Positions 1-64,000 are shown, counted from the first letter of the stretch. The stretch is DNA of 64,000 bases from Rhodothermales bacterium (GCA_022825385.1 JAJDWX010000015.1:115831-179830), one strand, 5' to 3'. Made by a program: numbers and translations. The notes: a model not told the origin generated them from the letters alone.

Positions 1-1545
1 TTGCTGGAGCGTGGCCATGTCGTCGGGACCGGCGAGCCGCAGGCATGTCTCCCCAAGCCGGTCGGCGGCGAAAACGTCCCCTTCGTAGGGATTGAACGCA
101 ATCCAGTAGAGCACCTGGATCAATTCGTCCTCGGGATAGACATTCGCCAGGTGCTCGAACACGGCGTGCGGCGCCCACCGCTCGATCCCGCTCATCTGGT
201 ACATATCCGGCACCGCCGCCAGGAACAACACGTTGCGCGCCCGCTGCACCGGATCCGCCGTCCAGGCGGGCGGCCATACTTCAAGGTCGTCCAGAATGCA
301 CTGGATGGTCGCCTCGATATCGGGATACACCGGTTCGTCCAGCGCGGCCACCGGCGCCTCCAGCCCCTCGTCGTAGGGAAGCGCGTCGAACCGGATGTCG
401 CGGTCGATATCCTCCATGGTTACTTCTTCCCAGGAATCCGGGTAGTCGATAATGGGAAACAGCGGGGGCGGCGCGGGGGCTTGCTCCCCGGAGGCCGCGT
501 CCGCAAGTTCCTCGGACGGCGCGTCGGCGGCGGGCGCATCCGGCGCATCGAGCGGTTCCGGCGACGCCTCTGCGGAATCCGCCTCGCTTCCGGCGACCGC
601 AACCGAATCCGCCGCGGTTCCGTATGCGTCTATGCGTTTTTCCGTTTTTGCGAAATCCGCGCTGTCTGCGGCGGCAGAGCGCAGCGTTTCGGTCAGCGAC
701 GTCGCGCTGTTCGCAGGCAACCGTCCGCCGGGCAGCGCGCGTCCCGTCGTTTCTGCCAGCGCGCCCGCCAGCATCCAGCCCGCCAGCGCGGCGATCGCCC
801 ATGCCTTGCCGCGCGGGGCGCCCGTGCGCTCCCGCGTATCCCATCGAAACATTTTGGCCGCCGCCAGGCACCCCGCCGCCCCGATCAGCGACAGGGCCAG
901 CAGCGGGAAGCCCGCCTCGCCCAGCCCGCCCCCGTTCACCGTAACCTGCATCGCCTCCACCGCATAGCGTCCGGGAAAAAAGGCGGACAGATGCTGCGCC
1001 CAGACAGGCAGGCTTTGGATGCGGACCGCCACGCCCCCAATGATCAGCATGGGCAGGAAAATAGACTGCCCGAGGGCCTGCACGGCGGGCACCGTGTCCG
1101 CAAGCATGGCGATGACCAGGCCCAGCCCCACAAAGGCGAAGGCTACGAACGTGAAACTGGCCCACAGCCCGGCGATATGGTCGGGAAACGGCATACCGAC
1201 CAGCATGGCCAGCCCAACCTGAAGCGCTGCGGCGGTAAGCAGCGCCAGATACCGCGCCGTCGCCGTCGTTAGCACGAGGCGCAAGGTGGAGACGGGCGTC
1301 GCCCGGTACCGTCGCCAGACGCCCCGCTCCCGTTCGCCAACCATGGACGTCGGCAGGCCGAAACAGGCGCCGCCGAGGGCGGTCACGGTAAGCAATTCCC
1401 CCATGTGATCGACCAGCGGCACGGGTTCGTGCCGGTAGAGCACAAGGAAGGCGACGAGAAAAACAAGCGGGAAAAGATAGCCGTAGACGAGGGCCATCCT
1501 GTTCCGGTAATAGAGCCGCAGTTCGATGAGCAAGGCGTACGTCAT
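1..1545 (-). CDS. ABC-2 type transporter permease with long C-terminal extension (3' end outside window)
   Basis: Not in the supplied ORF track because it runs off the window edge. Reading the minus strand from 1545 gives MTYALLIELRLYYRNRMALVYGYLFPLVFLVAFLVLYRHEPVPLVDHMGELL..., still open at position 1 (...LIQVLYWIAFNPYEGDVFAADRLGETCLRLAGPDDMATLQQ). ATGA overlap with the upstream ATPase gene. Confidence 0.85.
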   Translation of the reverse strand, partial: MTYALLIELRLYYRNRMALVYGYLFPLVFLVAFLVLYRHEPVPLVDHMGELLTVTALGGACFGLPTSMVGERERGVWRRYRATPVSTLRLVLTTATARYLALLTAAALQVGLAMLVGMPFPDHIAGLWASFTFVAFAFVGLGLVIAMLADTVPAVQALGQSIFLPMLIIGGVAVRIQSLPVWAQHLSAFFPGRYAVEAMQVTVNGGGLGEAGFPLLALSLIGAAGCLAAAKMFRWDTRERTGAPRGKAWAIAALAGWMLAGALAETTGRALPGGRLPANSATSLTETLRSAAADSADFAKTEKRIDAYGTAADSVAVAGSEADSAEASPEPLDAPDAPAADAPSEELADAASGEQAPAPPPLFPIIDYPDSWEEVTMEDIDRDIRFDALPYDEGLEAPVAALDEPVYPDIEATIQCILDDLEVWPPAWTADPVQRARNVLFLAAVPDMYQMSGIERWAPHAVFEHLANVYPEDELIQVLYWIAFNPYEGDVFAADRLGETCLRLAGPDDMATLQQ

Positions 1546-2489
1546 GACGAGGCCTCTCCATGCGTTTCGTCCGCCGCCTCGCCTTCGTTCTGCGTCCATT
1601 CGATGAGCGCGTCTTCCAGCGTGGCGCGGCGGACATGCAGTTCGACGAGGGTTGCCCCTGCTGCTTCCATCCGCTCCGCAAGCGCGGCGAGCGCTCGGTG
1701 CGCCGCTTCCGCCCGAAACCGCGCCGTGCAGCCCGCCTGTTCCAGATCGCGCAGGCCCTTGATGTCCGCGAAGGTCTCCGGCGGGAGCGGGGCGGACGTT
1801 TCGAGACGGACCGACGGCGCCGCGCCCAGGTTTTCCGTCAGATCGCGGGGGGCGCCCTGCGCGACGAGCCTGCCGCGTCGCATGATCGCCACGCGGTCGC
1901 ACAGGGTTTCCGCTTCTTCCATGTAATGCGTCGTGAGCAGTACGGTCCGGCCTTCCGCTTTCATGTCCAGAATGCGCCGGTGCAGGTCGCGGCGCGAAGC
2001 CGGGTCCAGGCCCGTCGTGGGTTCGTCCAGCAACACCACCTCGGGCCGGTTCACGAACGCCAGCGCCAGCGCCAGCCGCCGCCGCTGCCCTCCCGACAGG
2101 GTATGAAAGGGCGCGTCCGCCCGGTCCTCCAGCGCAAACCGCTGCAAGAGGGCGTCGGGGGCTTCCGCCTCGCGGTAAAACGAACCAAAGAGCCGAAGCG
2201 CTTCCCTGGGCGTGATCTTGTCCTGCAAGGCGTTCGTCTGAAGCGCCGCGCCGATGCGCTGCTGCATGTCGCGACCGCGGCGGCGGGCGTCTATTCCGGC
2301 TATCCGTACGCTCCCCCGATCCGGCCGCCGCAGCCCCAGCATGCACTCTATCGTGGTGGTTTTGCCCGCGCCGTTCGGACCCAGGAGGCCAAAAATTTCG
2401 CCCGCCGCCACATCGAACGTAACCCCGCAGGCGGCGGGCGTCCCGCCGTACGCTTTCCATAGATCATGCACGTGAACCCGGGCGGACAT
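1542..2489 (-). CDS. ABC transporter ATP-binding protein
   Basis: Walker A GPNGAGKTTT, signature LSGGQRRR, Walker B VVLLDEPTTGLDP; likely start at MSARVHVHDLW inside the longer ORF. Confidence 0.95.
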   Translation of the reverse strand: MSARVHVHDLWKAYGGTPAACGVTFDVAAGEIFGLLGPNGAGKTTTIECMLGLRRPDRGSVRIAGIDARRRGRDMQQRIGAALQTNALQDKITPREALRLFGSFYREAEAPDALLQRFALEDRADAPFHTLSGGQRRRLALALAFVNRPEVVLLDEPTTGLDPASRRDLHRRILDMKAEGRTVLLTTHYMEEAETLCDRVAIMRRGRLVAQGAPRDLTENLGAAPSVRLETSAPLPPETFADIKGLRDLEQAGCTARFRAEAAHRALAALAERMEAAGATLVELHVRRATLEDALIEWTQNEGEAADETHGEASS

Positions 2490-2690
2490 GGCGTTAAGAT
2501 CGAAAAGCGGCGGAAAAAAAGGAGGATAGCAGAACAATGCCCCTTACCTTCGCGCCCGCCGGGATGTTCTCTGAAAAGACGCGAGGGGACCGGATTCCGC
2601 CGCCGCGCATTGATACTGTGCCGTTTCGTTCGTATCAAGTAGGCTGTTTCGCGTCCCATCCGGTATCGTATCCTCCCCTTCGTTGATTCC

Positions 2691-3485
2691 ATGCGTTTTC
2701 CGCTTTTTCCGCGCTGGGCGGCCCTGCTGCTTGCGCTGGCCGCTGCACGGGCGCCTGTCCCGGTCGCGCAGGCCCAGGCCCCGGACGATTCCCCGGCGGT
2801 CCGCCGCGCGCCGAACATCGTGTTCATCCTGGCCGACGACCTTGGCTACGGAGATTTGAGCGTCTATGGGCAAAAACGCTTCGCGACGCCCCGGCTGGAC
2901 CGGATCGACGAACTGGGCCTCGGCGAGGACACCATCGTGCTTTTCACCAGCGACAACGGCCCGCACGGCGAAGGCGGGGCGGACCCTGGCTATTTCGAAT
3001 CCAACGGTCCGCTGCGGGGCATGAAGCGGGATTTGTACGAAGGCGGCATTCGCGTGCCGATGATCGCCTGGGGGCCGGGCTACGTGCCGTCCGGGCAAGT
3101 CAGCGACCACGCTTGGGCCATGTGGGACGTTTTTCCCACCCTTGCCGCTTTCGCCGGAGCGGACGTCCCGGATGTGGACGGCCTGTCCATGGCGGCGCTG
3201 CTTCGAAACGACGGCCCCGTGCCCATGCATCGCGCGCTCTATTGGGAGCATCGCAACAATATGGAGGCGAGATATTCCCAGGCCGTGCGGCAGGGGGACT
3301 GGAAACTGCTGCGCGTGTGGACCCCGGATCGGCAGGCGACCGAATTGTACGATCTGCGCCGCGACGTCGGGGAATACCACGATCTTTCCGAACGATACCC
3401 GGATGTGGTGCAGCGCCTGAAGGCCCTGATCGAGGAGGTGCGAACGGAGCCGGAAATGGACGTTTTCAAAAACCCCTACGAATGA
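2691..3485 (+). pseudogene. sulfatase with internal in-frame deletion removing the catalytic C/S-x-P-S-R region
   Basis: 264 aa; N-terminal NIVFILADDLGYGDLSVYG joins directly to TSDNGPHGEGGADPGYFESNGPLRGMKRDLYEGGIRVP. The middle ~200 residues found in the 19867-21315 homologue are absent. Confidence 0.8.
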
Positions 3486-3567
3486 TCCTGAACGCGCCTT
3501 GCGGAACCTTTGCCCGCCATGCACCCTGACGGCGCAAGGGGATGCGGCGCAGAAACTGGTACGAGAC

Positions 3568-4950
3568 ATGACCTTTTTTCTGAAAATCATGAAGCGCAAG
3601 ACGGCGCTACGGCTGGCCCTGCTGTGCCTGCTGGCGTTTTCCATGCAGGCGGACGTCTTTGGACAAGCGGCGGACCCGCCGCCGAATTTCGTGGTGTTGT
3701 TTGCGGACGATCTCGGCTACGGCGATCTGGGCAGTTACGGAAACCCGACCATTCGTACGCCCGAACTCGACCGCATGGCGGACGAGGGCATCCGGCTCAC
3801 CTCTTTTTACGTAACCGCGGCGGTCTGTACGCCGTCGCGCGCGGGCTTGCTGACGGGCCGCTATCCCATTCGCCATCTCCCGCACAATCTGGGGCCGGAG
3901 TCGAAAAACGGGCTGCCGCTCGACGAAACCCTGATCGGCGAGCCCCTGCAGGCACGCGGCTATCGGACCATGATGGTCGGAAAATGGCATCTCGGACATG
4001 CCGAGGACGCCTACATGCCCGTTTCGCGGGGGTTCGACGGATACTACGGCCTGCTCTACAGCAACGATATGATTCGTCCGTGGGTGCAGACCGACGCGCC
4101 GCTCTATATGTTCAGGGACCTGGAGCCGATCCGCGAACCGCTGAACCAGGATACGCTGACGGTTACGTACACCAAAGAGGCCGTTCGCTTCATCGAAGAG
4201 GCCGGGACGGAGCCGTTCTTTCTGTATCTCGCCTATGGAATGCCCCACGTGCCCGTCTACCCGGCGCCGCATCGGGACGGTCGGTCTCGCAAGGGGCGGT
4301 ACGGGGACGTGATCGAAACCATCGACTGGAGCGTCGGGGAGATTCTGGCCGCGCTCAGGGCCAACGGGCTGGACGAGCGCACCCTTGTGATCTTCGCCAG
4401 CGACAACGGACCGTGGCAGGCCATGCCGGACCGCATGTTCCAGACGGACATGATGCCGCTGCACGAACCCGTCGAACCGTGGCACAGCGGGTCGGCGGGG
4501 CCTTTGCGCGGCTACAAGGGGACGACTTTCGAGGGCGGTTTTCGGGTGCCGTTCATTGCGCGCTGGCCGGGACGCATTCCTGCGGGGCGCGTTTCCGCCG
4601 ACATGCTTTCTTCGCTGGACGTGTTCCCGACGCTGCTGGATGCGGCGGGCCTTGCGGCGCCGGACAATCTCGACGGAACCAGCGCGCTCTCCTTCCTGAC
4701 GACGCGGGCCGTTTCCTCTCCGCGGAGCGTCTTCTATTATTATCTGGGGGACCGGATCGAAGGGGTGCGGGAAGGCCCCTGGAAACTGCGTATCGCCCCT
4801 GCGCCCGGAGGCACGCAAGGCGAACCGGCCCTGTACCATTTGGACGAAGATCCCGAAGAGAAATACAATCGGGCGGAGGCGTACCCGGACCTGACGGCTC
4901 GCTTGCAGGCGACCATGGAGGGATTCGATGCGGAAGCAAGGCGGCCTTAA
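3568..4950 (+). CDS. sulfatase (arylsulfatase family), signal peptide
   Basis: DDLGYGDLGSYG, CTPSR formylglycine motif, GKWHLG, SDNGPW; likely start MTFFLKIMKRK. Confidence 0.93.
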   Translation: MTFFLKIMKRKTALRLALLCLLAFSMQADVFGQAADPPPNFVVLFADDLGYGDLGSYGNPTIRTPELDRMADEGIRLTSFYVTAAVCTPSRAGLLTGRYPIRHLPHNLGPESKNGLPLDETLIGEPLQARGYRTMMVGKWHLGHAEDAYMPVSRGFDGYYGLLYSNDMIRPWVQTDAPLYMFRDLEPIREPLNQDTLTVTYTKEAVRFIEEAGTEPFFLYLAYGMPHVPVYPAPHRDGRSRKGRYGDVIETIDWSVGEILAALRANGLDERTLVIFASDNGPWQAMPDRMFQTDMMPLHEPVEPWHSGSAGPLRGYKGTTFEGGFRVPFIARWPGRIPAGRVSADMLSSLDVFPTLLDAAGLAAPDNLDGTSALSFLTTRAVSSPRSVFYYYLGDRIEGVREGPWKLRIAPAPGGTQGEPALYHLDEDPEEKYNRAEAYPDLTARLQATMEGFDAEARRP

Positions 4951-4989
4951 TAATTTAGGCGCGAAAACGTGGCGATTAAATAATTAAGG
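4945..4989. repeat. AT-rich imperfect inverted repeat shared with 31547-31592
   Basis: CCTTAATAATTTAGGCGCGAAAACGTGGCGATTAAATAATTAAGG; contains the stop codons of both convergent ORFs. Confidence 0.6.
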
Positions 4990-5330
4990 CAGAACCATCC
5001 ACGCTACGCTCGCGCAGGAGATGCTTGGACAACCGCTTCGCATCTTCAAGACGGTCCACGAAATGCCTGTCGGGGACACGGCGAAAGATATTGAGAGATC
5101 GTAGCGTCCTGGCCACGTCTCCAGACAGGCCCAACACAACGCAGGCCGTGTCGTCGTCGATGGCGTTTTGGACGAGTTCCTTGATCGCGAGCGCAGCGCT
5201 ATCGTCCACGCCGGTTGCGGCCTCTGGAATGCGGGCAGGCCCGCAGGAATCGCGCCGATGGTTCGCGCCTCGGTGAGCCAGATCCAATCCGCATCGCCTG
5301 CGGTTGGGGCCCCGCCTGTCCAGCCCTATG
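4976..5330 (-). pseudogene. remnant of SulP-family anion (sulfate) transporter: membrane-domain fragment plus STAS-domain end
   Basis: One frame reads ADWIWLTEARTIGAIPAGLPAFQRPQPAW (SulP-like IPAGLPAF); another reads VDDSAALAIKELVQNAIDDDTACVVLGLSGDVARTLRSLNIFRRVPDRHFVDRLEDAKRL (STAS-like). Intervening membrane region missing and frame shifted. Confidence 0.65.
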
Positions 5331-5340
5331 CTGCGCCCCC

Positions 5341-7770
5341 CTACCGCTTCAGCTCCACGCCAAACCCCGCCACAATCCGCGGACCCGCAAAATCTTCCGA
5401 ACCGCCGAGGCGGCGGGCGAGGTCCAGGCGAAGCGGCGTACCCCCGATCCGGGTCAGGGAAACGCCGATCTCGTGCACAGTCTGATCCGCGCAGCGCGGC
5501 GGGAGGGTACAGAAAAATCCTTCGGGAAGGGAGGAGGCGGGCAATCCTGCGACGCGCCCGTGCGCTCCGAACGCCGCAAGGCCCATCCGCAAACGGACCA
5601 GCGGCCACAGCCGAACCCATTCGAAAGGGAGCGTCGCGAAGTCGTGGCGCCAGAAAACGGCGGCGTACCGCGCCCCTTGCAGCGGGCGTCCGTGCAGAGA
5701 CCGGAACGCATTGCGCCGGTTCGCCCGGAGGCCATCGAAAAGGTCGAGTCCGGCGTCGAGCAGCGCGCGCCGCTGCGGCGGAAGATCGCCGAAGGACGCG
5801 CTGGCCTGGAGGCGGATATGCAGGCGCGCGGGCGTGGGGCGATATCGGCGCAGCGTGGGTTGCGCGAGGTCGATATGCCCGCCCAGCGCGCTAAACGCTC
5901 CGGCGCTCGCAAGCCGCCCGGACGAACCATGCTCCATCCGAAGCGCGGCGGAGCGGAGGGTCCGGCTGGCGCGGACGGGCAAGGCAAGCGTGGCGTACGC
6001 GGACAAGAACGTCCCGTCCCGAATGGCCGGATTCTCTCGAAAAGCCTGCGCGTACGGCCAGGAACGGGGTACTTGCCGCGCCACCGATTCTGCCTCTTCC
6101 CGCGCAATCCCGGCGGCGAAATGCAGTGCCCGCCATGCGGTTTCCACGCCGGCGCCGTAGCGGGTCCGCCGAAAATAATCGAAATAATCCCGCCCGCCGA
6201 GGGCCGCCTGCACCGAAGCAAGCGCCTCGCTGTGTCTGGACCCCGCGCCCTGCGACGCAATATCCCGTGCATACGAAACGCGAAGCAGGGCGCGGGCGCC
6301 GAGCGGCCTCTTCAGGGCGACGTACGACCGGGTCTCCTTCAGTCCGGTTGCCTGGCCCAGGCGCCACGCCATGCGGACGCCGGAAAAAAGGTCCAGTTCG
6401 TTGCCGACGCTGCTGAACAGGCCGTCCACCCGATTGTAGCGGAACCGGAACCGGTATCCCATGACCACGGGCCATTGCAGCCGATCAGAAATCTCCGGAT
6501 CCAGAAAGCCCACGAACCGCCCTGCGCGCCGTTCGGGCGGAAACGCCTCGTTCAGCGTCAGGTTGGCGGCGCGCAGGTCGGCGAGCGCGTCCAGTTCGCG
6601 GGCCGTCATGGGCATCAGCGCTTGCCCGTATCGAAAATCCGGGTCGCGCCAGGGCGTGGTTACCGAGGCAAACTGTTCCGGGGGAATGTCGATGCGGTGC
6701 GCGGCCAGTATCGTCCGCCGCCGAAACCCCACGACGCGCGCCTGCTGCGTCCCGACCGCAGCGCGAAGCGTCCCCTCCATATCCAGATTGACAGGCGCCC
6801 AGAACCCGCCGTCCGCCTCCCGAAAGTGCTGCGCGTACCGGACGCGCCAGCCGGACGTCGGGTCGGGAAAAACCACGTGCCGCGCCGGGAACAGCCGGGC
6901 TTCCAGCAAGACGAACGCTTCGTCCAGGACGGAAATCTGCCCGATAAAGGTAGCCTCCTCTTCGCCGACCGGAGAGACGTTCAGGTCGTAGATCGTCCGG
7001 TCGCCCAGCGCGCGCTCCGCGGCCACCCGGAATACGTAATGCTCCAGCGCGTCGGGGTGGGTGGGTCCGATCATCCGTTGTCCCTGAATGGTCACGAAAT
7101 CCTCGTACAGGTTCGGCACGTCGTGCGCCGCGGGCAAGGGGAGTTCTTCGCTCCATGCCCCGGTTTGGCTCACGGCGCTTACCGTCGCGCGCGGGGCGGC
7201 CTGCTCCCCGTCTCCATACGACCACAGCAGGTCGAACGCGGTATCGCTGAGATGGACGATGCGGTCGCCGCGCGCAAGCGTCATGCGGGTCTGCCCCGCC
7301 ACGGCAAGCGAAGCAATCTCCGCGAACATGCGCTGCTTGCGGCGAATCACCTGTTCCATCAAGCCGTATGCGAACCCCTCGCCCGACACCAGCGCTTCTG
7401 CCAGCGGAATCACGACGGGCGCGAGGCGGATCACGAGCGATTCCGCCTCGTTCGGGGGCACGGGCAATGCGAGCGGGGCGTATCCGAGATGCTGGACGAC
7501 GATGGTATCGGGCAGCGCGGGCAATTCCAGCGCAAACCGTCCCTCCGCATTCGTAATGGCGCCGTAGGCCATGTCCTCCGTGAATACATGCGCGCCGGTC
7601 AGCAAGGCGCCGGTTGCTTCGTCCGCCACCGTCCCCCCGATGCGCGCCTGCCCGGCGGCGGGCCCGGCAGCGAGGGCGAGCGGAAGGATATAGAGGAGAT
7701 ATCGGAGCACGGCGAACAAGGGAAGGGTTTTCGTCCGGGCGGGCCGCCGCGAAAGCCGGACGGCGGACAA
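5341..7770 (-). CDS. DUF5686 / carboxypeptidase-regulatory-like domain outer-membrane protein
   Basis: Signal peptide, GTVADEATGALLTGAHVFTEDMAYGAITNAEGRFAL (CarboxypepD_reg-like), long beta-barrel-like C-terminus. Confidence 0.85.
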   Translation of the reverse strand: MSAVRLSRRPARTKTLPLFAVLRYLLYILPLALAAGPAAGQARIGGTVADEATGALLTGAHVFTEDMAYGAITNAEGRFALELPALPDTIVVQHLGYAPLALPVPPNEAESLVIRLAPVVIPLAEALVSGEGFAYGLMEQVIRRKQRMFAEIASLAVAGQTRMTLARGDRIVHLSDTAFDLLWSYGDGEQAAPRATVSAVSQTGAWSEELPLPAAHDVPNLYEDFVTIQGQRMIGPTHPDALEHYVFRVAAERALGDRTIYDLNVSPVGEEEATFIGQISVLDEAFVLLEARLFPARHVVFPDPTSGWRVRYAQHFREADGGFWAPVNLDMEGTLRAAVGTQQARVVGFRRRTILAAHRIDIPPEQFASVTTPWRDPDFRYGQALMPMTARELDALADLRAANLTLNEAFPPERRAGRFVGFLDPEISDRLQWPVVMGYRFRFRYNRVDGLFSSVGNELDLFSGVRMAWRLGQATGLKETRSYVALKRPLGARALLRVSYARDIASQGAGSRHSEALASVQAALGGRDYFDYFRRTRYGAGVETAWRALHFAAGIAREEAESVARQVPRSWPYAQAFRENPAIRDGTFLSAYATLALPVRASRTLRSAALRMEHGSSGRLASAGAFSALGGHIDLAQPTLRRYRPTPARLHIRLQASASFGDLPPQRRALLDAGLDLFDGLRANRRNAFRSLHGRPLQGARYAAVFWRHDFATLPFEWVRLWPLVRLRMGLAAFGAHGRVAGLPASSLPEGFFCTLPPRCADQTVHEIGVSLTRIGGTPLRLDLARRLGGSEDFAGPRIVAGFGVELKR

Positions 7771-7942
7771 AGCGCAAGCGACGCGCCGGGCGCAATGGTT
7801 TTGACGGCGTATCGAAAAATACGTTAAGGACGCGCTTGTTCAGCGTAATGCTAACGAAAAACCGGCGGGGTTCGTATCATGGACCGCAACGCGCTCGCAA
7901 GAAATTTCGCTGCTTCCCAACGGACACCTACCGCCGACGACA

Positions 7943-9640
7943 ATGGATCGAAGGCTTTTTCTTGGCAATCTGGCCGCTGCGGCCGGGCTGGGCGCGCTGG
8001 GCGCGTCGCATGCCCTCGTCGCCGGTCCGCATCCTCCGGCCCGCGAACGCCGCGCCGACGTGGTCATTCTGGGCGGCGGCACGGGAGGCGTCGCCGCCGC
8101 GCTGGGCGCTTTGCGCAGCGGAAGCCGGGTCGTCATGACCGAAGAAACGGACTGGATTGGCGGGCAATTGACCCAGCAGGCGGTTCCCCCGGACGAACAC
8201 CCCTGGATCGAGCAGTTTGGCGCGCCTGCCTCGTACCTCGATTTCCGGCGGCGGGTGCGCGCTTTGTACCGGCGGGCCTATCCGCTTGCCGAAGGCGCTT
8301 CGGAACCGCTGAATCCGGGCAATTGCGGGGTTTCTTACCTGTGTCACGAACCGCGCGTCGCGCTGGCCGCGCTGGAAGAAATGCTGGCTTCCTATGCGAG
8401 CAGCGGCCAACTCGTCGTTTTGCTGCGCCATGCGTGCGTGGGGGCGAGCGTTACGGGAGATCGCATCGAATCCGTGCGCGTACGGGACGAGCGAACCGGA
8501 ACCGAAACCGAGTTGACGGCCCCGTTTTTCATCGACGCGACGGAGTTGGGGGACGTGCTTCCGCTGGCGGGGGTCGAATACGTAACCGGGGCGGAAGCTG
8601 CGGGCGAGACGGGCGAGCCGCACGCCCCCGCCGAGGCACAACCGCAAAACATGCAAGCGTCCACCTGGTGTTTCGCCATGGAGCATGTGGACGGCGAAAA
8701 TCATGTCATCGAACGGCCTGCCGAATACGCCTTCTGGCGCGATTACGCGCCGGATCTTGCGCCGCCCTGGCCCGGCCCCCTGCTGAGTTTCACCTACAGC
8801 CATCCGATCACGCTCGAACCGCGCACGTTGCCGTTCGATCCGCGGACGAACGACGGGGGATGGTGGACGTATCGCCGCCTTATCGATCCGGCCAACTTCG
8901 CGCCGGGAACGTATCCGGGCGGCGTTACGCTGGTCAACTGGCCGCAAAACGATTACCTCCTCGGCAATTTCGTAGACGTAAGCCCCGAAGAAAAAGCCCG
9001 GCATCTTGCCGGGGCCATGGCCCTTAGCCGGTCCCTTTTCTACTGGCTGCAAACGGAAGCCCCCCGGCCCGACGGGGGCGCAGGCTGGCCCGGCCTGCGG
9101 TTGCGCGGCGATCTGACCGGCGCCCGCCACGGATTGGCGAAACGGCCCTACATTCGGGAAGCCCGCCGCATTCGGGCCGAGTTCACGGTGTGCGAACAGC
9201 ATGTGGGCCTGGAGGCGCGCATGGCGGAAACGGGCCTGCCCCAAGGAGAAGTTACCGCCGCTTCTTTTCCGGATTCCGTGGGCATCGGCAGTTACCGCAT
9301 CGACCTGCATCCGTCCACGGGCGGGGACAACTACATCGACGTCGGGTCCCTGCCCTTCGAAATTCCGCTCGGCGCCCTGCTCCCCGTACGCATGGAGAAC
9401 CTGTTGCCCGGCGCAAAAAACATCGGTACGACGCACATCACCAACGGATGCTACCGCCTGCACCCCGTGGAATGGAATATCGGGGAGGCGGCGGGCCAAC
9501 TGGCGGCGTTTTGCCTGCGCGGCAAGCATGCCCCCCGACAAGTGCGCGCCAACGCGAAATTGCTGGAGGATTTCCAGCGCTCGCTGAAGCGGCAAGGCGT
9601 GGAGATTCGCTGGCCCGACCCGGCGAGGCGGGTGCGGTAA
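7943..9640 (+). CDS. FAD-dependent oxidoreductase, secreted
   Basis: [42 protein letters not shown]; terminal FAD-family motif [24 protein letters not shown]. Confidence 0.9.
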
Positions 9641-9695
9641 TATGGAATACCCCTATGCGATATAAGATATTCAGATTTTATACATATTACAATAT

Positions 9696-10127
9696 CTAAG
9701 ATCGATACAAATTCCAAATTCCCCGGATAACGCTTTGGGAATTCCAACCCACCATTTGAGTTGATGCTTCTGCTACCACAGAAGGTATGCGCTGTTGTCC
9801 CCATGGATATACTGCAAGAATTGGCTTTTTTTTGTCCATAGATGCATTAATTTCTTTCTTTATCCACGTGCTATAATTCGCATACATTCCTGTGGGAATA
9901 ACCACTACATGACTTCTTTCTATTTTTCTCAAAATAGCTTCCATAAGATCGGAATCCTTTCCTATACTGTGAATCGGATTATCCTGGGGAACCGAATAGT
10001 CCAAAAAATTAATTGAGGCTTGGCCAAAACTCCAATTTTTCTCGAATATCCAACTTTTCAAAGTTTGATAATGCCCCGAATAGGCCCATGAATGGCTTAT
10101 AAATACGTGTATTTGATGCGTACTCAT
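9696..10127 (-). CDS. TIR-like (ThsB/MTH538-type) domain protein, copy 2
   Basis: MSTHQIHVFISHSWAYSGHYQTLKSWIFEKNWSFGQASINFLDYSVPQDNPIH...SHVVVIPTGMYANYSTWIKKEINASMDKKKPILAVYPWG; ATGA overlap with the upstream gene. Confidence 0.85.
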   Translation of the reverse strand: MSTHQIHVFISHSWAYSGHYQTLKSWIFEKNWSFGQASINFLDYSVPQDNPIHSIGKDSDLMEAILRKIERSHVVVIPTGMYANYSTWIKKEINASMDKKKPILAVYPWGQQRIPSVVAEASTQMVGWNSQSVIRGIWNLYRS

Positions 10128-10663
10128 AGATCGATACCAGTTTTGATGAGCATGATGACACCGATTAAGAAAATACACAACTGAAGACATCCAAAAATCC
10201 AAGGTGTGATGGACTCGGTTTTTGTGAAAGGTATGTACTTATCAGCATCCTTACCTTCGCCCAAAACCATCCATTCCAACTCAAAAATTTGCGCCGGGAG
10301 TCGTTGTTCAAGGGCATGTATTACAGCAAATTTTCCCCTGCTCAATTGCTGAAATGAGGTAATTAACTTACGCCAAACGAAACACAGAAGCACTCCGCCA
10401 ATACCTAAAACAATAAGAAGTACGCTATATCTCAGAGCACTAGACTCTCCATTGCGCAAGAGTAAACCGGCAACCGTAAGAACAATAGAATTTACTGAGA
10501 GAAAGAATGTATTCACATTTTGACGTCTCGAAGTTAATGATTCGGACGTTTCCACAAATATTTTATACTGCGTCAGCAGTACTTGCGTATCAGAGTCAGA
10601 AAGTTCCTTGTTGATGAAACTTTCTGCATTGGTCGGGTTGTTATCTTTGTTCATGCAATGCAT
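10124..10663 (-). CDS. small multi-TM membrane protein between two TIR genes (RipA/SLATT-like effector candidate)
   Basis: Hydrophobic segments VNTFFLSVNSIVLTVAGLLL, YSVLLIVLGIGGVLLCFVW, TPWIFGCLQLCIFLIGVIMLI; N-terminal helix QYKIFVETSESLTSRRQNVNTFF. Confidence 0.7.
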   Translation of the reverse strand: MHCMNKDNNPTNAESFINKELSDSDTQVLLTQYKIFVETSESLTSRRQNVNTFFLSVNSIVLTVAGLLLRNGESSALRYSVLLIVLGIGGVLLCFVWRKLITSFQQLSRGKFAVIHALEQRLPAQIFELEWMVLGEGKDADKYIPFTKTESITPWIFGCLQLCIFLIGVIMLIKTGIDL

Positions 10664-11027
10664 CTACTATAGCGTTAATGTCCCAAGGCATCGGCGCAAC
10701 GCCGATCTCTGATAGTGCAGCGGGTATTTGTACCGTATCAGGTTGCAAATATACCGCCAGAACCCGTTTACCAAGCCCGACACTCTTCCGGATTTCCCAA
10801 TTTACTGGCTCGCTTTGCCAAGTAGTGGTTCCCAGCAAGCAGATTGTTACATTCGAATCTCGAATCAGACGCTCTACTTGTATTTTCCATGCGCCCTCGA
10901 CGGGCTCCTTGATGGAATAATCCCGAAACATCAGGCCTGAGCGATTATTCCGTGCTTGGCCTCGGAATAAGTCAACCAAAGCCTTATGCTTCATCGAGAA
11001 ACTGAGGAAAACACTGGGCGGCGGCAT
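10641..11027 (-). CDS. TIR-like (ThsB-type) domain protein, copy 1
   Basis: SVFLSFSMKHKALVDLFRGQARNNRSGLMFRDYSIKEPVEGAWKIQVERLIRDSNVTICLLGTTTWQSEPVNWEIRKSVGLGKRVLAVYL; conserved W-x-E-I after the W(Q)S strand. Confidence 0.8.
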   Translation of the reverse strand: MPPPSVFLSFSMKHKALVDLFRGQARNNRSGLMFRDYSIKEPVEGAWKIQVERLIRDSNVTICLLGTTTWQSEPVNWEIRKSVGLGKRVLAVYLQPDTVQIPAALSEIGVAPMPWDINAIVDALHEQR

Positions 11028-11074
11028 GGATGATGTCCAATTTATCAGATGTTTACAAGGCGGGGTTGACATCG

Positions 11075-11300
11075 CTGCACTCCCGCATTCATCGACATCT
11101 TGTCAGCGTGTCGAATGTCGGTATGTCGTGGTGATCTGCGAAGTTCGCCACGCAACGGGCCTGTCCTGCGCTGACCTGGTGGTAGGCACTGCCCATGGCC
11201 CGTTTCGGGGCGGCCCCGAAAGGACTCCATCCCGTTCAGGCGCGATATGTTACATACTCGGTGCCGGAATGTTCCACCCTTCTCGTAGGATGCCCTCAAA
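11075..11300 (-). mobile_element. fossil IS1595-family transposase fragment (frameshifted)
   Basis: Minus frames read YEKGGTFRHRVCNISRLNGMESF and AYHQVSAGQARCVANFADHHDIPTFDTLTR, matching YYEHEAVKHGVSEYVKDQAHVNGMESF...AYHGVFHQVSPKHLHRYVSQFAEKHNMREMDTMEQ of the 63373-64000 transposase. Confidence 0.65.
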
Positions 11301-11393
11301 ACAGGATCGAATAGCGGCGGTTACTTTCCTGTATAATCTCTATACCAGAGGGGGCCGTCCGGTCTCAGGTTGAATTTGAGAAACCGCCGGGCT

Positions 11394-11954
11394 CTATCTT
11401 TCTACTTCACGCACCAGCACCTCGCCCTTGCCCTTCAGCAAGAACGCCAGAACGAACGCCAGAAGGAACGAAATGCCCACGCCGATGGCCAGCACGGTCG
11501 CGTACATCACGAGCGATTGCAAGGCGACGTTGGTCGCCAGCGCGCTTTGGGCCTCCATCGTAGCCTGGAACGCCTGAAAATCTTCCGCCGTCATGGATGC
11601 CCGCGCCGATTCCGTCTGGTAATCCATGTATTTCTGCGTAAAATCGGGATCGATGACTTTTACGTATAGGAGATGGTACGCCGCGAAAGCCAGCGCGGGC
11701 AATTCGGTTACGACGACGCCGACCAGCCAGGCTTTTCCAAAAGAAATCCTGCCGCCGCCCTGTTTGTCCCGGTAGTCCCTGACGCCAAGATAGATGGAAA
11801 CGGCGAGCGCAACGACAATCGCCGAGTACCCGATGATTTCGCCTGTCGCATATTCTTCCGGTCCTGGAATGCCCATGACGAGCAGCATAAGCAGGTTGAC
11901 GCCGATCAGGACGCCGGCGCCGATTCCGCCGTAGTAGAGGAGCATGCGGATCAT
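11394..11954 (-). CDS. DUF4199-like membrane protein
   Basis: Four hydrophobic segments; GRISFGKAWLVGVVVTELPALAFAAYHLLYVKVIDPDF typical of the family. Confidence 0.8.
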   Translation of the reverse strand: MIRMLLYYGGIGAGVLIGVNLLMLLVMGIPGPEEYATGEIIGYSAIVVALAVSIYLGVRDYRDKQGGGRISFGKAWLVGVVVTELPALAFAAYHLLYVKVIDPDFTQKYMDYQTESARASMTAEDFQAFQATMEAQSALATNVALQSLVMYATVLAIGVGISFLLAFVLAFLLKGKGEVLVREVER

Positions 11955-12104
11955 GATTTTCTACGGATTTATTACGGGTTTTGCGAGAAAAGCACAGGGA
12001 GGGACAACGTCTGCAAGGTACGACGGACGAGAACCGGAAAACACGGAAATTTCCCGGGCGGATAGCCGGAAAGGGTTCCGCCGTTGCGAGCGTAGCCATG
12101 TACC

Positions 12105-13277
12105 TCAAATATCCTGCAAGAGTCGGGCGGCGGCCACGGCATGAATGCGTTTTGCAAGCGGAAAGCTCTCTTCGCCCGCATGAATCACGTCCAGCCGTCG
12201 CAGGTTCAGATCGTCGAGCGCCGAGCGCATGGAACGCGTCGCGGAAGGGGCCGCCGTGCGTTTGATTTCGAAACCGCGCAACCCGGATCCATCCTGTACT
12301 ACGAGGTCTATTTCCGCGCCGGCATGCGCTGCCCAGAAATAACATTGCCGATCTTCGACCCCGAGTATGCGAATCAGGTTTTCAAGTATGAATCCCTCCC
12401 ATGACGCGCCTATTTTGGGATGCCGCTCCAGTTCCAGGCGCGTGGTTACGTTGAGAAAACAATGCAGGAGCCCGGAATCGCGCAGGTAGATTTTCGGGGA
12501 TTTGACTTGCCGTTTCCCCAGATTCGCGCTCCAGGGCTTTAAACTGCGCACCATGAAGGTCGCTTCGAGAATGTCCAGATACCGCCGCACGGCGTGATGC
12601 GACACGCCGAAAGCCCGCCCGAGTTCCGAACCATTCCATACCTGGGCATGATAATGGGCAAGCATGGACCAAAAGCGATCCAGAAGCGCGCTGGAAACCG
12701 CAACCCCGAATTGCGGAATGTCCTGCCCCAGAAACGTCTGCAAAAAGTCCTTGCGCCAGCGATAGCTTTCCTCGTGGCTTTCCGCCGTAAAAGAACGCGG
12801 AAAACCGCCTCGAAGCCAGAGCAAATCGGACTCGTTTTCGGCGATTTCGGACAGGGAAAGCCCGGAAAGTTCATAATAGGCGATGCGACCCGCAAGACTC
12901 TCGGACGTCTGGCGAAGCAAACGGGGGGATGCGCTGCCCAATACCAGAAAACGCGCCGGATTGGGCGAACGATCCGATAATACCCGAAGCGTTGGAAAGA
13001 TTTCTGGCCGGTGCTGAATTTCGTCCAGGACCACCAGCCCGCGCAAGGAAGAAAGCGCAAGCAGCGGGTCGGCGAGGCGGGCTACGTCCGCAGAGGATTC
13101 GAGATCGAAGAGATGGGTCGGGCCGGTTCGCAGACGGGCAAGTTCCCGGGCCAGTGTCGTTTTGCCTGCCTGCCGCGCGCCAAGCAAGGCCACCACCGGA
13201 TTCCGGGTCAGGAGGCTTTCCAGGGCGTTTATATGTGCAGTACGGCGGATCATGATCGGAAAGATACGAAAAAACAT
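12105..13277 (-). CDS. AAA ATPase with DUF4143-like C-terminus
   Basis: NPVVALLGARQAGKTTLARELA, VVLDEIQHRPEIFPTLRVLSD, C-terminal LENLIRILG...FWAAHAGAEIDLVVQDGSGLRGFEIK. Confidence 0.92.
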   Translation of the reverse strand: MFFRIFPIMIRRTAHINALESLLTRNPVVALLGARQAGKTTLARELARLRTGPTHLFDLESSADVARLADPLLALSSLRGLVVLDEIQHRPEIFPTLRVLSDRSPNPARFLVLGSASPRLLRQTSESLAGRIAYYELSGLSLSEIAENESDLLWLRGGFPRSFTAESHEESYRWRKDFLQTFLGQDIPQFGVAVSSALLDRFWSMLAHYHAQVWNGSELGRAFGVSHHAVRRYLDILEATFMVRSLKPWSANLGKRQVKSPKIYLRDSGLLHCFLNVTTRLELERHPKIGASWEGFILENLIRILGVEDRQCYFWAAHAGAEIDLVVQDGSGLRGFEIKRTAAPSATRSMRSALDDLNLRRLDVIHAGEESFPLAKRIHAVAAARLLQDI

Positions 13278-13409
13278 TGAAAATTGGAAGTCGCCCGTCC
13301 AATTTTCAAGATTTTTTGCAGGATCGGCCGCAGAAGAACAGAATCAGGAAGGGCTGCAAATTCGTACGACAAATCAGTCTATACCATAAATCAGTGCGTG
13401 ATCCCTATT

Positions 13410-13440
13410 TTCCAAACCGCTTCCAAACCGCTTCCAAACG
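13410..13440. repeat. 11-bp tandem repeat (TTCCAAACCGC x ~3) just upstream of the decarboxylase start
   Basis: ttccaaaccgc ttccaaaccgc ttccaaacgc read directly. Confidence 0.85.
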
Positions 13441-13449
13441 CAAAAATCC

Positions 13450-14946
13450 ATGCCCATCCTGCCCGATCTCCCCGAATCGCCGCCACCAGACGACCTGCGC
13501 GACTTGCACGACCTGCGCGATCTGGACCCCGAAGCGTTTCGCCGCGCGGGGTACGCCGTGACGGACTGGATCGTCGAGTATCTTGCGCATCCCGAACGCT
13601 GGCCCGTGCAGCCGGACGCAGAGCCGGGGGCGCTGCTGGAGAAGTTGCCCGAGGAAGCGCCCGCCCATCCGTCGTCGCAGGAGGATATTCTCGCCGATTT
13701 CGAGCGTACGATTCTGCCCCATGCGGTGCACTGGAATCATCCCGGTTTTATGGGATACTTTTCCGCCGGGGGGTCTTGTCCGGGGATTCTTGCGGAAACG
13801 CTGATCGCCGCGCTGAACAACATTGGCCTCTTGTGGAGTTCGTCGCCCGCCCTCGCCGAGCTGGAAGAAAGAACCTTGCAGTGGCTTGGCAAACTCCTCG
13901 GATTGCCCGCCTCCTGGTTCGCCATGATCCATGGGACGGCCTCCGCGGCCAGCCTCCATGCGATGATTGCGGCGCGCGAATTCGCCTCCGCCCGCGCCGA
14001 AAAAGCCGGGTCGTCGCTGGATTTGAACCGCCTGGTCATTTATACGTCGGAGCAGGCGCACTCGTCTGTCGAGAAAACCACGGCGGCGCTTGGCACAGGG
14101 CGCGAAGCGTGCCGCAAGATCGAGGTGGACGAGCGGTACGCCATGAAACCCGCCGCGCTTCGGGAAGCGATCGCTTCGGATCGCCGACAAGGTTTCGCGC
14201 CGGTTGCGGTGGTGGCGACGGTAGGCACCACGGGATGCACGGCGGTAGATCCCGTGCCTGCCCTTGCCGATATCGCCGCCGAGCATGGGCTCTGGCTGCA
14301 TGTCGATGCGGCCTATGCGGGCGCCGCCGCCATGCTGCCGGAGATGCGCCCGTACTTCGCGGGATGCGAACGCGCCGATTCGTTCGTGGTCAATCCGCAC
14401 AAATGGATGTTCGTGCCCATGGACCTGACGGCGTTCTATACGGCGCGCCCGGAATACCTGCGCCAGGCCCTGTCGCTGGTGCCGGAGTATCTTCGGAGCC
14501 GCGAATACGACCGGACGGTCAATTATATGGAGTACGCCGTCCCGCTGGGCAGGCGGTTTCGGGCATTGAAACTCTGGTACGTATTTCGTTCGCTGGGGGC
14601 CGAACGCATTGCGGCCGCCGTGCGCGAACACATCCGCCTGGCCCGCTGGCTTGCCGACCAGGCGGATGCGTCCCCGGATTTCGAGCGCATGGCCCCAACG
14701 CATTTCTCGCTTGTTTGCCTGCGGTTTCGGCCGCCGGGGGCCAGCGAAGAAGAAACCGACGCCGCGAACGAGCGCCTTCTGTACGCCGTCAACGCAACCG
14801 GCGAGTTTTTCCTTTCCCACGTCAGGCTGCGGGGGCGGTACGCAATCCGGGTGGCTATTGGGAATCTGCGGACGACGGAGGCGCATGTTCGTCGGCTGTG
14901 GGAGCGTATGCAGGAACTGGCGCATGCAGACGCGAACGGGCGTTAA
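13450..14946 (+). CDS. pyridoxal-dependent aromatic-amino-acid decarboxylase family protein
   Basis: HGTASAASLHAM, WLHVDAAYAGAAAMLPEMR, SFVVNPHKWMFVPMD (PLP lysine context). Confidence 0.93.
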   Translation: MPILPDLPESPPPDDLRDLHDLRDLDPEAFRRAGYAVTDWIVEYLAHPERWPVQPDAEPGALLEKLPEEAPAHPSSQEDILADFERTILPHAVHWNHPGFMGYFSAGGSCPGILAETLIAALNNIGLLWSSSPALAELEERTLQWLGKLLGLPASWFAMIHGTASAASLHAMIAAREFASARAEKAGSSLDLNRLVIYTSEQAHSSVEKTTAALGTGREACRKIEVDERYAMKPAALREAIASDRRQGFAPVAVVATVGTTGCTAVDPVPALADIAAEHGLWLHVDAAYAGAAAMLPEMRPYFAGCERADSFVVNPHKWMFVPMDLTAFYTARPEYLRQALSLVPEYLRSREYDRTVNYMEYAVPLGRRFRALKLWYVFRSLGAERIAAAVREHIRLARWLADQADASPDFERMAPTHFSLVCLRFRPPGASEEETDAANERLLYAVNATGEFFLSHVRLRGRYAIRVAIGNLRTTEAHVRRLWERMQELAHADANGR

Positions 14947-15025
14947 GGGCACGGCGCCTTGTGCATGCGGATTTGCGGCCTGAAAATCGGGCCGGGTTCG
15001 GATCGATTGGCCAGAAACCAGTGAT

Positions 15026-15167
15026 TATGCAAAAATTGCATAGATTGTAGGGCATTTATGCAGAAATCGCATAAAGACAAATGGATCAACATTGTTTTTT
15101 ACGTAGAAAACCAATTCATTATGCAAAAAATGCATAGAAACAGGCTAATCTATGCAAAATTTGCATA
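15026..15167. promoter_or_regulatory. four phased copies of a 17-bp palindrome TATGCAnAAnTnGCATA
   Basis: Copies at 15026-15042, 15057-15073, 15120-15136, 15151-15167; start-to-start spacing 31, 63, 31 bp. Confidence 0.85.
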
Positions 15168-15194
15168 GAAGGATTTTTACGAAAGGAAGAGGAG

Positions 15195-15390
15195 CCTGTA
15201 CATCGTGCAAGCGCGGGCAAGGTTCAGTGGGGCTTTTCTGGAAAACGGTGCCGCGCCCCTGTAGTTTTTCAAGAACCGTATCCCCCTGAGTCAGTATTAT
15301 GCGCGTGTTCGGCGCCTCGGCGGCCTGGTCGTGGGAAGCGACGTGGAGATTGTGCTGGACATGGAACTGGACGAGCGCACAGAGGGGTAG
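15195..15390 (+). pseudogene. degraded DUF1905/YdeI-like fragment (tentative)
   Basis: RARFSGAFLENGAAPL[stop]...LGGLVVGSDVEIVLDMELDERTEG[stop]; resembles the end of a DUF1905-like domain but carries an internal stop. Confidence 0.3.
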
Positions 15391-15544
15391 TTCCTCTGGA
15401 AATACGGTGTCGTTTCGGGGCGCTCCCGCCTAAGGGCCCGCCCGATTTTGCCGGAAAAAGGCGAAAATCGGGGTCGGGACTTGCTTTTGTAGATACTTTC
15501 TGCTAATAATAAGTACGGTATCTCTTAACCAATTCTTCGAAACG

Positions 15545-15937
15545 ATGCTCGACTTCCTCCGTTCCCCCTCCGTTCGCGGCGCTACCCATGCGGTCGCCCG
15601 CATCCTTATCGGCCTGTTGTTCATGCAGCACGGCGCCCAGAAACTTTTCGGCATGTTTGGCGGCAATCAGGTGGAGTCCCTGTTCGGACTCATGGGCCTG
15701 GCCGGCGTGATGGAATTTTTCGGCGGCCTGCTTGTGGTCGCGGGGCTTTGGACCGCTCCGGTCGCCGCGCTCCTTGCGATCCAGATGCTCGTAGCCTATT
15801 TCATGGCTCATGCGGGCCAAGGCCTCATACCAGTCGAGAACAACGGAGAACTGGCGCTGCTGTACATGGCTGCGTTCGCGTTCCTCGCGGTATCCGGCTC
15901 CGGCCCGGCCAGCCTGGACAAGAAGCTGGGCAACTGA
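15545..15937 (+). CDS. DoxX family membrane protein
   Basis: ARILIGLLFMQHGAQKLFGMFGG...GLAGVMEFFGGLLVVAGLWTAPVAALLAIQMLVAYFMAH. Confidence 0.93.
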   Translation: MLDFLRSPSVRGATHAVARILIGLLFMQHGAQKLFGMFGGNQVESLFGLMGLAGVMEFFGGLLVVAGLWTAPVAALLAIQMLVAYFMAHAGQGLIPVENNGELALLYMAAFAFLAVSGSGPASLDKKLGN

Positions 15938-16082
15938 GCGGGGCGGCAGCATGCTAACGGTCCGAAAATTATGGGCGGGGCTTTCGCAAGAAGGTCAGGG
16001 CAAGGTTTGCGCCGACCTTGCCCGGTGGTGGCGGCACCTTGAGAAGGGTAGTCGTAAAGCAGCATATTAGACCCGACGCCTC

Positions 16083-17036
16083 CTACAAAGCAACACCGAT
16101 ACCCAGCGATACGGGAACCATGCTTCCGGAACCTACTCTGTAAAACGGCCTGTCTATTCGCAGTTCAAGATTCAGGCGGGCTCTGCTGAGACGAAGCGCC
16201 TCGATTCCCCCAGCGATATAAAGCCCTAAGCCATTCTTGCTGTCGTGATCCCAGTAGTAGTCGTAGTAGGATTCATCCGATTCCTCGCGCGTACTCCAGG
16301 ACATGGCAAAGCCTCCGCCGACATAAGGCGAAATATTTTGACTGTTGAAAAAATATTGTCCCCCGATTGACCAGGCAAAGAAGGAAAATTTGTCCCCCTC
16401 GTTATTACTACCCGCGGTGTACCGAATTCCGGTTCCCACAGCATAGGACGGCGTTTCGTACAACCATCCAAACTCAGCGCCGGGTCGGGCTATATTGTTT
16501 GCGAAAGCCTGCATTATTCCCAGGCGCCACATGAACTCGCCGGGTATCTTCCGGTATTCACGCGCCTCCGATTCGACAACATGCTCCATGTCAACCGTAG
16601 CGCTTATCGGCGTCTCGTTCACAAGCGCCTCGGCCAGTCTTGGCGCCGCCGAAACCATTTCCTCAATGCCCGCCAAGAGAAGTTCATGCTCGTCAACAAC
16701 GGTTCCTACAGGCATTTCCCTGGCCAAATGAACCAGAATATATTCCCCCAGAATACGCAATGAAACGCGATACGCCGTAGACGAGTCTGGAGCGTCGTAG
16801 GTGGGTTCGCCGACCTGTATCCCCTGATCGCGCAGGCGGCGACATACCAGAAACGTTGCGGTGCGCGCATCGGCTTCCGGGAAATCCATGTGTTCGCCAA
16901 TCAGGCAAACCGCCGGGTCGGACCGAACCACCTCTATCGACTCGTCTTGCGACTGCGCTTGTTCCTGCGAAAAAACCGGCGGGGCGGTCGTAAAAATCGC
17001 GATACCCGCAATCATGAGTAAACGTCGCATTCGCAT
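16083..17036 (-). CDS. secreted outer-membrane beta-barrel-like protein, unknown function
   Basis: Signal peptide MRMRRLLMIAGIAIFTTAPPVFSQ; C-terminus with alternating aromatic strands (ISPYVGGGFAMSW..., MVPVSLGIGVAL). Confidence 0.6.
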   Translation of the reverse strand: MRMRRLLMIAGIAIFTTAPPVFSQEQAQSQDESIEVVRSDPAVCLIGEHMDFPEADARTATFLVCRRLRDQGIQVGEPTYDAPDSSTAYRVSLRILGEYILVHLAREMPVGTVVDEHELLLAGIEEMVSAAPRLAEALVNETPISATVDMEHVVESEAREYRKIPGEFMWRLGIMQAFANNIARPGAEFGWLYETPSYAVGTGIRYTAGSNNEGDKFSFFAWSIGGQYFFNSQNISPYVGGGFAMSWSTREESDESYYDYYWDHDSKNGLGLYIAGGIEALRLSRARLNLELRIDRPFYRVGSGSMVPVSLGIGVAL

Positions 17037-17188
17037 AGCCTCCTCCCGGAAATAAGACAAGTTGTTTATAGCGGACGAGGATGCCCTGCGCCTCCGCTGA
17101 CTCTGCAAGATAACGAATACGTTGTAAAAAACACCCGGCGAACTGTGCTGCCGCGCGAAATTACGGCGCGGCGCAAGCAACCGACTCC

Positions 17189-19810
17189 TCATCCCCCAAA
17201 ATCCACCTCCAGCACGGAAGCGTCCGGGGACGAAGCGCTCTGGACGCCCGTGAAGGCTTGCATGGCGCCGTCCGGCTCGCCGACGCGGAGCGTGTAGGAG
17301 CCTGCGGCGAACACCTTCGGCGAAAAAGTGGTCCCGGCGATGCGCAGCGTATACGCGATTTCGCCGGTCGCCTCTTCGATCACTTGCACGACCGGGTCCT
17401 GCATTCCGCGCACCTGTATCTGCGGGAGCCAGGCCGCGGCCTCCCGGCCGTAATTATCTTCCTGCCGGATCGCGATGGGCCATCCGGGGTACGGCTCGCC
17501 GTCTTCCGGGTCCACGTGGCGAGGCCAATTGGCTATGCGCAGCATGCGGTCCTCCCGGTTCAGCCGTACGATCCCGTAGCCGGGCGCCCTGTCGTACAGA
17601 TTGCGCGGCTCCATGCCTGTCCGATAGGGATTCGACACCGCAAGCACGGTCATGTGGTTGCCGAATCCGTCCAGAAAATCGCCGGTGTTTTTCGGGGCGC
17701 CTTCCGGGCGATTGGCGCCGGGCATGGGAGGATACCACCTCCGGGGATAAAAATTGGCCACCGAGGGCACGCACAGCGCATAGCCTGCATCGCCCCAGGC
17801 GTCCACGCCGTACCGGATGGTGCTTCCAAGGTGCTGATCCCCCGCAAGATGAAACGCGAATCCCTTGCGAATGGCCCGGATCGCCGCATCGCGCCCGTGT
17901 TTCGGCCAGCCATTGGAATCCATGTCCTGCACGATGCGGTCATAGGGCGCATATTCGCTTGCGTCGAAAATTTCGAGGCGGGGCACCACCACATCGCTTG
18001 GCGCCGCCTGCGGCAGCGTCGCTACATTGGCGAAAATCGTCTGGGACACGAGGAATTTCATCCATGCGCCGTACGACCAGTCCGCCGCCCAATGCTCCAG
18101 AAAATCAAGTTGCCGCTGCCCGAGGAGATCGGCGGTCGGGGCATGCAGCGCTTCCGGGGGATTCGTTGGCTGGTTCTCCGCCCATCCGTTTTCGATGTCG
18201 AGCGAGGCGGGCAGCGCTACCTTGGGCGAGTCTTTCCATTTGCGGTCCTCGATGATCCCGAAACTGACGCCGCCGTACGTCAGGTCGGTGTAATAGACGC
18301 CAATGCCCTGCTCGACGGGCGCGGGGTCGTACGGGGGCGGAAGATGGGCTGTCTGCGTTCGTTGCACGGCGTTCACCCAGGACGCAGGCATCACGTATCC
18401 GCCCGTATCCTGCCGTTCCTTCTTGGTGGCGCCGGGTCCGGTGGCCTTGCCGCCCGCGCCCCAGACGTTGCCATGGTACACGTCATGGTCGTCGGGAATG
18501 GCGACCGTGGGAATATCTTTCGTAAGTTCGCCGTATTCCCAACCGAAGAGGTACCACTTGCGCAGGTAGTCGAGCATCGCTGTGTGGAGCGGTCCCTCCA
18601 CGTAGCCGTATCCGCCTATGCTTTCGTAGATGTTGTCCCCGGTGAAAAGCAGGATGTCCGGGTCGTGCCATGCCACGCGGCGGACCAGGTCGGCGTGCGG
18701 AAATCCAAGGTCGTTGTTTCCCGTGAAGCCTGCCACGACCATCTCTTCCTGGTCTGTCGGATCGCGCCGCACCGTGCCTTCGAGAATATGTTCGACCGTC
18801 CGGCCCGTCGCGCTCGTCAAATCGTACGCGAGGCGATAGGGCGTGTCCAGCGAGTCGGGCCAGTCGGGGATGGCGAAGGTCGCCGTTCGCGCCATGGGAT
18901 CGATCGGGGCCCGTCCAACGTCCTCCCATGCCCCGTCCTTGCGCACGGCAAGCCGAACCTCCTGCGCCTCGTCCTCCGAGAGCGGCGGCATTTGGGCCGT
19001 CATGTAGAGCGTGCCTTTGCTCAGGGTGTGCATGGCGAACAAAACGGGGCCAAAGGCGCGCTCGGGCCAGGCCCGCACCCGCGTACCGTTCGCTTGCCAG
19101 TCTTCAAACCAGAAGCTAGGCCGATTGGTCTCTTCGCGGGACAGCCCGGCGTCGTTGAAATCCACCGTCAACGCCAATCCCCCGGTCAACGCATCGGAGT
19201 CCACGGGCGTCTCCAGCGATTCGAGGACGTTCCCATCCAGATTCTCCAGCCGCAGCCGGAGCGCGTATTGTCCATCCTCTCGTTCCATCGCCCGCATATC
19301 CAGAAATACCCCTTCTTCGGGGATAACGCCTCCCGGAAACGGAGAAATCGAGGAGGCCTCTTCCGAAACGACGAGGACGTCGCCGATGTACAAATGGCCC
19401 GTCGCGGTTACGCCCACGTCCAGCCCGGTTCCCCGCAGCGCCGTGTCCCGGTAATCATGGAACGCGCCGCGCGCGCCGATGCGAAAGCCCGCCCGCCCCG
19501 AATCCGGCAGCGGAACGTCGGAGGCAATGGCTCCGAGGCGGACCCGCAAATGCACGTCCCCGCCTTCTTCGGCCACGTCCCGGACAAGCAGCGCTACGTT
19601 TCGGTTTGGGCGTCGGGTCAGGCATTCCATGCGTCCTTCCCGGATGCGCCAGTCCTGAAGCGGATTCGACCAGTATTCCGGGCCGATCCACGTACGTTCG
19701 ACCAGGGGATGCGCCGCATGGAAAGGCGCCCGGTTCGTCGGGCTGCAACCGGCCCATATCAGGGCGATGGCGCCGCACGCAGTCAGAAAAATCCTTCGGG
19801 ATGCATTCAC
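17189..19810 (-). CDS. PhoD-like metallophosphatase, lipoprotein
   Basis: DPDILLFTGDNIYE, IPDDHDVYHGN, HLAGDQHLGST; likely GTG start followed by RRIFLTACGAIALIWAGCSP lipobox. Confidence 0.85.
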   Translation of the reverse strand: MNASRRIFLTACGAIALIWAGCSPTNRAPFHAAHPLVERTWIGPEYWSNPLQDWRIREGRMECLTRRPNRNVALLVRDVAEEGGDVHLRVRLGAIASDVPLPDSGRAGFRIGARGAFHDYRDTALRGTGLDVGVTATGHLYIGDVLVVSEEASSISPFPGGVIPEEGVFLDMRAMEREDGQYALRLRLENLDGNVLESLETPVDSDALTGGLALTVDFNDAGLSREETNRPSFWFEDWQANGTRVRAWPERAFGPVLFAMHTLSKGTLYMTAQMPPLSEDEAQEVRLAVRKDGAWEDVGRAPIDPMARTATFAIPDWPDSLDTPYRLAYDLTSATGRTVEHILEGTVRRDPTDQEEMVVAGFTGNNDLGFPHADLVRRVAWHDPDILLFTGDNIYESIGGYGYVEGPLHTAMLDYLRKWYLFGWEYGELTKDIPTVAIPDDHDVYHGNVWGAGGKATGPGATKKERQDTGGYVMPASWVNAVQRTQTAHLPPPYDPAPVEQGIGVYYTDLTYGGVSFGIIEDRKWKDSPKVALPASLDIENGWAENQPTNPPEALHAPTADLLGQRQLDFLEHWAADWSYGAWMKFLVSQTIFANVATLPQAAPSDVVVPRLEIFDASEYAPYDRIVQDMDSNGWPKHGRDAAIRAIRKGFAFHLAGDQHLGSTIRYGVDAWGDAGYALCVPSVANFYPRRWYPPMPGANRPEGAPKNTGDFLDGFGNHMTVLAVSNPYRTGMEPRNLYDRAPGYGIVRLNREDRMLRIANWPRHVDPEDGEPYPGWPIAIRQEDNYGREAAAWLPQIQVRGMQDPVVQVIEEATGEIAYTLRIAGTTFSPKVFAAGSYTLRVGEPDGAMQAFTGVQSASSPDASVLEVDFGG

Positions 19811-19866
19811 GTATACAGGGGGTTCGGTTTTCGATGTGCGAGAAGGCGCAAAAGCAGACGGCCCGT

Positions 19867-21315
19867 CTACCTTTTGGTCCACTGAATGGGCGACGGGCGA
19901 TGCGCCGCCTGCATGATGCTGTCGAGGCGCGCCGCCACATCGGGATGCTGCGCGGCCAGGTCGGTCGTTTCCGAAAGGTCCGCACGCAGATCGTACACCT
20001 CGATAGCGTCCTGCGCGGGCCTGCGCACCCCTTTCCACGAACCGAGCCGCACGGCCTGCGCCATGCCGTCCTCGTGGAATTCCCAGTACAGATATTCGTG
20101 TTCGCGCTGGTTCTGCGGGCGGCCCAGCAAGGTCGGCGTCATGTCGATTCCGTCGATGCCTTTCGGGGGCGCCGCGCCGGCCAGGGACGCGAACGTCGGC
20201 AGGATATCGGGGAAATATCCCACATGATCCGTGACGCTTCCCGCTTCCACGCTTCCCGGCCACCAGGCAATGGCGGGTACGCGGACGCCGCCCTCGTACA
20301 AATCCCGCTTGATGCCCCGAAGCGGTCCGTTCGAATCGAAATATTCCGGGTCGCGTCCCCCTTCGCGGTGCGGCCCGTTGTCGCTGGCGAAGAACACAAG
20401 GGTATTTTCGGCAATGCCGTGTTCCTCGAGGCGATCCAGCAAACGGCCTATGTCGGCGTCCATCCGGGTAACCATGGCCGCCATGCCCTTCTCTGCGTCC
20501 GGCCAGTCCATTTGCTCGTAGCGTTCGTAGTCGGGCACTTCCATGCCCCGGGGCCCCGCCTCGTTGTTGGCGTGGGGAATCGTCAGGGCGAGATAGAGCA
20601 TAAACGGCCCTTCCCGGTTCCGGTCGACGAAGGCCAGCGCCGAATCCGCAATCAGGTCGTGGCTGTAGGTGATCTTGTCGAGGGCTTCGCCGGCGCCGTC
20701 TCCGCGCCTTGGCTCGGGCATCCTGTTGCCGGGCACCGCTACGCTGTCCTCGTTGTGGAAAAGAAATTCGGTATAGTAATTATGCGCGTGCCGCTGTCCG
20801 AGGTAGCCGAAAAAATAATCGAAGCCCTGTCGGTTCGGGTGGCCCGGGGTGTCGGGGCCGCCCAGCCCCCATTTGCCCACAAGCGCCGTCCGGTATCCGG
20901 CTTCCTGCAGCACCTCGGCGAAGGTTACGACCGAATCGGGGAGGGGCTCCTGTCCGTAGGGCCGTATTTCCTTGTTTCCCCGGATGTAGGTATGCCCCGT
21001 GTGCCGCCCGTCCATGAGTACGCTGCGCGACGGAGCGCACACGGTCGAACCGGAATAGAACTGCGTAAACCGGAGGCCTTCCGCCGCCATGCGGTCCAGC
21101 CGGGGCGTAGCGATGCTGGCTTGTCCGTACGCGCCCACGTCTGCGTAGCCGAGGTCGTCGGCCAGAATGAACACCAGGTTCGGCGGCGCGGCTTCGGGGG
21201 CGGCCTCGTGGTCCTGGCCCGTTTCGCCGCATCCGGCCAGGCTCCATGCCGCGAGGCCCAGCGCAAGCGGCAGGGCCGCGCGCCCTCTTTTGCTTCGAAA
21301 CCGTTCGTATCGCAT
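19867..21315 (-). CDS. sulfatase (complete), lipoprotein
   Basis: LPLALGLAAWSLAGC, DDLGYADVGAYGQ, CAPSRSVLMDGRHTGHTYIRGN, GKWGLGGPDTPGHP, SDNGPHREGG. Confidence 0.95.
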   Translation of the reverse strand: MRYERFRSKRGRAALPLALGLAAWSLAGCGETGQDHEAAPEAAPPNLVFILADDLGYADVGAYGQASIATPRLDRMAAEGLRFTQFYSGSTVCAPSRSVLMDGRHTGHTYIRGNKEIRPYGQEPLPDSVVTFAEVLQEAGYRTALVGKWGLGGPDTPGHPNRQGFDYFFGYLGQRHAHNYYTEFLFHNEDSVAVPGNRMPEPRRGDGAGEALDKITYSHDLIADSALAFVDRNREGPFMLYLALTIPHANNEAGPRGMEVPDYERYEQMDWPDAEKGMAAMVTRMDADIGRLLDRLEEHGIAENTLVFFASDNGPHREGGRDPEYFDSNGPLRGIKRDLYEGGVRVPAIAWWPGSVEAGSVTDHVGYFPDILPTFASLAGAAPPKGIDGIDMTPTLLGRPQNQREHEYLYWEFHEDGMAQAVRLGSWKGVRRPAQDAIEVYDLRADLSETTDLAAQHPDVAARLDSIMQAAHRPSPIQWTKR

Positions 21316-21345
21316 AGCGAAGGGATTTTGATCAGCGTATCCTTC

Positions 21346-21510
21346 CTATTCGTATTCCTGTTTGAGCAACCATGGATCCGATGTGCGCACTTCGAAATCC
21401 CACACCATCTCCCGGTAGGCAGCCAGCGCCTCGACGTACGCTGGAAGATACGCCAGATTTTCCGAAAAGCCTGTTTTATTGCCTGTCGCCTGCCGCCGGG
21501 GAGGCGATTG
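21346..21510 (-). pseudogene. C-terminal fragment of a further sulfatase
   Basis: Minus strand reads TGFSENLAYLPAYVEALAAYREMVWDFEVRTSDPWLLKQEYE[stop], typical sulfatase tail (T-x-DPWL..EYE), no upstream body. Confidence 0.55.
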
Positions 21511-21587
21511 GCTCCTCAAAATTATGGGAACAAGGACCTGATTTCGTCGGTTGCTCTACAGCGAAAAATTAACCGAAAAAAACGTCC

Positions 21588-23021
21588 GTGCGAAGGAATA
21601 TGTCGAGCAGCGCAGCAATGATCGATCTTTTCAGGGAGCAACCGACAGGGATGCTGCCCGACCAGGCTGCGCAGAGCCGTTCGCCCTCGTTGCAGGAAGC
21701 GCTGCGATCCGATCTGGGATTTCACGGTACCAGCGGCAAATACGCAACGCATGGCTGGCATCCATTTCCTGCGAAGTTTCCTCCGCAGTTGCCCCATTTG
21801 TTCATAGAAACCCTGTCTGCGCCCGGCGAAACGGTGCTTGACCCCATGCTCGGCTCGGGCACCACGCTGGTCGAAGCCCAGAGGCTGGGGCGCCGGGCTA
21901 TCGGATGCGACATCGATCCGTTGGCCCGATTGATTTCGGCAGCCAAACTGACGCCGACGAATCCGATGGACGCGCTCGTCGCGGGTCGCAAAATCCTGGA
22001 AGAAGCGAAACGTATCTACAGGCTGCGCCGCGAAGCGCTTGAGGCGGATCGACTTCGTCGGTTTGACGCCAAAACGCTGTCTTTTGTAGACTATTGGTTT
22101 CCGAGGCAACAGCAACTGGAATTATTGTCCCTCCTTAAATGCATAGAGGCGGAGGGCGAGCATTCGATGCGGCAATTCTTTCAGGTCGTTTTCTCCTCGA
22201 CCATTATTGCTAAATCCGGCGGCGTTTCGCTGGCTCGGGATCTTGCCCATACCCGGCCTCACCGGGTCATGGACAAAAATCCGAATTCCGCGTTCCCGGA
22301 ATTCGAGAAACGACTGAAAAACAATCTGCGTTCTCATGCCGGCGGCAACGGACCCGGCGCTTACGCGAATCGTACGGATATCCCGGACGCCTGCAAGGGC
22401 AACGGCGAAGCGCGCGGCAAGCATATGGTCTCTTCTTGCAGGGCGGACGTTTTTGAGGCTGCCGCAGACAACACCGGATTGCCCGCAGAAAGCGTCGATC
22501 TGATCGTAACCTCTCCTCCTTACGCCAACAACGCCATCGACTATATGCGCGCGCATAAGTTTTCCCTGGTCTGGCTGGGCTGGCCAATAGACGAATTGAC
22601 CAATATCAGGAAACAGTATCTCGGACATGACGCGCTGGGCGAAAAATCGTATGCGTCGTTGCCGGAACAATGCGAATCGACGCTCGTGGCGCTGGGGCAG
22701 GTCGATGAGAAAAAATCGGCGGTGTTGCGGCGATATTTTGGCGAAATGCGCGCTGTGATCCGGGAAATGCATCGGGTACTGAAACAGGAAAAGGCAGCTG
22801 TCATTGTGGTCGGCACGTCTGTATTGCGCGGCATAGATGTGGAAACGCACAAAGGACTTGCCGCAATAGGAGAAAATATTGGCTTTAGGCTGGAAGGCAT
22901 CGGCGTTCGGCGGCTTGACCGCGACAAACGCATGATGCCCGCTCGTTGGGGCAAGGCTCGGCAATCGCAGATTGAAGAACGCATGCACGAAGAATACGTA
23001 ATCGGACTGCGCAAGCCATGA
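21588..23021 (+). CDS. DNA methyltransferase (amino-MTase, TSPPY type), partner of the NgoMIV-like endonuclease
   Basis: DPMLGSGTTLVEAQRLGRRAIGCDIDPLA (motif I), VTSPPYANNAIDY (motif IV); ATGA overlap with the next gene. Confidence 0.88.
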   Translation: MRRNMSSSAAMIDLFREQPTGMLPDQAAQSRSPSLQEALRSDLGFHGTSGKYATHGWHPFPAKFPPQLPHLFIETLSAPGETVLDPMLGSGTTLVEAQRLGRRAIGCDIDPLARLISAAKLTPTNPMDALVAGRKILEEAKRIYRLRREALEADRLRRFDAKTLSFVDYWFPRQQQLELLSLLKCIEAEGEHSMRQFFQVVFSSTIIAKSGGVSLARDLAHTRPHRVMDKNPNSAFPEFEKRLKNNLRSHAGGNGPGAYANRTDIPDACKGNGEARGKHMVSSCRADVFEAAADNTGLPAESVDLIVTSPPYANNAIDYMRAHKFSLVWLGWPIDELTNIRKQYLGHDALGEKSYASLPEQCESTLVALGQVDEKKSAVLRRYFGEMRAVIREMHRVLKQEKAAVIVVGTSVLRGIDVETHKGLAAIGENIGFRLEGIGVRRLDRDKRMMPARWGKARQSQIEERMHEEYVIGLRKP

Positions 23022-23854
23022 CTAAGGGGAAAATCGGCAGGCTTCGGGAGGCATATCACGATACCCTGTTCAAGCATGTGCTTCGCGTAAACGAATCCGG
23101 CGCTCCGAACAATGCCGATGGCGGTAGCAGGTCCAGCGTTAAAACCGCGAAGGGCATTATTGAACGCATCGGCCTCGAACCGGTCAAGGGACATATTCCG
23201 GGACAAACGGCGGGGCAGAAATTCGAGGAAATAACTCGCGATTTCCTTCGCGAGGCATTCGTATTGCTAAAACATATGCGCCCTGGAGATTGGGAATTCT
23301 CGCTCGGCGAGAACATTCAGCGTTTCGAGCAATATCGGCATCTGGCGGATGTGTCGCGCTTGATCGAAACCCATCGGGAATTAAGAACGGTATTCAGCGA
23401 TTATATTGTAACGCCGGACATCGTGGTCTCTCGAAAACCCGTCGGCAATGACACGATCAATACCTGCGATATGCTTGTGGGAGACGCGAATATAGCAGCC
23501 CATACGCCCCTGCGCAAGTCCAATTCGGACTGGAATATTTTACATGCGAGCGTATCGTGTAAATGGACGCTTCGTAGCGATCGGTCGCAGAATGCGCGTA
23601 CCGAGGGCTTGAACCTGATTCGCAATCGAAAGGGTAAATCTCCCCACATAGTGGTCGTGACTGCCGAACCGCTGCCCAGCCGACTTGCGTCGCTTGCCTT
23701 GGGGACAGGAGATATAGATTGCGTTTACCATTTTGCGTTATCGGAATTGCAGGCGGCGACATCCAGCGAAACAGACATCGATCTGTTGAATACGCTGGTC
23801 GAAGGAAGTCGTTTGCGCGACATCAGCGATCTTCCCTTCGATCTCTCCGCCTGA
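23018..23854 (+). CDS. NgoMIV-family type II restriction endonuclease
   Basis: SDYIVTPDIVVSRKPVGND...WNILHASVSCKWTLRSDRSQNARTEGLNLIRNRKGKSPHIVVVTAEPLPSRLASLALGTGDIDCVYHF; adjacent MTase. Confidence 0.82.
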   Translation: MTKGKIGRLREAYHDTLFKHVLRVNESGAPNNADGGSRSSVKTAKGIIERIGLEPVKGHIPGQTAGQKFEEITRDFLREAFVLLKHMRPGDWEFSLGENIQRFEQYRHLADVSRLIETHRELRTVFSDYIVTPDIVVSRKPVGNDTINTCDMLVGDANIAAHTPLRKSNSDWNILHASVSCKWTLRSDRSQNARTEGLNLIRNRKGKSPHIVVVTAEPLPSRLASLALGTGDIDCVYHFALSELQAATSSETDIDLLNTLVEGSRLRDISDLPFDLSA

Positions 23855-24005
23855 TCTACTCTACATCCTCTCCCGCCTCTTGCGCGTTAACGCGGCAGGA
23901 AGTATCCTTGTGTTTCGCGCCGGATTCGGAAACGCAGCGGGCGCCCGCCGTCCGCCGCGCTTTCCGCGCGCCGCATCGCTATCATCCACAAGCGCCGCCC
24001 CCGCC

Positions 24006-27000
24006 ATGCGCCCTTGCCTTCCTTTCGCAGGCCTGCTCCTGCTTGCCGCTGTTTTTTGCTCGACCGTCGCCGCGGCGCCCGCGTCTCGCCCGGACGCCCC
24101 ATCCACCGTGTCCGTCCTGTTCCTCGGCGACGACGGGCACCACCAGCCCGCCTCTCGCGCCCAGATTGTCATCTCCACGCTGTACCAGACGGGCGTGGAC
24201 ATTTTCTATACGGACGAAGTCGAGGATATCAACCTCGAACATATGCGCCAGTTCGACGCGGTCGTTTTCTACGCCAATTATATGGAAATGACGCCCGCGC
24301 AGGAACAGGCCCTCCTGGATTATGTCGCGGAGGGCGGCGGATTCGTTGCGCTGCATTGCGCCTCGGGCATGTTCCGCAACTCGGAGGCGTACATCGCGCT
24401 GGTGGGGGCCGCTTTCGACCGCCATGGCGTTGGCGTGGTGCGGACGGAACGCACCGAGGCGGCCCACCCCGCTATCCTTGGCGTACCGGAATTCGAAAGT
24501 TGGGACGAAACGTACGTCCACAAGCAGCACAACCCCGACCGTACCGTGCTGGAAGTGCGCCGCGAAGGGGATCACGTGGAGCCGTGGACCTGGGTTCGGA
24601 CGCATGGAGAAGGGCGCGTATTTTACACAGCCTGGGGACACGACGAACGGACCTGGTCGCAGCCGGGTTTTCAGCAACTGGTCGCGCGGGGCATAAAATG
24701 GACCGCCGGAGACTGGGCGCTCGACGTCGCTCCCCGATCCATGCCGTACGAATACGTCGATGCGGTATTGCCTTCGCTCGAATACAATTCGAACCCGGAA
24801 AACGAGCGCAAACTGCGCCCCATGCAGTTGCCCGTGGACATTGAAACCTCCATGTCCCGCATGGTCGCGCCGCCGGGGTTCGAGGTCGAACTCTTTGCGG
24901 CGGAGCCCGACATCGTCAAACCCATCTATATGGCGTGGGACGAACGCGGCAGGCTATGGATTGCAGAAACCATAGATTATCCGAACAAGCTTCAGGAAGA
25001 GGTCGGCCAGGGCAACGACCGCATCACCATTCTCGAAGACACGGACGGGGACGGCCGGGCCGACGCGTTCAAGGTGTTCGCCGAAAACCTGAGCATCCCC
25101 ACCGGCTTCGCCTTTGCGAACGGCGGCGTCGTGGTGGTGCAGGCGCCGTACACCTTTTTTCTGAAGGATACGGACGGGGACGACAAGGCCGACGTGCGGG
25201 AAACGCTGTTCGAGGGCTGGGGAACGTTCGACACGCATGCGGGCCCCAACAATATCCGGATGGGTTTCGACAACTGGATATGGGGCGTGGTGGGGTATTC
25301 GGGCTTCGAGGGCGTGGTCGGCGGCGAATCGCACCGTTTCCCGATGGGTTTCTTCCGATTCAAACCGGACGGATCCCAACTGGAATTCGTGCGCATGACG
25401 AACAACAACACCTGGGGGTTCGGCTTTAGCGAGGAGGGAATTCCCTTTGCTTCGACAGCCAACAACAATCCCAGCGTCTACATGCCGATTCCAAACCGGT
25501 ACTACGAGGCCGTGCGCGGCTGGGCGCCCGAGCGGCTCGGAACCATTGCAGAGGACCGCCGCGTCCATCCCGTGACCACCCGCACCCGTCAGGGGGACTG
25601 GAAAGGGAATTATACCGCCGGGTCCGGACACGCCTTGTATACCGCGCGCGATTTCCCCGAGAAATACTGGAATCGCATTGCGTTCGTCGCCGGCCCCACG
25701 GTCCGTACGCTGGGCCGATTCGCTATCGAGCCGGACGGCAGCGACTACAAGGCGCTCAACAAATGGAACATGCTCGCGAGCGACGACGAATGGACCATTC
25801 CCATCCTTGCCGAGGTGGGTCCCGACGGCGCGCTCTGGATGGTGGATTGGTATAATTACATCCCGCAACATAATCTTGGTCCGTTCCGGGAAGGCTGGGA
25901 GCACGGGAAAAACAATGCGTACGTAACCGATTTGCGGGACCGCGAGCATGGCCGCATTTACCGTATCGTGCACAAGGACGCCGCTTCGGGCGAAGCCATG
26001 GACCTCTCCGGCGCCTCGCCGCAGGAACTCGTCGCCGCGCTTCGCAACGACAACATGTTCTGGCGGCAAACCGCGCAGCGCCTTCTTGTAGACCGTGGCG
26101 AGCAGAACGTGGCGGCGGATTTGTACGACCTGGTGCGCGATCCGTCCATGGACAGGCTGGGACTGAACCCCGGCGCGGTGCACGCCCTGTGGACGCTCCA
26201 CGGCCTGGGCATGCTGGACAGCCCGGACGGCGAAGCCTTCGCGGTCGCCGCGGAAGCGCTGGGCCATCCCTCTGCCGCCGTGCGCCGCGCCGCCGCGCAG
26301 GCATTGCCGCCTTCCGCCGCCACGCGCGACGCCCTCGCGGCGCACGCGGCGCTGGAAGACGAAGACGCGCGCGTCCGGCTGGCTGCATTGCTTGCGCTCG
26401 CAGACAGCCCCCCGTCCGACGCCACCGGGGCCGCCGTCTTCGCCATGCTTGCCGCGCCCGAAAATGCGCAGGACGCCTGGATTCCGCACGCCGCCACGGC
26501 GGCGGGCGCGCAACACGCCCGAGGTTTTCTGCGGGCCGCCAACAATGCGGACGCCTTGACTGGTGCCGTCAAGGAAGCCGTCGGACATGTGGCGTTTCAC
26601 CGCATGAGCGGCATGCTGGACGGAGAAATAACCACGATGGACAGGGCCGGGGGCGCCGCGGAAGGCGCCGGCGCTTCGCGAGGCGGCAAGCGCCCGGACC
26701 GCGACGGGGTGATTACGATCGCTTCCACAGGGGACGATATGGCCTTCGACGCCCGGTTTATCGAGGCGACGGCAGGCGAGCCCGTAACGATCCGGTTCGT
26801 GAATAACGCCACTTCGCCGGCCATGACGCACAACGTGGTGGTGCTCGAACAGTGGGAATACGTTAATCCGGTGGGCCTGGCCGCGCTTGCGGCGGCGGAG
26901 CACGATTACATTCCGCTCGAGCACGAGGAAAAGATCATTGCCTGGACTCCCACGGCGGGGCCTGGAGAAACCGTCGAAGTCACGTTCACGATGCCGCCGC

Positions 27001-27104
27001 CCGGCGATTACCCCTTCATTTGCACCTATGCGGGCCATTATGTGGCGATGCAAGGCGTACTGGTTTCGCTGGACCCGGAGCGCGAACCGGAAGGAGATAA
27101 TTAA
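24006..27104 (+). CDS. ThuA domain - PVC-type dehydrogenase beta-propeller - HEAT-like region - azurin/plastocyanin-like cupredoxin fusion
   Basis: ThuA-like VSVLFLGDDGHHQPASRAQIV...GGGFVALHCASG; propeller PPGFEVELFAAEPDIVKPIYMAWDERGRLWIAET; C-terminal MTHNVVVLEQWEYVN...FICTYAGHYVAMQG copper ligands. Confidence 0.88.
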   Translation: MRPCLPFAGLLLLAAVFCSTVAAAPASRPDAPSTVSVLFLGDDGHHQPASRAQIVISTLYQTGVDIFYTDEVEDINLEHMRQFDAVVFYANYMEMTPAQEQALLDYVAEGGGFVALHCASGMFRNSEAYIALVGAAFDRHGVGVVRTERTEAAHPAILGVPEFESWDETYVHKQHNPDRTVLEVRREGDHVEPWTWVRTHGEGRVFYTAWGHDERTWSQPGFQQLVARGIKWTAGDWALDVAPRSMPYEYVDAVLPSLEYNSNPENERKLRPMQLPVDIETSMSRMVAPPGFEVELFAAEPDIVKPIYMAWDERGRLWIAETIDYPNKLQEEVGQGNDRITILEDTDGDGRADAFKVFAENLSIPTGFAFANGGVVVVQAPYTFFLKDTDGDDKADVRETLFEGWGTFDTHAGPNNIRMGFDNWIWGVVGYSGFEGVVGGESHRFPMGFFRFKPDGSQLEFVRMTNNNTWGFGFSEEGIPFASTANNNPSVYMPIPNRYYEAVRGWAPERLGTIAEDRRVHPVTTRTRQGDWKGNYTAGSGHALYTARDFPEKYWNRIAFVAGPTVRTLGRFAIEPDGSDYKALNKWNMLASDDEWTIPILAEVGPDGALWMVDWYNYIPQHNLGPFREGWEHGKNNAYVTDLRDREHGRIYRIVHKDAASGEAMDLSGASPQELVAALRNDNMFWRQTAQRLLVDRGEQNVAADLYDLVRDPSMDRLGLNPGAVHALWTLHGLGMLDSPDGEAFAVAAEALGHPSAAVRRAAAQALPPSAATRDALAAHAALEDEDARVRLAALLALADSPPSDATGAAVFAMLAAPENAQDAWIPHAATAAGAQHARGFLRAANNADALTGAVKEAVGHVAFHRMSGMLDGEITTMDRAGGAAEGAGASRGGKRPDRDGVITIASTGDDMAFDARFIEATAGEPVTIRFVNNATSPAMTHNVVVLEQWEYVNPVGLAALAAAEHDYIPLEHEEKIIAWTPTAGPGETVEVTFTMPPPGDYPFICTYAGHYVAMQGVLVSLDPEREPEGDN

Positions 27105-27123
27105 GGATACTCTGATCAAAACC

Positions 27124-27558
27124 ATGTCTCGCGACCAGATTTTGCGTTTCGTTACCGCCTCGGAAGCGGTGGTGGAAGAAGTCCCCTGGGGGCCTCATCA
27201 CTGGCTATGCCGACCCGGATTGACCGAGGCCGAAAACCTCCTTATGGTGCGGGTGCGTATGCCGCCCGGGGATGCGCACCAGTTTCATCGCCATCCGGCG
27301 CTCGAAGAAATCATCTACGTGATTTCTGGAACGGCGGAGCAATGGGTAGCCGAGGAAAAGCGCTTGCTTGGCGCCGGCGACATGGCGCACATTCCCAGAG
27401 ACGTGGTGCACGCCACCTGGAATGCGGGCGACGAAACGCTTGTTTTTCTCGCAATCCTGTCTCCGGCGACCTTCGAAGGTCCCGCCACCGTGGATGTGTA
27501 CGAGGAAGCGCCCTGGCGCGCCCTCAAAACGCCCATCCGCTACCCTTCCTCGAACTGA
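27124..27558 (+). CDS. cupin domain protein
   Basis: MPPGDAHQFHRHPALEEIIYVISGTAEQWV...LGAGDMAHIPRDVVHATWNAGDE. Confidence 0.9.
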   Translation: MSRDQILRFVTASEAVVEEVPWGPHHWLCRPGLTEAENLLMVRVRMPPGDAHQFHRHPALEEIIYVISGTAEQWVAEEKRLLGAGDMAHIPRDVVHATWNAGDETLVFLAILSPATFEGPATVDVYEEAPWRALKTPIRYPSSN

Positions 27559-27573
27559 TCCCTCGCGGCGGCC

Positions 27574-28779
27574 ATGCCCCGGACGATTTTGCTCATCGGC
27601 ACGCTCGACACGAAAGGCACGGAATACGAGTATGTGCGCGATCTCATCCGGGATCGGGGCTTCGATACGCTGACGATGGATGCGGGCGTACTGGGGGAAC
27701 CCGGGTTCGCGCCGGACATTTCGGCGGACGAGGTCGCCGCCGCCGGGGGCGATTCCCTCGAAGCGTTGCGGGCGCGGCGAGATCGGGGAGAAGCTGTGGA
27801 CGTCATGATTCGGGGGGCATCCCGACTTGCGCCGCCATTGTACGAGGCGGGCCGGTTCCACGGCGCGCTGGCGCTTGGCGGAGGCGGCGGCACGAACATT
27901 GCCGCGGCAGCGATGCAGACCTTGCCCACAGGCGTTCCGAAGCTGATGGTTTCCACCGTCGCGTCGGGGGACGTGGCGCCGTATGTTGGCGTAAAGGACG
28001 TAACGCTCATGTATTCGCCGGTAGATATTGCGGGCCTGAACCTGTTGTCCCGCCGTATTCTCTCCAATGCCGCCGGGGCCATTTGCGGCATGGTTGGACA
28101 GGAGGCGCCCGCTGCGACAAACCGCCGCATCGTGGCCGCCTCCATGTTCGGCGTAACCACCCCTTGCGTCAGCAGGATTCGCGAACGCATGGAACAGGCC
28201 GGATACGAAATGCTCGTATTTCACGCCACCGGTTCCGGGGGGCGCTCGATGGAAGGATTGATCGCCGACGGCTATGTGGCGGGCGTGGCGGATATGACCA
28301 CCACGGAATGGTGCGACGAGGTCGTGGGCGGGGTGCTTTCCGCCGGGCCGGATCGCCTTACGGCGGCGGGCGAGGCAGGCATTCCCCAGGTTGTTTCGTG
28401 CGGCGCGCTCGACATGGTGAATTTCCGGGCTTTGCACACCGTGCCCGAATCTTTTCGCGGGCGCACGCTGTATCGGCACAACCCCAACGTAACCCTGATG
28501 CGCACGACCGCCGAAGAATGTCGGGAAATCGGACGGCGCATTGCGGAAAACCTGAACAAGGCGACGGGACCCGTGACGCTTATGCTGCCGCTTCAGGGGG
28601 TAAGCATGCTCGACCGGGAAGGCGAACCGTTCCATGATCCCGCAGCGAACGCCGCCCTGTTCGCCGCGCTGCGCGAGCGCGTACGCCCCCCTGTCGAACT
28701 CGTGGAACTGGACCTCCACATCAACGATACGGCCTTCGCCGACGCGGTTTTCGAACGGCTCGTCGCCCTGATGACGTAA
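27574..28779 (+). CDS. Tm-1-like ATP-binding domain protein (UPF0261)
   Basis: ILLIGTLDTKGTEYEYVRDLIRDRGFDTLTMDAGVLGEPGF...LALGGGGGTNIAAAAMQTLPTGVPKLMVSTVASGDV. Confidence 0.92.
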   Translation: MPRTILLIGTLDTKGTEYEYVRDLIRDRGFDTLTMDAGVLGEPGFAPDISADEVAAAGGDSLEALRARRDRGEAVDVMIRGASRLAPPLYEAGRFHGALALGGGGGTNIAAAAMQTLPTGVPKLMVSTVASGDVAPYVGVKDVTLMYSPVDIAGLNLLSRRILSNAAGAICGMVGQEAPAATNRRIVAASMFGVTTPCVSRIRERMEQAGYEMLVFHATGSGGRSMEGLIADGYVAGVADMTTTEWCDEVVGGVLSAGPDRLTAAGEAGIPQVVSCGALDMVNFRALHTVPESFRGRTLYRHNPNVTLMRTTAEECREIGRRIAENLNKATGPVTLMLPLQGVSMLDREGEPFHDPAANAALFAALRERVRPPVELVELDLHINDTAFADAVFERLVALMT

Positions 28780-28791
28780 AATCATATACCC

Positions 28792-29628
28792 ATGCCCTTT
28801 ATTCCATACGAAGAATGCCTGCAACGCCTTCGCAATCAGGCGGGGACCGGCAAACCGATCATAGGCGCCGGCGCAGGAACCGGCATTTCCGCCAAGTTCG
28901 CCGAGCGCGGCGGCGTCGATCTCATCATCATTTATAATTCCGGGCGCTATCGCATGGCGGGCCGGGGCAGCGCGGCGGGCCTCATGGCCTACGGGGATGC
29001 GAACGCCATTGTCATGGACATGGCCGGGGAGGTGCTGCCGGTCGTCCGGGACACGCCCGTGCTGGCGGGCGTATGCGGCACCGATCCCTTCCGGCTGATG
29101 CCTGTTTTCCTGAAGCAACTGAAGGAAATGGGGTTCGACGGGGTCCAGAATTTCCCCACCGTAGGCGTGATCGACGGGAATTTCCGGCAGATTCTGGAGG
29201 AGACGGGCATGAGCTTCGACCTCGAAATCGAGATGATCCGGCAGGCCCACGCACTCGGCATGCTCACGTGTCCGTACGCCTTCGACGAAGCGCAGGCCGC
29301 CGCCCTGACCGAGGCGGGGGCGGATATCGTCGTGGCCCATATGAATACGACCGTAAAGGGGTCTATCGGGGTGAATCCCGCCACGGCGCCGACGCTTGCG
29401 GAATCCGCAAAGCGCGTACAGGCCATCCACGACGCCGCGAAGGCGGTCAATCCCGAGGTTCTCGTGCTATGTCACGGCGGTCCTATCGCCGAGCCGGGCG
29501 ATGTGCAGTACATATTCGATCATACGGAAGGCGTCGTTGGATTTTTCGGCGCCTCCAGCGTGGAGCGGCTCGCCGCCGAACCGGCCATTGAGGCCCAGGC
29601 GAGACGGTTCAAGGAACTGAAAATATAG
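28792..29628 (+). CDS. phosphoenolpyruvate hydrolase family / TIM-barrel protein (Tm-1 C-terminal homologue)
   Basis: GAGAGTGISAKFAERGGVDLIIIYNSGRYRMAGRGSAAGLMAYGDANAIVMDMA; tandem with the Tm-1-like gene. Confidence 0.9.
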   Translation: MPFIPYEECLQRLRNQAGTGKPIIGAGAGTGISAKFAERGGVDLIIIYNSGRYRMAGRGSAAGLMAYGDANAIVMDMAGEVLPVVRDTPVLAGVCGTDPFRLMPVFLKQLKEMGFDGVQNFPTVGVIDGNFRQILEETGMSFDLEIEMIRQAHALGMLTCPYAFDEAQAAALTEAGADIVVAHMNTTVKGSIGVNPATAPTLAESAKRVQAIHDAAKAVNPEVLVLCHGGPIAEPGDVQYIFDHTEGVVGFFGASSVERLAAEPAIEAQARRFKELKI

Positions 29629-29725
29629 AGGGCGCTGGCAAAGCGTACGTGGCAGCCTTGTATTTTTGGAAATACGCTGCGCGTTCGGACTCGCGCTTCC
29701 CGCCGCTACGCGAACGCCCGCCTCG

Positions 29726-30118
29726 CTATCCTCTTTCCACGATCTCCCGCTCCCGGCCGAGGTCCCGGTTGTAGGCCTCTTTCGTAGTGAATTTTTCCGG
29801 ATAGCGCGCCCGTAGCTTCGCAATATTGATGCGTTGCACTTCTTCCTGATCGACGCCGAGCGCGTCCCGGATCACGGCCATGTACCATTCGAGATCGCCC
29901 AATTCCTCGACCAGGTTGGGCTTGTCGAGCGTGCCTCCGTAGTAGAGCGCGCGCTTGATGGCGTCCAGCAGTTCCCCCGCCTCGGTGGCGAGGCCGATGG
30001 CCCCGTGCAGCAATTCGGGCGATACGGCGCCTTCGTCGCCGCCGTCGCCTATATGAAACTGTCGGGACAAGGTGCGCAGGGCGTCGGACTGATAGCTGGA
30101 AGAAGAACGGGAGGACAT
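29726..30118 (-). CDS. MazG-like nucleotide pyrophosphohydrolase
   Basis: LLHGAIGLATEAGELLDAIKRALYYGGTLDKPNLVEELGDLEWYMAVIRDALG (E-x-x-E...E-x-x-D). Confidence 0.88.
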   Translation of the reverse strand: MSSRSSSSYQSDALRTLSRQFHIGDGGDEGAVSPELLHGAIGLATEAGELLDAIKRALYYGGTLDKPNLVEELGDLEWYMAVIRDALGVDQEEVQRINIAKLRARYPEKFTTKEAYNRDLGREREIVERG

Positions 30119-30199
30119 GGTAGCGTTTGCAAGGAAATGAAACAGGAACGGGTGGAGGTTGGCGGGGCGGCGAGGCGGGCGAAACCCGCAACAGGCTCG

Positions 30200-31369
30200 T
30201 TAACGTACGCCAAGCAAGAGATCGGTAACCAACTGGTCGATTTTTTCGTAGGCGAGGCCCCGGGAGGCCAGTTGGCCCCGGTCAAAGGGATGCGCCCGCA
30301 ACGCTTCCGCCGTCTCGCGGGAATAGCCTTCCGCATACGACGGAAAATCGGCGGAGGCTTGCTGCGCCTCGGCAAGCAGTCCCTGAATCGTCGCGTCTTC
30401 GGCGAACGCCTGCGCCTTTTCCTTCAGGATCAGGTAACTCCGCATGCACCCGCGCGCGAAGTCCTTGACCCCTTCGGCGTCCTCGGTGCGATAGGCGTGC
30501 GCGTCGAAATGGCGCGGGCCGTCGTAGCCCACCTCCTCCAGCAGTTTGACGAGGAAAAAGGCAGGCTTGACGTTGTGCGCGGCGAACCGGAAATCCTGGT
30601 CGTAGCGGCCCGGATTCTGGTCGTTCAGGTCGATGTGGAACAGTTTGCCGGCATCCCATGCCTGCGCCACGGCGTGCGTGAAGTTCAGGCCCGCCATATG
30701 TTCATGGGCCACCTCGGGATTCACGCCCACCATCTCGGAAAGGTCCAGCGTAGCGATGAAACCCAGCATGGAGCCTACCGTGGGAAAATATATGTCGCCG
30801 CGCGGCTCGTTCGGCTTCGGCTCCAGCGCGAAACGCAGGTCATACCCCTGGTCCACCACATATTCGCACAGAAAATTCAGGGCTTCCCGCATCCAGCCCA
30901 GCGCATCCACCGGATTCTTCGTGGCGTCGGACTCGGTTCCTTCGCGACCGCCCCAGAAGACATACGTCGTGGCTCCGCATTCCACGCCGAGGTCTATGGC
31001 CCGCATTGTTTTATGGAGGGCGTACGCCCGAACGGCCGGATCGTTGGCGGTAAAGGCGCCGTCCCTGAACGCCGGGTCCGCGAACAGGTTGGTGGTCGCC
31101 ATCGGGACTTTCAGGCCGCGGTCGCCCAGCGCCTGCCTGAAGGAGCGCACAATCTTGTCCCGTTCCCGGGCCGTCGCGTCAATTGGCACCAGGTCGTTGT
31201 CGTGAAAATTGACCCCGTAGGCGCCCGCGTCGGCCAGCATGTGCACGATTTCGACAGGAGAGAAGGGGGCGCGCGTCGGCTCTCCGAACGGGTCGCGGCC
31301 TACGTTTCCGACGGTCCAGAGACCAAACGTGAATTTGTCTTCGGGTTGCGGACAATAGGAATCGGACAT
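30200..31369 (-). CDS. xylA: xylose isomerase
   Basis: [97 protein letters not shown]. Confidence 0.94.
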
Positions 31370-31546
31370 GGACGGCGCAGCAAGGAAGGTTTCGGGGCAA
31401 GGACGGTTCGAATCGATAAGGTACGAAGGAACGACCCCAGAAAGTACCCATGCAGGCCGCCGATTCGGTCCACGACGCTCGGCGGCGTACGCGGCGCGCG
31501 CGGGCAAGGCATGACAAAGCAGCGCGGCAGGCCTCCGCAACGGGAA

Positions 31547-31592
31547 CCTTACTTATTTAGGCGCGCAAAACGCCGACCTTAATTATTTAACC
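31547..31592. repeat. AT-rich repeat related to 4945-4989
   Basis: CCTTACTTATTTAGGCGCGCAAAACGCCGACCTTAATTATTTAACC in the xylA / symporter divergent intergenic region. Confidence 0.6.
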
Positions 31593-31725
31593 GGTGTTTT
31601 TCGGGCATGCCCAAACGCCGGGAAACGACGGCCCTGCGCCCCGCGCGGAACAAGGAAGCGGCATGATTCCTTAAAAGCGCGGAAAATTCATCCAATTCAT
31701 ACAAATTACTTCCGGAACCCGCAAC

Positions 31726-33480
31726 ATGAGCACACTGGCAACGCTGGACTGGATCATCATCGCCGCCTATTTCATGGTGATATTAGGCTTGGCCTGGTGG
31801 GTGATCCGACAAAAAACGGACACCACGACGGATTATTTTCTCGCAGGCCGCCACCTCGGGTGGTTCGTCGTGGGCGCCTCCATTTTCGCTTCGAATATCG
31901 GTTCGGAGCACCTTGTCGGACTGGCCGGTTCCGGGGCCACCGATGGCGTCGCGCTGGCGCACTACGAATTGCACGCCTGGTGCCTGCTCGTGCTGGGATG
32001 GGTGATGGCTCCGTTCTACATGCGGTCGAAAGTGTTCACGATGCCGGAGTTTCTGGAACGGCGTTTCTCTCCCGCCTCGCGTACGCTCCTGTCGGTCATT
32101 TCCCTCGTAGCCTACGTCCTGACCAAGATCGCCGTGGGCATCTTTGCGGGCGGCGTGGTGTTCAGCGTACTGCTGCCGGAAATCAATTTCCTGGGGATGA
32201 ACAGTTTCTGGCTGGGCTCCATTCTGGTGATCCTGTTCACGGGCGCCTACAGCGTGCTGGGCGGGTTGCGCGCCGTGGCGTACACCGAGGCGCTGCAAAC
32301 CGTTATTCTGGTGCTGGGTTCGTTTCTGGTGCTCGTTTTCGGGTTGCAGGCTATCGGGGGCTGGGGCGAACTCCGCGCCATCGTCGGACCCGAAATGTTC
32401 AATCTGTGGAAGCCGCTGGTGCCCGAAGGGATCAGCGCCACCTGGGCCCCGATTCGGGAAGGCGGTCAGATGGCGTGGTATTTCAATAACCAATACCCCT
32501 GGCTGGGGATGCTTTTTTGCGCGCCGATCATTGGCCTCTGGTACTGGACCACCGATCAATACATCGTACAGCGCGTCCTGGGCGCTCCCAACGAAACCGA
32601 GGCGCGGCGCGGCTCTATCGCCGCGGCCATTCTGAAGTTGCTCCCGGTCTTTATTTTCATCATCCCCGGGATCATTGCCTTTGCGCTGGCGAAGTCCGGC
32701 GAGGTTCAGTCCATCCGCGACGCGATGTTCAACGCCGAGGGCGAACTGGTCACGGAAAACGCCCAGGCCGCGCTGCCCTTGCTCGTGGCGCACATTTTGC
32801 CCGTGGGGATTCGCGGAATCGTGGTGGCCGGCCTGCTGGCGGCGCTGATGAGTTCCCTCGCGGGCGTTTTCAATGCATCGTCCACCCTTTTCACCATGGA
32901 TTTCTACAGCCGTCTGCGTCCCGGCGCGTCGGAGCGGCATCTGGTGTGGATGGGGCGCATCGCCACGGGGGCCATGGTTGTGATAGGCCTGGCGTGGATT
33001 CCGGTTATCCAGGGAGGACGCGGCCTGTACGACTATTTGCAGGGCGTGCAGGCCTACCTGGGGCCGCCCATTTTCGTGGTCTTTTTCCTGGGCATTTTCA
33101 ACAAGCGGCTGAACAAGGAGGGATGCCTCGCCGCCCTGCTCGTCGGGTTCGCGCTTGGCCTGTTCCGGCTGGCGGTGGATACGCCCGTCGCCCTGATGGA
33201 CGATTTCGCCTATGCCGAGGGCTCTTTCCTGTGGATCGTGAACAACATCTTCTTCCAGTACTACAGCCTGTTGATCTTCCTCGTTTGCATACTGGCCATG
33301 GTGGGCGTCAGTTACTTGACGCGGCCCCCGGCGTACGAACAGATCAGCGGCCTCACCTTCGGTACGCTTACGGAAGAGCACCGGTCCAGTTCGCGGTCCA
33401 GCTGGGACTGGAAAGACGTGCTGTTCACCGTGCTTGTGCTGGTCCTGATCCTGACGGCGTACCTGTACTTTACTGGTTGA
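31726..33480 (+). CDS. sodium/solute symporter (SSS family), probable sugar transporter
   Basis: TTDYFLAGRHLGWFVVGASIFASNIGSEHLVGLAGSGATDG...GGLRAVAYTEALQTVIL; multi-TM. Confidence 0.93.
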   Translation: MSTLATLDWIIIAAYFMVILGLAWWVIRQKTDTTTDYFLAGRHLGWFVVGASIFASNIGSEHLVGLAGSGATDGVALAHYELHAWCLLVLGWVMAPFYMRSKVFTMPEFLERRFSPASRTLLSVISLVAYVLTKIAVGIFAGGVVFSVLLPEINFLGMNSFWLGSILVILFTGAYSVLGGLRAVAYTEALQTVILVLGSFLVLVFGLQAIGGWGELRAIVGPEMFNLWKPLVPEGISATWAPIREGGQMAWYFNNQYPWLGMLFCAPIIGLWYWTTDQYIVQRVLGAPNETEARRGSIAAAILKLLPVFIFIIPGIIAFALAKSGEVQSIRDAMFNAEGELVTENAQAALPLLVAHILPVGIRGIVVAGLLAALMSSLAGVFNASSTLFTMDFYSRLRPGASERHLVWMGRIATGAMVVIGLAWIPVIQGGRGLYDYLQGVQAYLGPPIFVVFFLGIFNKRLNKEGCLAALLVGFALGLFRLAVDTPVALMDDFAYAEGSFLWIVNNIFFQYYSLLIFLVCILAMVGVSYLTRPPAYEQISGLTFGTLTEEHRSSSRSSWDWKDVLFTVLVLVLILTAYLYFTG

Positions 33481-33528
33481 CGGGGCCGCCCGCCCGCCGG
33501 GTTTGCGCCGGCAAGGCCGCCGCGCAGG

Positions 33529-34455
33529 CTATTTCCATCCGATTTCCGCCAGCGCCGGCAGGTGGTCGGACGGAAAGCGTCCGCTGGCGGTCTTGTCCGG
33601 CAGGATGCGGTGGGCGTATACGGATACGCCCACGCTGACGAAGACGTAGTCTATGCGCGCGCCGGGCGCAATGGCCTCGAACCCGTTCCAGGTGGACAGG
33701 GGTCCTTCGTGGGGCTGTTCCGAAGCGTACAGGGCGTCGGAAAACGCTTTGGCGAGCACGGCGTACGGCGCGCTGTTTTCCCGGGCGTTGAAATCCCCCG
33801 TGAGCGCGACGGGCAATGTCCTGGCCTCTTTGTTCGCCTCTTCTGCATGCGCGGCGGCCAGGGTTCCGAGACGCTCCGCGATCAGTTCCGCGCTACGGGT
33901 TCGGGCTTCGGCCCCCCGGTGGTCGAAATGCGTATTGGCCGCGAGGAACGCTTCGCCGGTTTGCCGGTCGCGCAATACCGCCCAGGTGGCGATGCGCTCC
34001 AGCGCCGCGTCCCAGGACCGGCTTCCGGGAATATCCGGCGTTTCGGAAAGCCAGAATGCGCCCCAACGCAGGGTGTCCAGCCGGTCTCGCCGGTAGAAAA
34101 TCGGGGCGAACTCCCCCCGCTCCGCGCCGTCTTCGCGGCCCACCCCCAGCCAGGCGTACTCGGGGAGCAAGGCTTGCAAATCGTCGATTTGTCCTTTCAG
34201 TGCCTCCTGAAGGCCCGCGACGTCTACTTGCTGGTCCCGGATCAGGTTCGCCACGGCTTCCTTGCGATGGGGCCAGGCGTCCGGGCCGTCGTCCGGGTTG
34301 TCGTACCGGATATTGAACGACAGGACGCGCAGCGTATCGCTTGCGGCGCCGCCCGGGTTTGCGGGGGCTGCGGCGGTCTCCGCGCCGTATGCCGCAAGCG
34401 CAAGGCCCGGCAGGGTCAGCAGACTCGTCAACAGGGCAAGGAGCGGAAAGGACAT
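33529..34455 (-). CDS. endonuclease/exonuclease/phosphatase family protein, secreted
   Basis: LRVLSFNIRYDNPDDGPDAWPHRKEAVANLI...LQEALKGQ, TGDFNARENS, RIDYVFVS, PSDHLPALAEI. Confidence 0.92.
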   Translation of the reverse strand: MSFPLLALLTSLLTLPGLALAAYGAETAAAPANPGGAASDTLRVLSFNIRYDNPDDGPDAWPHRKEAVANLIRDQQVDVAGLQEALKGQIDDLQALLPEYAWLGVGREDGAERGEFAPIFYRRDRLDTLRWGAFWLSETPDIPGSRSWDAALERIATWAVLRDRQTGEAFLAANTHFDHRGAEARTRSAELIAERLGTLAAAHAEEANKEARTLPVALTGDFNARENSAPYAVLAKAFSDALYASEQPHEGPLSTWNGFEAIAPGARIDYVFVSVGVSVYAHRILPDKTASGRFPSDHLPALAEIGWK

Positions 34456-34627
34456 GGCGTTGCGGGCGTTGCGAATCGGGTTGGGGAAATGGCGGCGGGC
34501 AAAGTTGCGGCCTGTTTGCAAGGTACCGAATTCGGGGAATCGTCGCGCGCAGCGGAACCGGGCGGGGCGGGAATATGAATAAGGAACGCGCAGCCAGTAT
34601 GTCGAACACGGCAAGACAATCAGGGTT

Positions 34628-35857
34628 ATGGCGGACTTTACGGAAGAACAATTACTGGATATCGTTGCGGCGGGCGAGTCGGACCGAGTCGAGTTCAAGG
34701 AATCGTTGCTTGGCGCAGCTCCTGTCCGGATCAGGCAGGCTATCTGTGCTTTCGCCAACGATTTGCCTGGGCACGAAGAGCCCGGCCTTATTCTGGTAGG
34801 CGTAAGAGACGATGGAGCCATAGGCGACCTTTCGATCACAGATCGGCTTCTTCAGCAGTTGGCCGATATGAAAACGGACGGCAATATCGTGCCGCCGCCC
34901 TCGCTAACGGTGCATAAATACGTCCTGCAAGGCAAGGAAGTAGCTGTCGTCGCCGTGCAGCCGTCCAACTCGCCGCCCGTCCGGTACAAAGGGACCATCT
35001 ATACCCGGATCGGGTCGCGCCAGGGTATCGCTACGGCGCAGGAGGAACGTATTCTCAACGAAAAGCGGCGGCATAAAGATATTCCGTTCGATATTCATCC
35101 CGTTCCTACGGCCAGCGTATCCGATCTGAACCTGACTCGTTTCGAAAACGAATATCTGCCTCGTGCATTTTCGAACGAGGTGCTGGCTGCCAACGACCGC
35201 AGCACGGAAGAACAACTGGCGGCGACGAAAATGATTGCCGCCGCCGATCAATCCACGCCAACCGTGCTGGGCATTCTCGCTATCGGAAAAAATCCGCAGG
35301 ATTTTCTGCCCGGCGCCTACGTACAGTTTCTCAGAATCAATGGCAACGAATTGACGGACGAAATAATCGACGCCAAAGAAATACGCGGGGCGGTTCCAGA
35401 ACTCCTTCGCGATCTCGAAGAAAAACTGGCCGCCCATAATCGTACATCTGTGGATATTACAACGCACAACCTTGAAAAACGAACGGAGTCATATCCCATG
35501 GCGGCGCTCCAGCAGATCACTCGTAACGCCGTGATGCATCGGACGTACGAAGCGACCAATGCGCCGATTCATGTCTACTGGTTCAATGACCGTATTGAGG
35601 TAACGAATCCCGGCGGCGCATTCGGCGCAGTTACAAGCGAGCGTTTCGGAGAGCCGGGATTGGTTGATTATCGCAACCCGAATCTGGCGGATGCGATGAA
35701 AACCCTGGGACATGTGCAGCGTTTCGGGGTAGGAATAGCTATCGCGAAAAGGCTATTGGTTGAGGCTGGACATCCAGAACCCGAATTCAATGTTTCAGAT
35801 TCCGTTGTGTCCGTAACAATCAGGAGCAGGAAAAACCCGGAGGAGACAGAACGATGA
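34628..35857 (+). CDS. AlbA_2 (Schlafen-like) domain / putative ATP-binding regulator
   Basis: ESDRVEFKESLLGAAPVRIRQAICAFANDLPGHEEPGLILVGVRDDG; ALQQITRNAVMHRTYEATNAPIHVYWFNDRIEVTNPGG (HATPase-like end). Confidence 0.9.
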   Translation: MADFTEEQLLDIVAAGESDRVEFKESLLGAAPVRIRQAICAFANDLPGHEEPGLILVGVRDDGAIGDLSITDRLLQQLADMKTDGNIVPPPSLTVHKYVLQGKEVAVVAVQPSNSPPVRYKGTIYTRIGSRQGIATAQEERILNEKRRHKDIPFDIHPVPTASVSDLNLTRFENEYLPRAFSNEVLAANDRSTEEQLAATKMIAAADQSTPTVLGILAIGKNPQDFLPGAYVQFLRINGNELTDEIIDAKEIRGAVPELLRDLEEKLAAHNRTSVDITTHNLEKRTESYPMAALQQITRNAVMHRTYEATNAPIHVYWFNDRIEVTNPGGAFGAVTSERFGEPGLVDYRNPNLADAMKTLGHVQRFGVGIAIAKRLLVEAGHPEPEFNVSDSVVSVTIRSRKNPEETER

Positions 35858-36882
35858 GCGTTCCCGTTTTGACGTTCTTCAACAACAAGGGCGGCGTCGG
35901 TAAAACCTCGCTGGTTTACCATCTCGCGTGGATGTTGGCCGATATGGGTTATCAGGTGCTGGCCTGCGACCTTGATCCGCAAGCGAACCTCACGGCGGCG
36001 TTTCTGGAAGAGGATCAGTTGGAAGCGCTCTGGCATAGCGAAAACGAGGCGCCTGCAAAGACCATTTTGCAATGTGTTCAACCCTTGACGCGCGTGGGCG
36101 ATATCAGAGAACCGATGCTTACGCCTATTCCAGAACCAAGCCTGATACCCGGTTGTCTGGCGCTGATACCTGGCGACCTGGCGCTGGCGGGATTCGAAGA
36201 TACCCTCTCGTCGGAATGGCCCAACGCATTGGGGTCGAGCGAGTTATATCGCCCCTTCCGTATTTTGACCGCATTTTCGACGGTTATGCAGTCCGGGGCA
36301 AGTCAGATGGACGCCGATGTTATTCTGGCCGATGTCGGGCCCAACCTGGGCGCTATTAATCGTTCTGCGTTGATCGCCACCGATTACATTGTCGTTCCGC
36401 TGGGCGCCGATCTGTTTTCGCTCCAGGGCCTGCGCAATCTTGGCCCCACGCTGAATGGGTGGCGGCAGGACTGGCAACAGCGCAAAAACTACTGGAAAGA
36501 ACCGGAAATTTCGCTGCCCAATGGGGAAATGGAGCCCGTCGGCTATGTGGTGCAGCAACACAGCGTTCGCCTTAACCGTCCCGTGAGAGCATATGACAAG
36601 TGGGTGAACCGCATGCCGGAAGAATACGCCCGCAATCTACTTGACGACCAACAGGGACCGTATCCCGCGAAGCCGACAGAGGATCCGGAACACGCCCTCG
36701 CCACCGTGAAACACTATCGAAGCCTGGTCCCGATGGCGCAGGAGGCCCGCAAACCCATCTTTCATCTGACCCCAGCCGACGGAGCCATTGGCAGCCATGC
36801 AGCGGCAACCAACGATGCCCGCCAGGATTTCCGGGCGCTGGCGCAAAAGATTATAGAACGAATTGGGCTGAGGGAGGCATGA
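35854..36882 (+). CDS. ParA-family ATPase
   Basis: VLTFFNNKGGVGKTSLVYHLAWMLADMGYQVLACDLDPQANLT, DVILADVGPNLGAINRSAL; ATGA overlap with the AlbA gene. Confidence 0.92.
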   Translation: MSVPVLTFFNNKGGVGKTSLVYHLAWMLADMGYQVLACDLDPQANLTAAFLEEDQLEALWHSENEAPAKTILQCVQPLTRVGDIREPMLTPIPEPSLIPGCLALIPGDLALAGFEDTLSSEWPNALGSSELYRPFRILTAFSTVMQSGASQMDADVILADVGPNLGAINRSALIATDYIVVPLGADLFSLQGLRNLGPTLNGWRQDWQQRKNYWKEPEISLPNGEMEPVGYVVQQHSVRLNRPVRAYDKWVNRMPEEYARNLLDDQQGPYPAKPTEDPEHALATVKHYRSLVPMAQEARKPIFHLTPADGAIGSHAAATNDARQDFRALAQKIIERIGLREA

Positions 36883-37017
36883 AAGTACGTTTCGCCTGAA
36901 GGGTACAATCAGGATGAACGTCTCGATTGCGCCTGCGCGGCAAGATATTCCGGCCAGCGACATCATTCCCGAATACGTCAAGAATGTAGCCCCGTCAAAC
37001 CTCTTTGCCGCATAGAA
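36833..37017 (+). repeat. parA-tail/hsdR-leader repeat (copy 1) fused to the last 60 bp of a deleted hsdR
   Basis: 36833-36957 matches 38080-38203; 36958-37017 matches 40693-40752 (hsdR 3' end). Confidence 0.8.
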
Positions 37018-37115
37018 GCCCACACGTTTTTCGGGAAACCTTCGGGCGACTGGCTGGTTGTCGATAAACGTATTTTTCCAAAAAAAGCGTGAATGAAACC
37101 CTTTTTGAGGAGTTT

Positions 37116-37146
37116 ATTCACGAATATTTACCCATTTATCGTGAAT
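37116..37146. promoter_or_regulatory. inverted repeat ATTCACGA-N15-TCGTGAAT immediately upstream of fic
   Basis: Perfect 8-bp arms 37116-37123 and 37139-37146; a further GTGAAT copy at ~37090. Confidence 0.5.
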
Positions 37147-37162
37147 GCGATGCCATAACGAC

Positions 37163-38053
37163 ATGGCGATTACCCGGCCCATACAAAACCGTATCCAGGA
37201 CCTGAAGCGGGCGTACGATACTTTGCGTCGGGGCAAGGAAGCGTTACTGGCCATGATCGACGGAGTGGAGATTGCCGAGACGGTGTACAACTCGAACGCG
37301 ATCGAGAATTCAACCCTTACGCTTGAGGAGACGGAGCGAATCCTTTTGGAGGAGATGCTTTCCCGCAACGTGTCTGTACGGGAAATCTTCGAGGCAAAGA
37401 ACCTGGCCCGCGTCATGGAATACAAACGCGCCAAAGCCAGGAGCAGCGAGTTAAGCAAAGACCTGATACTCCGTTTGCATCGAATGCTCATCGGCGGTAT
37501 TGACGACGGCATCGCCGGACGTTTTCGCCAGCCGGGGGAATACGTGCGCGTGGGGATGCACATTGCGCCCGCGCCCGAACGCGTGGAGGGCATGATGGAC
37601 GATCTGCTCGCCGAATATTCCAGCGATCTCGGCTCCTACTTCCTTGACAAGATTGCCCGGTTTCATCTTGATTTCGAGAACATCCATCCTTTTTGCGACG
37701 GCAACGGTCGCCTGGGGCGCGTACTCATAAATTTTCAACTCATCCAACTCGGCCTGCCGCGTCTTATTCTTCGCAATGCGGATAAAGAACGGTACTATCG
37801 GGCATTCAGGGAATACGACAATCGCCAGGCGACGAAGACGATGGAAGACATGCTGGCGGCGGCGCTCACAGAGTCCCTGCACAAAAGGCTGAGTTATTTG
37901 CGGGGAGAGGTCATTGTCCGGTTGTCGGATTACATCAGGCAGCACGGGCTTTCGGCGCCTGCGGTTACTAATGCCGCTCGCCGCCAGACCATTCCCGCGT
38001 TTCGCGAGAAGGGCGTGTGGAAGATCGGGGCGGAATTCGCGTACGGGACCTGA
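37163..38053 (+). CDS. Fic-domain protein (predicted AMPylase, N-terminal inhibitory helix)
   Basis: HPFCDGNGRLGR Fic motif; NSNAIENSTL inhibitory-type motif; C-terminal winged-helix-like tail. Confidence 0.92.
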   Translation: MAITRPIQNRIQDLKRAYDTLRRGKEALLAMIDGVEIAETVYNSNAIENSTLTLEETERILLEEMLSRNVSVREIFEAKNLARVMEYKRAKARSSELSKDLILRLHRMLIGGIDDGIAGRFRQPGEYVRVGMHIAPAPERVEGMMDDLLAEYSSDLGSYFLDKIARFHLDFENIHPFCDGNGRLGRVLINFQLIQLGLPRLILRNADKERYYRAFREYDNRQATKTMEDMLAAALTESLHKRLSYLRGEVIVRLSDYIRQHGLSAPAVTNAARRQTIPAFREKGVWKIGAEFAYGT

Positions 38054-38079
38054 TACGCTATTCAGGCCCAGGGCGCGGC

Positions 38080-38203
38080 GGGCGCTGGCGCAAAAGATTA
38101 TAGAACGAATTGGGCTGAGGGAGGTATGAAAGTATTTTCGCCTGATAGATGAAATCAGAATGAGCGCCTGGGTTGCACCTGCGGGGGAAGATTTTCCGAC
38201 CAG
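38080..38203 (+). repeat. parA-tail/hsdR-leader repeat (copy 2), intact leader of hsdR
   Basis: gggcgctggcgcaaaagattatagaacgaattgggctgagggagg... duplicated from 36833. Confidence 0.85.
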
Positions 38204-38215
38204 TATGAATGGATA

Positions 38216-40750
38216 ATGAACGAAGCCACTGCAAGAATCAAAATAAACCGATTGCTGGAAGAAGCCGGCTGGCGTTTTTTCCCTGACGGGGACAAGCCCG
38301 CCAATATTGCCCTTGAAGTCGGCGTCACCATCAAAAATTCCGATATCGACGCTCTCGGCAACGATTTCGAGAAGACATCCCGGGGATCTGTCGATTTCCT
38401 GCTTCTGGACGAAAAGGGTTTCCCGCTTATTGTCCTTGAAGCTAAATCGGAGAAAAAAGAGCCCCTGATTGGCAAGGAGCAGGCCCGCAGGTACGCCCGC
38501 TCGCAAAACTGCCGCTTTGTCATCCTTTCTAACGGGAATCTGCATTATTTCTGGGACATTGAGCAGGGAAATCCCTACCAGCTTACGGCATTTCCCTTCC
38601 CGGATTCGGTGGGCGAACGCCGCAAGCGAAGCGTTCCCGATACCCAGCGTCTAATCGCCGAAAAAGTCGAAAGCGACTACATTGTTCTTACCCAGCGTCC
38701 CAACTATGCTGCCGAAGCTGGTTGGAAAATCGAATCCGAACGCGATGCCTATATTGAGGCCAACGAGCTACGATTCCTTCGGGATTATCAGTTGCAGGCC
38801 ATCCATGCCGTGCAACGGTCGGTGAAGGAGGGAAACAGCCGATTTCTTTTCGAAATGGCGACCGGCACGGGCAAAACGCTTACGGCGGCGGCGGTAATCA
38901 AACTGTTTCTGCGCAGCGGCAACGCACAGCGCGTACTCTTCCTTGTAGACCGCCTCGAACTGGAAAACCAGGCATATAAAGCCTTTACCGGGCTGCTCTC
39001 GGCAGATTTCGAGACGCATATCTACAAGGAAAATCGGGACAACTGGCGCCGCGCCGAAATCGTCGTCAGCACGGTCCAGTCACTGTTGTTCAACAATAAA
39101 TACCAGCAGCTTTTCTCGCCCACGGACTTCGATTTGGTCATTTCGGACGAAGCACATCGCTCCATCGGCGGAAACGCCCGGGCGGTTTTCGATTATTTCG
39201 TGGGCTATAAACTCGGCCTCACCGCCACGCCCCGCGACTACTTGAAAGGCGTGGACAAGGAAAATTCCTCTGTCCGCGATCCGCGCGCAACCGAACGCCG
39301 ATTGTTGCTCGACACGTACCGCACTTTCGGTTGCGAGAGCGGGCAGCCCACGTTCCGGTATTCGCTGCTCGACGGCGTAAAAGACGGTTACCTCATCAAC
39401 CCGACCGTGGTAGACGCCCGTACGGAAATAACCACGCAACTCCTTTCGGAAGAAGGATATATCGTTTCGTTCAACGAGGAGGCTACCGGAGAAAACGAGG
39501 AAGACGATTTCAAAAGACGCGACTTCGAAAAGCGATTCTTTTCCGACGCCACCAACGTCTTGTTTTGCAAAACCTTTCTGGAAAACGCCCTCCGCGACCC
39601 CGTAAGCAGAGAGATTGGCAAATCCATCGTTTTCGCCGTCAGCCAGAACCACGCAGCCAAATTGACGCAGATTCTCAACGAGATCGCCGACCGTCTTTTC
39701 CCGGGGAAATACCAGTCAGACTTTGCCGTGCAGGTCACTTCGTTGATACCGCAGGCGCAGCAATTCACAATCAATTTCGCCAACAACAACCTTTTGGGTT
39801 CCTGCAATTTTCTGGACGAATACCGCACCAGCAAGGCCCGCGTATGCGTCACCGTCGGCATGATGACTACGGGCTACGATTGCACGGACCTGCTCAACCT
39901 CGGTTTATTCCGCCCCATCTTCTCGCCTACCGATTTTATCCAGATCAAGGGGCGCGGCACTCGAAAGCATAATTTTCTCAAAGAGATTCGCGACGAGAGC
40001 CTGAAAATCGGCGTAGCGCAGCCAGAAAAAACGAGTTTCAAACTTTTCGACTTCTTCGCGAACTGCGAATATTTCGAAACCGAGTTCAATTACGACGAAG
40101 TGCTAAAATTGCCTCGGCCCGGGCCGCGCACCGTGGACGACGGGGAGGGGGCCGCGGTCTCTTTCGGTACGTACGAGCACCTTGGAATCGACAGCCTCTG
40201 GACGCTAAAGGAAGAGCAAATCGGGTTCGAGGGCATGAAGATCGACAGGATGTTCTTCGACCGATTCGCTGACGAGGTGCGGGAAAACCAATTTATTGTT
40301 CAAGCGGTTGAAGCGGGGCAATGGGATCGCGTGATCGATTATGTGAACAGAGAAGTCTTTGACCAGCCCGAAGAATACTACAACCTTCCCAAACTGCGCC
40401 AGGCCGCTGCGGTGGATCGCCGCCTCACCCTGCGCGAAATACTGGAGAAAATCTTCGACCTCATTCCGCGTTTCAAATCCAAAGAGGAACTGCTGGAAGA
40501 GGAGTTCAACAAATTTGTTGCCGATTACAAGCCTGAAGAGGCTGCATCCATCCCGGCTATCAAAACCTACTTCAAAGCATACGTTACGAGCGACCAGATT
40601 CGCCATATTATCGACAGCCGGTATTTCTCTGATTTGGCGACCAATCCGGTTTTTTCCCTGGGCGATCTTCGGGCGGTTCCGCAGCGATACCGCGACATCA
40701 TCCCCGAATACGTCAAGGATTATGTCCCGCTAAACCAGTTTGCCCCATAG
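38216..40750 (+). CDS. hsdR: type I restriction endonuclease R subunit
   Basis: Nuclease VDFLLLDEKGFPLIVLEAKSEKK; FEMATGTGKTLTAAAVIKLF; LVISDEAHRSIGG; IKGRGTRKHNFL. Confidence 0.95.
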   Translation: MNEATARIKINRLLEEAGWRFFPDGDKPANIALEVGVTIKNSDIDALGNDFEKTSRGSVDFLLLDEKGFPLIVLEAKSEKKEPLIGKEQARRYARSQNCRFVILSNGNLHYFWDIEQGNPYQLTAFPFPDSVGERRKRSVPDTQRLIAEKVESDYIVLTQRPNYAAEAGWKIESERDAYIEANELRFLRDYQLQAIHAVQRSVKEGNSRFLFEMATGTGKTLTAAAVIKLFLRSGNAQRVLFLVDRLELENQAYKAFTGLLSADFETHIYKENRDNWRRAEIVVSTVQSLLFNNKYQQLFSPTDFDLVISDEAHRSIGGNARAVFDYFVGYKLGLTATPRDYLKGVDKENSSVRDPRATERRLLLDTYRTFGCESGQPTFRYSLLDGVKDGYLINPTVVDARTEITTQLLSEEGYIVSFNEEATGENEEDDFKRRDFEKRFFSDATNVLFCKTFLENALRDPVSREIGKSIVFAVSQNHAAKLTQILNEIADRLFPGKYQSDFAVQVTSLIPQAQQFTINFANNNLLGSCNFLDEYRTSKARVCVTVGMMTTGYDCTDLLNLGLFRPIFSPTDFIQIKGRGTRKHNFLKEIRDESLKIGVAQPEKTSFKLFDFFANCEYFETEFNYDEVLKLPRPGPRTVDDGEGAAVSFGTYEHLGIDSLWTLKEEQIGFEGMKIDRMFFDRFADEVRENQFIVQAVEAGQWDRVIDYVNREVFDQPEEYYNLPKLRQAAAVDRRLTLREILEKIFDLIPRFKSKEELLEEEFNKFVADYKPEEAASIPAIKTYFKAYVTSDQIRHIIDSRYFSDLATNPVFSLGDLRAVPQRYRDIIPEYVKDYVPLNQFAP

Positions 40751-40756
40751 AATCTC

Positions 40757-43264
40757 ATGCTGGACGCCGCCACCAAACGCCGCATTGATACTGCCCGCGA
40801 TATTCTCGTGGGCAAGGTGCCCGATCCCAAAAGCCAGGTCGAGCAGATCACCATTGCGTTGATCTACAAGTTCATGGACGACATGGATGCCGAGAGCGAG
40901 GAGTTGGGCGGCGAGCGAAAGTTTTTCGCCGGAGAATTCGCCCGCTTCGGTTGGCCCCGGCTGGTCCGTTCCGGGTTGGGAGGCCACGAAATATTGAATC
41001 TGTACGCCGAAGCGATCACCAGAATGCCGGAAAACCCGGGCATCCCGTCGCTATTCCGGGAGATATTCAAAAACGCCTACCTTCCGTACCGCGACCCGGA
41101 AACGCTGCGCGCATTTCTCAAAGTTATTGACGAGTTCGAATACGACCACAGCGAACGGCTGGGCGACGCCTTCGAGTATTTGCTCTCGGTTCTTGGTTCG
41201 CAAGGCGACGCCGGGCAGTTCCGCACCCCGCGTCATATCATCGACTTCATGGTTGCCCTCGTTGATCCGAAAAAAGACGAAACCGTTCTTGACCCGGCTT
41301 GCGGCACCGCCGGGTTCCTGATTTCGTCCTATAAGCATATTTGCAGCGCCAACAAGGACAACAAGGGGCAAGATACCCTCACATCCGACGAAAAGAAAAA
41401 GCTTGCGGGCAATTTCATGGGGTACGACATTTCGCCTGACATGGTGCGCCTGTCGCTGGTGAATATGTACCTGCACGGCCTCTTAGATCCGCACATCGTC
41501 GAATACGATACCCTGACAAGCGAGGATCGGTGGAACGAATTCGCGGACGTGATTCTGGCCAATCCGCCCTTCATGTCGCCGAAGGGAGGCATTCGACCGC
41601 ACAATCGCTTCTCCGTGCAATCCAAACGCAGCGAAGTCCTGTTCGTGGACTATATGGCCGAGCATTTGACTCCTTCCGGGCGGGCCGCTATCATCGTACC
41701 GGAGGGCATCATCTTCCAGAGCCAGAAGGCCCATAAAAGTCTGCGCAAGATGCTGGTGGAAAATTATCTGGTGGCGGTCATTTCGCTGCCGGCGGGCGTA
41801 TTTCAGCCATATTCGGGCGTCAAAACGTCTATTCTTCTGCTGGACAAGGCGCTGGCGAAAAGGACTGACCGAATTGCGTTTTTCAAGGTGGAAAACGACG
41901 GGTACGACCTCGGCGCCCAGCGGCGGCCTATCGACAAGAATGATCTTCCGCGGGTGCAGGCAGAGGTTGGCGAATATCTGCGCGAGCTACGGGCGGGCGA
42001 ATCAATGCCAACTGCCCGTGTGGCGGAATCCAAGACGGAGTACAGAACGAATGCATCCACAGCGATGCCTCGACTAATTGCCGAGAAGGATAAAATCGCG
42101 ACAGGTGGAGAGTATAATTTAAGCGTGGAGAGATATAAAAAACATGAAAAGCGCTCGTCAATTTTCCCCAAATATCGATTGGGAGAAATAATAAAAATCA
42201 GATTCGGTACTCGTATAACAAAGCGAGATAATCAAGGAACTCTTTACCCGGTTTATGGTGGTGGTGGAGAAAGTTTTCGGACCGATACATATACCAGAGA
42301 AAATGATGTCGTGATTTCACGATTCGCAATGTCTACAGAATGCGTCCGAATTGTTCGTGAGAAGTTTTATCTTCTGGATTCAGGTTTTACATTTTCTGTT
42401 GCTGATAATTTTCATGATCGGATAACGAAAGAATTTTTAATATATATTCTACTCAATATTCAAGATGTAATTTACCAATGTGCGCGTGGTCATGCACAGA
42501 AAAATTTAGATGTAAAAGCATTTAAGGATATACAAATTCCCCTGCCGCCACTGGAAGTGCAGCAAGAAATTGTGGCAGAGATTGAGGGGTATCAGCGGGT
42601 GATAGACGGAGCGCGGGCGGTGATTGACAACTATCGACCGCAGATTGTGGTTGATCCTGAGTGGCCGATGGTGGCGATCAAAGAAATAGCATCGGTGAAA
42701 AGTGGATTTGGTTTTCCTCCTATTTATCAAGGGACACCTAATGAGGCCATCCCCTTTTTAAAGGTGAGTGATATGAATTTGTCAGGCAACGAAGTTCAAA
42801 TTATGTCTTGGAATAATGCAGTATCCAAGGCCAATCTACATAAAATCAAGGCGAAGGCTTTTCCAGCAAGGACGGTTATTTTTCCCAAAATTGGTGCCGC
42901 TATTGCCACGAATAAAAAGCGTATTCTCACCCGGCCATCGACCTATGACAACAACGTTATGGGCATTATCTCAAACACAGACAATCTCTTACCAGAGTTT
43001 TTATACGCCTATTTGGCTTCGTTTGACATCTCTCAGTGGGCTAGCGACTCACAACCGCCATCAATGCGCAAGACAGTGGTTGAAGAACATCAGGTTCCTC
43101 TTCCTCCCCTCGAAACCCAGCAAGCAATCATTACCGAAATCGAAGATGAGCAGGCTCTTGTCTCCGGGAATCGGGAGTTGGTGGAGCGGATGGAGGGAAA
43201 AATTAAGGCTGCCATCAGTCGCGTATTGGACGATGATAAAAGCGATAACACAGAAGATAGATAG
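40757..43264 (+). CDS. type I RM M subunit fused to S subunit (HsdM-HsdS, two TRDs)
   Basis: HsdM: QFRTPRHIIDFMVALVDPKKDETVLDPACGTAGFL, DVILANPPFM. HsdS: two TRD-conserved blocks ending IPLPPLEVQQEIVAEIE and VPLPPLETQQAIITEIE. Confidence 0.93.
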   Translation: MLDAATKRRIDTARDILVGKVPDPKSQVEQITIALIYKFMDDMDAESEELGGERKFFAGEFARFGWPRLVRSGLGGHEILNLYAEAITRMPENPGIPSLFREIFKNAYLPYRDPETLRAFLKVIDEFEYDHSERLGDAFEYLLSVLGSQGDAGQFRTPRHIIDFMVALVDPKKDETVLDPACGTAGFLISSYKHICSANKDNKGQDTLTSDEKKKLAGNFMGYDISPDMVRLSLVNMYLHGLLDPHIVEYDTLTSEDRWNEFADVILANPPFMSPKGGIRPHNRFSVQSKRSEVLFVDYMAEHLTPSGRAAIIVPEGIIFQSQKAHKSLRKMLVENYLVAVISLPAGVFQPYSGVKTSILLLDKALAKRTDRIAFFKVENDGYDLGAQRRPIDKNDLPRVQAEVGEYLRELRAGESMPTARVAESKTEYRTNASTAMPRLIAEKDKIATGGEYNLSVERYKKHEKRSSIFPKYRLGEIIKIRFGTRITKRDNQGTLYPVYGGGGESFRTDTYTRENDVVISRFAMSTECVRIVREKFYLLDSGFTFSVADNFHDRITKEFLIYILLNIQDVIYQCARGHAQKNLDVKAFKDIQIPLPPLEVQQEIVAEIEGYQRVIDGARAVIDNYRPQIVVDPEWPMVAIKEIASVKSGFGFPPIYQGTPNEAIPFLKVSDMNLSGNEVQIMSWNNAVSKANLHKIKAKAFPARTVIFPKIGAAIATNKKRILTRPSTYDNNVMGIISNTDNLLPEFLYAYLASFDISQWASDSQPPSMRKTVVEEHQVPLPPLETQQAIITEIEDEQALVSGNRELVERMEGKIKAAISRVLDDDKSDNTEDR

Positions 43265-43299
43265 CCATTTCAGTATGTGTTACAAAAATTAATTTACCA

Positions 43300-44256
43300 T
43301 CAATTTAAAGGCAGATATTTTTGAATTTCGTTGAAAATATCACGCATAGGAGCGGGTATATTTTTATAGTTGAAGGTAGTGGATTTTTCCAATAATCGGC
43401 ATATTCTATACCGATCACATAAAATGCAATTGATAGTATGATTCCTAGATTCACTCCATTTTTTTCCATTACGACGCGGAAAATGTGGTATGAAGAAAAA
43501 ATTAGGAGGCTCTACATCTAGTCGCAAAAATCCAGACAAGGCATGAGAAGGTTTAGCCTCATGTTTTTTGTTCCACCATTCTTTACTCACTGTGCACTGA
43601 GCAAAAGCAAAAAATGGATACTCTAACGCGTCTTCAAAAGAACAAATTGCTATTAAATCGATGCCGAATTCTTGTTGTGTTTTAGAGAGCTCCTGATCTG
43701 AATACACTATAGTATTTAATTTTTCTGCCAATTTGGGAATAGCTTCTATAGCAGGCCATCCAAATTTTTGTTTTCTATCATCACTATTCTGGCTAAAAAG
43801 AAGAACTTCAGCCCAATCAGGAAACAATGCTCGCATCGCCTCTTTACAGAGATTTTCAAACTGGATCCTTAGATTATGGGCTAGAGGGGGAATACGATTA
43901 TGAGACGAACAAGCCAATAAAAAAAGATAAGATAAATAGTGCTTTTTTGAATCGGAAGGTGCAAAATAGATTTCATCATGTTCGCATTTAAATGGATAAG
44001 TTTCCCCCAGCCATGATGCACGTCGTTCAATAAGGGATATTGCGTCTTCAAAGGGTGTATTAAAATCATCTATTTCATCCCCATGCGAAAAAGATACAGC
44101 ATTATTCACAAGTTCACTTTGAAGTTGATTAATAAAATTTGCTTTCGTTAAATGACCGCCGTGAGTATCATCTGAAAATGCAACCAGCAATTCGATACAA
44201 TCTGCTAACTCAATTACATTCTCGATGATTTCTTGATCCCATCTAAAATCAATCAT
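43300..44256 (-). CDS. uncharacterised protein, predicted nuclease-like (GIDLIA...AQC..W..K)
   Basis: FGIDLIAICSFEDALEYPFFAFAQCTVSKEWWNKKHEAKPSH resembles the G(L/I)DxVAW...GQ(C/V)A(S/T)G..W..K signature of predicted restriction-like proteins; 1-nt gap to the ParB-like gene. Confidence 0.5.
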   Translation of the reverse strand: MIDFRWDQEIIENVIELADCIELLVAFSDDTHGGHLTKANFINQLQSELVNNAVSFSHGDEIDDFNTPFEDAISLIERRASWLGETYPFKCEHDEIYFAPSDSKKHYLSYLFLLACSSHNRIPPLAHNLRIQFENLCKEAMRALFPDWAEVLLFSQNSDDRKQKFGWPAIEAIPKLAEKLNTIVYSDQELSKTQQEFGIDLIAICSFEDALEYPFFAFAQCTVSKEWWNKKHEAKPSHALSGFLRLDVEPPNFFFIPHFPRRNGKKWSESRNHTINCILCDRYRICRLLEKSTTFNYKNIPAPMRDIFNEIQKYLPLN

Positions 44257-44257
44257 C

Positions 44258-45322
44258 TTAATTCACTCTTAAATGTTGGATTGCTATATCAAGGACTTTC
44301 ATTGCCTCACGGACACGCCTAACGGCTTGTTCATCATTGAGCGAAACTGAATGTAGATTAGAATTTGCATTTCTAAGATGTTGAGTGGCGATAAGTATAT
44401 CCTGTAAGAACTCCTCTTTATTGTCTTTCGTGGCATCGAAGGCAGCCTTTAAAGGCAATCCATTACGAAGCATTTCTAAAGCCTTAGGGTGTGCCACAAC
44501 TGCGCTCAATTTACTAATATTTCGAGATTCACCTAGACGTGTGTAACCATCACTATCTTTTTGAAATATCCATTCAGTAAGATCATTAAGGGGTTTTGTT
44601 TTGAAACAATCAGGATTAACGATAGGGTGAGTCGGCTGATTGTTGTGTCTGATACCGATAAATGAAGCAATATTAAGATTTCCAACGGCTGTGTAAAAGA
44701 CACCAAATTGAAAATTTTCTTCATCCAAATCTTTAATCTCAAAGAAATCATATGTTTTTATAGCTTCATAAGCTGCTAAGGCATCCAAACTTCGTCGAAC
44801 AGCATTGCTTTTACTTCCAATTTCACGAGCAATTGTAATATATCGCTGCTCTGGTTCACCAGGTATTTGGTCAAATAATAATTTTAAATATCGTGCCTTT
44901 GCCATAGGATCCCATCGTTGTACACCAGAAATATGACGAAATCCTAAATATTGTAGGGCATTTTCTCTTGTATCGACGATATACGCCCAAATTTTTACTG
45001 GCTTATATTGGGCTTTTTCCCAAATCTTTTTTATACTACTAATATCACCTGCTAAGGTGGGGTCTTGTAATAGTCGTAATGCGGTAAGTCTTCGGTTACC
45101 TTCTAAAACTATATACTTACCGTTTTCGGTAGGAGTTACTACAATAGTTTCACCTTTAAAAAAATTATTTGTGCTAATTGAAATCATTAAATCTTCAATA
45201 TTAGTCTTTTTTGCTAAATATTCGATGATGTTTTTTTCTCTTGGAAGTATAGTAATTGGCAAACGTGGATTTTGCTTATCGAGTTTTAATTCGTTAATAT
45301 TTAACATTTTAAAATTTTTCAT
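44258..45322 (-). CDS. ParB-like nuclease-domain protein
   Basis: LKLDKQNPRLP...GETIVVTPTENGKYIVLEGNRRLTALRLLQDP, VQRWDPMAKARYLKLLFDQ; 4-nt overlap with the MTase gene. Confidence 0.82.
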   Translation of the reverse strand: MKNFKMLNINELKLDKQNPRLPITILPREKNIIEYLAKKTNIEDLMISISTNNFFKGETIVVTPTENGKYIVLEGNRRLTALRLLQDPTLAGDISSIKKIWEKAQYKPVKIWAYIVDTRENALQYLGFRHISGVQRWDPMAKARYLKLLFDQIPGEPEQRYITIAREIGSKSNAVRRSLDALAAYEAIKTYDFFEIKDLDEENFQFGVFYTAVGNLNIASFIGIRHNNQPTHPIVNPDCFKTKPLNDLTEWIFQKDSDGYTRLGESRNISKLSAVVAHPKALEMLRNGLPLKAAFDATKDNKEEFLQDILIATQHLRNANSNLHSVSLNDEQAVRRVREAMKVLDIAIQHLRVN

Positions 45323-46260
45323 GCGAATACCTCTTTTGGTAAAGCCTCGAAAATTTGTTGAAAAATCATCGGTGGAACTGCATTACCGACAACCTTGTAT
45401 TTGCTATTCAATCCGGCTGTATCTGGAAATTTCCAACCACTGAGGTCCTGAAGTATCGCTGCTTCTTTGTATGAAAACCGACGAGCCTTTTTAGGATCTC
45501 CCTGAAAAACCCATTTATCCTTCCCCGTTTTTTTTAATGGCGGACTCATGGGATGCAATGGCATGTGCCGTGGATTTGCAAGTATTGTCTTACTCGGTTC
45601 ATTCCATCCTCGATAACGATTTCGGGATAGATAATACCAATGAAAATCCTGATCGGAAAATTCACCATAAGGCCATTTTTTCTCCAGTTTTTTCAGTACA
45701 TCTTCTTGTGTTCTAACCGGTTTCAATCCCGATCCGTGTGTGGGTTTAGGAAATCGATATCGCAATCCGAAATTTGACCGGATACCCACTATAAAAATTC
45801 GTCGCCGTTCTTGTGCCAACCCATACTGTACAGCATTGACAAAATCCCAAGTAACCCTATAGCCAGCTGAACGAAAACGGACAAGCTGAGCATTTAAAAA
45901 ATGCCTATTGTCGCTTCTTGCCATACCAGGTACGTTTTCCACAATAAAAACCTTGGGACGAATCTGTCGGAGGGCACGGTCAAATTCTCGATAAAGTCGA
46001 TTTATTTTACGATCACTTTGGCGCGCCCCGCCTTGACAGTAACCTTGGCATGGATAGCAGCCGGCTAAAATATCTGCCACAGGAAAATCTTTAATTTCTT
46101 CAATACTATCGATTTTGAAATCGGTTTCGGGCAAATTAGCCTCATAGACATCTTTGGCATAGCTTAGAATATCATTTGCCATCAGAATCTCGCAACCAGC
46201 GTCGATTAGACCCCGATCTGATCCCCCGCATCCGGTAAAAAGAGAAACAGCCTTGATCAT
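45319..46260 (-). CDS. DNA (cytosine-5) methyltransferase
   Basis: AVSLFTGCGGSDRGLIDAGCEILMANDI, GCYPCQGYCQGGARQSDRKINRLYREF, FIVENVPGMARS, ERRRIFIVGIRSN, VVGNAVPPMIFQQI. Confidence 0.95.
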   Translation of the reverse strand: MIKAVSLFTGCGGSDRGLIDAGCEILMANDILSYAKDVYEANLPETDFKIDSIEEIKDFPVADILAGCYPCQGYCQGGARQSDRKINRLYREFDRALRQIRPKVFIVENVPGMARSDNRHFLNAQLVRFRSAGYRVTWDFVNAVQYGLAQERRRIFIVGIRSNFGLRYRFPKPTHGSGLKPVRTQEDVLKKLEKKWPYGEFSDQDFHWYYLSRNRYRGWNEPSKTILANPRHMPLHPMSPPLKKTGKDKWVFQGDPKKARRFSYKEAAILQDLSGWKFPDTAGLNSKYKVVGNAVPPMIFQQIFEALPKEVFA

Positions 46261-46574
46261 TGCTCTGCCCTCTTTACCAGAACAAGTGTGTCTGCTGTTT
46301 TCAAGGCCGCCCGAAGCCGGGCGGCTGTCGAGTCGAGTGACCGGTAGTGCTGTGTGCGACCTCTTTCGGGCCGATACTTTGTTGCGTAGGCAGTCCTGCG
46401 ATCCTTGACCCGTACAAAGACAACGATAGGGTCGAAGCCCTCTGGAGCACGGGAACGGAACAGCGATTCCCGGAGCCTCCTGTCAATGACCGCGGTCAAG
46501 GTGAGCACCGTGTTTGCAGCGATGCCCTTGATCCCCTCAAAGAGGTGGGTGTCGATATGGATTGTCATCGGCAT
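46257..46574 (-). CDS. VapB-type antitoxin N-terminus fused to an unrelated tail; overlaps MTase start (ATGA)
   Basis: MTIHIDTHLFEGIKGIAANTVLTLTAVIDRRLRESL matches intact VapB MRTTIHIDDHLFAELKGIAASTKRTLTSVIDEALRESL (49640-49888); tail RTAYATKYRPERGRTQHYRSL... unrelated. Confidence 0.55.
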   Translation of the reverse strand: MPMTIHIDTHLFEGIKGIAANTVLTLTAVIDRRLRESLFRSRAPEGFDPIVVFVRVKDRRTAYATKYRPERGRTQHYRSLDSTAARLRAALKTADTLVLVKRAEQ

Positions 46575-46856
46575 GCGCGAAACATATGAATTAAAAATAT
46601 TTTTGTCAACCCCCAATCTGCAGATAGCGTTACTAGGGTGCCTCAGGTTAGCTGGACAGAAATTTGAAATTTTAAGGTGTAATATTAAGGCTTGTAGCCG
46701 AATGCGTTTGGGCACTTAGGCAGGAAATAGTGTCCAAACCGATATGTGGCCCATCCTGATTGCTCGAAATATCGGGGATATTTTCGCCGGTGAATACGGG
46801 ATCAACAACCAGTGGGCCTACGCCAATTGCGGCATCCCGTTTAAATTCCGCTCTTC

Positions 46857-47054
46857 TCAGCACTCCCCCACTCGCGACGGACGCTGCCACCGCAACCCCT
46901 CGAACCAGGCGAAATCCCGGTCCAGCGTGATCCATTCGCAGCCAGACTTGATCGCCAGGGCGGCAACCTTGTAGAAGGTGTCGGGGTAGTAGCCCATGAT
47001 ACGACAGGCTTTCGATACGTTGCCGAGTTCCTCGGCGAGCTCAAGGAGGGACAA
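46857..47054 (-). pseudogene. chimera: IS481-like transposase N-terminus joined in frame to a VapC C-terminus
   Basis: MSLLELAEELGNVSKACRIMGYYPDTFYKV + AALAIKSGCEWITLDRDFAWFEGLRWQRPSRVGEC; the second half matches VapC AALAIESGCEWITLDRDFARFEGLRWQRPPRVETC at 49213. Confidence 0.75.
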
Positions 47055-47243
47055 TTTGCGTTTCTATTTTCTGTAATGGCGGGCATCGGAATGTCTCCTT
47101 TGGGATTGTTTCGTGTAAAAACCAATCTGAGGGAGACCCCAGTGTCCGTTCTCCTTTTGTCTTGGACTGTCAAGCAAATACTGAATCTGTACAGAAGGAA
47201 AGGGGGCTAATACGGAGAGAGGCGGGAAGCCAGGAAAAGCATT

Positions 47244-47795
47244 TCAAGGTTTTTGAGGGGCTGGATAGCCACAGACGCCAATGGCCACTGCAAAGCTGAA
47301 TGCCTCCATGTTATTATGCTGGTAAGCCAAGCCTTTGCCATTGGGCTTGTCCCAAAAATACCGAACATCTGTAATGGGGTTTTTTCCCAGAAAGTCAAGC
47401 AGGGATTTTAGAGGGGTTACTTTTTCTGCTCTATTTTCGCGCACTATTTCCTTTGCCCTTTCTTGATATAGAGATTCTATCTTTATCCGCTCTTTCTCTG
47501 GAAGGTCAGCGAAAAGTTTGCATATATTGTGGCCCCTCTTTGTTTTTAATTCTCCTCCGGCCCTTTTGTCGATTTGTTGATGAGCATATTTAAGGAGGAT
47601 TTCGATGGTGTATAGACTAACTATGCACTTGGCCATGATGAAGCCAAATTTAAGGTTTTCACTCAAGTCATCGCGCCGCCCTGCTTCTCTTAGGGCTTTC
47701 TTTATGCCCTTTTCAGGGAATGGTATGTCGGCAAAAATAAAAATGCCCTCCATGGTTTTAAGGGGTATTTCTTGTGTTTTTTCTTTTTTGTCCAT
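47244..47795 (-). CDS. hypothetical helical protein, possible HEPN-like
   Basis: KFGFIMAKCIVSLYTIEILLKYAHQQIDKRAGGELKTKRGHNICKLFADLPEKERIKIESLYQE; catalytic RX4-6H not evident. Confidence 0.4.
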   Translation of the reverse strand: MDKKEKTQEIPLKTMEGIFIFADIPFPEKGIKKALREAGRRDDLSENLKFGFIMAKCIVSLYTIEILLKYAHQQIDKRAGGELKTKRGHNICKLFADLPEKERIKIESLYQERAKEIVRENRAEKVTPLKSLLDFLGKNPITDVRYFWDKPNGKGLAYQHNNMEAFSFAVAIGVCGYPAPQKP

Positions 47796-47883
47796 AGTTT
47801 AGGTCTTGCTTTTTTTATTTTACGACATTTGGCTCTCGCCTCATGCCGATGTGAGGATACTTATCGTCGTACATCGGAACCTC

Positions 47884-48918
47884 CTATTCCCGGTTAATAG
47901 CAGGAAGACTATTAACCGACTTCGCTCGTTGGAGCACCTCCTTGCGATAATGAAATCGCTCAAGAGCAACCTGAATATCCTCGTCGCGCAGTTTACTTGT
48001 TCCAGCCAATGCGCAACGCTTTCTCGCCTCAAGACATACACGCTCTGCCTCCGCAAACGATGCTCCGGAAACAGCTTCTACTAATATACTGATTTGACTT
48101 TTAGTAGTACGAAGAGGGCGAAATCTCTTCATCATCAAGGTTTTCAAACCTTTTTGATCAGGCAATTCGAACCGTAGTACATCATCAAATCGGCGCCATA
48201 TTGCTGGATCTATAGCCTGTTCGAAATTAGTCGCTGCAATGACAAGAGAACGCCCATTGAAACTGTCGAGAAGTTGTAAGAATGAGTTCACGACGCGCTT
48301 GATCTCTCCATGTTCCGTTGCATCGTCACGCGAGCGACCAATTGCATCAAATTCATCAAAGAAAACCACCCAAGGCCCCCTGCTTGCATAATCGAATACC
48401 TTGCGGAGATTCGCTGCGGTTTCTCCAAGAAGAGAAGATACGACGCTATCGAATCGGACATACAGCATGGGTAAAGCCAATTCTGCTGCAATGACCTGTG
48501 CGCATTCCGTTTTGCCACATCCAGAAGGACCACAAAAAAGGAGTCGATGCGTAGGCGTAAGCCCATGCGCCTCAAGGATTTCCCAGCCACGAACTTCGGC
48601 TATGACCCGGCGAAGCGCGGTGTAGGTCCTGGTATCCAGTACCATATCATCAAAATACCGGTCAGGCGTACGAACAGAAAGGAGCGGAGTTTTCCGGTCA
48701 CTGTCCATCGGCACTGGGTCGAATACAGGTCCGTTGCTTCGCATTCTCTCCATTGACCGCGTGCCATTGCCTAAAATGAATTGAAGTTCATTAGCAAGAA
48801 CAAGATGCTGTTTCTTCCTTTCCTCATCAATGATTTCGGAGGCAATGTCACGAAAGCCTGTGTCATCGCGTCGTTGATACGTTTCGAACAATTTTTTCAG
48901 TAAATCCGCACGTGCCAT
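47884..48918 (-). CDS. AAA+ ATPase (central-domain type)
   Basis: HRLLFCGPSGCGKTECAQVIAAELALPMLYVRFDSVVSSLLGETAANLRKVFDYA, WVVFFDEFDAIGRSRDDATEHGEIKRVVNSFLQLLDSF. Confidence 0.92.
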   Translation of the reverse strand: MARADLLKKLFETYQRRDDTGFRDIASEIIDEERKKQHLVLANELQFILGNGTRSMERMRSNGPVFDPVPMDSDRKTPLLSVRTPDRYFDDMVLDTRTYTALRRVIAEVRGWEILEAHGLTPTHRLLFCGPSGCGKTECAQVIAAELALPMLYVRFDSVVSSLLGETAANLRKVFDYASRGPWVVFFDEFDAIGRSRDDATEHGEIKRVVNSFLQLLDSFNGRSLVIAATNFEQAIDPAIWRRFDDVLRFELPDQKGLKTLMMKRFRPLRTTKSQISILVEAVSGASFAEAERVCLEARKRCALAGTSKLRDEDIQVALERFHYRKEVLQRAKSVNSLPAINRE

Positions 48919-49212
48919 GATCGCCTTCCGGGTTGCTTGTGACTTCCTGAGAGTGTAAGGGTGGCGATTTTCAAGGACTATGCGGTGGTCGCGACGGCAC
49001 GATATCGGGGTTTTTAACACCCGCCCGCGATTCAAAAAGATCGTCGGGGCTTACCCGACAGCCGGTTGGCGACCTCGTGGCGGGGGGCCTCGTCCGGCAG
49101 AGCGACGGAACATAATATAGGAATTCGACAGGGCCACTGCCAACAGATTTTCGAAAAAATTTCCACCAGAGGGCCGTGTTGTCCCTGTTTTACACATTCT
49201 TGGCCATCCGCC

Positions 49213-49674
49213 TCAGCACGTCTCCACCCGCGGCGGGCGCTGCCACCGCAACCCTTCGAACCGGGCGAAATCCCGATCCAGCGTAATCCATTCGCAGCCG
49301 GACTCGATCGCCAGGGCGGCGAACCAGGCATCCGGAATCAGATTGCCCCGCGCTTCCGCATCCCGGCAGAGCCGCGTGAAAATATCCCAGTGTCGCAGAC
49401 CCGGGGCAATCGGAACGCAGTGCGGCTGATCCCGGACAACCTTTGCAAATTCCAGCGCATGCTTCAGGGGACTGGGGAGACGGAAAATGCGCGGATGGGT
49501 GACTACGCGGAGAAATCCGCTCAAGACCAGATCGGCCATGCCGAAAGCCTCGTCTCCTTTCAGCGCGGCATCAAGCCATGACCGGCAAGAGGCATGTTCC
49601 GGGGCGTCGCAGCGATACGCCGCAACAAGCACGTTTACGTCAGGAAGAACCACGATCCGCCTCCATATGATCAA
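49213..49674 (-). CDS. PIN-domain toxin (VapC family)
   Basis: VVLPDVNVLVAAYRCDAPEHASCRSWLDAAL...DAWFAALAIESGCEWITLDRDFARFEGLRW; overlaps the upstream RHH antitoxin. Confidence 0.92.
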   Translation of the reverse strand: MIIWRRIVVLPDVNVLVAAYRCDAPEHASCRSWLDAALKGDEAFGMADLVLSGFLRVVTHPRIFRLPSPLKHALEFAKVVRDQPHCVPIAPGLRHWDIFTRLCRDAEARGNLIPDAWFAALAIESGCEWITLDRDFARFEGLRWQRPPRVETC

Positions 49675-49888
49675 GCAAGGCGGCCGAATCGCTCAGGTCC
49701 ACGCCGGGCATGAGCCCGCTACCGTGGAAGAGCGGCAAATCGACGGCGGGACGTTCCGGGTCGCGCCGCCGGGACAGCGATTCCCGGAGCGCCTCGTCAA
49801 TGACCGAGGTCAGGGTGCGTTTGGTGCTTGCAGCGATGCCTTTGAGCTCCGCAAACAGGTGGTCGTCGATATGGATTGTCGTGCGCAT
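49640..49888 (-). CDS. VapB-family antitoxin
   Basis: MRTTIHIDDHLFAELKGIAASTKRTLTSVIDEALRESLSRR; directly upstream of the PIN gene. Confidence 0.9.
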   Translation of the reverse strand: MRTTIHIDDHLFAELKGIAASTKRTLTSVIDEALRESLSRRRDPERPAVDLPLFHGSGLMPGVDLSDSAALLDHMEADRGSS

Positions 49889-50071
49889 GCATAAAAACAT
49901 ACATATTAAACATATTTATGTCAACCCCGAATATACAGATAAGGTCCCCGCTGGTCAAAGAATTATCCAGGTCAAAAAACAGCGGGGGATGGTTCAGGAT
50001 TTATCCCGAAAGTCCGCCTTCCAAAAGGGGCGGATGCCGGGGTCCCCGTTATCGCCTTGCTACGTCCCCAG

Positions 50072-50572
50072 TCATAGGCGATAGAATGCAATCAGGTCCT
50101 GGCTATCCGGCGGCGGGTTTCCGAGTTGGCGCATCATTGCGGTGACCTGCCCGCGGTGATAGGCGGCGTGGTTCACCACATGCTGCACGGATTGCCAGAA
50201 AACGGACTGCGTCTGTTGGCCATCGAGTTCGGCATAGCGAAAGGCATGGTCGAGGCCGTTCTGCTCATCCTGGCCGACTTGATCGACTACGCGCCGGACA
50301 TGCCGTTCCTCCTCAATCCAGCGCGCGCGAATATCCTGCGCGGCCTCGAAATCCTTCGGGTCGAAGAACGGCGGCAACGGCTCCCCCTCCCAGCGCAGGC
50401 GCCATACCCATTCGGAAAACACGATGTGGAGCAACGTGTCCCGAATCGAGGAAAAACTGTTCCCCATATCCTTGCGGAAATGGTCGGGGGCGATCTTCTC
50501 GACCGCGTCAAGCAGTCGGTCTCGCGCCCAATAGTGATAGTCGAGCAGGGCAAGCAGGGCTTTCAGCGTCAT
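50072..50572 (-). CDS. DinB family protein
   Basis: LLDYHYWARDRLLDAVEKI...IRDTLLHIVFSEWVWRLRWEG...HVVNHAAYHRGQVTAMMRQLG. Confidence 0.93.
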   Translation of the reverse strand: MTLKALLALLDYHYWARDRLLDAVEKIAPDHFRKDMGNSFSSIRDTLLHIVFSEWVWRLRWEGEPLPPFFDPKDFEAAQDIRARWIEEERHVRRVVDQVGQDEQNGLDHAFRYAELDGQQTQSVFWQSVQHVVNHAAYHRGQVTAMMRQLGNPPPDSQDLIAFYRL

Positions 50573-50634
50573 GTCGATTCTGTTTCTCGGATTGTAGCGA
50601 CGGGCATGGGTTCTCGGTAAAACCTATTTATTGC

Positions 50635-50763
50635 GCGCATCGAAGTCAAGCCCGCCCCGCCCGCCGCAATCCGTCTCGGGCCATGGCTGCAATGCGTCGC
50701 CCGGCATGAAGCGCCCCGCCGGAAAATTTGTTCAGCAAATTTGTTGACAACTATTTTGTTGAA
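50635..50763. repeat. ~130-bp direct repeat copy 1, upstream of STAND-like gene
   Basis: gcgcatcgaagtcaagcccgccccgcccgccgc...cagcaaatttgttgacaactattttgttgaa. Confidence 0.9.
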
Positions 50764-50879
50764 TTCGTATATTGAGGTCAACCGTTTTGTTGAACGAGGG
50801 TGAGCGCCATGAGATCGCGCTTTCGCGACCACCACATAGCCTTTGAAGACCGCCCCTTCGCCAAACAAATAAAATCGCA

Positions 50880-52973
50880 ATGAACCAATTTTCCGGTCGT
50901 ACAATCCGCACGTTTAATCCAGGCGCATTTCAATCCGATCAGGAAATAATCGACCAGTTCGTGGTCCGGCAACGCGAACTTGGCGTCGTGCTCGACGTTC
51001 TCCGCGGCAACATGGATTCGGCGTCGTGCCAACATATCCTGGTCGTGGCGCCGCGCGGTCAGGGCAAGACCATGCTCTTGGCGCGGGTCGCTGCAGAATT
51101 GAACGCGGACGACACGTTTTCCGAGCGGCTTTTGCCGATTCGGTTCATGGAGGAAAGTCACGAGATATTCGATCTTGCCGACTTCTGGCTTGAAACACTG
51201 TTTTATCTTGCACAGGAGAGCGCAAAACACAATCCCGAATTTGCCCAGGAATTGCAAGAAGCGCATGCCGATCTGGTCAAGAGATGGGGCGAAGAAGCGC
51301 TTGCTGATCGCGTACGCGCCACGGTGCTGGAGGCCGCGGACCTGCTGGGTAAAAAACTTGTTCTGATGATTGAAAATATGCAAGGTCTTTGCGAAAATGT
51401 GGACGACGATTTTGGATGGCAACTTCGGGCAGCGCTGCAATCGGAACCGCAAATTATGCTGCTTGCTACCGCCACAAGCCGATTTGCAGGATTAGACGAT
51501 GCAAACCAGCCATTTTTTGAATTATTTCACACTATAACCCTTGATCCGCTGGATACGGCAGCATGCCGACGTTTATGGAAAGTGGTTAGCGGAGACAATG
51601 TGAACGAGCGCGAAATCAGGCCGCTTGAAATTCTAACCGGCGGGAGTTCGCGCCTTCTGGTAATTCTCGGAGGTTTCGCGCAGCACCGGTCTCTAAGCGA
51701 ATTGATGGAAGAACTGGTGCAATTGATCGACGAACATACCGAATATTTTCGTGGACATCTGGAAGCGTTGGCCAAAACCGAGCGCAGGGTCTACCTTGCG
51801 GTGATCGATCTTTGGCGTCCGTCAAGCACAGGGGAAATCGCAGAGCGGGCCCGCATGGACGTTCGAACAGTATCTGCATTGCTTGGCCGACTCATCGACC
51901 GTGGCATGGTTGTCATCTTTGAGGGAGGTAATCGAAAACGGCTATACGTCGCCGCAGAGCGCATCTACTGTCTTTATTACAAATTGCGTCGGGAACGCGA
52001 CGAAGCGGATGTGGTGAAGGAGCTAATTCAGTTTATGGTTGTGTTCTATAACGAAGAGGAAATGGTCAGGATGGCCAACAAGTGGATTGCAGAGGCGGGT
52101 CGATTTCCAAAGATTCGTAAGGGTATTGAACGTGCGATTGACGAAGAACCGGATGTCGGCGAGCTGTTCCCTGGCGTTGCGGAGCCACGCGTGGCTTACG
52201 TAGCCGTGCCGGATACGCCGGACGGCAATGAGTGTACCGAACGCTTGTTCGAAGAGATGTCCGCCCTGTTCGAAACAGCGGAAACGTACGTGGAGGCCGG
52301 CGATGTCACAGCCGCGCTGGCGATTTACAATCAGGTAATTGAACGTTTTGACGATAACTATGCGTTAGAATTTCAGATATACGTAGCCTGGGCCTTGTCT
52401 GAAAAGGGATATGCGTACCAGGAACTTGGCGATTTCGATGCAGCGCTTGCGGCTTACGATGAAGTGATAGAGCGCTTTGGCTCCAGCAATGCAGAAGAAC
52501 TACAAATATCAATTGTTTGTGCACTTTTTGAGAAGGGTATAAGACAACTGAAGATGGGAAATAAGGAAGAAGCACTACGTGTGCGGAAAGATTTTTTCCA
52601 TCGGTTTCAATCATTGAATGATTTATCGAGGATAGATTGTGTATTTCGAACAATCATTATGCGGTCACAAGCAATATCAATACAAAATCATCTCGATATT
52701 GCTTCAGATATATTTCGATTTGTGTATATGTTATTGATTACCGAAGAAAAAATAATCATAGACATGATACAACGCATTGCGCTCGATATGATTGCGGCGG
52801 GCGCTTCGGCGCATGAGATGGTCGATATATTGTCGAGCGACCGCATCAAAGCCCGCGTCCTGAGACCATTGATCGTCGCTCTTCGTCAGTATGCCGGAGA
52901 AACGGTTCGTTCTCCTGTAGAAATTCGCGAGGTTGCGGCGGATATTCGGGAACGTATAGCGAAAGAAAAATAG
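50880..52973 (+). CDS. STAND-like P-loop NTPase with winged-helix and C-terminal TPR-like repeats
   Basis: RQRELGVVLDVLRGN...ILVVAPRGQGKTMLLARVA; KLVLMIENMQGLCENVDDD; wHTH SSTGEIAERARMDVRTVSALLGRLIDRGMV; TPR-like AALAIYNQVIERFDDNY...AALAAYDEVIERFGSSN. Confidence 0.8.
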   Translation: MNQFSGRTIRTFNPGAFQSDQEIIDQFVVRQRELGVVLDVLRGNMDSASCQHILVVAPRGQGKTMLLARVAAELNADDTFSERLLPIRFMEESHEIFDLADFWLETLFYLAQESAKHNPEFAQELQEAHADLVKRWGEEALADRVRATVLEAADLLGKKLVLMIENMQGLCENVDDDFGWQLRAALQSEPQIMLLATATSRFAGLDDANQPFFELFHTITLDPLDTAACRRLWKVVSGDNVNEREIRPLEILTGGSSRLLVILGGFAQHRSLSELMEELVQLIDEHTEYFRGHLEALAKTERRVYLAVIDLWRPSSTGEIAERARMDVRTVSALLGRLIDRGMVVIFEGGNRKRLYVAAERIYCLYYKLRRERDEADVVKELIQFMVVFYNEEEMVRMANKWIAEAGRFPKIRKGIERAIDEEPDVGELFPGVAEPRVAYVAVPDTPDGNECTERLFEEMSALFETAETYVEAGDVTAALAIYNQVIERFDDNYALEFQIYVAWALSEKGYAYQELGDFDAALAAYDEVIERFGSSNAEELQISIVCALFEKGIRQLKMGNKEEALRVRKDFFHRFQSLNDLSRIDCVFRTIIMRSQAISIQNHLDIASDIFRFVYMLLITEEKIIIDMIQRIALDMIAAGASAHEMVDILSSDRIKARVLRPLIVALRQYAGETVRSPVEIREVAADIRERIAKEK

Positions 52974-53112
52974 GATCCGAAAAAATTAGAAAGACAAACC
53001 AAAAAATTTCTATGGATCCGATAATTTCACAGAATTCAGCGACGTATAGGGATAAAATGCGCTCCCGATATAGACCCATTGTATCCGTCAAGCAGCGTAA
53101 CGTCTGATTCCA

Positions 53113-53247
53113 GCGCATCGAAGTCAAGCCCGCCCCGCCCGCCGCGATCCGCCCCGGCGCCGGGCTGTGGCAAAATGCGTCGCCCGGCATGAAGCGCCCC
53201 GCCGGAAAAATTTTTTCAGCAAATTTGTTGACAACGATTTTGTTGAA
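53113..53247. repeat. ~130-bp direct repeat copy 2, upstream of MerR-VIT/VWA operon
   Basis: gcgcatcgaagtcaagcccgccccgcccgccgc...cagcaaatttgttgacaacgattttgttgaa. Confidence 0.9.
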
Positions 53248-53404
53248 CGGAAGCCGCCGCTTCTAAAGCCTCCTGCCCCCAATACGCCTTGCCGCCCCCA
53301 ACACCAGTCTCGCGGCGTTACGGGAATCGCAGGCACCCCTTGCTGCCGCCCCCAACGCACCCTATCGCTGCCCCCAACGCTCCTTGCCGCCGCCCTCCAA
53401 CACG

Positions 53405-53423
53405 CCCCTCCCAACCCCACCCC
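53405..53423 (-). other. potential G-quadruplex (minus strand GGGGTGGGGTTGGGAGGGG)
   Basis: Plus-strand CCCCTCCCAACCCCACCCC read directly, in a C-rich leader with repeated (C)TTGCYGCCCCCAACGC. Confidence 0.6.
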
Positions 53424-53458
53424 AAAAATTTTTTTTCGCCCAACGCTTGATTTTATTC

Positions 53459-53483
53459 GTTTTGACATGTATCTTGTCAAAAC
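53459..53483. promoter_or_regulatory. palindromic operator GTTTTGACA-N7-TGTCAAAAC upstream of the MerR gene
   Basis: Perfect 9-bp arms; includes a TTGACA -35-like hexamer. Confidence 0.65.
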
Positions 53484-53554
53484 AAATCGGGAATACCCGG
53501 AATGCCCATAGGGAATAGACGCTGGAATACGTCACTGGAATACCCTTTGCAGCC

Positions 53555-53935
53555 ATGAACATGAAGCGACTATCGGAATGCACAGGCCTTGCGCCCAGGC
53601 AGATCAGGTACCTGATCGCCGAGGGGTTCATGCCTCCCCCCACCGGCGGGCGCGCCCATGCAGACTACGGCGAAGAGCACAGGAGGGCCATTCGCCGCTA
53701 CGCCCGCCTGAAAGAACTCGGTTTCCCTCCGGCGGCCATTCGCGTGCTGCTACAGGCCCGCGAGGGGGTGCCGTTTCCCGTGGCGGACGGCGTTACGCTC
53801 GTCGTCGCCCCGGATCTGCATGCCTCGGGCAGGGCGGTCGAGCCGATCATGGAGCGTCTTGGCGAGATTTTGCCGCGGATTCTCGACGCGAAACAGACAA
53901 GAACATCCCCAAATACATCCCCAAACGAGAAATAA
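53555..53935 (+). CDS. MerR-family transcriptional regulator
   Basis: MKRLSECTGLAPRQIRYLIAEGFMPPPTGGRAHADYGEEHRRAIRRYARLKELGFPPAAIRVLL. Confidence 0.88.
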   Translation: MNMKRLSECTGLAPRQIRYLIAEGFMPPPTGGRAHADYGEEHRRAIRRYARLKELGFPPAAIRVLLQAREGVPFPVADGVTLVVAPDLHASGRAVEPIMERLGEILPRILDAKQTRTSPNTSPNEK

Positions 53936-53936
53936 A

Positions 53937-56117
53937 ATGACGATTTATCCAACAACGCAAAGAATGATTGACCCCATTGCCGCGCTTGTCGCCCGCGCCC
54001 GCGAAGACGCCGGAGCGCGTCCCGCAACGCTGGTCGCCATGCACATCGACATCACCCTGACCGGCGGACTGGCGATAGCGGAAACGACAAGAACGTTCCG
54101 TAACGACGAGGCGGAGCCTATCGAGGCCTTGCTCAGCCTGCCCGTCCCGGTCCATGCCGCGTTTTTCGGCCTGACGGCGAAGATCGACGACCGGCTCCTC
54201 AGAGGCATAGCCCAGGCCCGCCAAGAGGCGCGGCATACCTACGAGGAAGCGATAACCGAGGGCAAAACCGCCGTACTGCATGAAGAACTGCTGCGCGGCG
54301 TGCATTCGCTGTCTGTCGGGAATCTGGCGGCGGGCGGCGCCATCGAGGTGACGACCCGCTGGGCGGATACCCTGCGCAGCGCGGGGGCTTCCCGAGGACG
54401 GCTTCGCATTCCCATGACGGTGGGCGACGTGTACGGCCTGGCCCCGCTCCCGGAAACGGACCAGTTGACCCATGGAGCGGGCTTGAAGCGCGTTTCCCTG
54501 CGCATCCGCCACGACGCCGCCGACCTTCGTCTTGCGACCGGCGCGCTCCAGCTTTCCGAGGATGGCGCACTGGTGGGCGAGGCGCCGGCGAACGCGCCCG
54601 TAGATATAGAAGCAGAAGGATGGAAATCCGCCGCGCTGAAAGGCAAGGCCTGGGACGGCAGGGACATTGCCCTCCGCGTCGAAGCGGCTGCGTCGGAAGA
54701 GGAAACGGTCCGCGCAGCCGTGCTGGTGGATCATTCAGGCTCCATGCAGTCGCTGTGCGAAGGCGACGCGGGGCAGGGCGTTTCCAAGCACGAGGCGGTC
54801 CGAAATGGACTGCGCGCCCTGGCCGGAGACCTTCGGGAGGCGGATCGCCTCAGCCTTTGGGAATTCGACCATACATGCAATCCGGCGGGCGGGCGCGTTA
54901 CGACTTCGCCCGGAGCGTTCGCAAAGGCGGTCGACACGTTGGCGCCGCCTGCCGGAGGCACGGAAATCGGCGGGGCGCTCCGCCGTGTTTTCGCGACAAC
55001 CGACCCGTGCGACGTGCTGCTCATTACGGACGGGAAGAGTTACGCCCTCGACGTACATGATCTTGCGCAAGAAGGACGCCGGGTGTTCGTCGTGCTGGTG
55101 GGCGAGGACAGCCTTGAGGCCAACGTAGGTCATCTGGCGGCGCTGACGGGGGGCGATATCTATTTCAGTTTCGGGGCGGATGTCGGGAGCGCCCTGCACG
55201 CCGCCCTGCAAGGCTTGCGGACGAAGCGGACGATACGGGAGCAAGGGCCGCCCGCCGAAACGCAGTTTCCCGAATCGGTATGCGCGACGCGGGGCAACAT
55301 GCGCATCCGCGCGGCATGGCGCGGCGAACCGGCCGATACGGCTGTGGAGCGCGATGCGCTGTCCGAGGGGGTCGCGGCGTACGCGGCGAATCTGGCCTTG
55401 GCGTCCCTGCCGGAATCTGCGGCGGGCGAACTGGCTGTCGGGGAGGGATTGACGACCCATCTCACCAGCCTCGTGCTGGTGGACGAAGCGGGACCCGTAC
55501 AGGAAGGATTGCCCGTAACCCGAAAGGTAAACCTGCCCACGCCGCGGACCGACGCAAAGGTGGCGTACAATTTGGCGGCTCCGCCGGTCGTATGCGAGTC
55601 GAGGTCAATGTATTTGGCAAAAGCCTTGACGTTGCCTCCACCCCTGCCGGAAAAAACCCTCGACCTGGGTCCTCCGTCTCCGGATATGTCCGAAGCGGAA
55701 CAGGAAGCGCAGACCGAGCGCCAGCCTGAAAACCTGCGCCTTGTTACTTCCCGGATCGACTGGAAGAAACAAGGCCGCGCATTGGGCGAGTGCGACCTGA
55801 GCGGTTTGGAACCCGCCGTCGCCGCCGCTATCCGGGCGCTTGCGGATCGCAAGGACATCTGCGAGTGCGCCGCCGAATGGGGAATCGATCCCATCCGATT
55901 GGCCCTTGCTCTCGTTGCCGCCTGGGCCGCCACGGGCTACTGCGGAGATGCAGATCGAAATGCCGGCAGGGTGCAGCAGCGCCTGCTCAAACGCGTGGCG
56001 AATAGCGATCGATTCATCATGTACTTCAGCTGGTTCTGCCGGGGCCATGTAATAATAGACTATGAGATGCCCGCCTCTCTTCAGCGGGAAATTGCCCGTC
56101 GCGACCAGGCGCCGTAA
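53937..56117 (+). CDS. VIT and VWA domain-containing protein
   Basis: VIT-like N-terminus (IAETTRTFRNDEAEPIEALLSLPVPVHAAFFGLTAKIDDR), VWA MIDAS AAVLVDHSGSMQSL; 1 bp after MerR stop. Confidence 0.88.
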   Translation: MTIYPTTQRMIDPIAALVARAREDAGARPATLVAMHIDITLTGGLAIAETTRTFRNDEAEPIEALLSLPVPVHAAFFGLTAKIDDRLLRGIAQARQEARHTYEEAITEGKTAVLHEELLRGVHSLSVGNLAAGGAIEVTTRWADTLRSAGASRGRLRIPMTVGDVYGLAPLPETDQLTHGAGLKRVSLRIRHDAADLRLATGALQLSEDGALVGEAPANAPVDIEAEGWKSAALKGKAWDGRDIALRVEAAASEEETVRAAVLVDHSGSMQSLCEGDAGQGVSKHEAVRNGLRALAGDLREADRLSLWEFDHTCNPAGGRVTTSPGAFAKAVDTLAPPAGGTEIGGALRRVFATTDPCDVLLITDGKSYALDVHDLAQEGRRVFVVLVGEDSLEANVGHLAALTGGDIYFSFGADVGSALHAALQGLRTKRTIREQGPPAETQFPESVCATRGNMRIRAAWRGEPADTAVERDALSEGVAAYAANLALASLPESAAGELAVGEGLTTHLTSLVLVDEAGPVQEGLPVTRKVNLPTPRTDAKVAYNLAAPPVVCESRSMYLAKALTLPPPLPEKTLDLGPPSPDMSEAEQEAQTERQPENLRLVTSRIDWKKQGRALGECDLSGLEPAVAAAIRALADRKDICECAAEWGIDPIRLALALVAAWAATGYCGDADRNAGRVQQRLLKRVANSDRFIMYFSWFCRGHVIIDYEMPASLQREIARRDQAP

Positions 56118-56341
56118 AGCGATCTCCTTTCGGCGCGACGGAGGACATCGATTCGCCCGCGTCGCCGGGAACAAGCCCTGACGCCGTCGGGTAGGCTTGC
56201 CCTTTGCAGCGAGCCGCCCGGCGGCATGGGTTTTAAGCCCACCGTCTCGCCGTTCGCCTGCGCCAGAAAAAAACGAACCGTCGTCGCGCAAACAGTGGGA
56301 TGAACCCTTGTTTTGCGCGGGAAAAAAATTGATTCCAGCCC

Positions 56342-57787
56342 ATGTCCGACAAGAAGCAACTAACCACCAGCGCAGGCGCGCCGATAGCCGACAATCAGAA
56401 TTCGATCACCGCCGGGCCGCGCGGGCCGGTCCTGTTGCAGGATTACCAGTTAATCGAAAAACTGGCGCACCAGAACCGCGAGCGCATCCCCGAACGCCCC
56501 GTCCATGCGAAGGGTTGGGGCGCATACGGCGTACTGACGATCACGAACGACGTCGCCCGCTATTCGAAGGCCAGCCTCTTTTCGGAAGTCGGCAAACAGA
56601 CGCCGATGATCGCGCGTTTCTCGACGGTGGCGGGCGAATTGGGCGCCGCCGACGCCGAACGCGACGTGCGCGGATTCGCCCTCAAGTTCTACACCGGGGA
56701 GGGGAACTGGGACATGGTCGGCAACAACACGCCGGTCTTTTTCGTGCGCGATCCCTACAAATTCCCGGATTTCATCCATACGCAAAAACGCCATCCGAGG
56801 ACCAATCTGCGTTCGCCCGCCGCCATGTGGGATTTCTGGTCGCTGTCGCCGGAGAGCCTGCATCAGGTAACGATCCTGATGTCCGACCGCGGCCTGCCGA
56901 CGAGCGTCCGCCACATCAATGGATACGGCTCCCATACGTTCTCGCTGATCAACGCCGGGGGCGAGCGTTTCTGGGTCAAGTTTCATTTCAAGACGCTGCA
57001 GGGCCACAAGCACTGGACCAACGCCGAGGCCGCCGAGGTCGTTGGCCGGACGCGCGAGTCAACCCAGGAAGATTTGTATGACGCCATCGAAAACGGCGAC
57101 TTTCCCAAATGGCGTTTTTGCATCCAGGTCATGTCCGAGGCGGATGCGGAGAACGCGCCTTTCAATCCATTCGATCTGACCAAGGTGTGGCCGCACGGCG
57201 ACTACCCGCTTATCGAGGTGGGCGTCCTTGAACTGAATCGCAACCCCGACAATTACTTTGCCGAGATCGAACAGGCAGCGTTCGCGCCGTCGAACATCGT
57301 GCCCGGGATCGGTTTTTCGCCGGACAAGATGCTTCAGGCGCGGATATTTTCCTATGCGGACGCCCATCGGTATCGTCTCGGGACGCACTACGAAGCGCTT
57401 CCCGTCAACGCGCCGAAGTGTCCGGTTCGCCACTATCACAAGGACGGTCCGATGCGGTTCTTCGACAACAACGAGACAAACCCGGACGCGTACTACGAGC
57501 CGAATTCGTTCGACGGCCCGGCGGAGGACGACCGGTTTCGGGAGCCGCCGCTCCGAATTTCAGGGGATGCGGACCGTTACGACCATCGCGAAGGCAACGA
57601 CGACTACAGCCAGCCCCGGGCGCTGTTTCAACTCTTTGACACGGACCAGCGCGAGCGCCTTTTCGGCAACATCGCCGATGCGATGGGCGGCGTGCCGGAG
57701 CACATTATAGAACGGCAGCTGGGGCATTTCGAGAAGGTGCACCCGGAGTACGCCGCCGGCGTCGCGCGCGCCCTGAAACGGCGCTGA
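56342..57787 (+). CDS. katA: catalase
   Basis: [58 protein letters not shown], heme-ligand [14 protein letters not shown]. Confidence 0.96.
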
Positions 57788-57945
57788 GCTCCGCGTTTGT
57801 CGGCGCGCATTCGTCGGCGCCGTCGGAAAAACGTCCGCGGCCCAGATCAAGCCGTTGCGCGGCGTCCGCCGTCCGCGCTGCTGGGCGAGGGGTCTTGCGA
57901 GGATCCTGAAACCGGTGGGCCATTGCCCTTTCCGCCCTTCCCGTA

Positions 57946-58052
57946 CAATTATCCGCATCATTGCGCCAAATAATTGCACCGCGTGCAATTCTGGCGATAA
58001 TTGCATCAAACTAATTGCATTGCGCGCAATTCTGGTCATAATTGCGCGGATT
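57946..58052. repeat. ~41-bp tandem palindromic repeat, ~2.6 copies (TAATTGCAnnGCGYGCAATTCTGG...)
   Basis: Units start at 57971 and 58012; a partial unit begins at 57946. Confidence 0.8.
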
Positions 58053-58125
58053 AGGTTGCTGGTTCCGCCGCAACTCCCGGATTTTTTGCTTGCGCAGGTT
58101 ATGCGGCTTCGTTGGGCGTGTCTAT

Positions 58126-58584
58126 ATGTGCATGAAAACGCTCTTTTGCCTCCTTGCTGCGCTGTGGACGCTTGCCGTCGCAACCCCTGCCGCCGGACAA
58201 CTGGTGGCCGACACGACATTCAGCTGGCAGGGGTACCGTACGGTTTCGACCTGTCGGGTGCGGATATACCATTCGGCGCCCAAGGCGGCGCGTCCCATGA
58301 CGGTAGTCCTTGACGAAATCGCCGAAAATCGGGGCCGCTCCACGCTCGACGACGCGCCGCACCTTGTCGAGATACTGTCGCGACGTTTTCCCGTTCGCCC
58401 GGATTCGACTTTTTGGGTTTTCCGCTGGGGGGCGTTCAGCTTCGACGGGGCAGTCCCTGCGAAAAAGGAGATTTACCTGCGCGCCACGTTCCGCCGCAAC
58501 AAAAGCGGGGCGCTGGGGACGCCCTCCTGGCGGCTGATCGACCGGGCCGCCGTAAGCGAATACACGGACCGGGCTTATCGGTGA
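58126..58584 (+). CDS. small secreted protein, unknown
   Basis: Signal peptide MKTLFCLLAALWTLAVATPAAGQ followed by ~120 aa. Confidence 0.55.
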   Translation: MCMKTLFCLLAALWTLAVATPAAGQLVADTTFSWQGYRTVSTCRVRIYHSAPKAARPMTVVLDEIAENRGRSTLDDAPHLVEILSRRFPVRPDSTFWVFRWGAFSFDGAVPAKKEIYLRATFRRNKSGALGTPSWRLIDRAAVSEYTDRAYR

Positions 58585-58617
58585 TCCGGTCGCGGGGCTT
58601 CATGCCTTCAAGCCGGA

Positions 58618-59016
58618 CTACATAGTCCATAGCCGAATAAGGCCCGTAATCAGGGAGGCAACGGCGATAATCGTTCCGACAAGCCATACCAGCTGCCTTT
58701 TTTCTCTCTTTGCATTTTCTGTGTTCGCTGCGCCGAGCCGCTCCGCCATTTCTGTTTTCACTTCGCCGAATCGCTCCGCATTTTTTGCGTTCACTTCGTC
58801 GAATTGCTTCGCCATGGCCGTGGTCACTTCGCCGAATCGCTCGGCGCTTTTCGCGTTTACTTCGTCGAATTGCTTGGCCATTTCGGTTTTCATTTCGCCG
58901 AATTGCTTTGCATTCTTGGCGTTCGCTTCGCCGAATTCCTTCGCGATCTCGACACGAACGCCTTCGACTACGGCGTGGACAAAGTCTTTCGTTGCCTGTT
59001 GGGATTGGTTGTCCAT
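58618..59016 (-). CDS. tail-anchored coiled-coil protein with seven 11-residue (hendecad) repeats
   Basis: FGEANAKNAKQ/FGEMKTEMAKQ/FDEVNAKSAER/FGEVTTAMAKQ/FDEVNAKNAER/FGEVKTEMAER/LGAANTENAKR then TM LVWLVGTIIAVASLITGLI. Confidence 0.75.
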   Translation of the reverse strand: MDNQSQQATKDFVHAVVEGVRVEIAKEFGEANAKNAKQFGEMKTEMAKQFDEVNAKSAERFGEVTTAMAKQFDEVNAKNAERFGEVKTEMAERLGAANTENAKREKRQLVWLVGTIIAVASLITGLIRLWTM

Positions 59017-59614
59017 GTTCGCGGCCTCCTCCAAGGGTTGCTGTATTTCTTGTGTACGTTCCGCAGGGCGTGGCGGGTTCCCGGCGGTACGCGAACCTGT
59101 CCGGTACTTCTTCGCGCCCGGGCCGGGGTTATAAGCGGGTTGCGAGCTCATTTTTACGTCACGCTGTGGGTTATCGAAACCCATGTATCAAGAATGGCTC
59201 CAGAAAACTGGACATTTTCTGAAACTGTTTAAAGTGCAAAATCCTGGCGATCCACGCCGTTCCGAGGGAAAGCTTTCTGGCGCATGCCGTTTCTGCAACT
59301 TTGCTCATGCGTCATGGCCGGATGCGCCCATTCCTCGATAGCCCAACGTTTGCTGCCAGGAGGGATCGGAAGGTATGCATTGCATGCCCACATTGCAAAG
59401 CCGTTGCAACAATGTTACATTTGGGCGAGATGGGGATGGAAAAGGCAATCCCGAGGAGGCCCCGGTGTCCGCTCTATGTTTTATGGGGATTGTCGAGTAC
59501 ATGCTGAATTGGTGCAGGCCACGCAAGCAGCTAAATAGTTTATTCCCCGTACATCCTCACGCAAATACCATTACCCGTCCCCAATATATCTAACAAAAAT
59601 TCGAAAGCATTATA

Positions 59615-60190
59615 CTATAGACGATTTTTGATGATTTCTTCGAGGCGTTTTGCCAGATTGTCAAAATCTTCAGGACAAAGCTGGCGGATACGATTTATTT
59701 CACGCGCAGCCTTGTTGGTCAATTCTTTACGACCACCTCCAGGAGTGTGAGTAATACCGTATTTAACTACCAACTTGTCAAAATAATTCTCCTTAACATG
59801 CACTTCAGTCCGAATAATGCTCCAGGATGGCCATTCATCAGGTAAATTTTTGATGCCAGCTAATACCCATATTTCGATTTCTTCCCATGCATTCACGGCC
59901 AAAAAAGATTCACCAAATTTATTTTCTCGTTGATCAAGCTTTTTTTGACGAGTTTCGTTTCCGTCGCGATCTATGCAAAGAATAAATATATCCGTCATAC
60001 CTTTGTACTGCTGGATAATTTGTTCAATATTTTTAGACTTCAAAGCTTCGCCAACACCTCCAAGTACAGGGTCTTCACATATGCGGACACGAATTCTGGA
60101 TTTACCCAAAGATTTAAAAAGGGCCCGAAATAAAGGCAGTAATACGTACTTATTTTTACGCGAATCCTCAGGAATTATAAGTACATTCAT
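59615..60190 (-). CDS. RloB/TOPRIM-like (DUF4276-like) protein
   Basis: MNVLIIPEDSRKNKYVLLPLFRAL...DIFILCIDRDGNETRQKKL...AWEEIEIWVLAG...GGGRKELTNKAAREINRIRQLCPEDF; overlaps the AAA gene end. Confidence 0.72.
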   Translation of the reverse strand: MNVLIIPEDSRKNKYVLLPLFRALFKSLGKSRIRVRICEDPVLGGVGEALKSKNIEQIIQQYKGMTDIFILCIDRDGNETRQKKLDQRENKFGESFLAVNAWEEIEIWVLAGIKNLPDEWPSWSIIRTEVHVKENYFDKLVVKYGITHTPGGGRKELTNKAAREINRIRQLCPEDFDNLAKRLEEIIKNRL

Positions 60191-60974
60191 TTTTTGACCT
60201 CTTCGATTTCATGCTTGTTCTCGGAAAAAGCAAGCATATTTTCCATCCAGCCTCCCGTAAGCAGTCGATCCATTCCTTGGGATGTGCGTAAATCCCGAGC
60301 GTTAGGAAGATCAGCCACTCGACGGATAATAGCGTCTTCGGAATTTTCCAATCGGGATACAACAGAAATATGTTCAAATGTTTGATCATTAGCATAGGAC
60401 AACAATACCGGTGAATGTGTCGTAGTAACCACCTGAATTTTTGTCTTCTTCACTTGTCTTTCAATAAGGTCAAGCAGAAGCCATTGTCGAGCAGGATGGA
60501 TGCCATTATCTATCTCTTCAAAAAAATATAAACCCATTGGATTATCACTAATCAAGACGGCTAACATAGCAAGAAATCGTAGTGTACCATCCGATGCGCT
60601 ATAAGCAGATACCCTGGTTCCTCGTACTTCGCAAATCATAAGATGAACTCGACCACTTGGGTCTCGCTCGAATTCGAGATCTACTACATCCATAGGCGTA
60701 AGTTCGCTAATTCATTCTGTTAGAATAGCCTTGCGTTTAGTATCAGTGCATATGTCTTCCAATATCACAGGTAGATTTTCGCCTCTGTCTCCCAACCTGA
60801 ATTGGCCAGAAAAAGCGGGTTCTCTCATCCAGGTTGGCGACAAATCCAGGAATTGTATCCGTGCTAAAGCACTAACTATTTCGTGAATATTTTTAATATA
60901 TTCAAAATTTCTTGGTCTATGTATTGTATTTACATTTGAAATTTCTTTTGACTTTTGCTTCTTTTGTTCATTTT

Positions 60975-62513
60975 GGGATTTATATACAATAGTGAACAGT
61001 GGGTATGAACAACGCACATATTGCGAAAATGGATGGGATGCCGTATGCTATCAAGGTGTTTCCCGTATCCTTAACGAAAAGCAATAACGGACATACCCCG
61101 CAAACAATGAACGAACCGAACTGGAAAAACCGGACTATCTGGACAGGCGACAACCTGGACATAATGCGAGGTATGAACTCTGCCAGCGTTGACCTGATCT
61201 ACCTTGATCCGCCTTTCAAATCCAATCGCAACTATGCGGCCCCAATAGGCTCGAAAGCCGCAGGAGCCGCTTTTAAGGACACGTGGACGCTGTCCGACGT
61301 TGACCACGCTTGGCACGGGGAAATCGCAGAGGAATTGCCCCCCCTATATTCCGTTATTGCGGCGGCGGGCTTGGCCCATGGAAAGGGAATGAAATCGTAC
61401 CTGATTATGATGGCGGTGCGCCTGTTGGAGATGAAGCGGTTGCTGAAAGAGACAGGAAGCATCTACCTGCATTGCGATCCAACAGCCAGCCATTACCTGA
61501 AAGTACTTATGGATGTGGTGTTTGGAAAAAACAATTTTCGAAACGAGATTGTATGGTCATACAAAAAAGTCGCTAACTCAAAAGCAAAAAAGTTTCTTCG
61601 GGCACACGATACGATCTTATTTTATTCTGCCTCGGATTCATACGACTACAACCCTACGTATGATTCTACTTTATCGCCACGAAAAGAACAGCTTGTCCGG
61701 GCGGGATATAATACGAAAAATATGAATGGATTACGATACATCTATGTATATGATGATTCTGTGCTGAGCCGAAAAGAGCAGGAAGGGAAAATTGATCGTA
61801 ATGATTTTGATGTTATTCGATATGTCGATACAACGCAGGGCAATCGGCATACAGACGTATTTTCGATTAACTTTCTTAATTCGCAATCCAAAGAAAATGT
61901 TGGTTATCCAACACAGAAGCCTGTTGCATTGCTTGAACGGATAATCCGAGCGTCAAGTAATCCAGGCGATGTAGTGCTTGATCCATTTTGCGGATGCGCT
62001 ACGACTTGCGTTGTGGCTGACAGGATCGAAAGGCAATGGATAGGCATAGATCTCTCTCCGATGGCTGTCAAACTTGTATTAGACCGTATACGTCAAGATC
62101 GAGGGCCGATTTTCAACGACGTTATCCACAGAGAGGATTTTCCGCAACGTACCGATCTGGGCAAACTCCCGCACTACAAGACGCACAAGCATACGCTGTT
62201 TGGCATACAGGAAGGGATATGCGCCGGATGCGAAACGATGTATGAGTTCCGCAACTTTACAATAGATCATATCGTACCCAGAAGCAAGGGCGGAAGCGAC
62301 CACATAGACAATTTGCAACTGTTATGCGGCAATTGTAATTCGAAGAAGGGTATTCGTTCGCAGGAAGAGTTTCTTGCTGGTCTGATTGCGGCGGGGTATC
62401 GGTCAAGACCAGATGTGCAATAACGGATATAAATATAGAGGTGGAACAGGCTATCTGGATGCGACTATTTTATGGGGTAGATTCCCCGCTGTTCACTATT
62501 GTATATAAATCCC
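60975..62513 (+). mobile_element. non-autonomous transposon-like element carrying an MTase-HNH gene; 29-bp TIRs, 8-bp TSD
   Basis: TIR-L 60975-61003 GGGATTTATATACAATAGTGAACAGTGGG; TIR-R 62485-62513 CCCGCTGTTCACTATTGTATATAAATCCC (28/29 complementary); TSD TTCATTTT at 60967-60974 and 62514-62521. Confidence 0.93.
61107..62423 (+). CDS. DNA methyltransferase fused to C-terminal HNH endonuclease domain
   Basis: MTase: ASVDLIYLDPPFKSNRNYAAP, GSIYLHCDPTASHYLKVLMD, VGYPTQKPVALLERIIRASSNPGDVVLDPFCGCATT. HNH: GICAGCETMYEFRNFTIDHIVPRSKGGSDHIDNLQLLCGNCNSKKG. Confidence 0.93.
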   Translation: MNEPNWKNRTIWTGDNLDIMRGMNSASVDLIYLDPPFKSNRNYAAPIGSKAAGAAFKDTWTLSDVDHAWHGEIAEELPPLYSVIAAAGLAHGKGMKSYLIMMAVRLLEMKRLLKETGSIYLHCDPTASHYLKVLMDVVFGKNNFRNEIVWSYKKVANSKAKKFLRAHDTILFYSASDSYDYNPTYDSTLSPRKEQLVRAGYNTKNMNGLRYIYVYDDSVLSRKEQEGKIDRNDFDVIRYVDTTQGNRHTDVFSINFLNSQSKENVGYPTQKPVALLERIIRASSNPGDVVLDPFCGCATTCVVADRIERQWIGIDLSPMAVKLVLDRIRQDRGPIFNDVIHREDFPQRTDLGKLPHYKTHKHTLFGIQEGICAGCETMYEFRNFTIDHIVPRSKGGSDHIDNLQLLCGNCNSKKGIRSQEEFLAGLIAAGYRSRPDVQ

Positions 62514-62917
62514 TTCATTTTCTATGTGTAATTCGAATTGTTTCATTTCATAGTATAATATAGCTTCTATAGCTATAGCTCGCGAAATAAATGGTTGATC
62601 TGGACATGTGTTTATTATTAATTTAGTATTATCTTCATTATTTTTTAATTCCTCTATATGAATAGTTAATTTTTTTTCATCTTCATCATAAGACGGATTA
62701 AATTTGGCTTCATACCATATTTGGGGAGTCGTTAATATTTCTTTTTCAATTCGAAATTCTTTTGATTTTTTTGCATCGGTTATAAATTCACTTATTTCGA
62801 TAAAATAATACACATCATCGTTGTTTAATTTCATTTTTATTTCGAAAGAAAATTTTGATTCTCCGAAACGAATTATTTGGGAATTATACGGATAAGTGAA
62901 CAGGCGCCCCAAGCCCC

Positions 62918-63241
62918 TTATTCCGCCAAAACAAACACAACAGGATTGTCCTCATCCTCATTGCAAATGCCTTTATCCTGACCTTTTTCGTAATCGTCGT
63001 CAGAAGTAGAAGAAAACTGTTCTCCAGATTTTGCAGCCAAAAAACCTTCTATGTGTGCAACATCTTTAATCAGTTCATCTACTTTAGTGCTGAGTCCATC
63101 TACTTTAGTATTCAATTCGGAAAAATCCTTACTCAGGTTCTCAAATTGACCAGGTAATCTACACGATTGAATCAAAAGCAAGAGTGCCACGCCACCAACG
63201 CCCCATTTTTGTATCAAATTTTCAATCTTTCCAATAATCAT
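62918..63241 (-). CDS. small N-terminally anchored coiled-coil protein
   Basis: GVGGVALLLLIQSC hydrophobic start, then FENLSKDFSELNTKVDGLSTKVDELIKDVAHIEGFL heptads. Confidence 0.45.
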   Translation of the reverse strand: MIIGKIENLIQKWGVGGVALLLLIQSCRLPGQFENLSKDFSELNTKVDGLSTKVDELIKDVAHIEGFLAAKSGEQFSSTSDDDYEKGQDKGICNEDEDNPVVFVLAE

Positions 63242-63372
63242 TGTTTTTTACAGGTTTAGTTCGGGTTTCTAGTTCTATTTATAAATACGATTCTTCATCA
63301 TACCTTACTATCTATATAATACGAAATTTTCAGCAAAAAGTCAAGCTCCTACAAGGCTTTTTTCATCAAGCC

Positions 63373-64000
63373 TCAAGCCACCAGATCCTTGTACATCAGC
63401 CGCTTCCCGACCATTCCGGCCACTACGTGCTCCATCTGTTCCATCGTGTCCATCTCCCGCATATTATGCTTCTCGGCGAACTGGCTTACGTAGCGATGCA
63501 GGTGCTTCGGAGAGACTTGGTGAAACACGCCGTGATACGCCCGCTTGAAGACGGCCCAGAAACTCTCCATACCGTTGACGTGAGCCTGATCCTTGACGTA
63601 CTCCGACACCCCGTGCTTCACGGCTTCGTGCTCGTAGTACTCTTTCAGGCCGCCGTACGAACGGTGCTCGTCTGTGTAGACCGTAGCCCCTGAAGCCGTA
63701 TGGTCCATCACAAAACTTTGCAAAGTTTCTCGTGTCGTGTCTCCGACCACCTGCGCCGTGATCCGGTTCGTCTCCCTGTCCTTGATTCCCACGACGATTG
63801 CCTTGCCCTGCACCCCTCGGTCAAACGTTTTCTCCGAGTTGCGGCGGTTCTTCTCCTTTCCGCCTACGTAGGTTTCGTCTACTTCCACAGGGCCTGTGAA
63901 CTCTCCGAACTCCTGAAAGAACGCCTTGCGGATACGGTGCTGGAGAAACCAGGCCGTATCCTGACGGATTCCCAAGTCCCTGTGCAGTTTCATACTGGAC
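63373..64000 (-). mobile_element. IS1595-family transposase (ISXO2-like domain), N-terminus beyond window
   Basis: FTGPVEVDETYVGGKEKNRR...GATVYTDEHRSYGGLKEYYEHEAVKHGVSEYVKDQAHVNGMESFWAVFKRAYHGVFHQVSPKHLHRYVSQFAEKHN. Confidence 0.93.

Follow-up and report, generated by a model that had tools for sequence, protein, structure and literature searches.

PD-lambda-5, an E. coli defense system (PMC9519451; PADLOC PD-Lambda-5_A), combines a ParB-like protein with a DNA methylase and occurs in P2-like prophages. The same holds for relatives of the three-gene locus (trio) described here, which encodes a C5-cytosine methylase, a ParB-like protein, and a predicted nuclease in a 64-kb stretch of Rhodothermales DNA (hereafter the window, 64,000 nt in full). 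The N-terminal part of PD-Lambda-5_A (about 150–180 residues) is homologous to the ParB-like protein of the window. However, the PD-Lambda-5_A models are mostly 430–610 aa in length and the window protein matches their N-terminal domain only, such that the trio was rejected as a PD-lambda-5 system, i.e., one long A protein with a C-terminal effector plus a methylase. Moreover, no separate PD-(D/E)xK gene was seen in PD-lambda-5, whereas the trio has a separate nuclease gene. A PD-lambda-5-like pair was also observed in Marinobacter phage AS1 (locus L195, 2971–5436), where a 486-aa protein sharing the ParB N-domain accompanies a D12 adenine methylase.

SspE and DndI, in which a ParB-superfamily NTPase sensor is coupled to a nuclease, both read phosphorothioates: SspE is activated by the mark, and DndI is released by it (PMC13251355, PMC11662687). 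The trio resembles them in this coupling, with EGNRR in its ParB-like protein where they have DGQQR, and in a link to phosphorothioation, as some relatives of the ParB-like/nuclease pair sit on dnd operons. Unlike these single DUF262-HNH proteins, the trio has a full ParB-like protein with a helix-turn-helix and a separate PD-(D/E)xK protein. An assignment to SspE, DndI, or GmrSD (DUF262 plus HNH, DUF1524) was rejected, with GmrSD_N below the cut-off and no HNH domain match.

The 5mC-dependent endonuclease MspJI (PDB 4f0p) ranks first for the trio nuclease in both fold and profile searches, and its catalytic Asp and Gln align. However, the sequence match covers the nuclease domain only, the position of the lysine differs, and the trio consists of several genes, one of which encodes a methylase of the system itself. 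With HaeIII-type type II restriction-modification (R-M) systems, the trio shares a methylase homologous to M.HaeIII through the recognition region, but the one restriction endonuclease of those systems contrasts with ParB-like and PD-(D/E)xK proteins on the restriction side of the trio. The PADLOC candidate PDC-M38A matches residues 27–342 of the ParB-like protein (E = 1e-27); however, this model is 715 aa long and the trio nuclease matches no PADLOC model. A survey of ParB folds describes, in the parts consulted, ParB-fold proteins fused to HNH and to methylase domains; the present ParB-nuclease pair is not mentioned there (PMC12704722). Likewise, a full-text literature search, with most subscription papers, preprints, and REBASE outside its scope, returned no description of the pair. 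A reading of this DNA made from its sequence alone (hereafter the sequence-only reading) had stated that the combination matches no nameable defense system. Partial relatives do exist, however, in PD-lambda-5 and SspE/DndI. The trio is probably a so far undescribed variant of restriction-modification, and an earlier mention elsewhere is possible.

Gene organization and genomic context

The trio comprises the following genes, all on the minus strand:

45319..46260, minus strand: C5-cytosine DNA methyltransferase, M.HaeIII-like, 313 aa (Pfam PF00145 and M.HaeIII matches)
45319..45322, minus strand: overlap of the methylase and parB genes, 4 nt (from ORF coordinates)
44258..45322, minus strand: ParB-like protein, 354 aa (AlphaFold2 model, fold and profile matches)
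43300..44256, minus strand: predicted PD-(D/E)xK-type nuclease, 318 aa (AlphaFold2 model, MspJI fold and profile matches)

The three co-directional ORFs, the 4-nt overlap, and the 1-nt gap between the ParB-like and nuclease genes (44257) are all present as the sequence-only reading had described, and so are the motifs that it quoted (VLEGNRRLTALRLLQDP; GIDLIA...FAQCTVSKEWWNKK). Its end of the operon at 46574 was about 300 nt too far, with the methylase frame beginning at 46260. The overlap makes translational coupling of the methylase and parB genes likely. Just upstream of the methylase gene, an ORF at 46257–46715 (minus strand), in a different frame and without a Pfam family, corresponds to a VapB-like fragment. 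By eye, it looks like a decayed copy of the antitoxin of the VapBC pair that neighbors the trio at 49213–49900 (minus strand).

The surroundings of the trio are a defense island, because a type I R-M operon, an IetA-like gene, and the VapBC genes adjoin it. The type I operon faces the trio, with HsdR at 38216–40750 and a fused HsdM-HsdS at 40757–43264. In this convergent operon (38216–43264, plus strand), HsdM and two specificity domains are fused in one protein, and a Fic protein is encoded just upstream (37145–38053). On the other side, an IetA-like defense AAA ATPase (47884–49035, minus strand, within 47244–49035) is followed by an ORF of 183 aa that has no match in Pfam, NCBIfam, or PADLOC. 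This ORF lies where an IetS protease would be expected and is possibly a variant partner of the ATPase. Further away, an AAA_16 ATPase with winged-helix and TPR repeats (50880–52973, plus strand; STAND-like) is possibly a defense or regulatory protein.

The trio is likely an import, since the GC content around it is 0.38–0.40 (42000–46000) in a 64-kb window that is mostly near 0.6, forming a low-GC island. Among the best 80 genomic relatives, those nearest to the window ParB-like protein are from Latescibacterota and Chloroflexota (50–65% identity), and the trio was not found in five other genomes of the same genus. In a scan for promoters and terminators, the signal was no higher than in shuffled sequences, and Rfam and tRNA searches gave no match.

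Methylase and its predicted target

The first protein of the trio matches the Pfam DNA_methylase family (PF00145, E = 2e-54). Among PDB entries, the best match is to M.HaeIII (1dct) and spans the entire protein (E = 1e-40); similarity to M.HhaI is confined to the N-terminal part. Within the recognition region, R213, R215, and R231 of the window methylase align with R225, R227, and R243 of M.HaeIII, which contact the GGCC target in the M.HaeIII structure. The recognition region was scored by alignment of 55 methylases from the loci compared, because simple regular expressions were too strict. Arginine occupies the three M.HaeIII positions in 45/55, 47/55, and 39/55 of these partner methylases, respectively, so that a HaeIII-like recognition region is found in most of them across otherwise divergent systems. 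Given this similarity to M.HaeIII and the presence of all three arginines in the window protein, GGCC is the most likely target, with 5-methylcytosine as the predicted mark.

Fold and motifs of the ParB-like protein

By sequence, this protein is only weakly ParB, as the Pfam ParB_N and GmrSD_N matches are both below the cut-off (for GmrSD_N, 18.7 bits versus 33.2). A profile match to the ParB structure 4umk was found (E = 7e-5). The AlphaFold2 monomer model (pLDDT 94.4) has a ParB-type NTP-binding domain, a helix-turn-helix, and a helical C-terminal domain. Foldseek returned 13 matches with E ≤ 1e-3, all of which are ParB, KorB, or Noc proteins and cover the NTPase and DNA-binding domains. Based on the modeled N-terminal fold and the motif below, the protein is predicted to be a member of the ParB/Srx NTPase superfamily.

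45089..45103, minus strand: EGNRR motif, ParB-like residues 74–78 (invariant in 69/69)
44789..44854, minus strand: helix-turn-helix, ParB-like residues about 157–178 (AlphaFold2 helices 157–168 and 172–190; PDB fold matches)

Across 69 relatives, the invariant positions are E58, E74-G-N-R-R-L79, A81, H130, G133, W137, and K142. The invariance of EGNRR, H130, G133, W137, and K142 at 30–40% sequence identity suggests a catalytic or switch role. A function as an NTP switch or DNA sensor, as the sequence-only reading had proposed, is plausible for the modeled protein. According to the ParB-fold survey, the superfamily members tested bind CTP, ATP, GTP, or nothing, and 11 of the 28 purified ParB-family proteins bound an NTP, such that NTP binding is not guaranteed (PMC12704722).

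Predicted fold and proposed active site of the nuclease

The third protein belongs to no Pfam, NCBIfam, or PADLOC family, and 12 members of the nuclease family scanned against the same three collections showed no consistent family. All 12 match PHROG 3984, which has no known function, and PHROG 14650, likewise of unknown function, was matched too. An AlphaFold2 monomer model built with 70 relatives (pLDDT 91.8, pTM 0.92) has MspJI chains as its four best PDB fold matches (probability 1.00, 0.99, 0.99, and 0.77), although the best E-value is only 1.6e-3 and the TM-score is 0.31 despite this strong rank and probability. A profile of 70 members also has MspJI as its best PDB match (residues 302–360, E = 0.06), and the alignment pairs GlDivaw...QC of the nuclease with GVDFIGR...QAK of MspJI. 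In comparison, a 12-member profile found nothing meaningful in the PDB, and a search of a viral structure library with the model found nothing significant. Each of these lines is moderate alone, and their combination makes a PD-(D/E)xK fold likely. The restriction-like nuclease suspected from sequence is thus upheld by the structure check, in which the PD-(D/E)xK domain of MspJI emerges from the modeled fold as well as from the profile.

43657..43659, minus strand: D200 codon (invariant in 70/70; aligned with MspJI D334)
43597..43599, minus strand: Q220 codon (invariant in 70/70; aligned with MspJI Q355)
43567..43569, minus strand: K230 codon (K in 66/70; proposed migrated catalytic lysine)

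D334 and Q355 are catalytic residues of MspJI. Two further positions, D209 (68/70) and E134 (60/70), are also well conserved, and together E134, D200, D209, Q220, and K230 are proposed as the active site of the modeled enzyme. Of the D...Q-C/K arrangement named by the sequence-only reading, the D...Q part stands, but the Q-C/K part does not: the position two residues after Q220 has Lys in 2/70 members and A, T, or G in most, and the conserved lysine is K230, located in the next helix. Migration of the catalytic lysine is known in other PD-(D/E)xK enzymes, and K230 may stand in for the missing lysine of QxK.

Conservation of the ParB-nuclease pair and its marking enzymes

Two sets of loci were compared, namely those of the best 80 of 542 genomic relatives and of the best 80 of 164 viral relatives. 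The viral set includes near-copies; the genomic loci were found with the ParB profile, and start codons in the relatives are longest-ORF guesses. The nuclease gene is directly downstream of the ParB-like gene in 79/80 genomic loci (best 80 of 542) and adjoins it in 79/80 viral loci (best 80 of 164), and the one exception in each set stops at a contig edge. This synteny check supports the view that the genes are co-conserved. Across the 857 kb of loci around the best 80 genomic relatives, 45 C5-methylases are within 2 kb of the pair and only 3 are farther off. With the 79/80 adjacency and these 45 near versus 3 far methylases, the arrangement of the trio is far beyond chance.

Throughout these loci, the partner genes of the ParB-like protein are the nuclease gene and either a methylase gene or dnd genes. 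A modification gene is present beside the pair in 61/80 genomic loci (best 80 of 542): 45 have a C5-methylase, 15 have dnd genes, and one has a D12 adenine methylase. The methylase gene is convergent in 20 of these genomic loci, first in 13 (as in the window), and last in 12; after the dnd and D12 types, the remainder of the best 80 have none recognised or are truncated. About 13 genomic loci have no modification gene nearby, several of them at contig edges. In L035, L052, L081, and L095, no modification gene was recognized near the pair although the contig runs on. In L056 (4284–8038), L076, and L093, a GmrSD-type enzyme or HNH_2 protein precedes the pair, replacing the modification gene. Among the viral loci (best 80 of 164), 76 have a C5-methylase and one a D12 adenine-type methylase, and the remaining three end less than 0.4 kb from the pair. 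Accordingly, a DNA methylase is present in 77/77 viral loci with room for one.

The distances among ParB-like proteins correlate with those among nucleases (Mantel r = 0.61; 0/1000 permutations), whereas methylase distances correlate with ParB or nuclease distances at 0.08. Even so, conservation within the trio is highest for the methylase, with a mean identity of 50% versus 37 and 26% for the other two proteins. Because the distances correlate within the pair but hardly with the methylase, the pair is the inherited unit, with a marking enzyme that is exchangeable, yet mostly of one recognition type. No fused ParB-nuclease protein was found in the 80 viral loci. In one phage-borne locus (L147, 6071–8212), an insertion of about 0.9 kb interrupts the nuclease gene and the methylase is intact. 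Decay of the nuclease with the methylase kept is the direction expected of R-M systems.

Phosphorothioation-linked loci

The 15 genomic loci with dnd genes in place of the methylase (best 80 of 542) are mostly from Bacteroidota. In 11 of these, DndC, DndD, and DndE all precede the pair and share one gene order; the other four have a partial or inverted set. For example, in L057 and L070 the genes immediately upstream of the pair encode DndC, an AAA_23 DndD-like ATPase, and a fusion of DndE with a HerA-like ATPase. DndC in both loci is a PAPS_reduct protein, and the L057 homolog matches the PADLOC DndC model with E = 4e-148. In the ParB tree (a quick tree with SH-aLRT only), a single switch between methylase and dnd is enough to explain the dnd-linked loci. 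A survey of dnd systems mentions ParB, in the parts consulted, only as DndB (PMC10853773).

Distribution in phages and E. coli

The trio is present in the P2-like coliphages 12474II and Wphi and in a P2 isolate, where the ParB-like and nuclease genes run toward the methylase gene, and also in Pseudomonas phage D14A. Among 5426 complete E. coli genomes, 141 (~2.6%) match the Wphi stretch. In 104 of these the match covers most of the stretch, and in the rest it comes from the related methylase; the trio was found in all records opened. In RefSeq, the three proteins are named "ParB N-terminal domain-containing protein", "hypothetical protein", and "DNA cytosine methyltransferase". The E. coli trio is located in the P2 interval between the replication endonuclease and portal genes, a region already recognized as a hotspot of antiviral genes (PMC9519451, PMC9122126). 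A plasmid search with the nuclease gave no match.

Proposed function and alternative explanations

We propose, with a probability of roughly 70%, that the trio is an R-M-type defense operon in which the ParB-like protein and the nuclease form a two-protein restriction endonuclease and self-marking provides protection. The methylase would mark the DNA of its own cell, most likely with 5-methylcytosine in GGCC, and the Dnd proteins would do the marking at dnd-linked loci. The ParB-like and PD-(D/E)xK proteins would jointly form the restriction enzyme, in which the ParB-like subunit, probably a dimer that closes or slides under NTP control, would use its helix-turn-helix and its ParB-type NTP-binding domain to read DNA and would license the nuclease to cut DNA with unmarked sites. 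From the features above, we infer complex formation, use of an NTP, GGCC specificity, cleavage of unmarked DNA, and protection from phages. A defense role is supported by the defense-like locations, i.e., the P2 hotspot and, in the window, a low-GC island with neighboring type I R-M and IetA-like genes. Points against the proposal are the weak E-value and TM-score of the MspJI fold match, the lack of the QxK lysine in most members, the genomic loci that have no modification gene nearby, and the patchy NTP binding among ParB-family proteins. Going further, the pair could tentatively be viewed as a portable restriction engine, in which an NTP clamp detects a blocking mark of either chemistry on GGCC.

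The mark may alternatively act as a trigger and not only as a shield, with the ParB-like subunit sensing 5mC or phosphorothioate and then licensing the nuclease, as in SspE and MspJI. MspJI, the closest match to the nuclease domain, cleaves DNA in the vicinity of 5mC; SspE, itself a ParB-superfamily and nuclease protein, is activated by phosphorothioates (PMC13251355); and the pair combines with both 5mC and phosphorothioate systems. However, the sequence match to MspJI is confined to residues 302–360 in the nuclease domain, and DndI provides a ParB-superfamily precedent for cutting unmarked DNA (PMC11662687). Furthermore, if the mark were activating, the methylase could be lost without harm, yet none of the viral loci with room for a methylase is without one. 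Because of this constant presence of the methylase, comparison of the loci favors a shielding mark over an activating one, and modification-activated restriction is considered unlikely.

The independent evolution of the methylase relative to the pair (Mantel 0.08) and its three orientations would also suit an abortive module, in which the nuclease is a suicide DNase curbed by the ParB-like protein and the methylase belongs separately to the carrier element as an anti-restriction gene. A description as RM+Abi was given for PD-lambda-5, whose A protein has the ParB N-domain in common with the trio (PMC9519451). Nevertheless, a modification gene is nearly always there, the dnd set often replaces an absent methylase, and the recognition region is kept across otherwise divergent systems. 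This explanation is considered less probable than modification-activated restriction. Least probable is a type II restriction endonuclease made up of the nuclease only, with the ParB-like protein as an operon regulator or partition remnant. Although its fold is that of a ParB with a helix-turn-helix, like the repressor KorB, no ParB-like gene was found separated from a nuclease gene, the two proteins co-evolve, and EGNRR, H130, G133, W137, and K142 are invariant at 30–40% identity.

Taken together, if the trio is a restriction-modification operon as proposed, it would represent a defense family that spans many phyla and is carried by ~2.6% of complete E. coli genomes and by the classic coliphage Wphi. 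This family would have been hidden behind annotations such as "ParB domain", "hypothetical protein", and seemingly orphan cytosine methylases. ParB-type clamps would then serve immunity and not DNA segregation alone. It is conceivable, if doubtful at present, that an NTP-gated sliding clamp defines a class of restriction enzymes that works with methylation or phosphorothioation. The re-pairing of one restriction module from methylation to phosphorothioation would be a natural experiment, and the way in which a self-mark is read by a ParB-superfamily sensor would become directly testable in E. coli.
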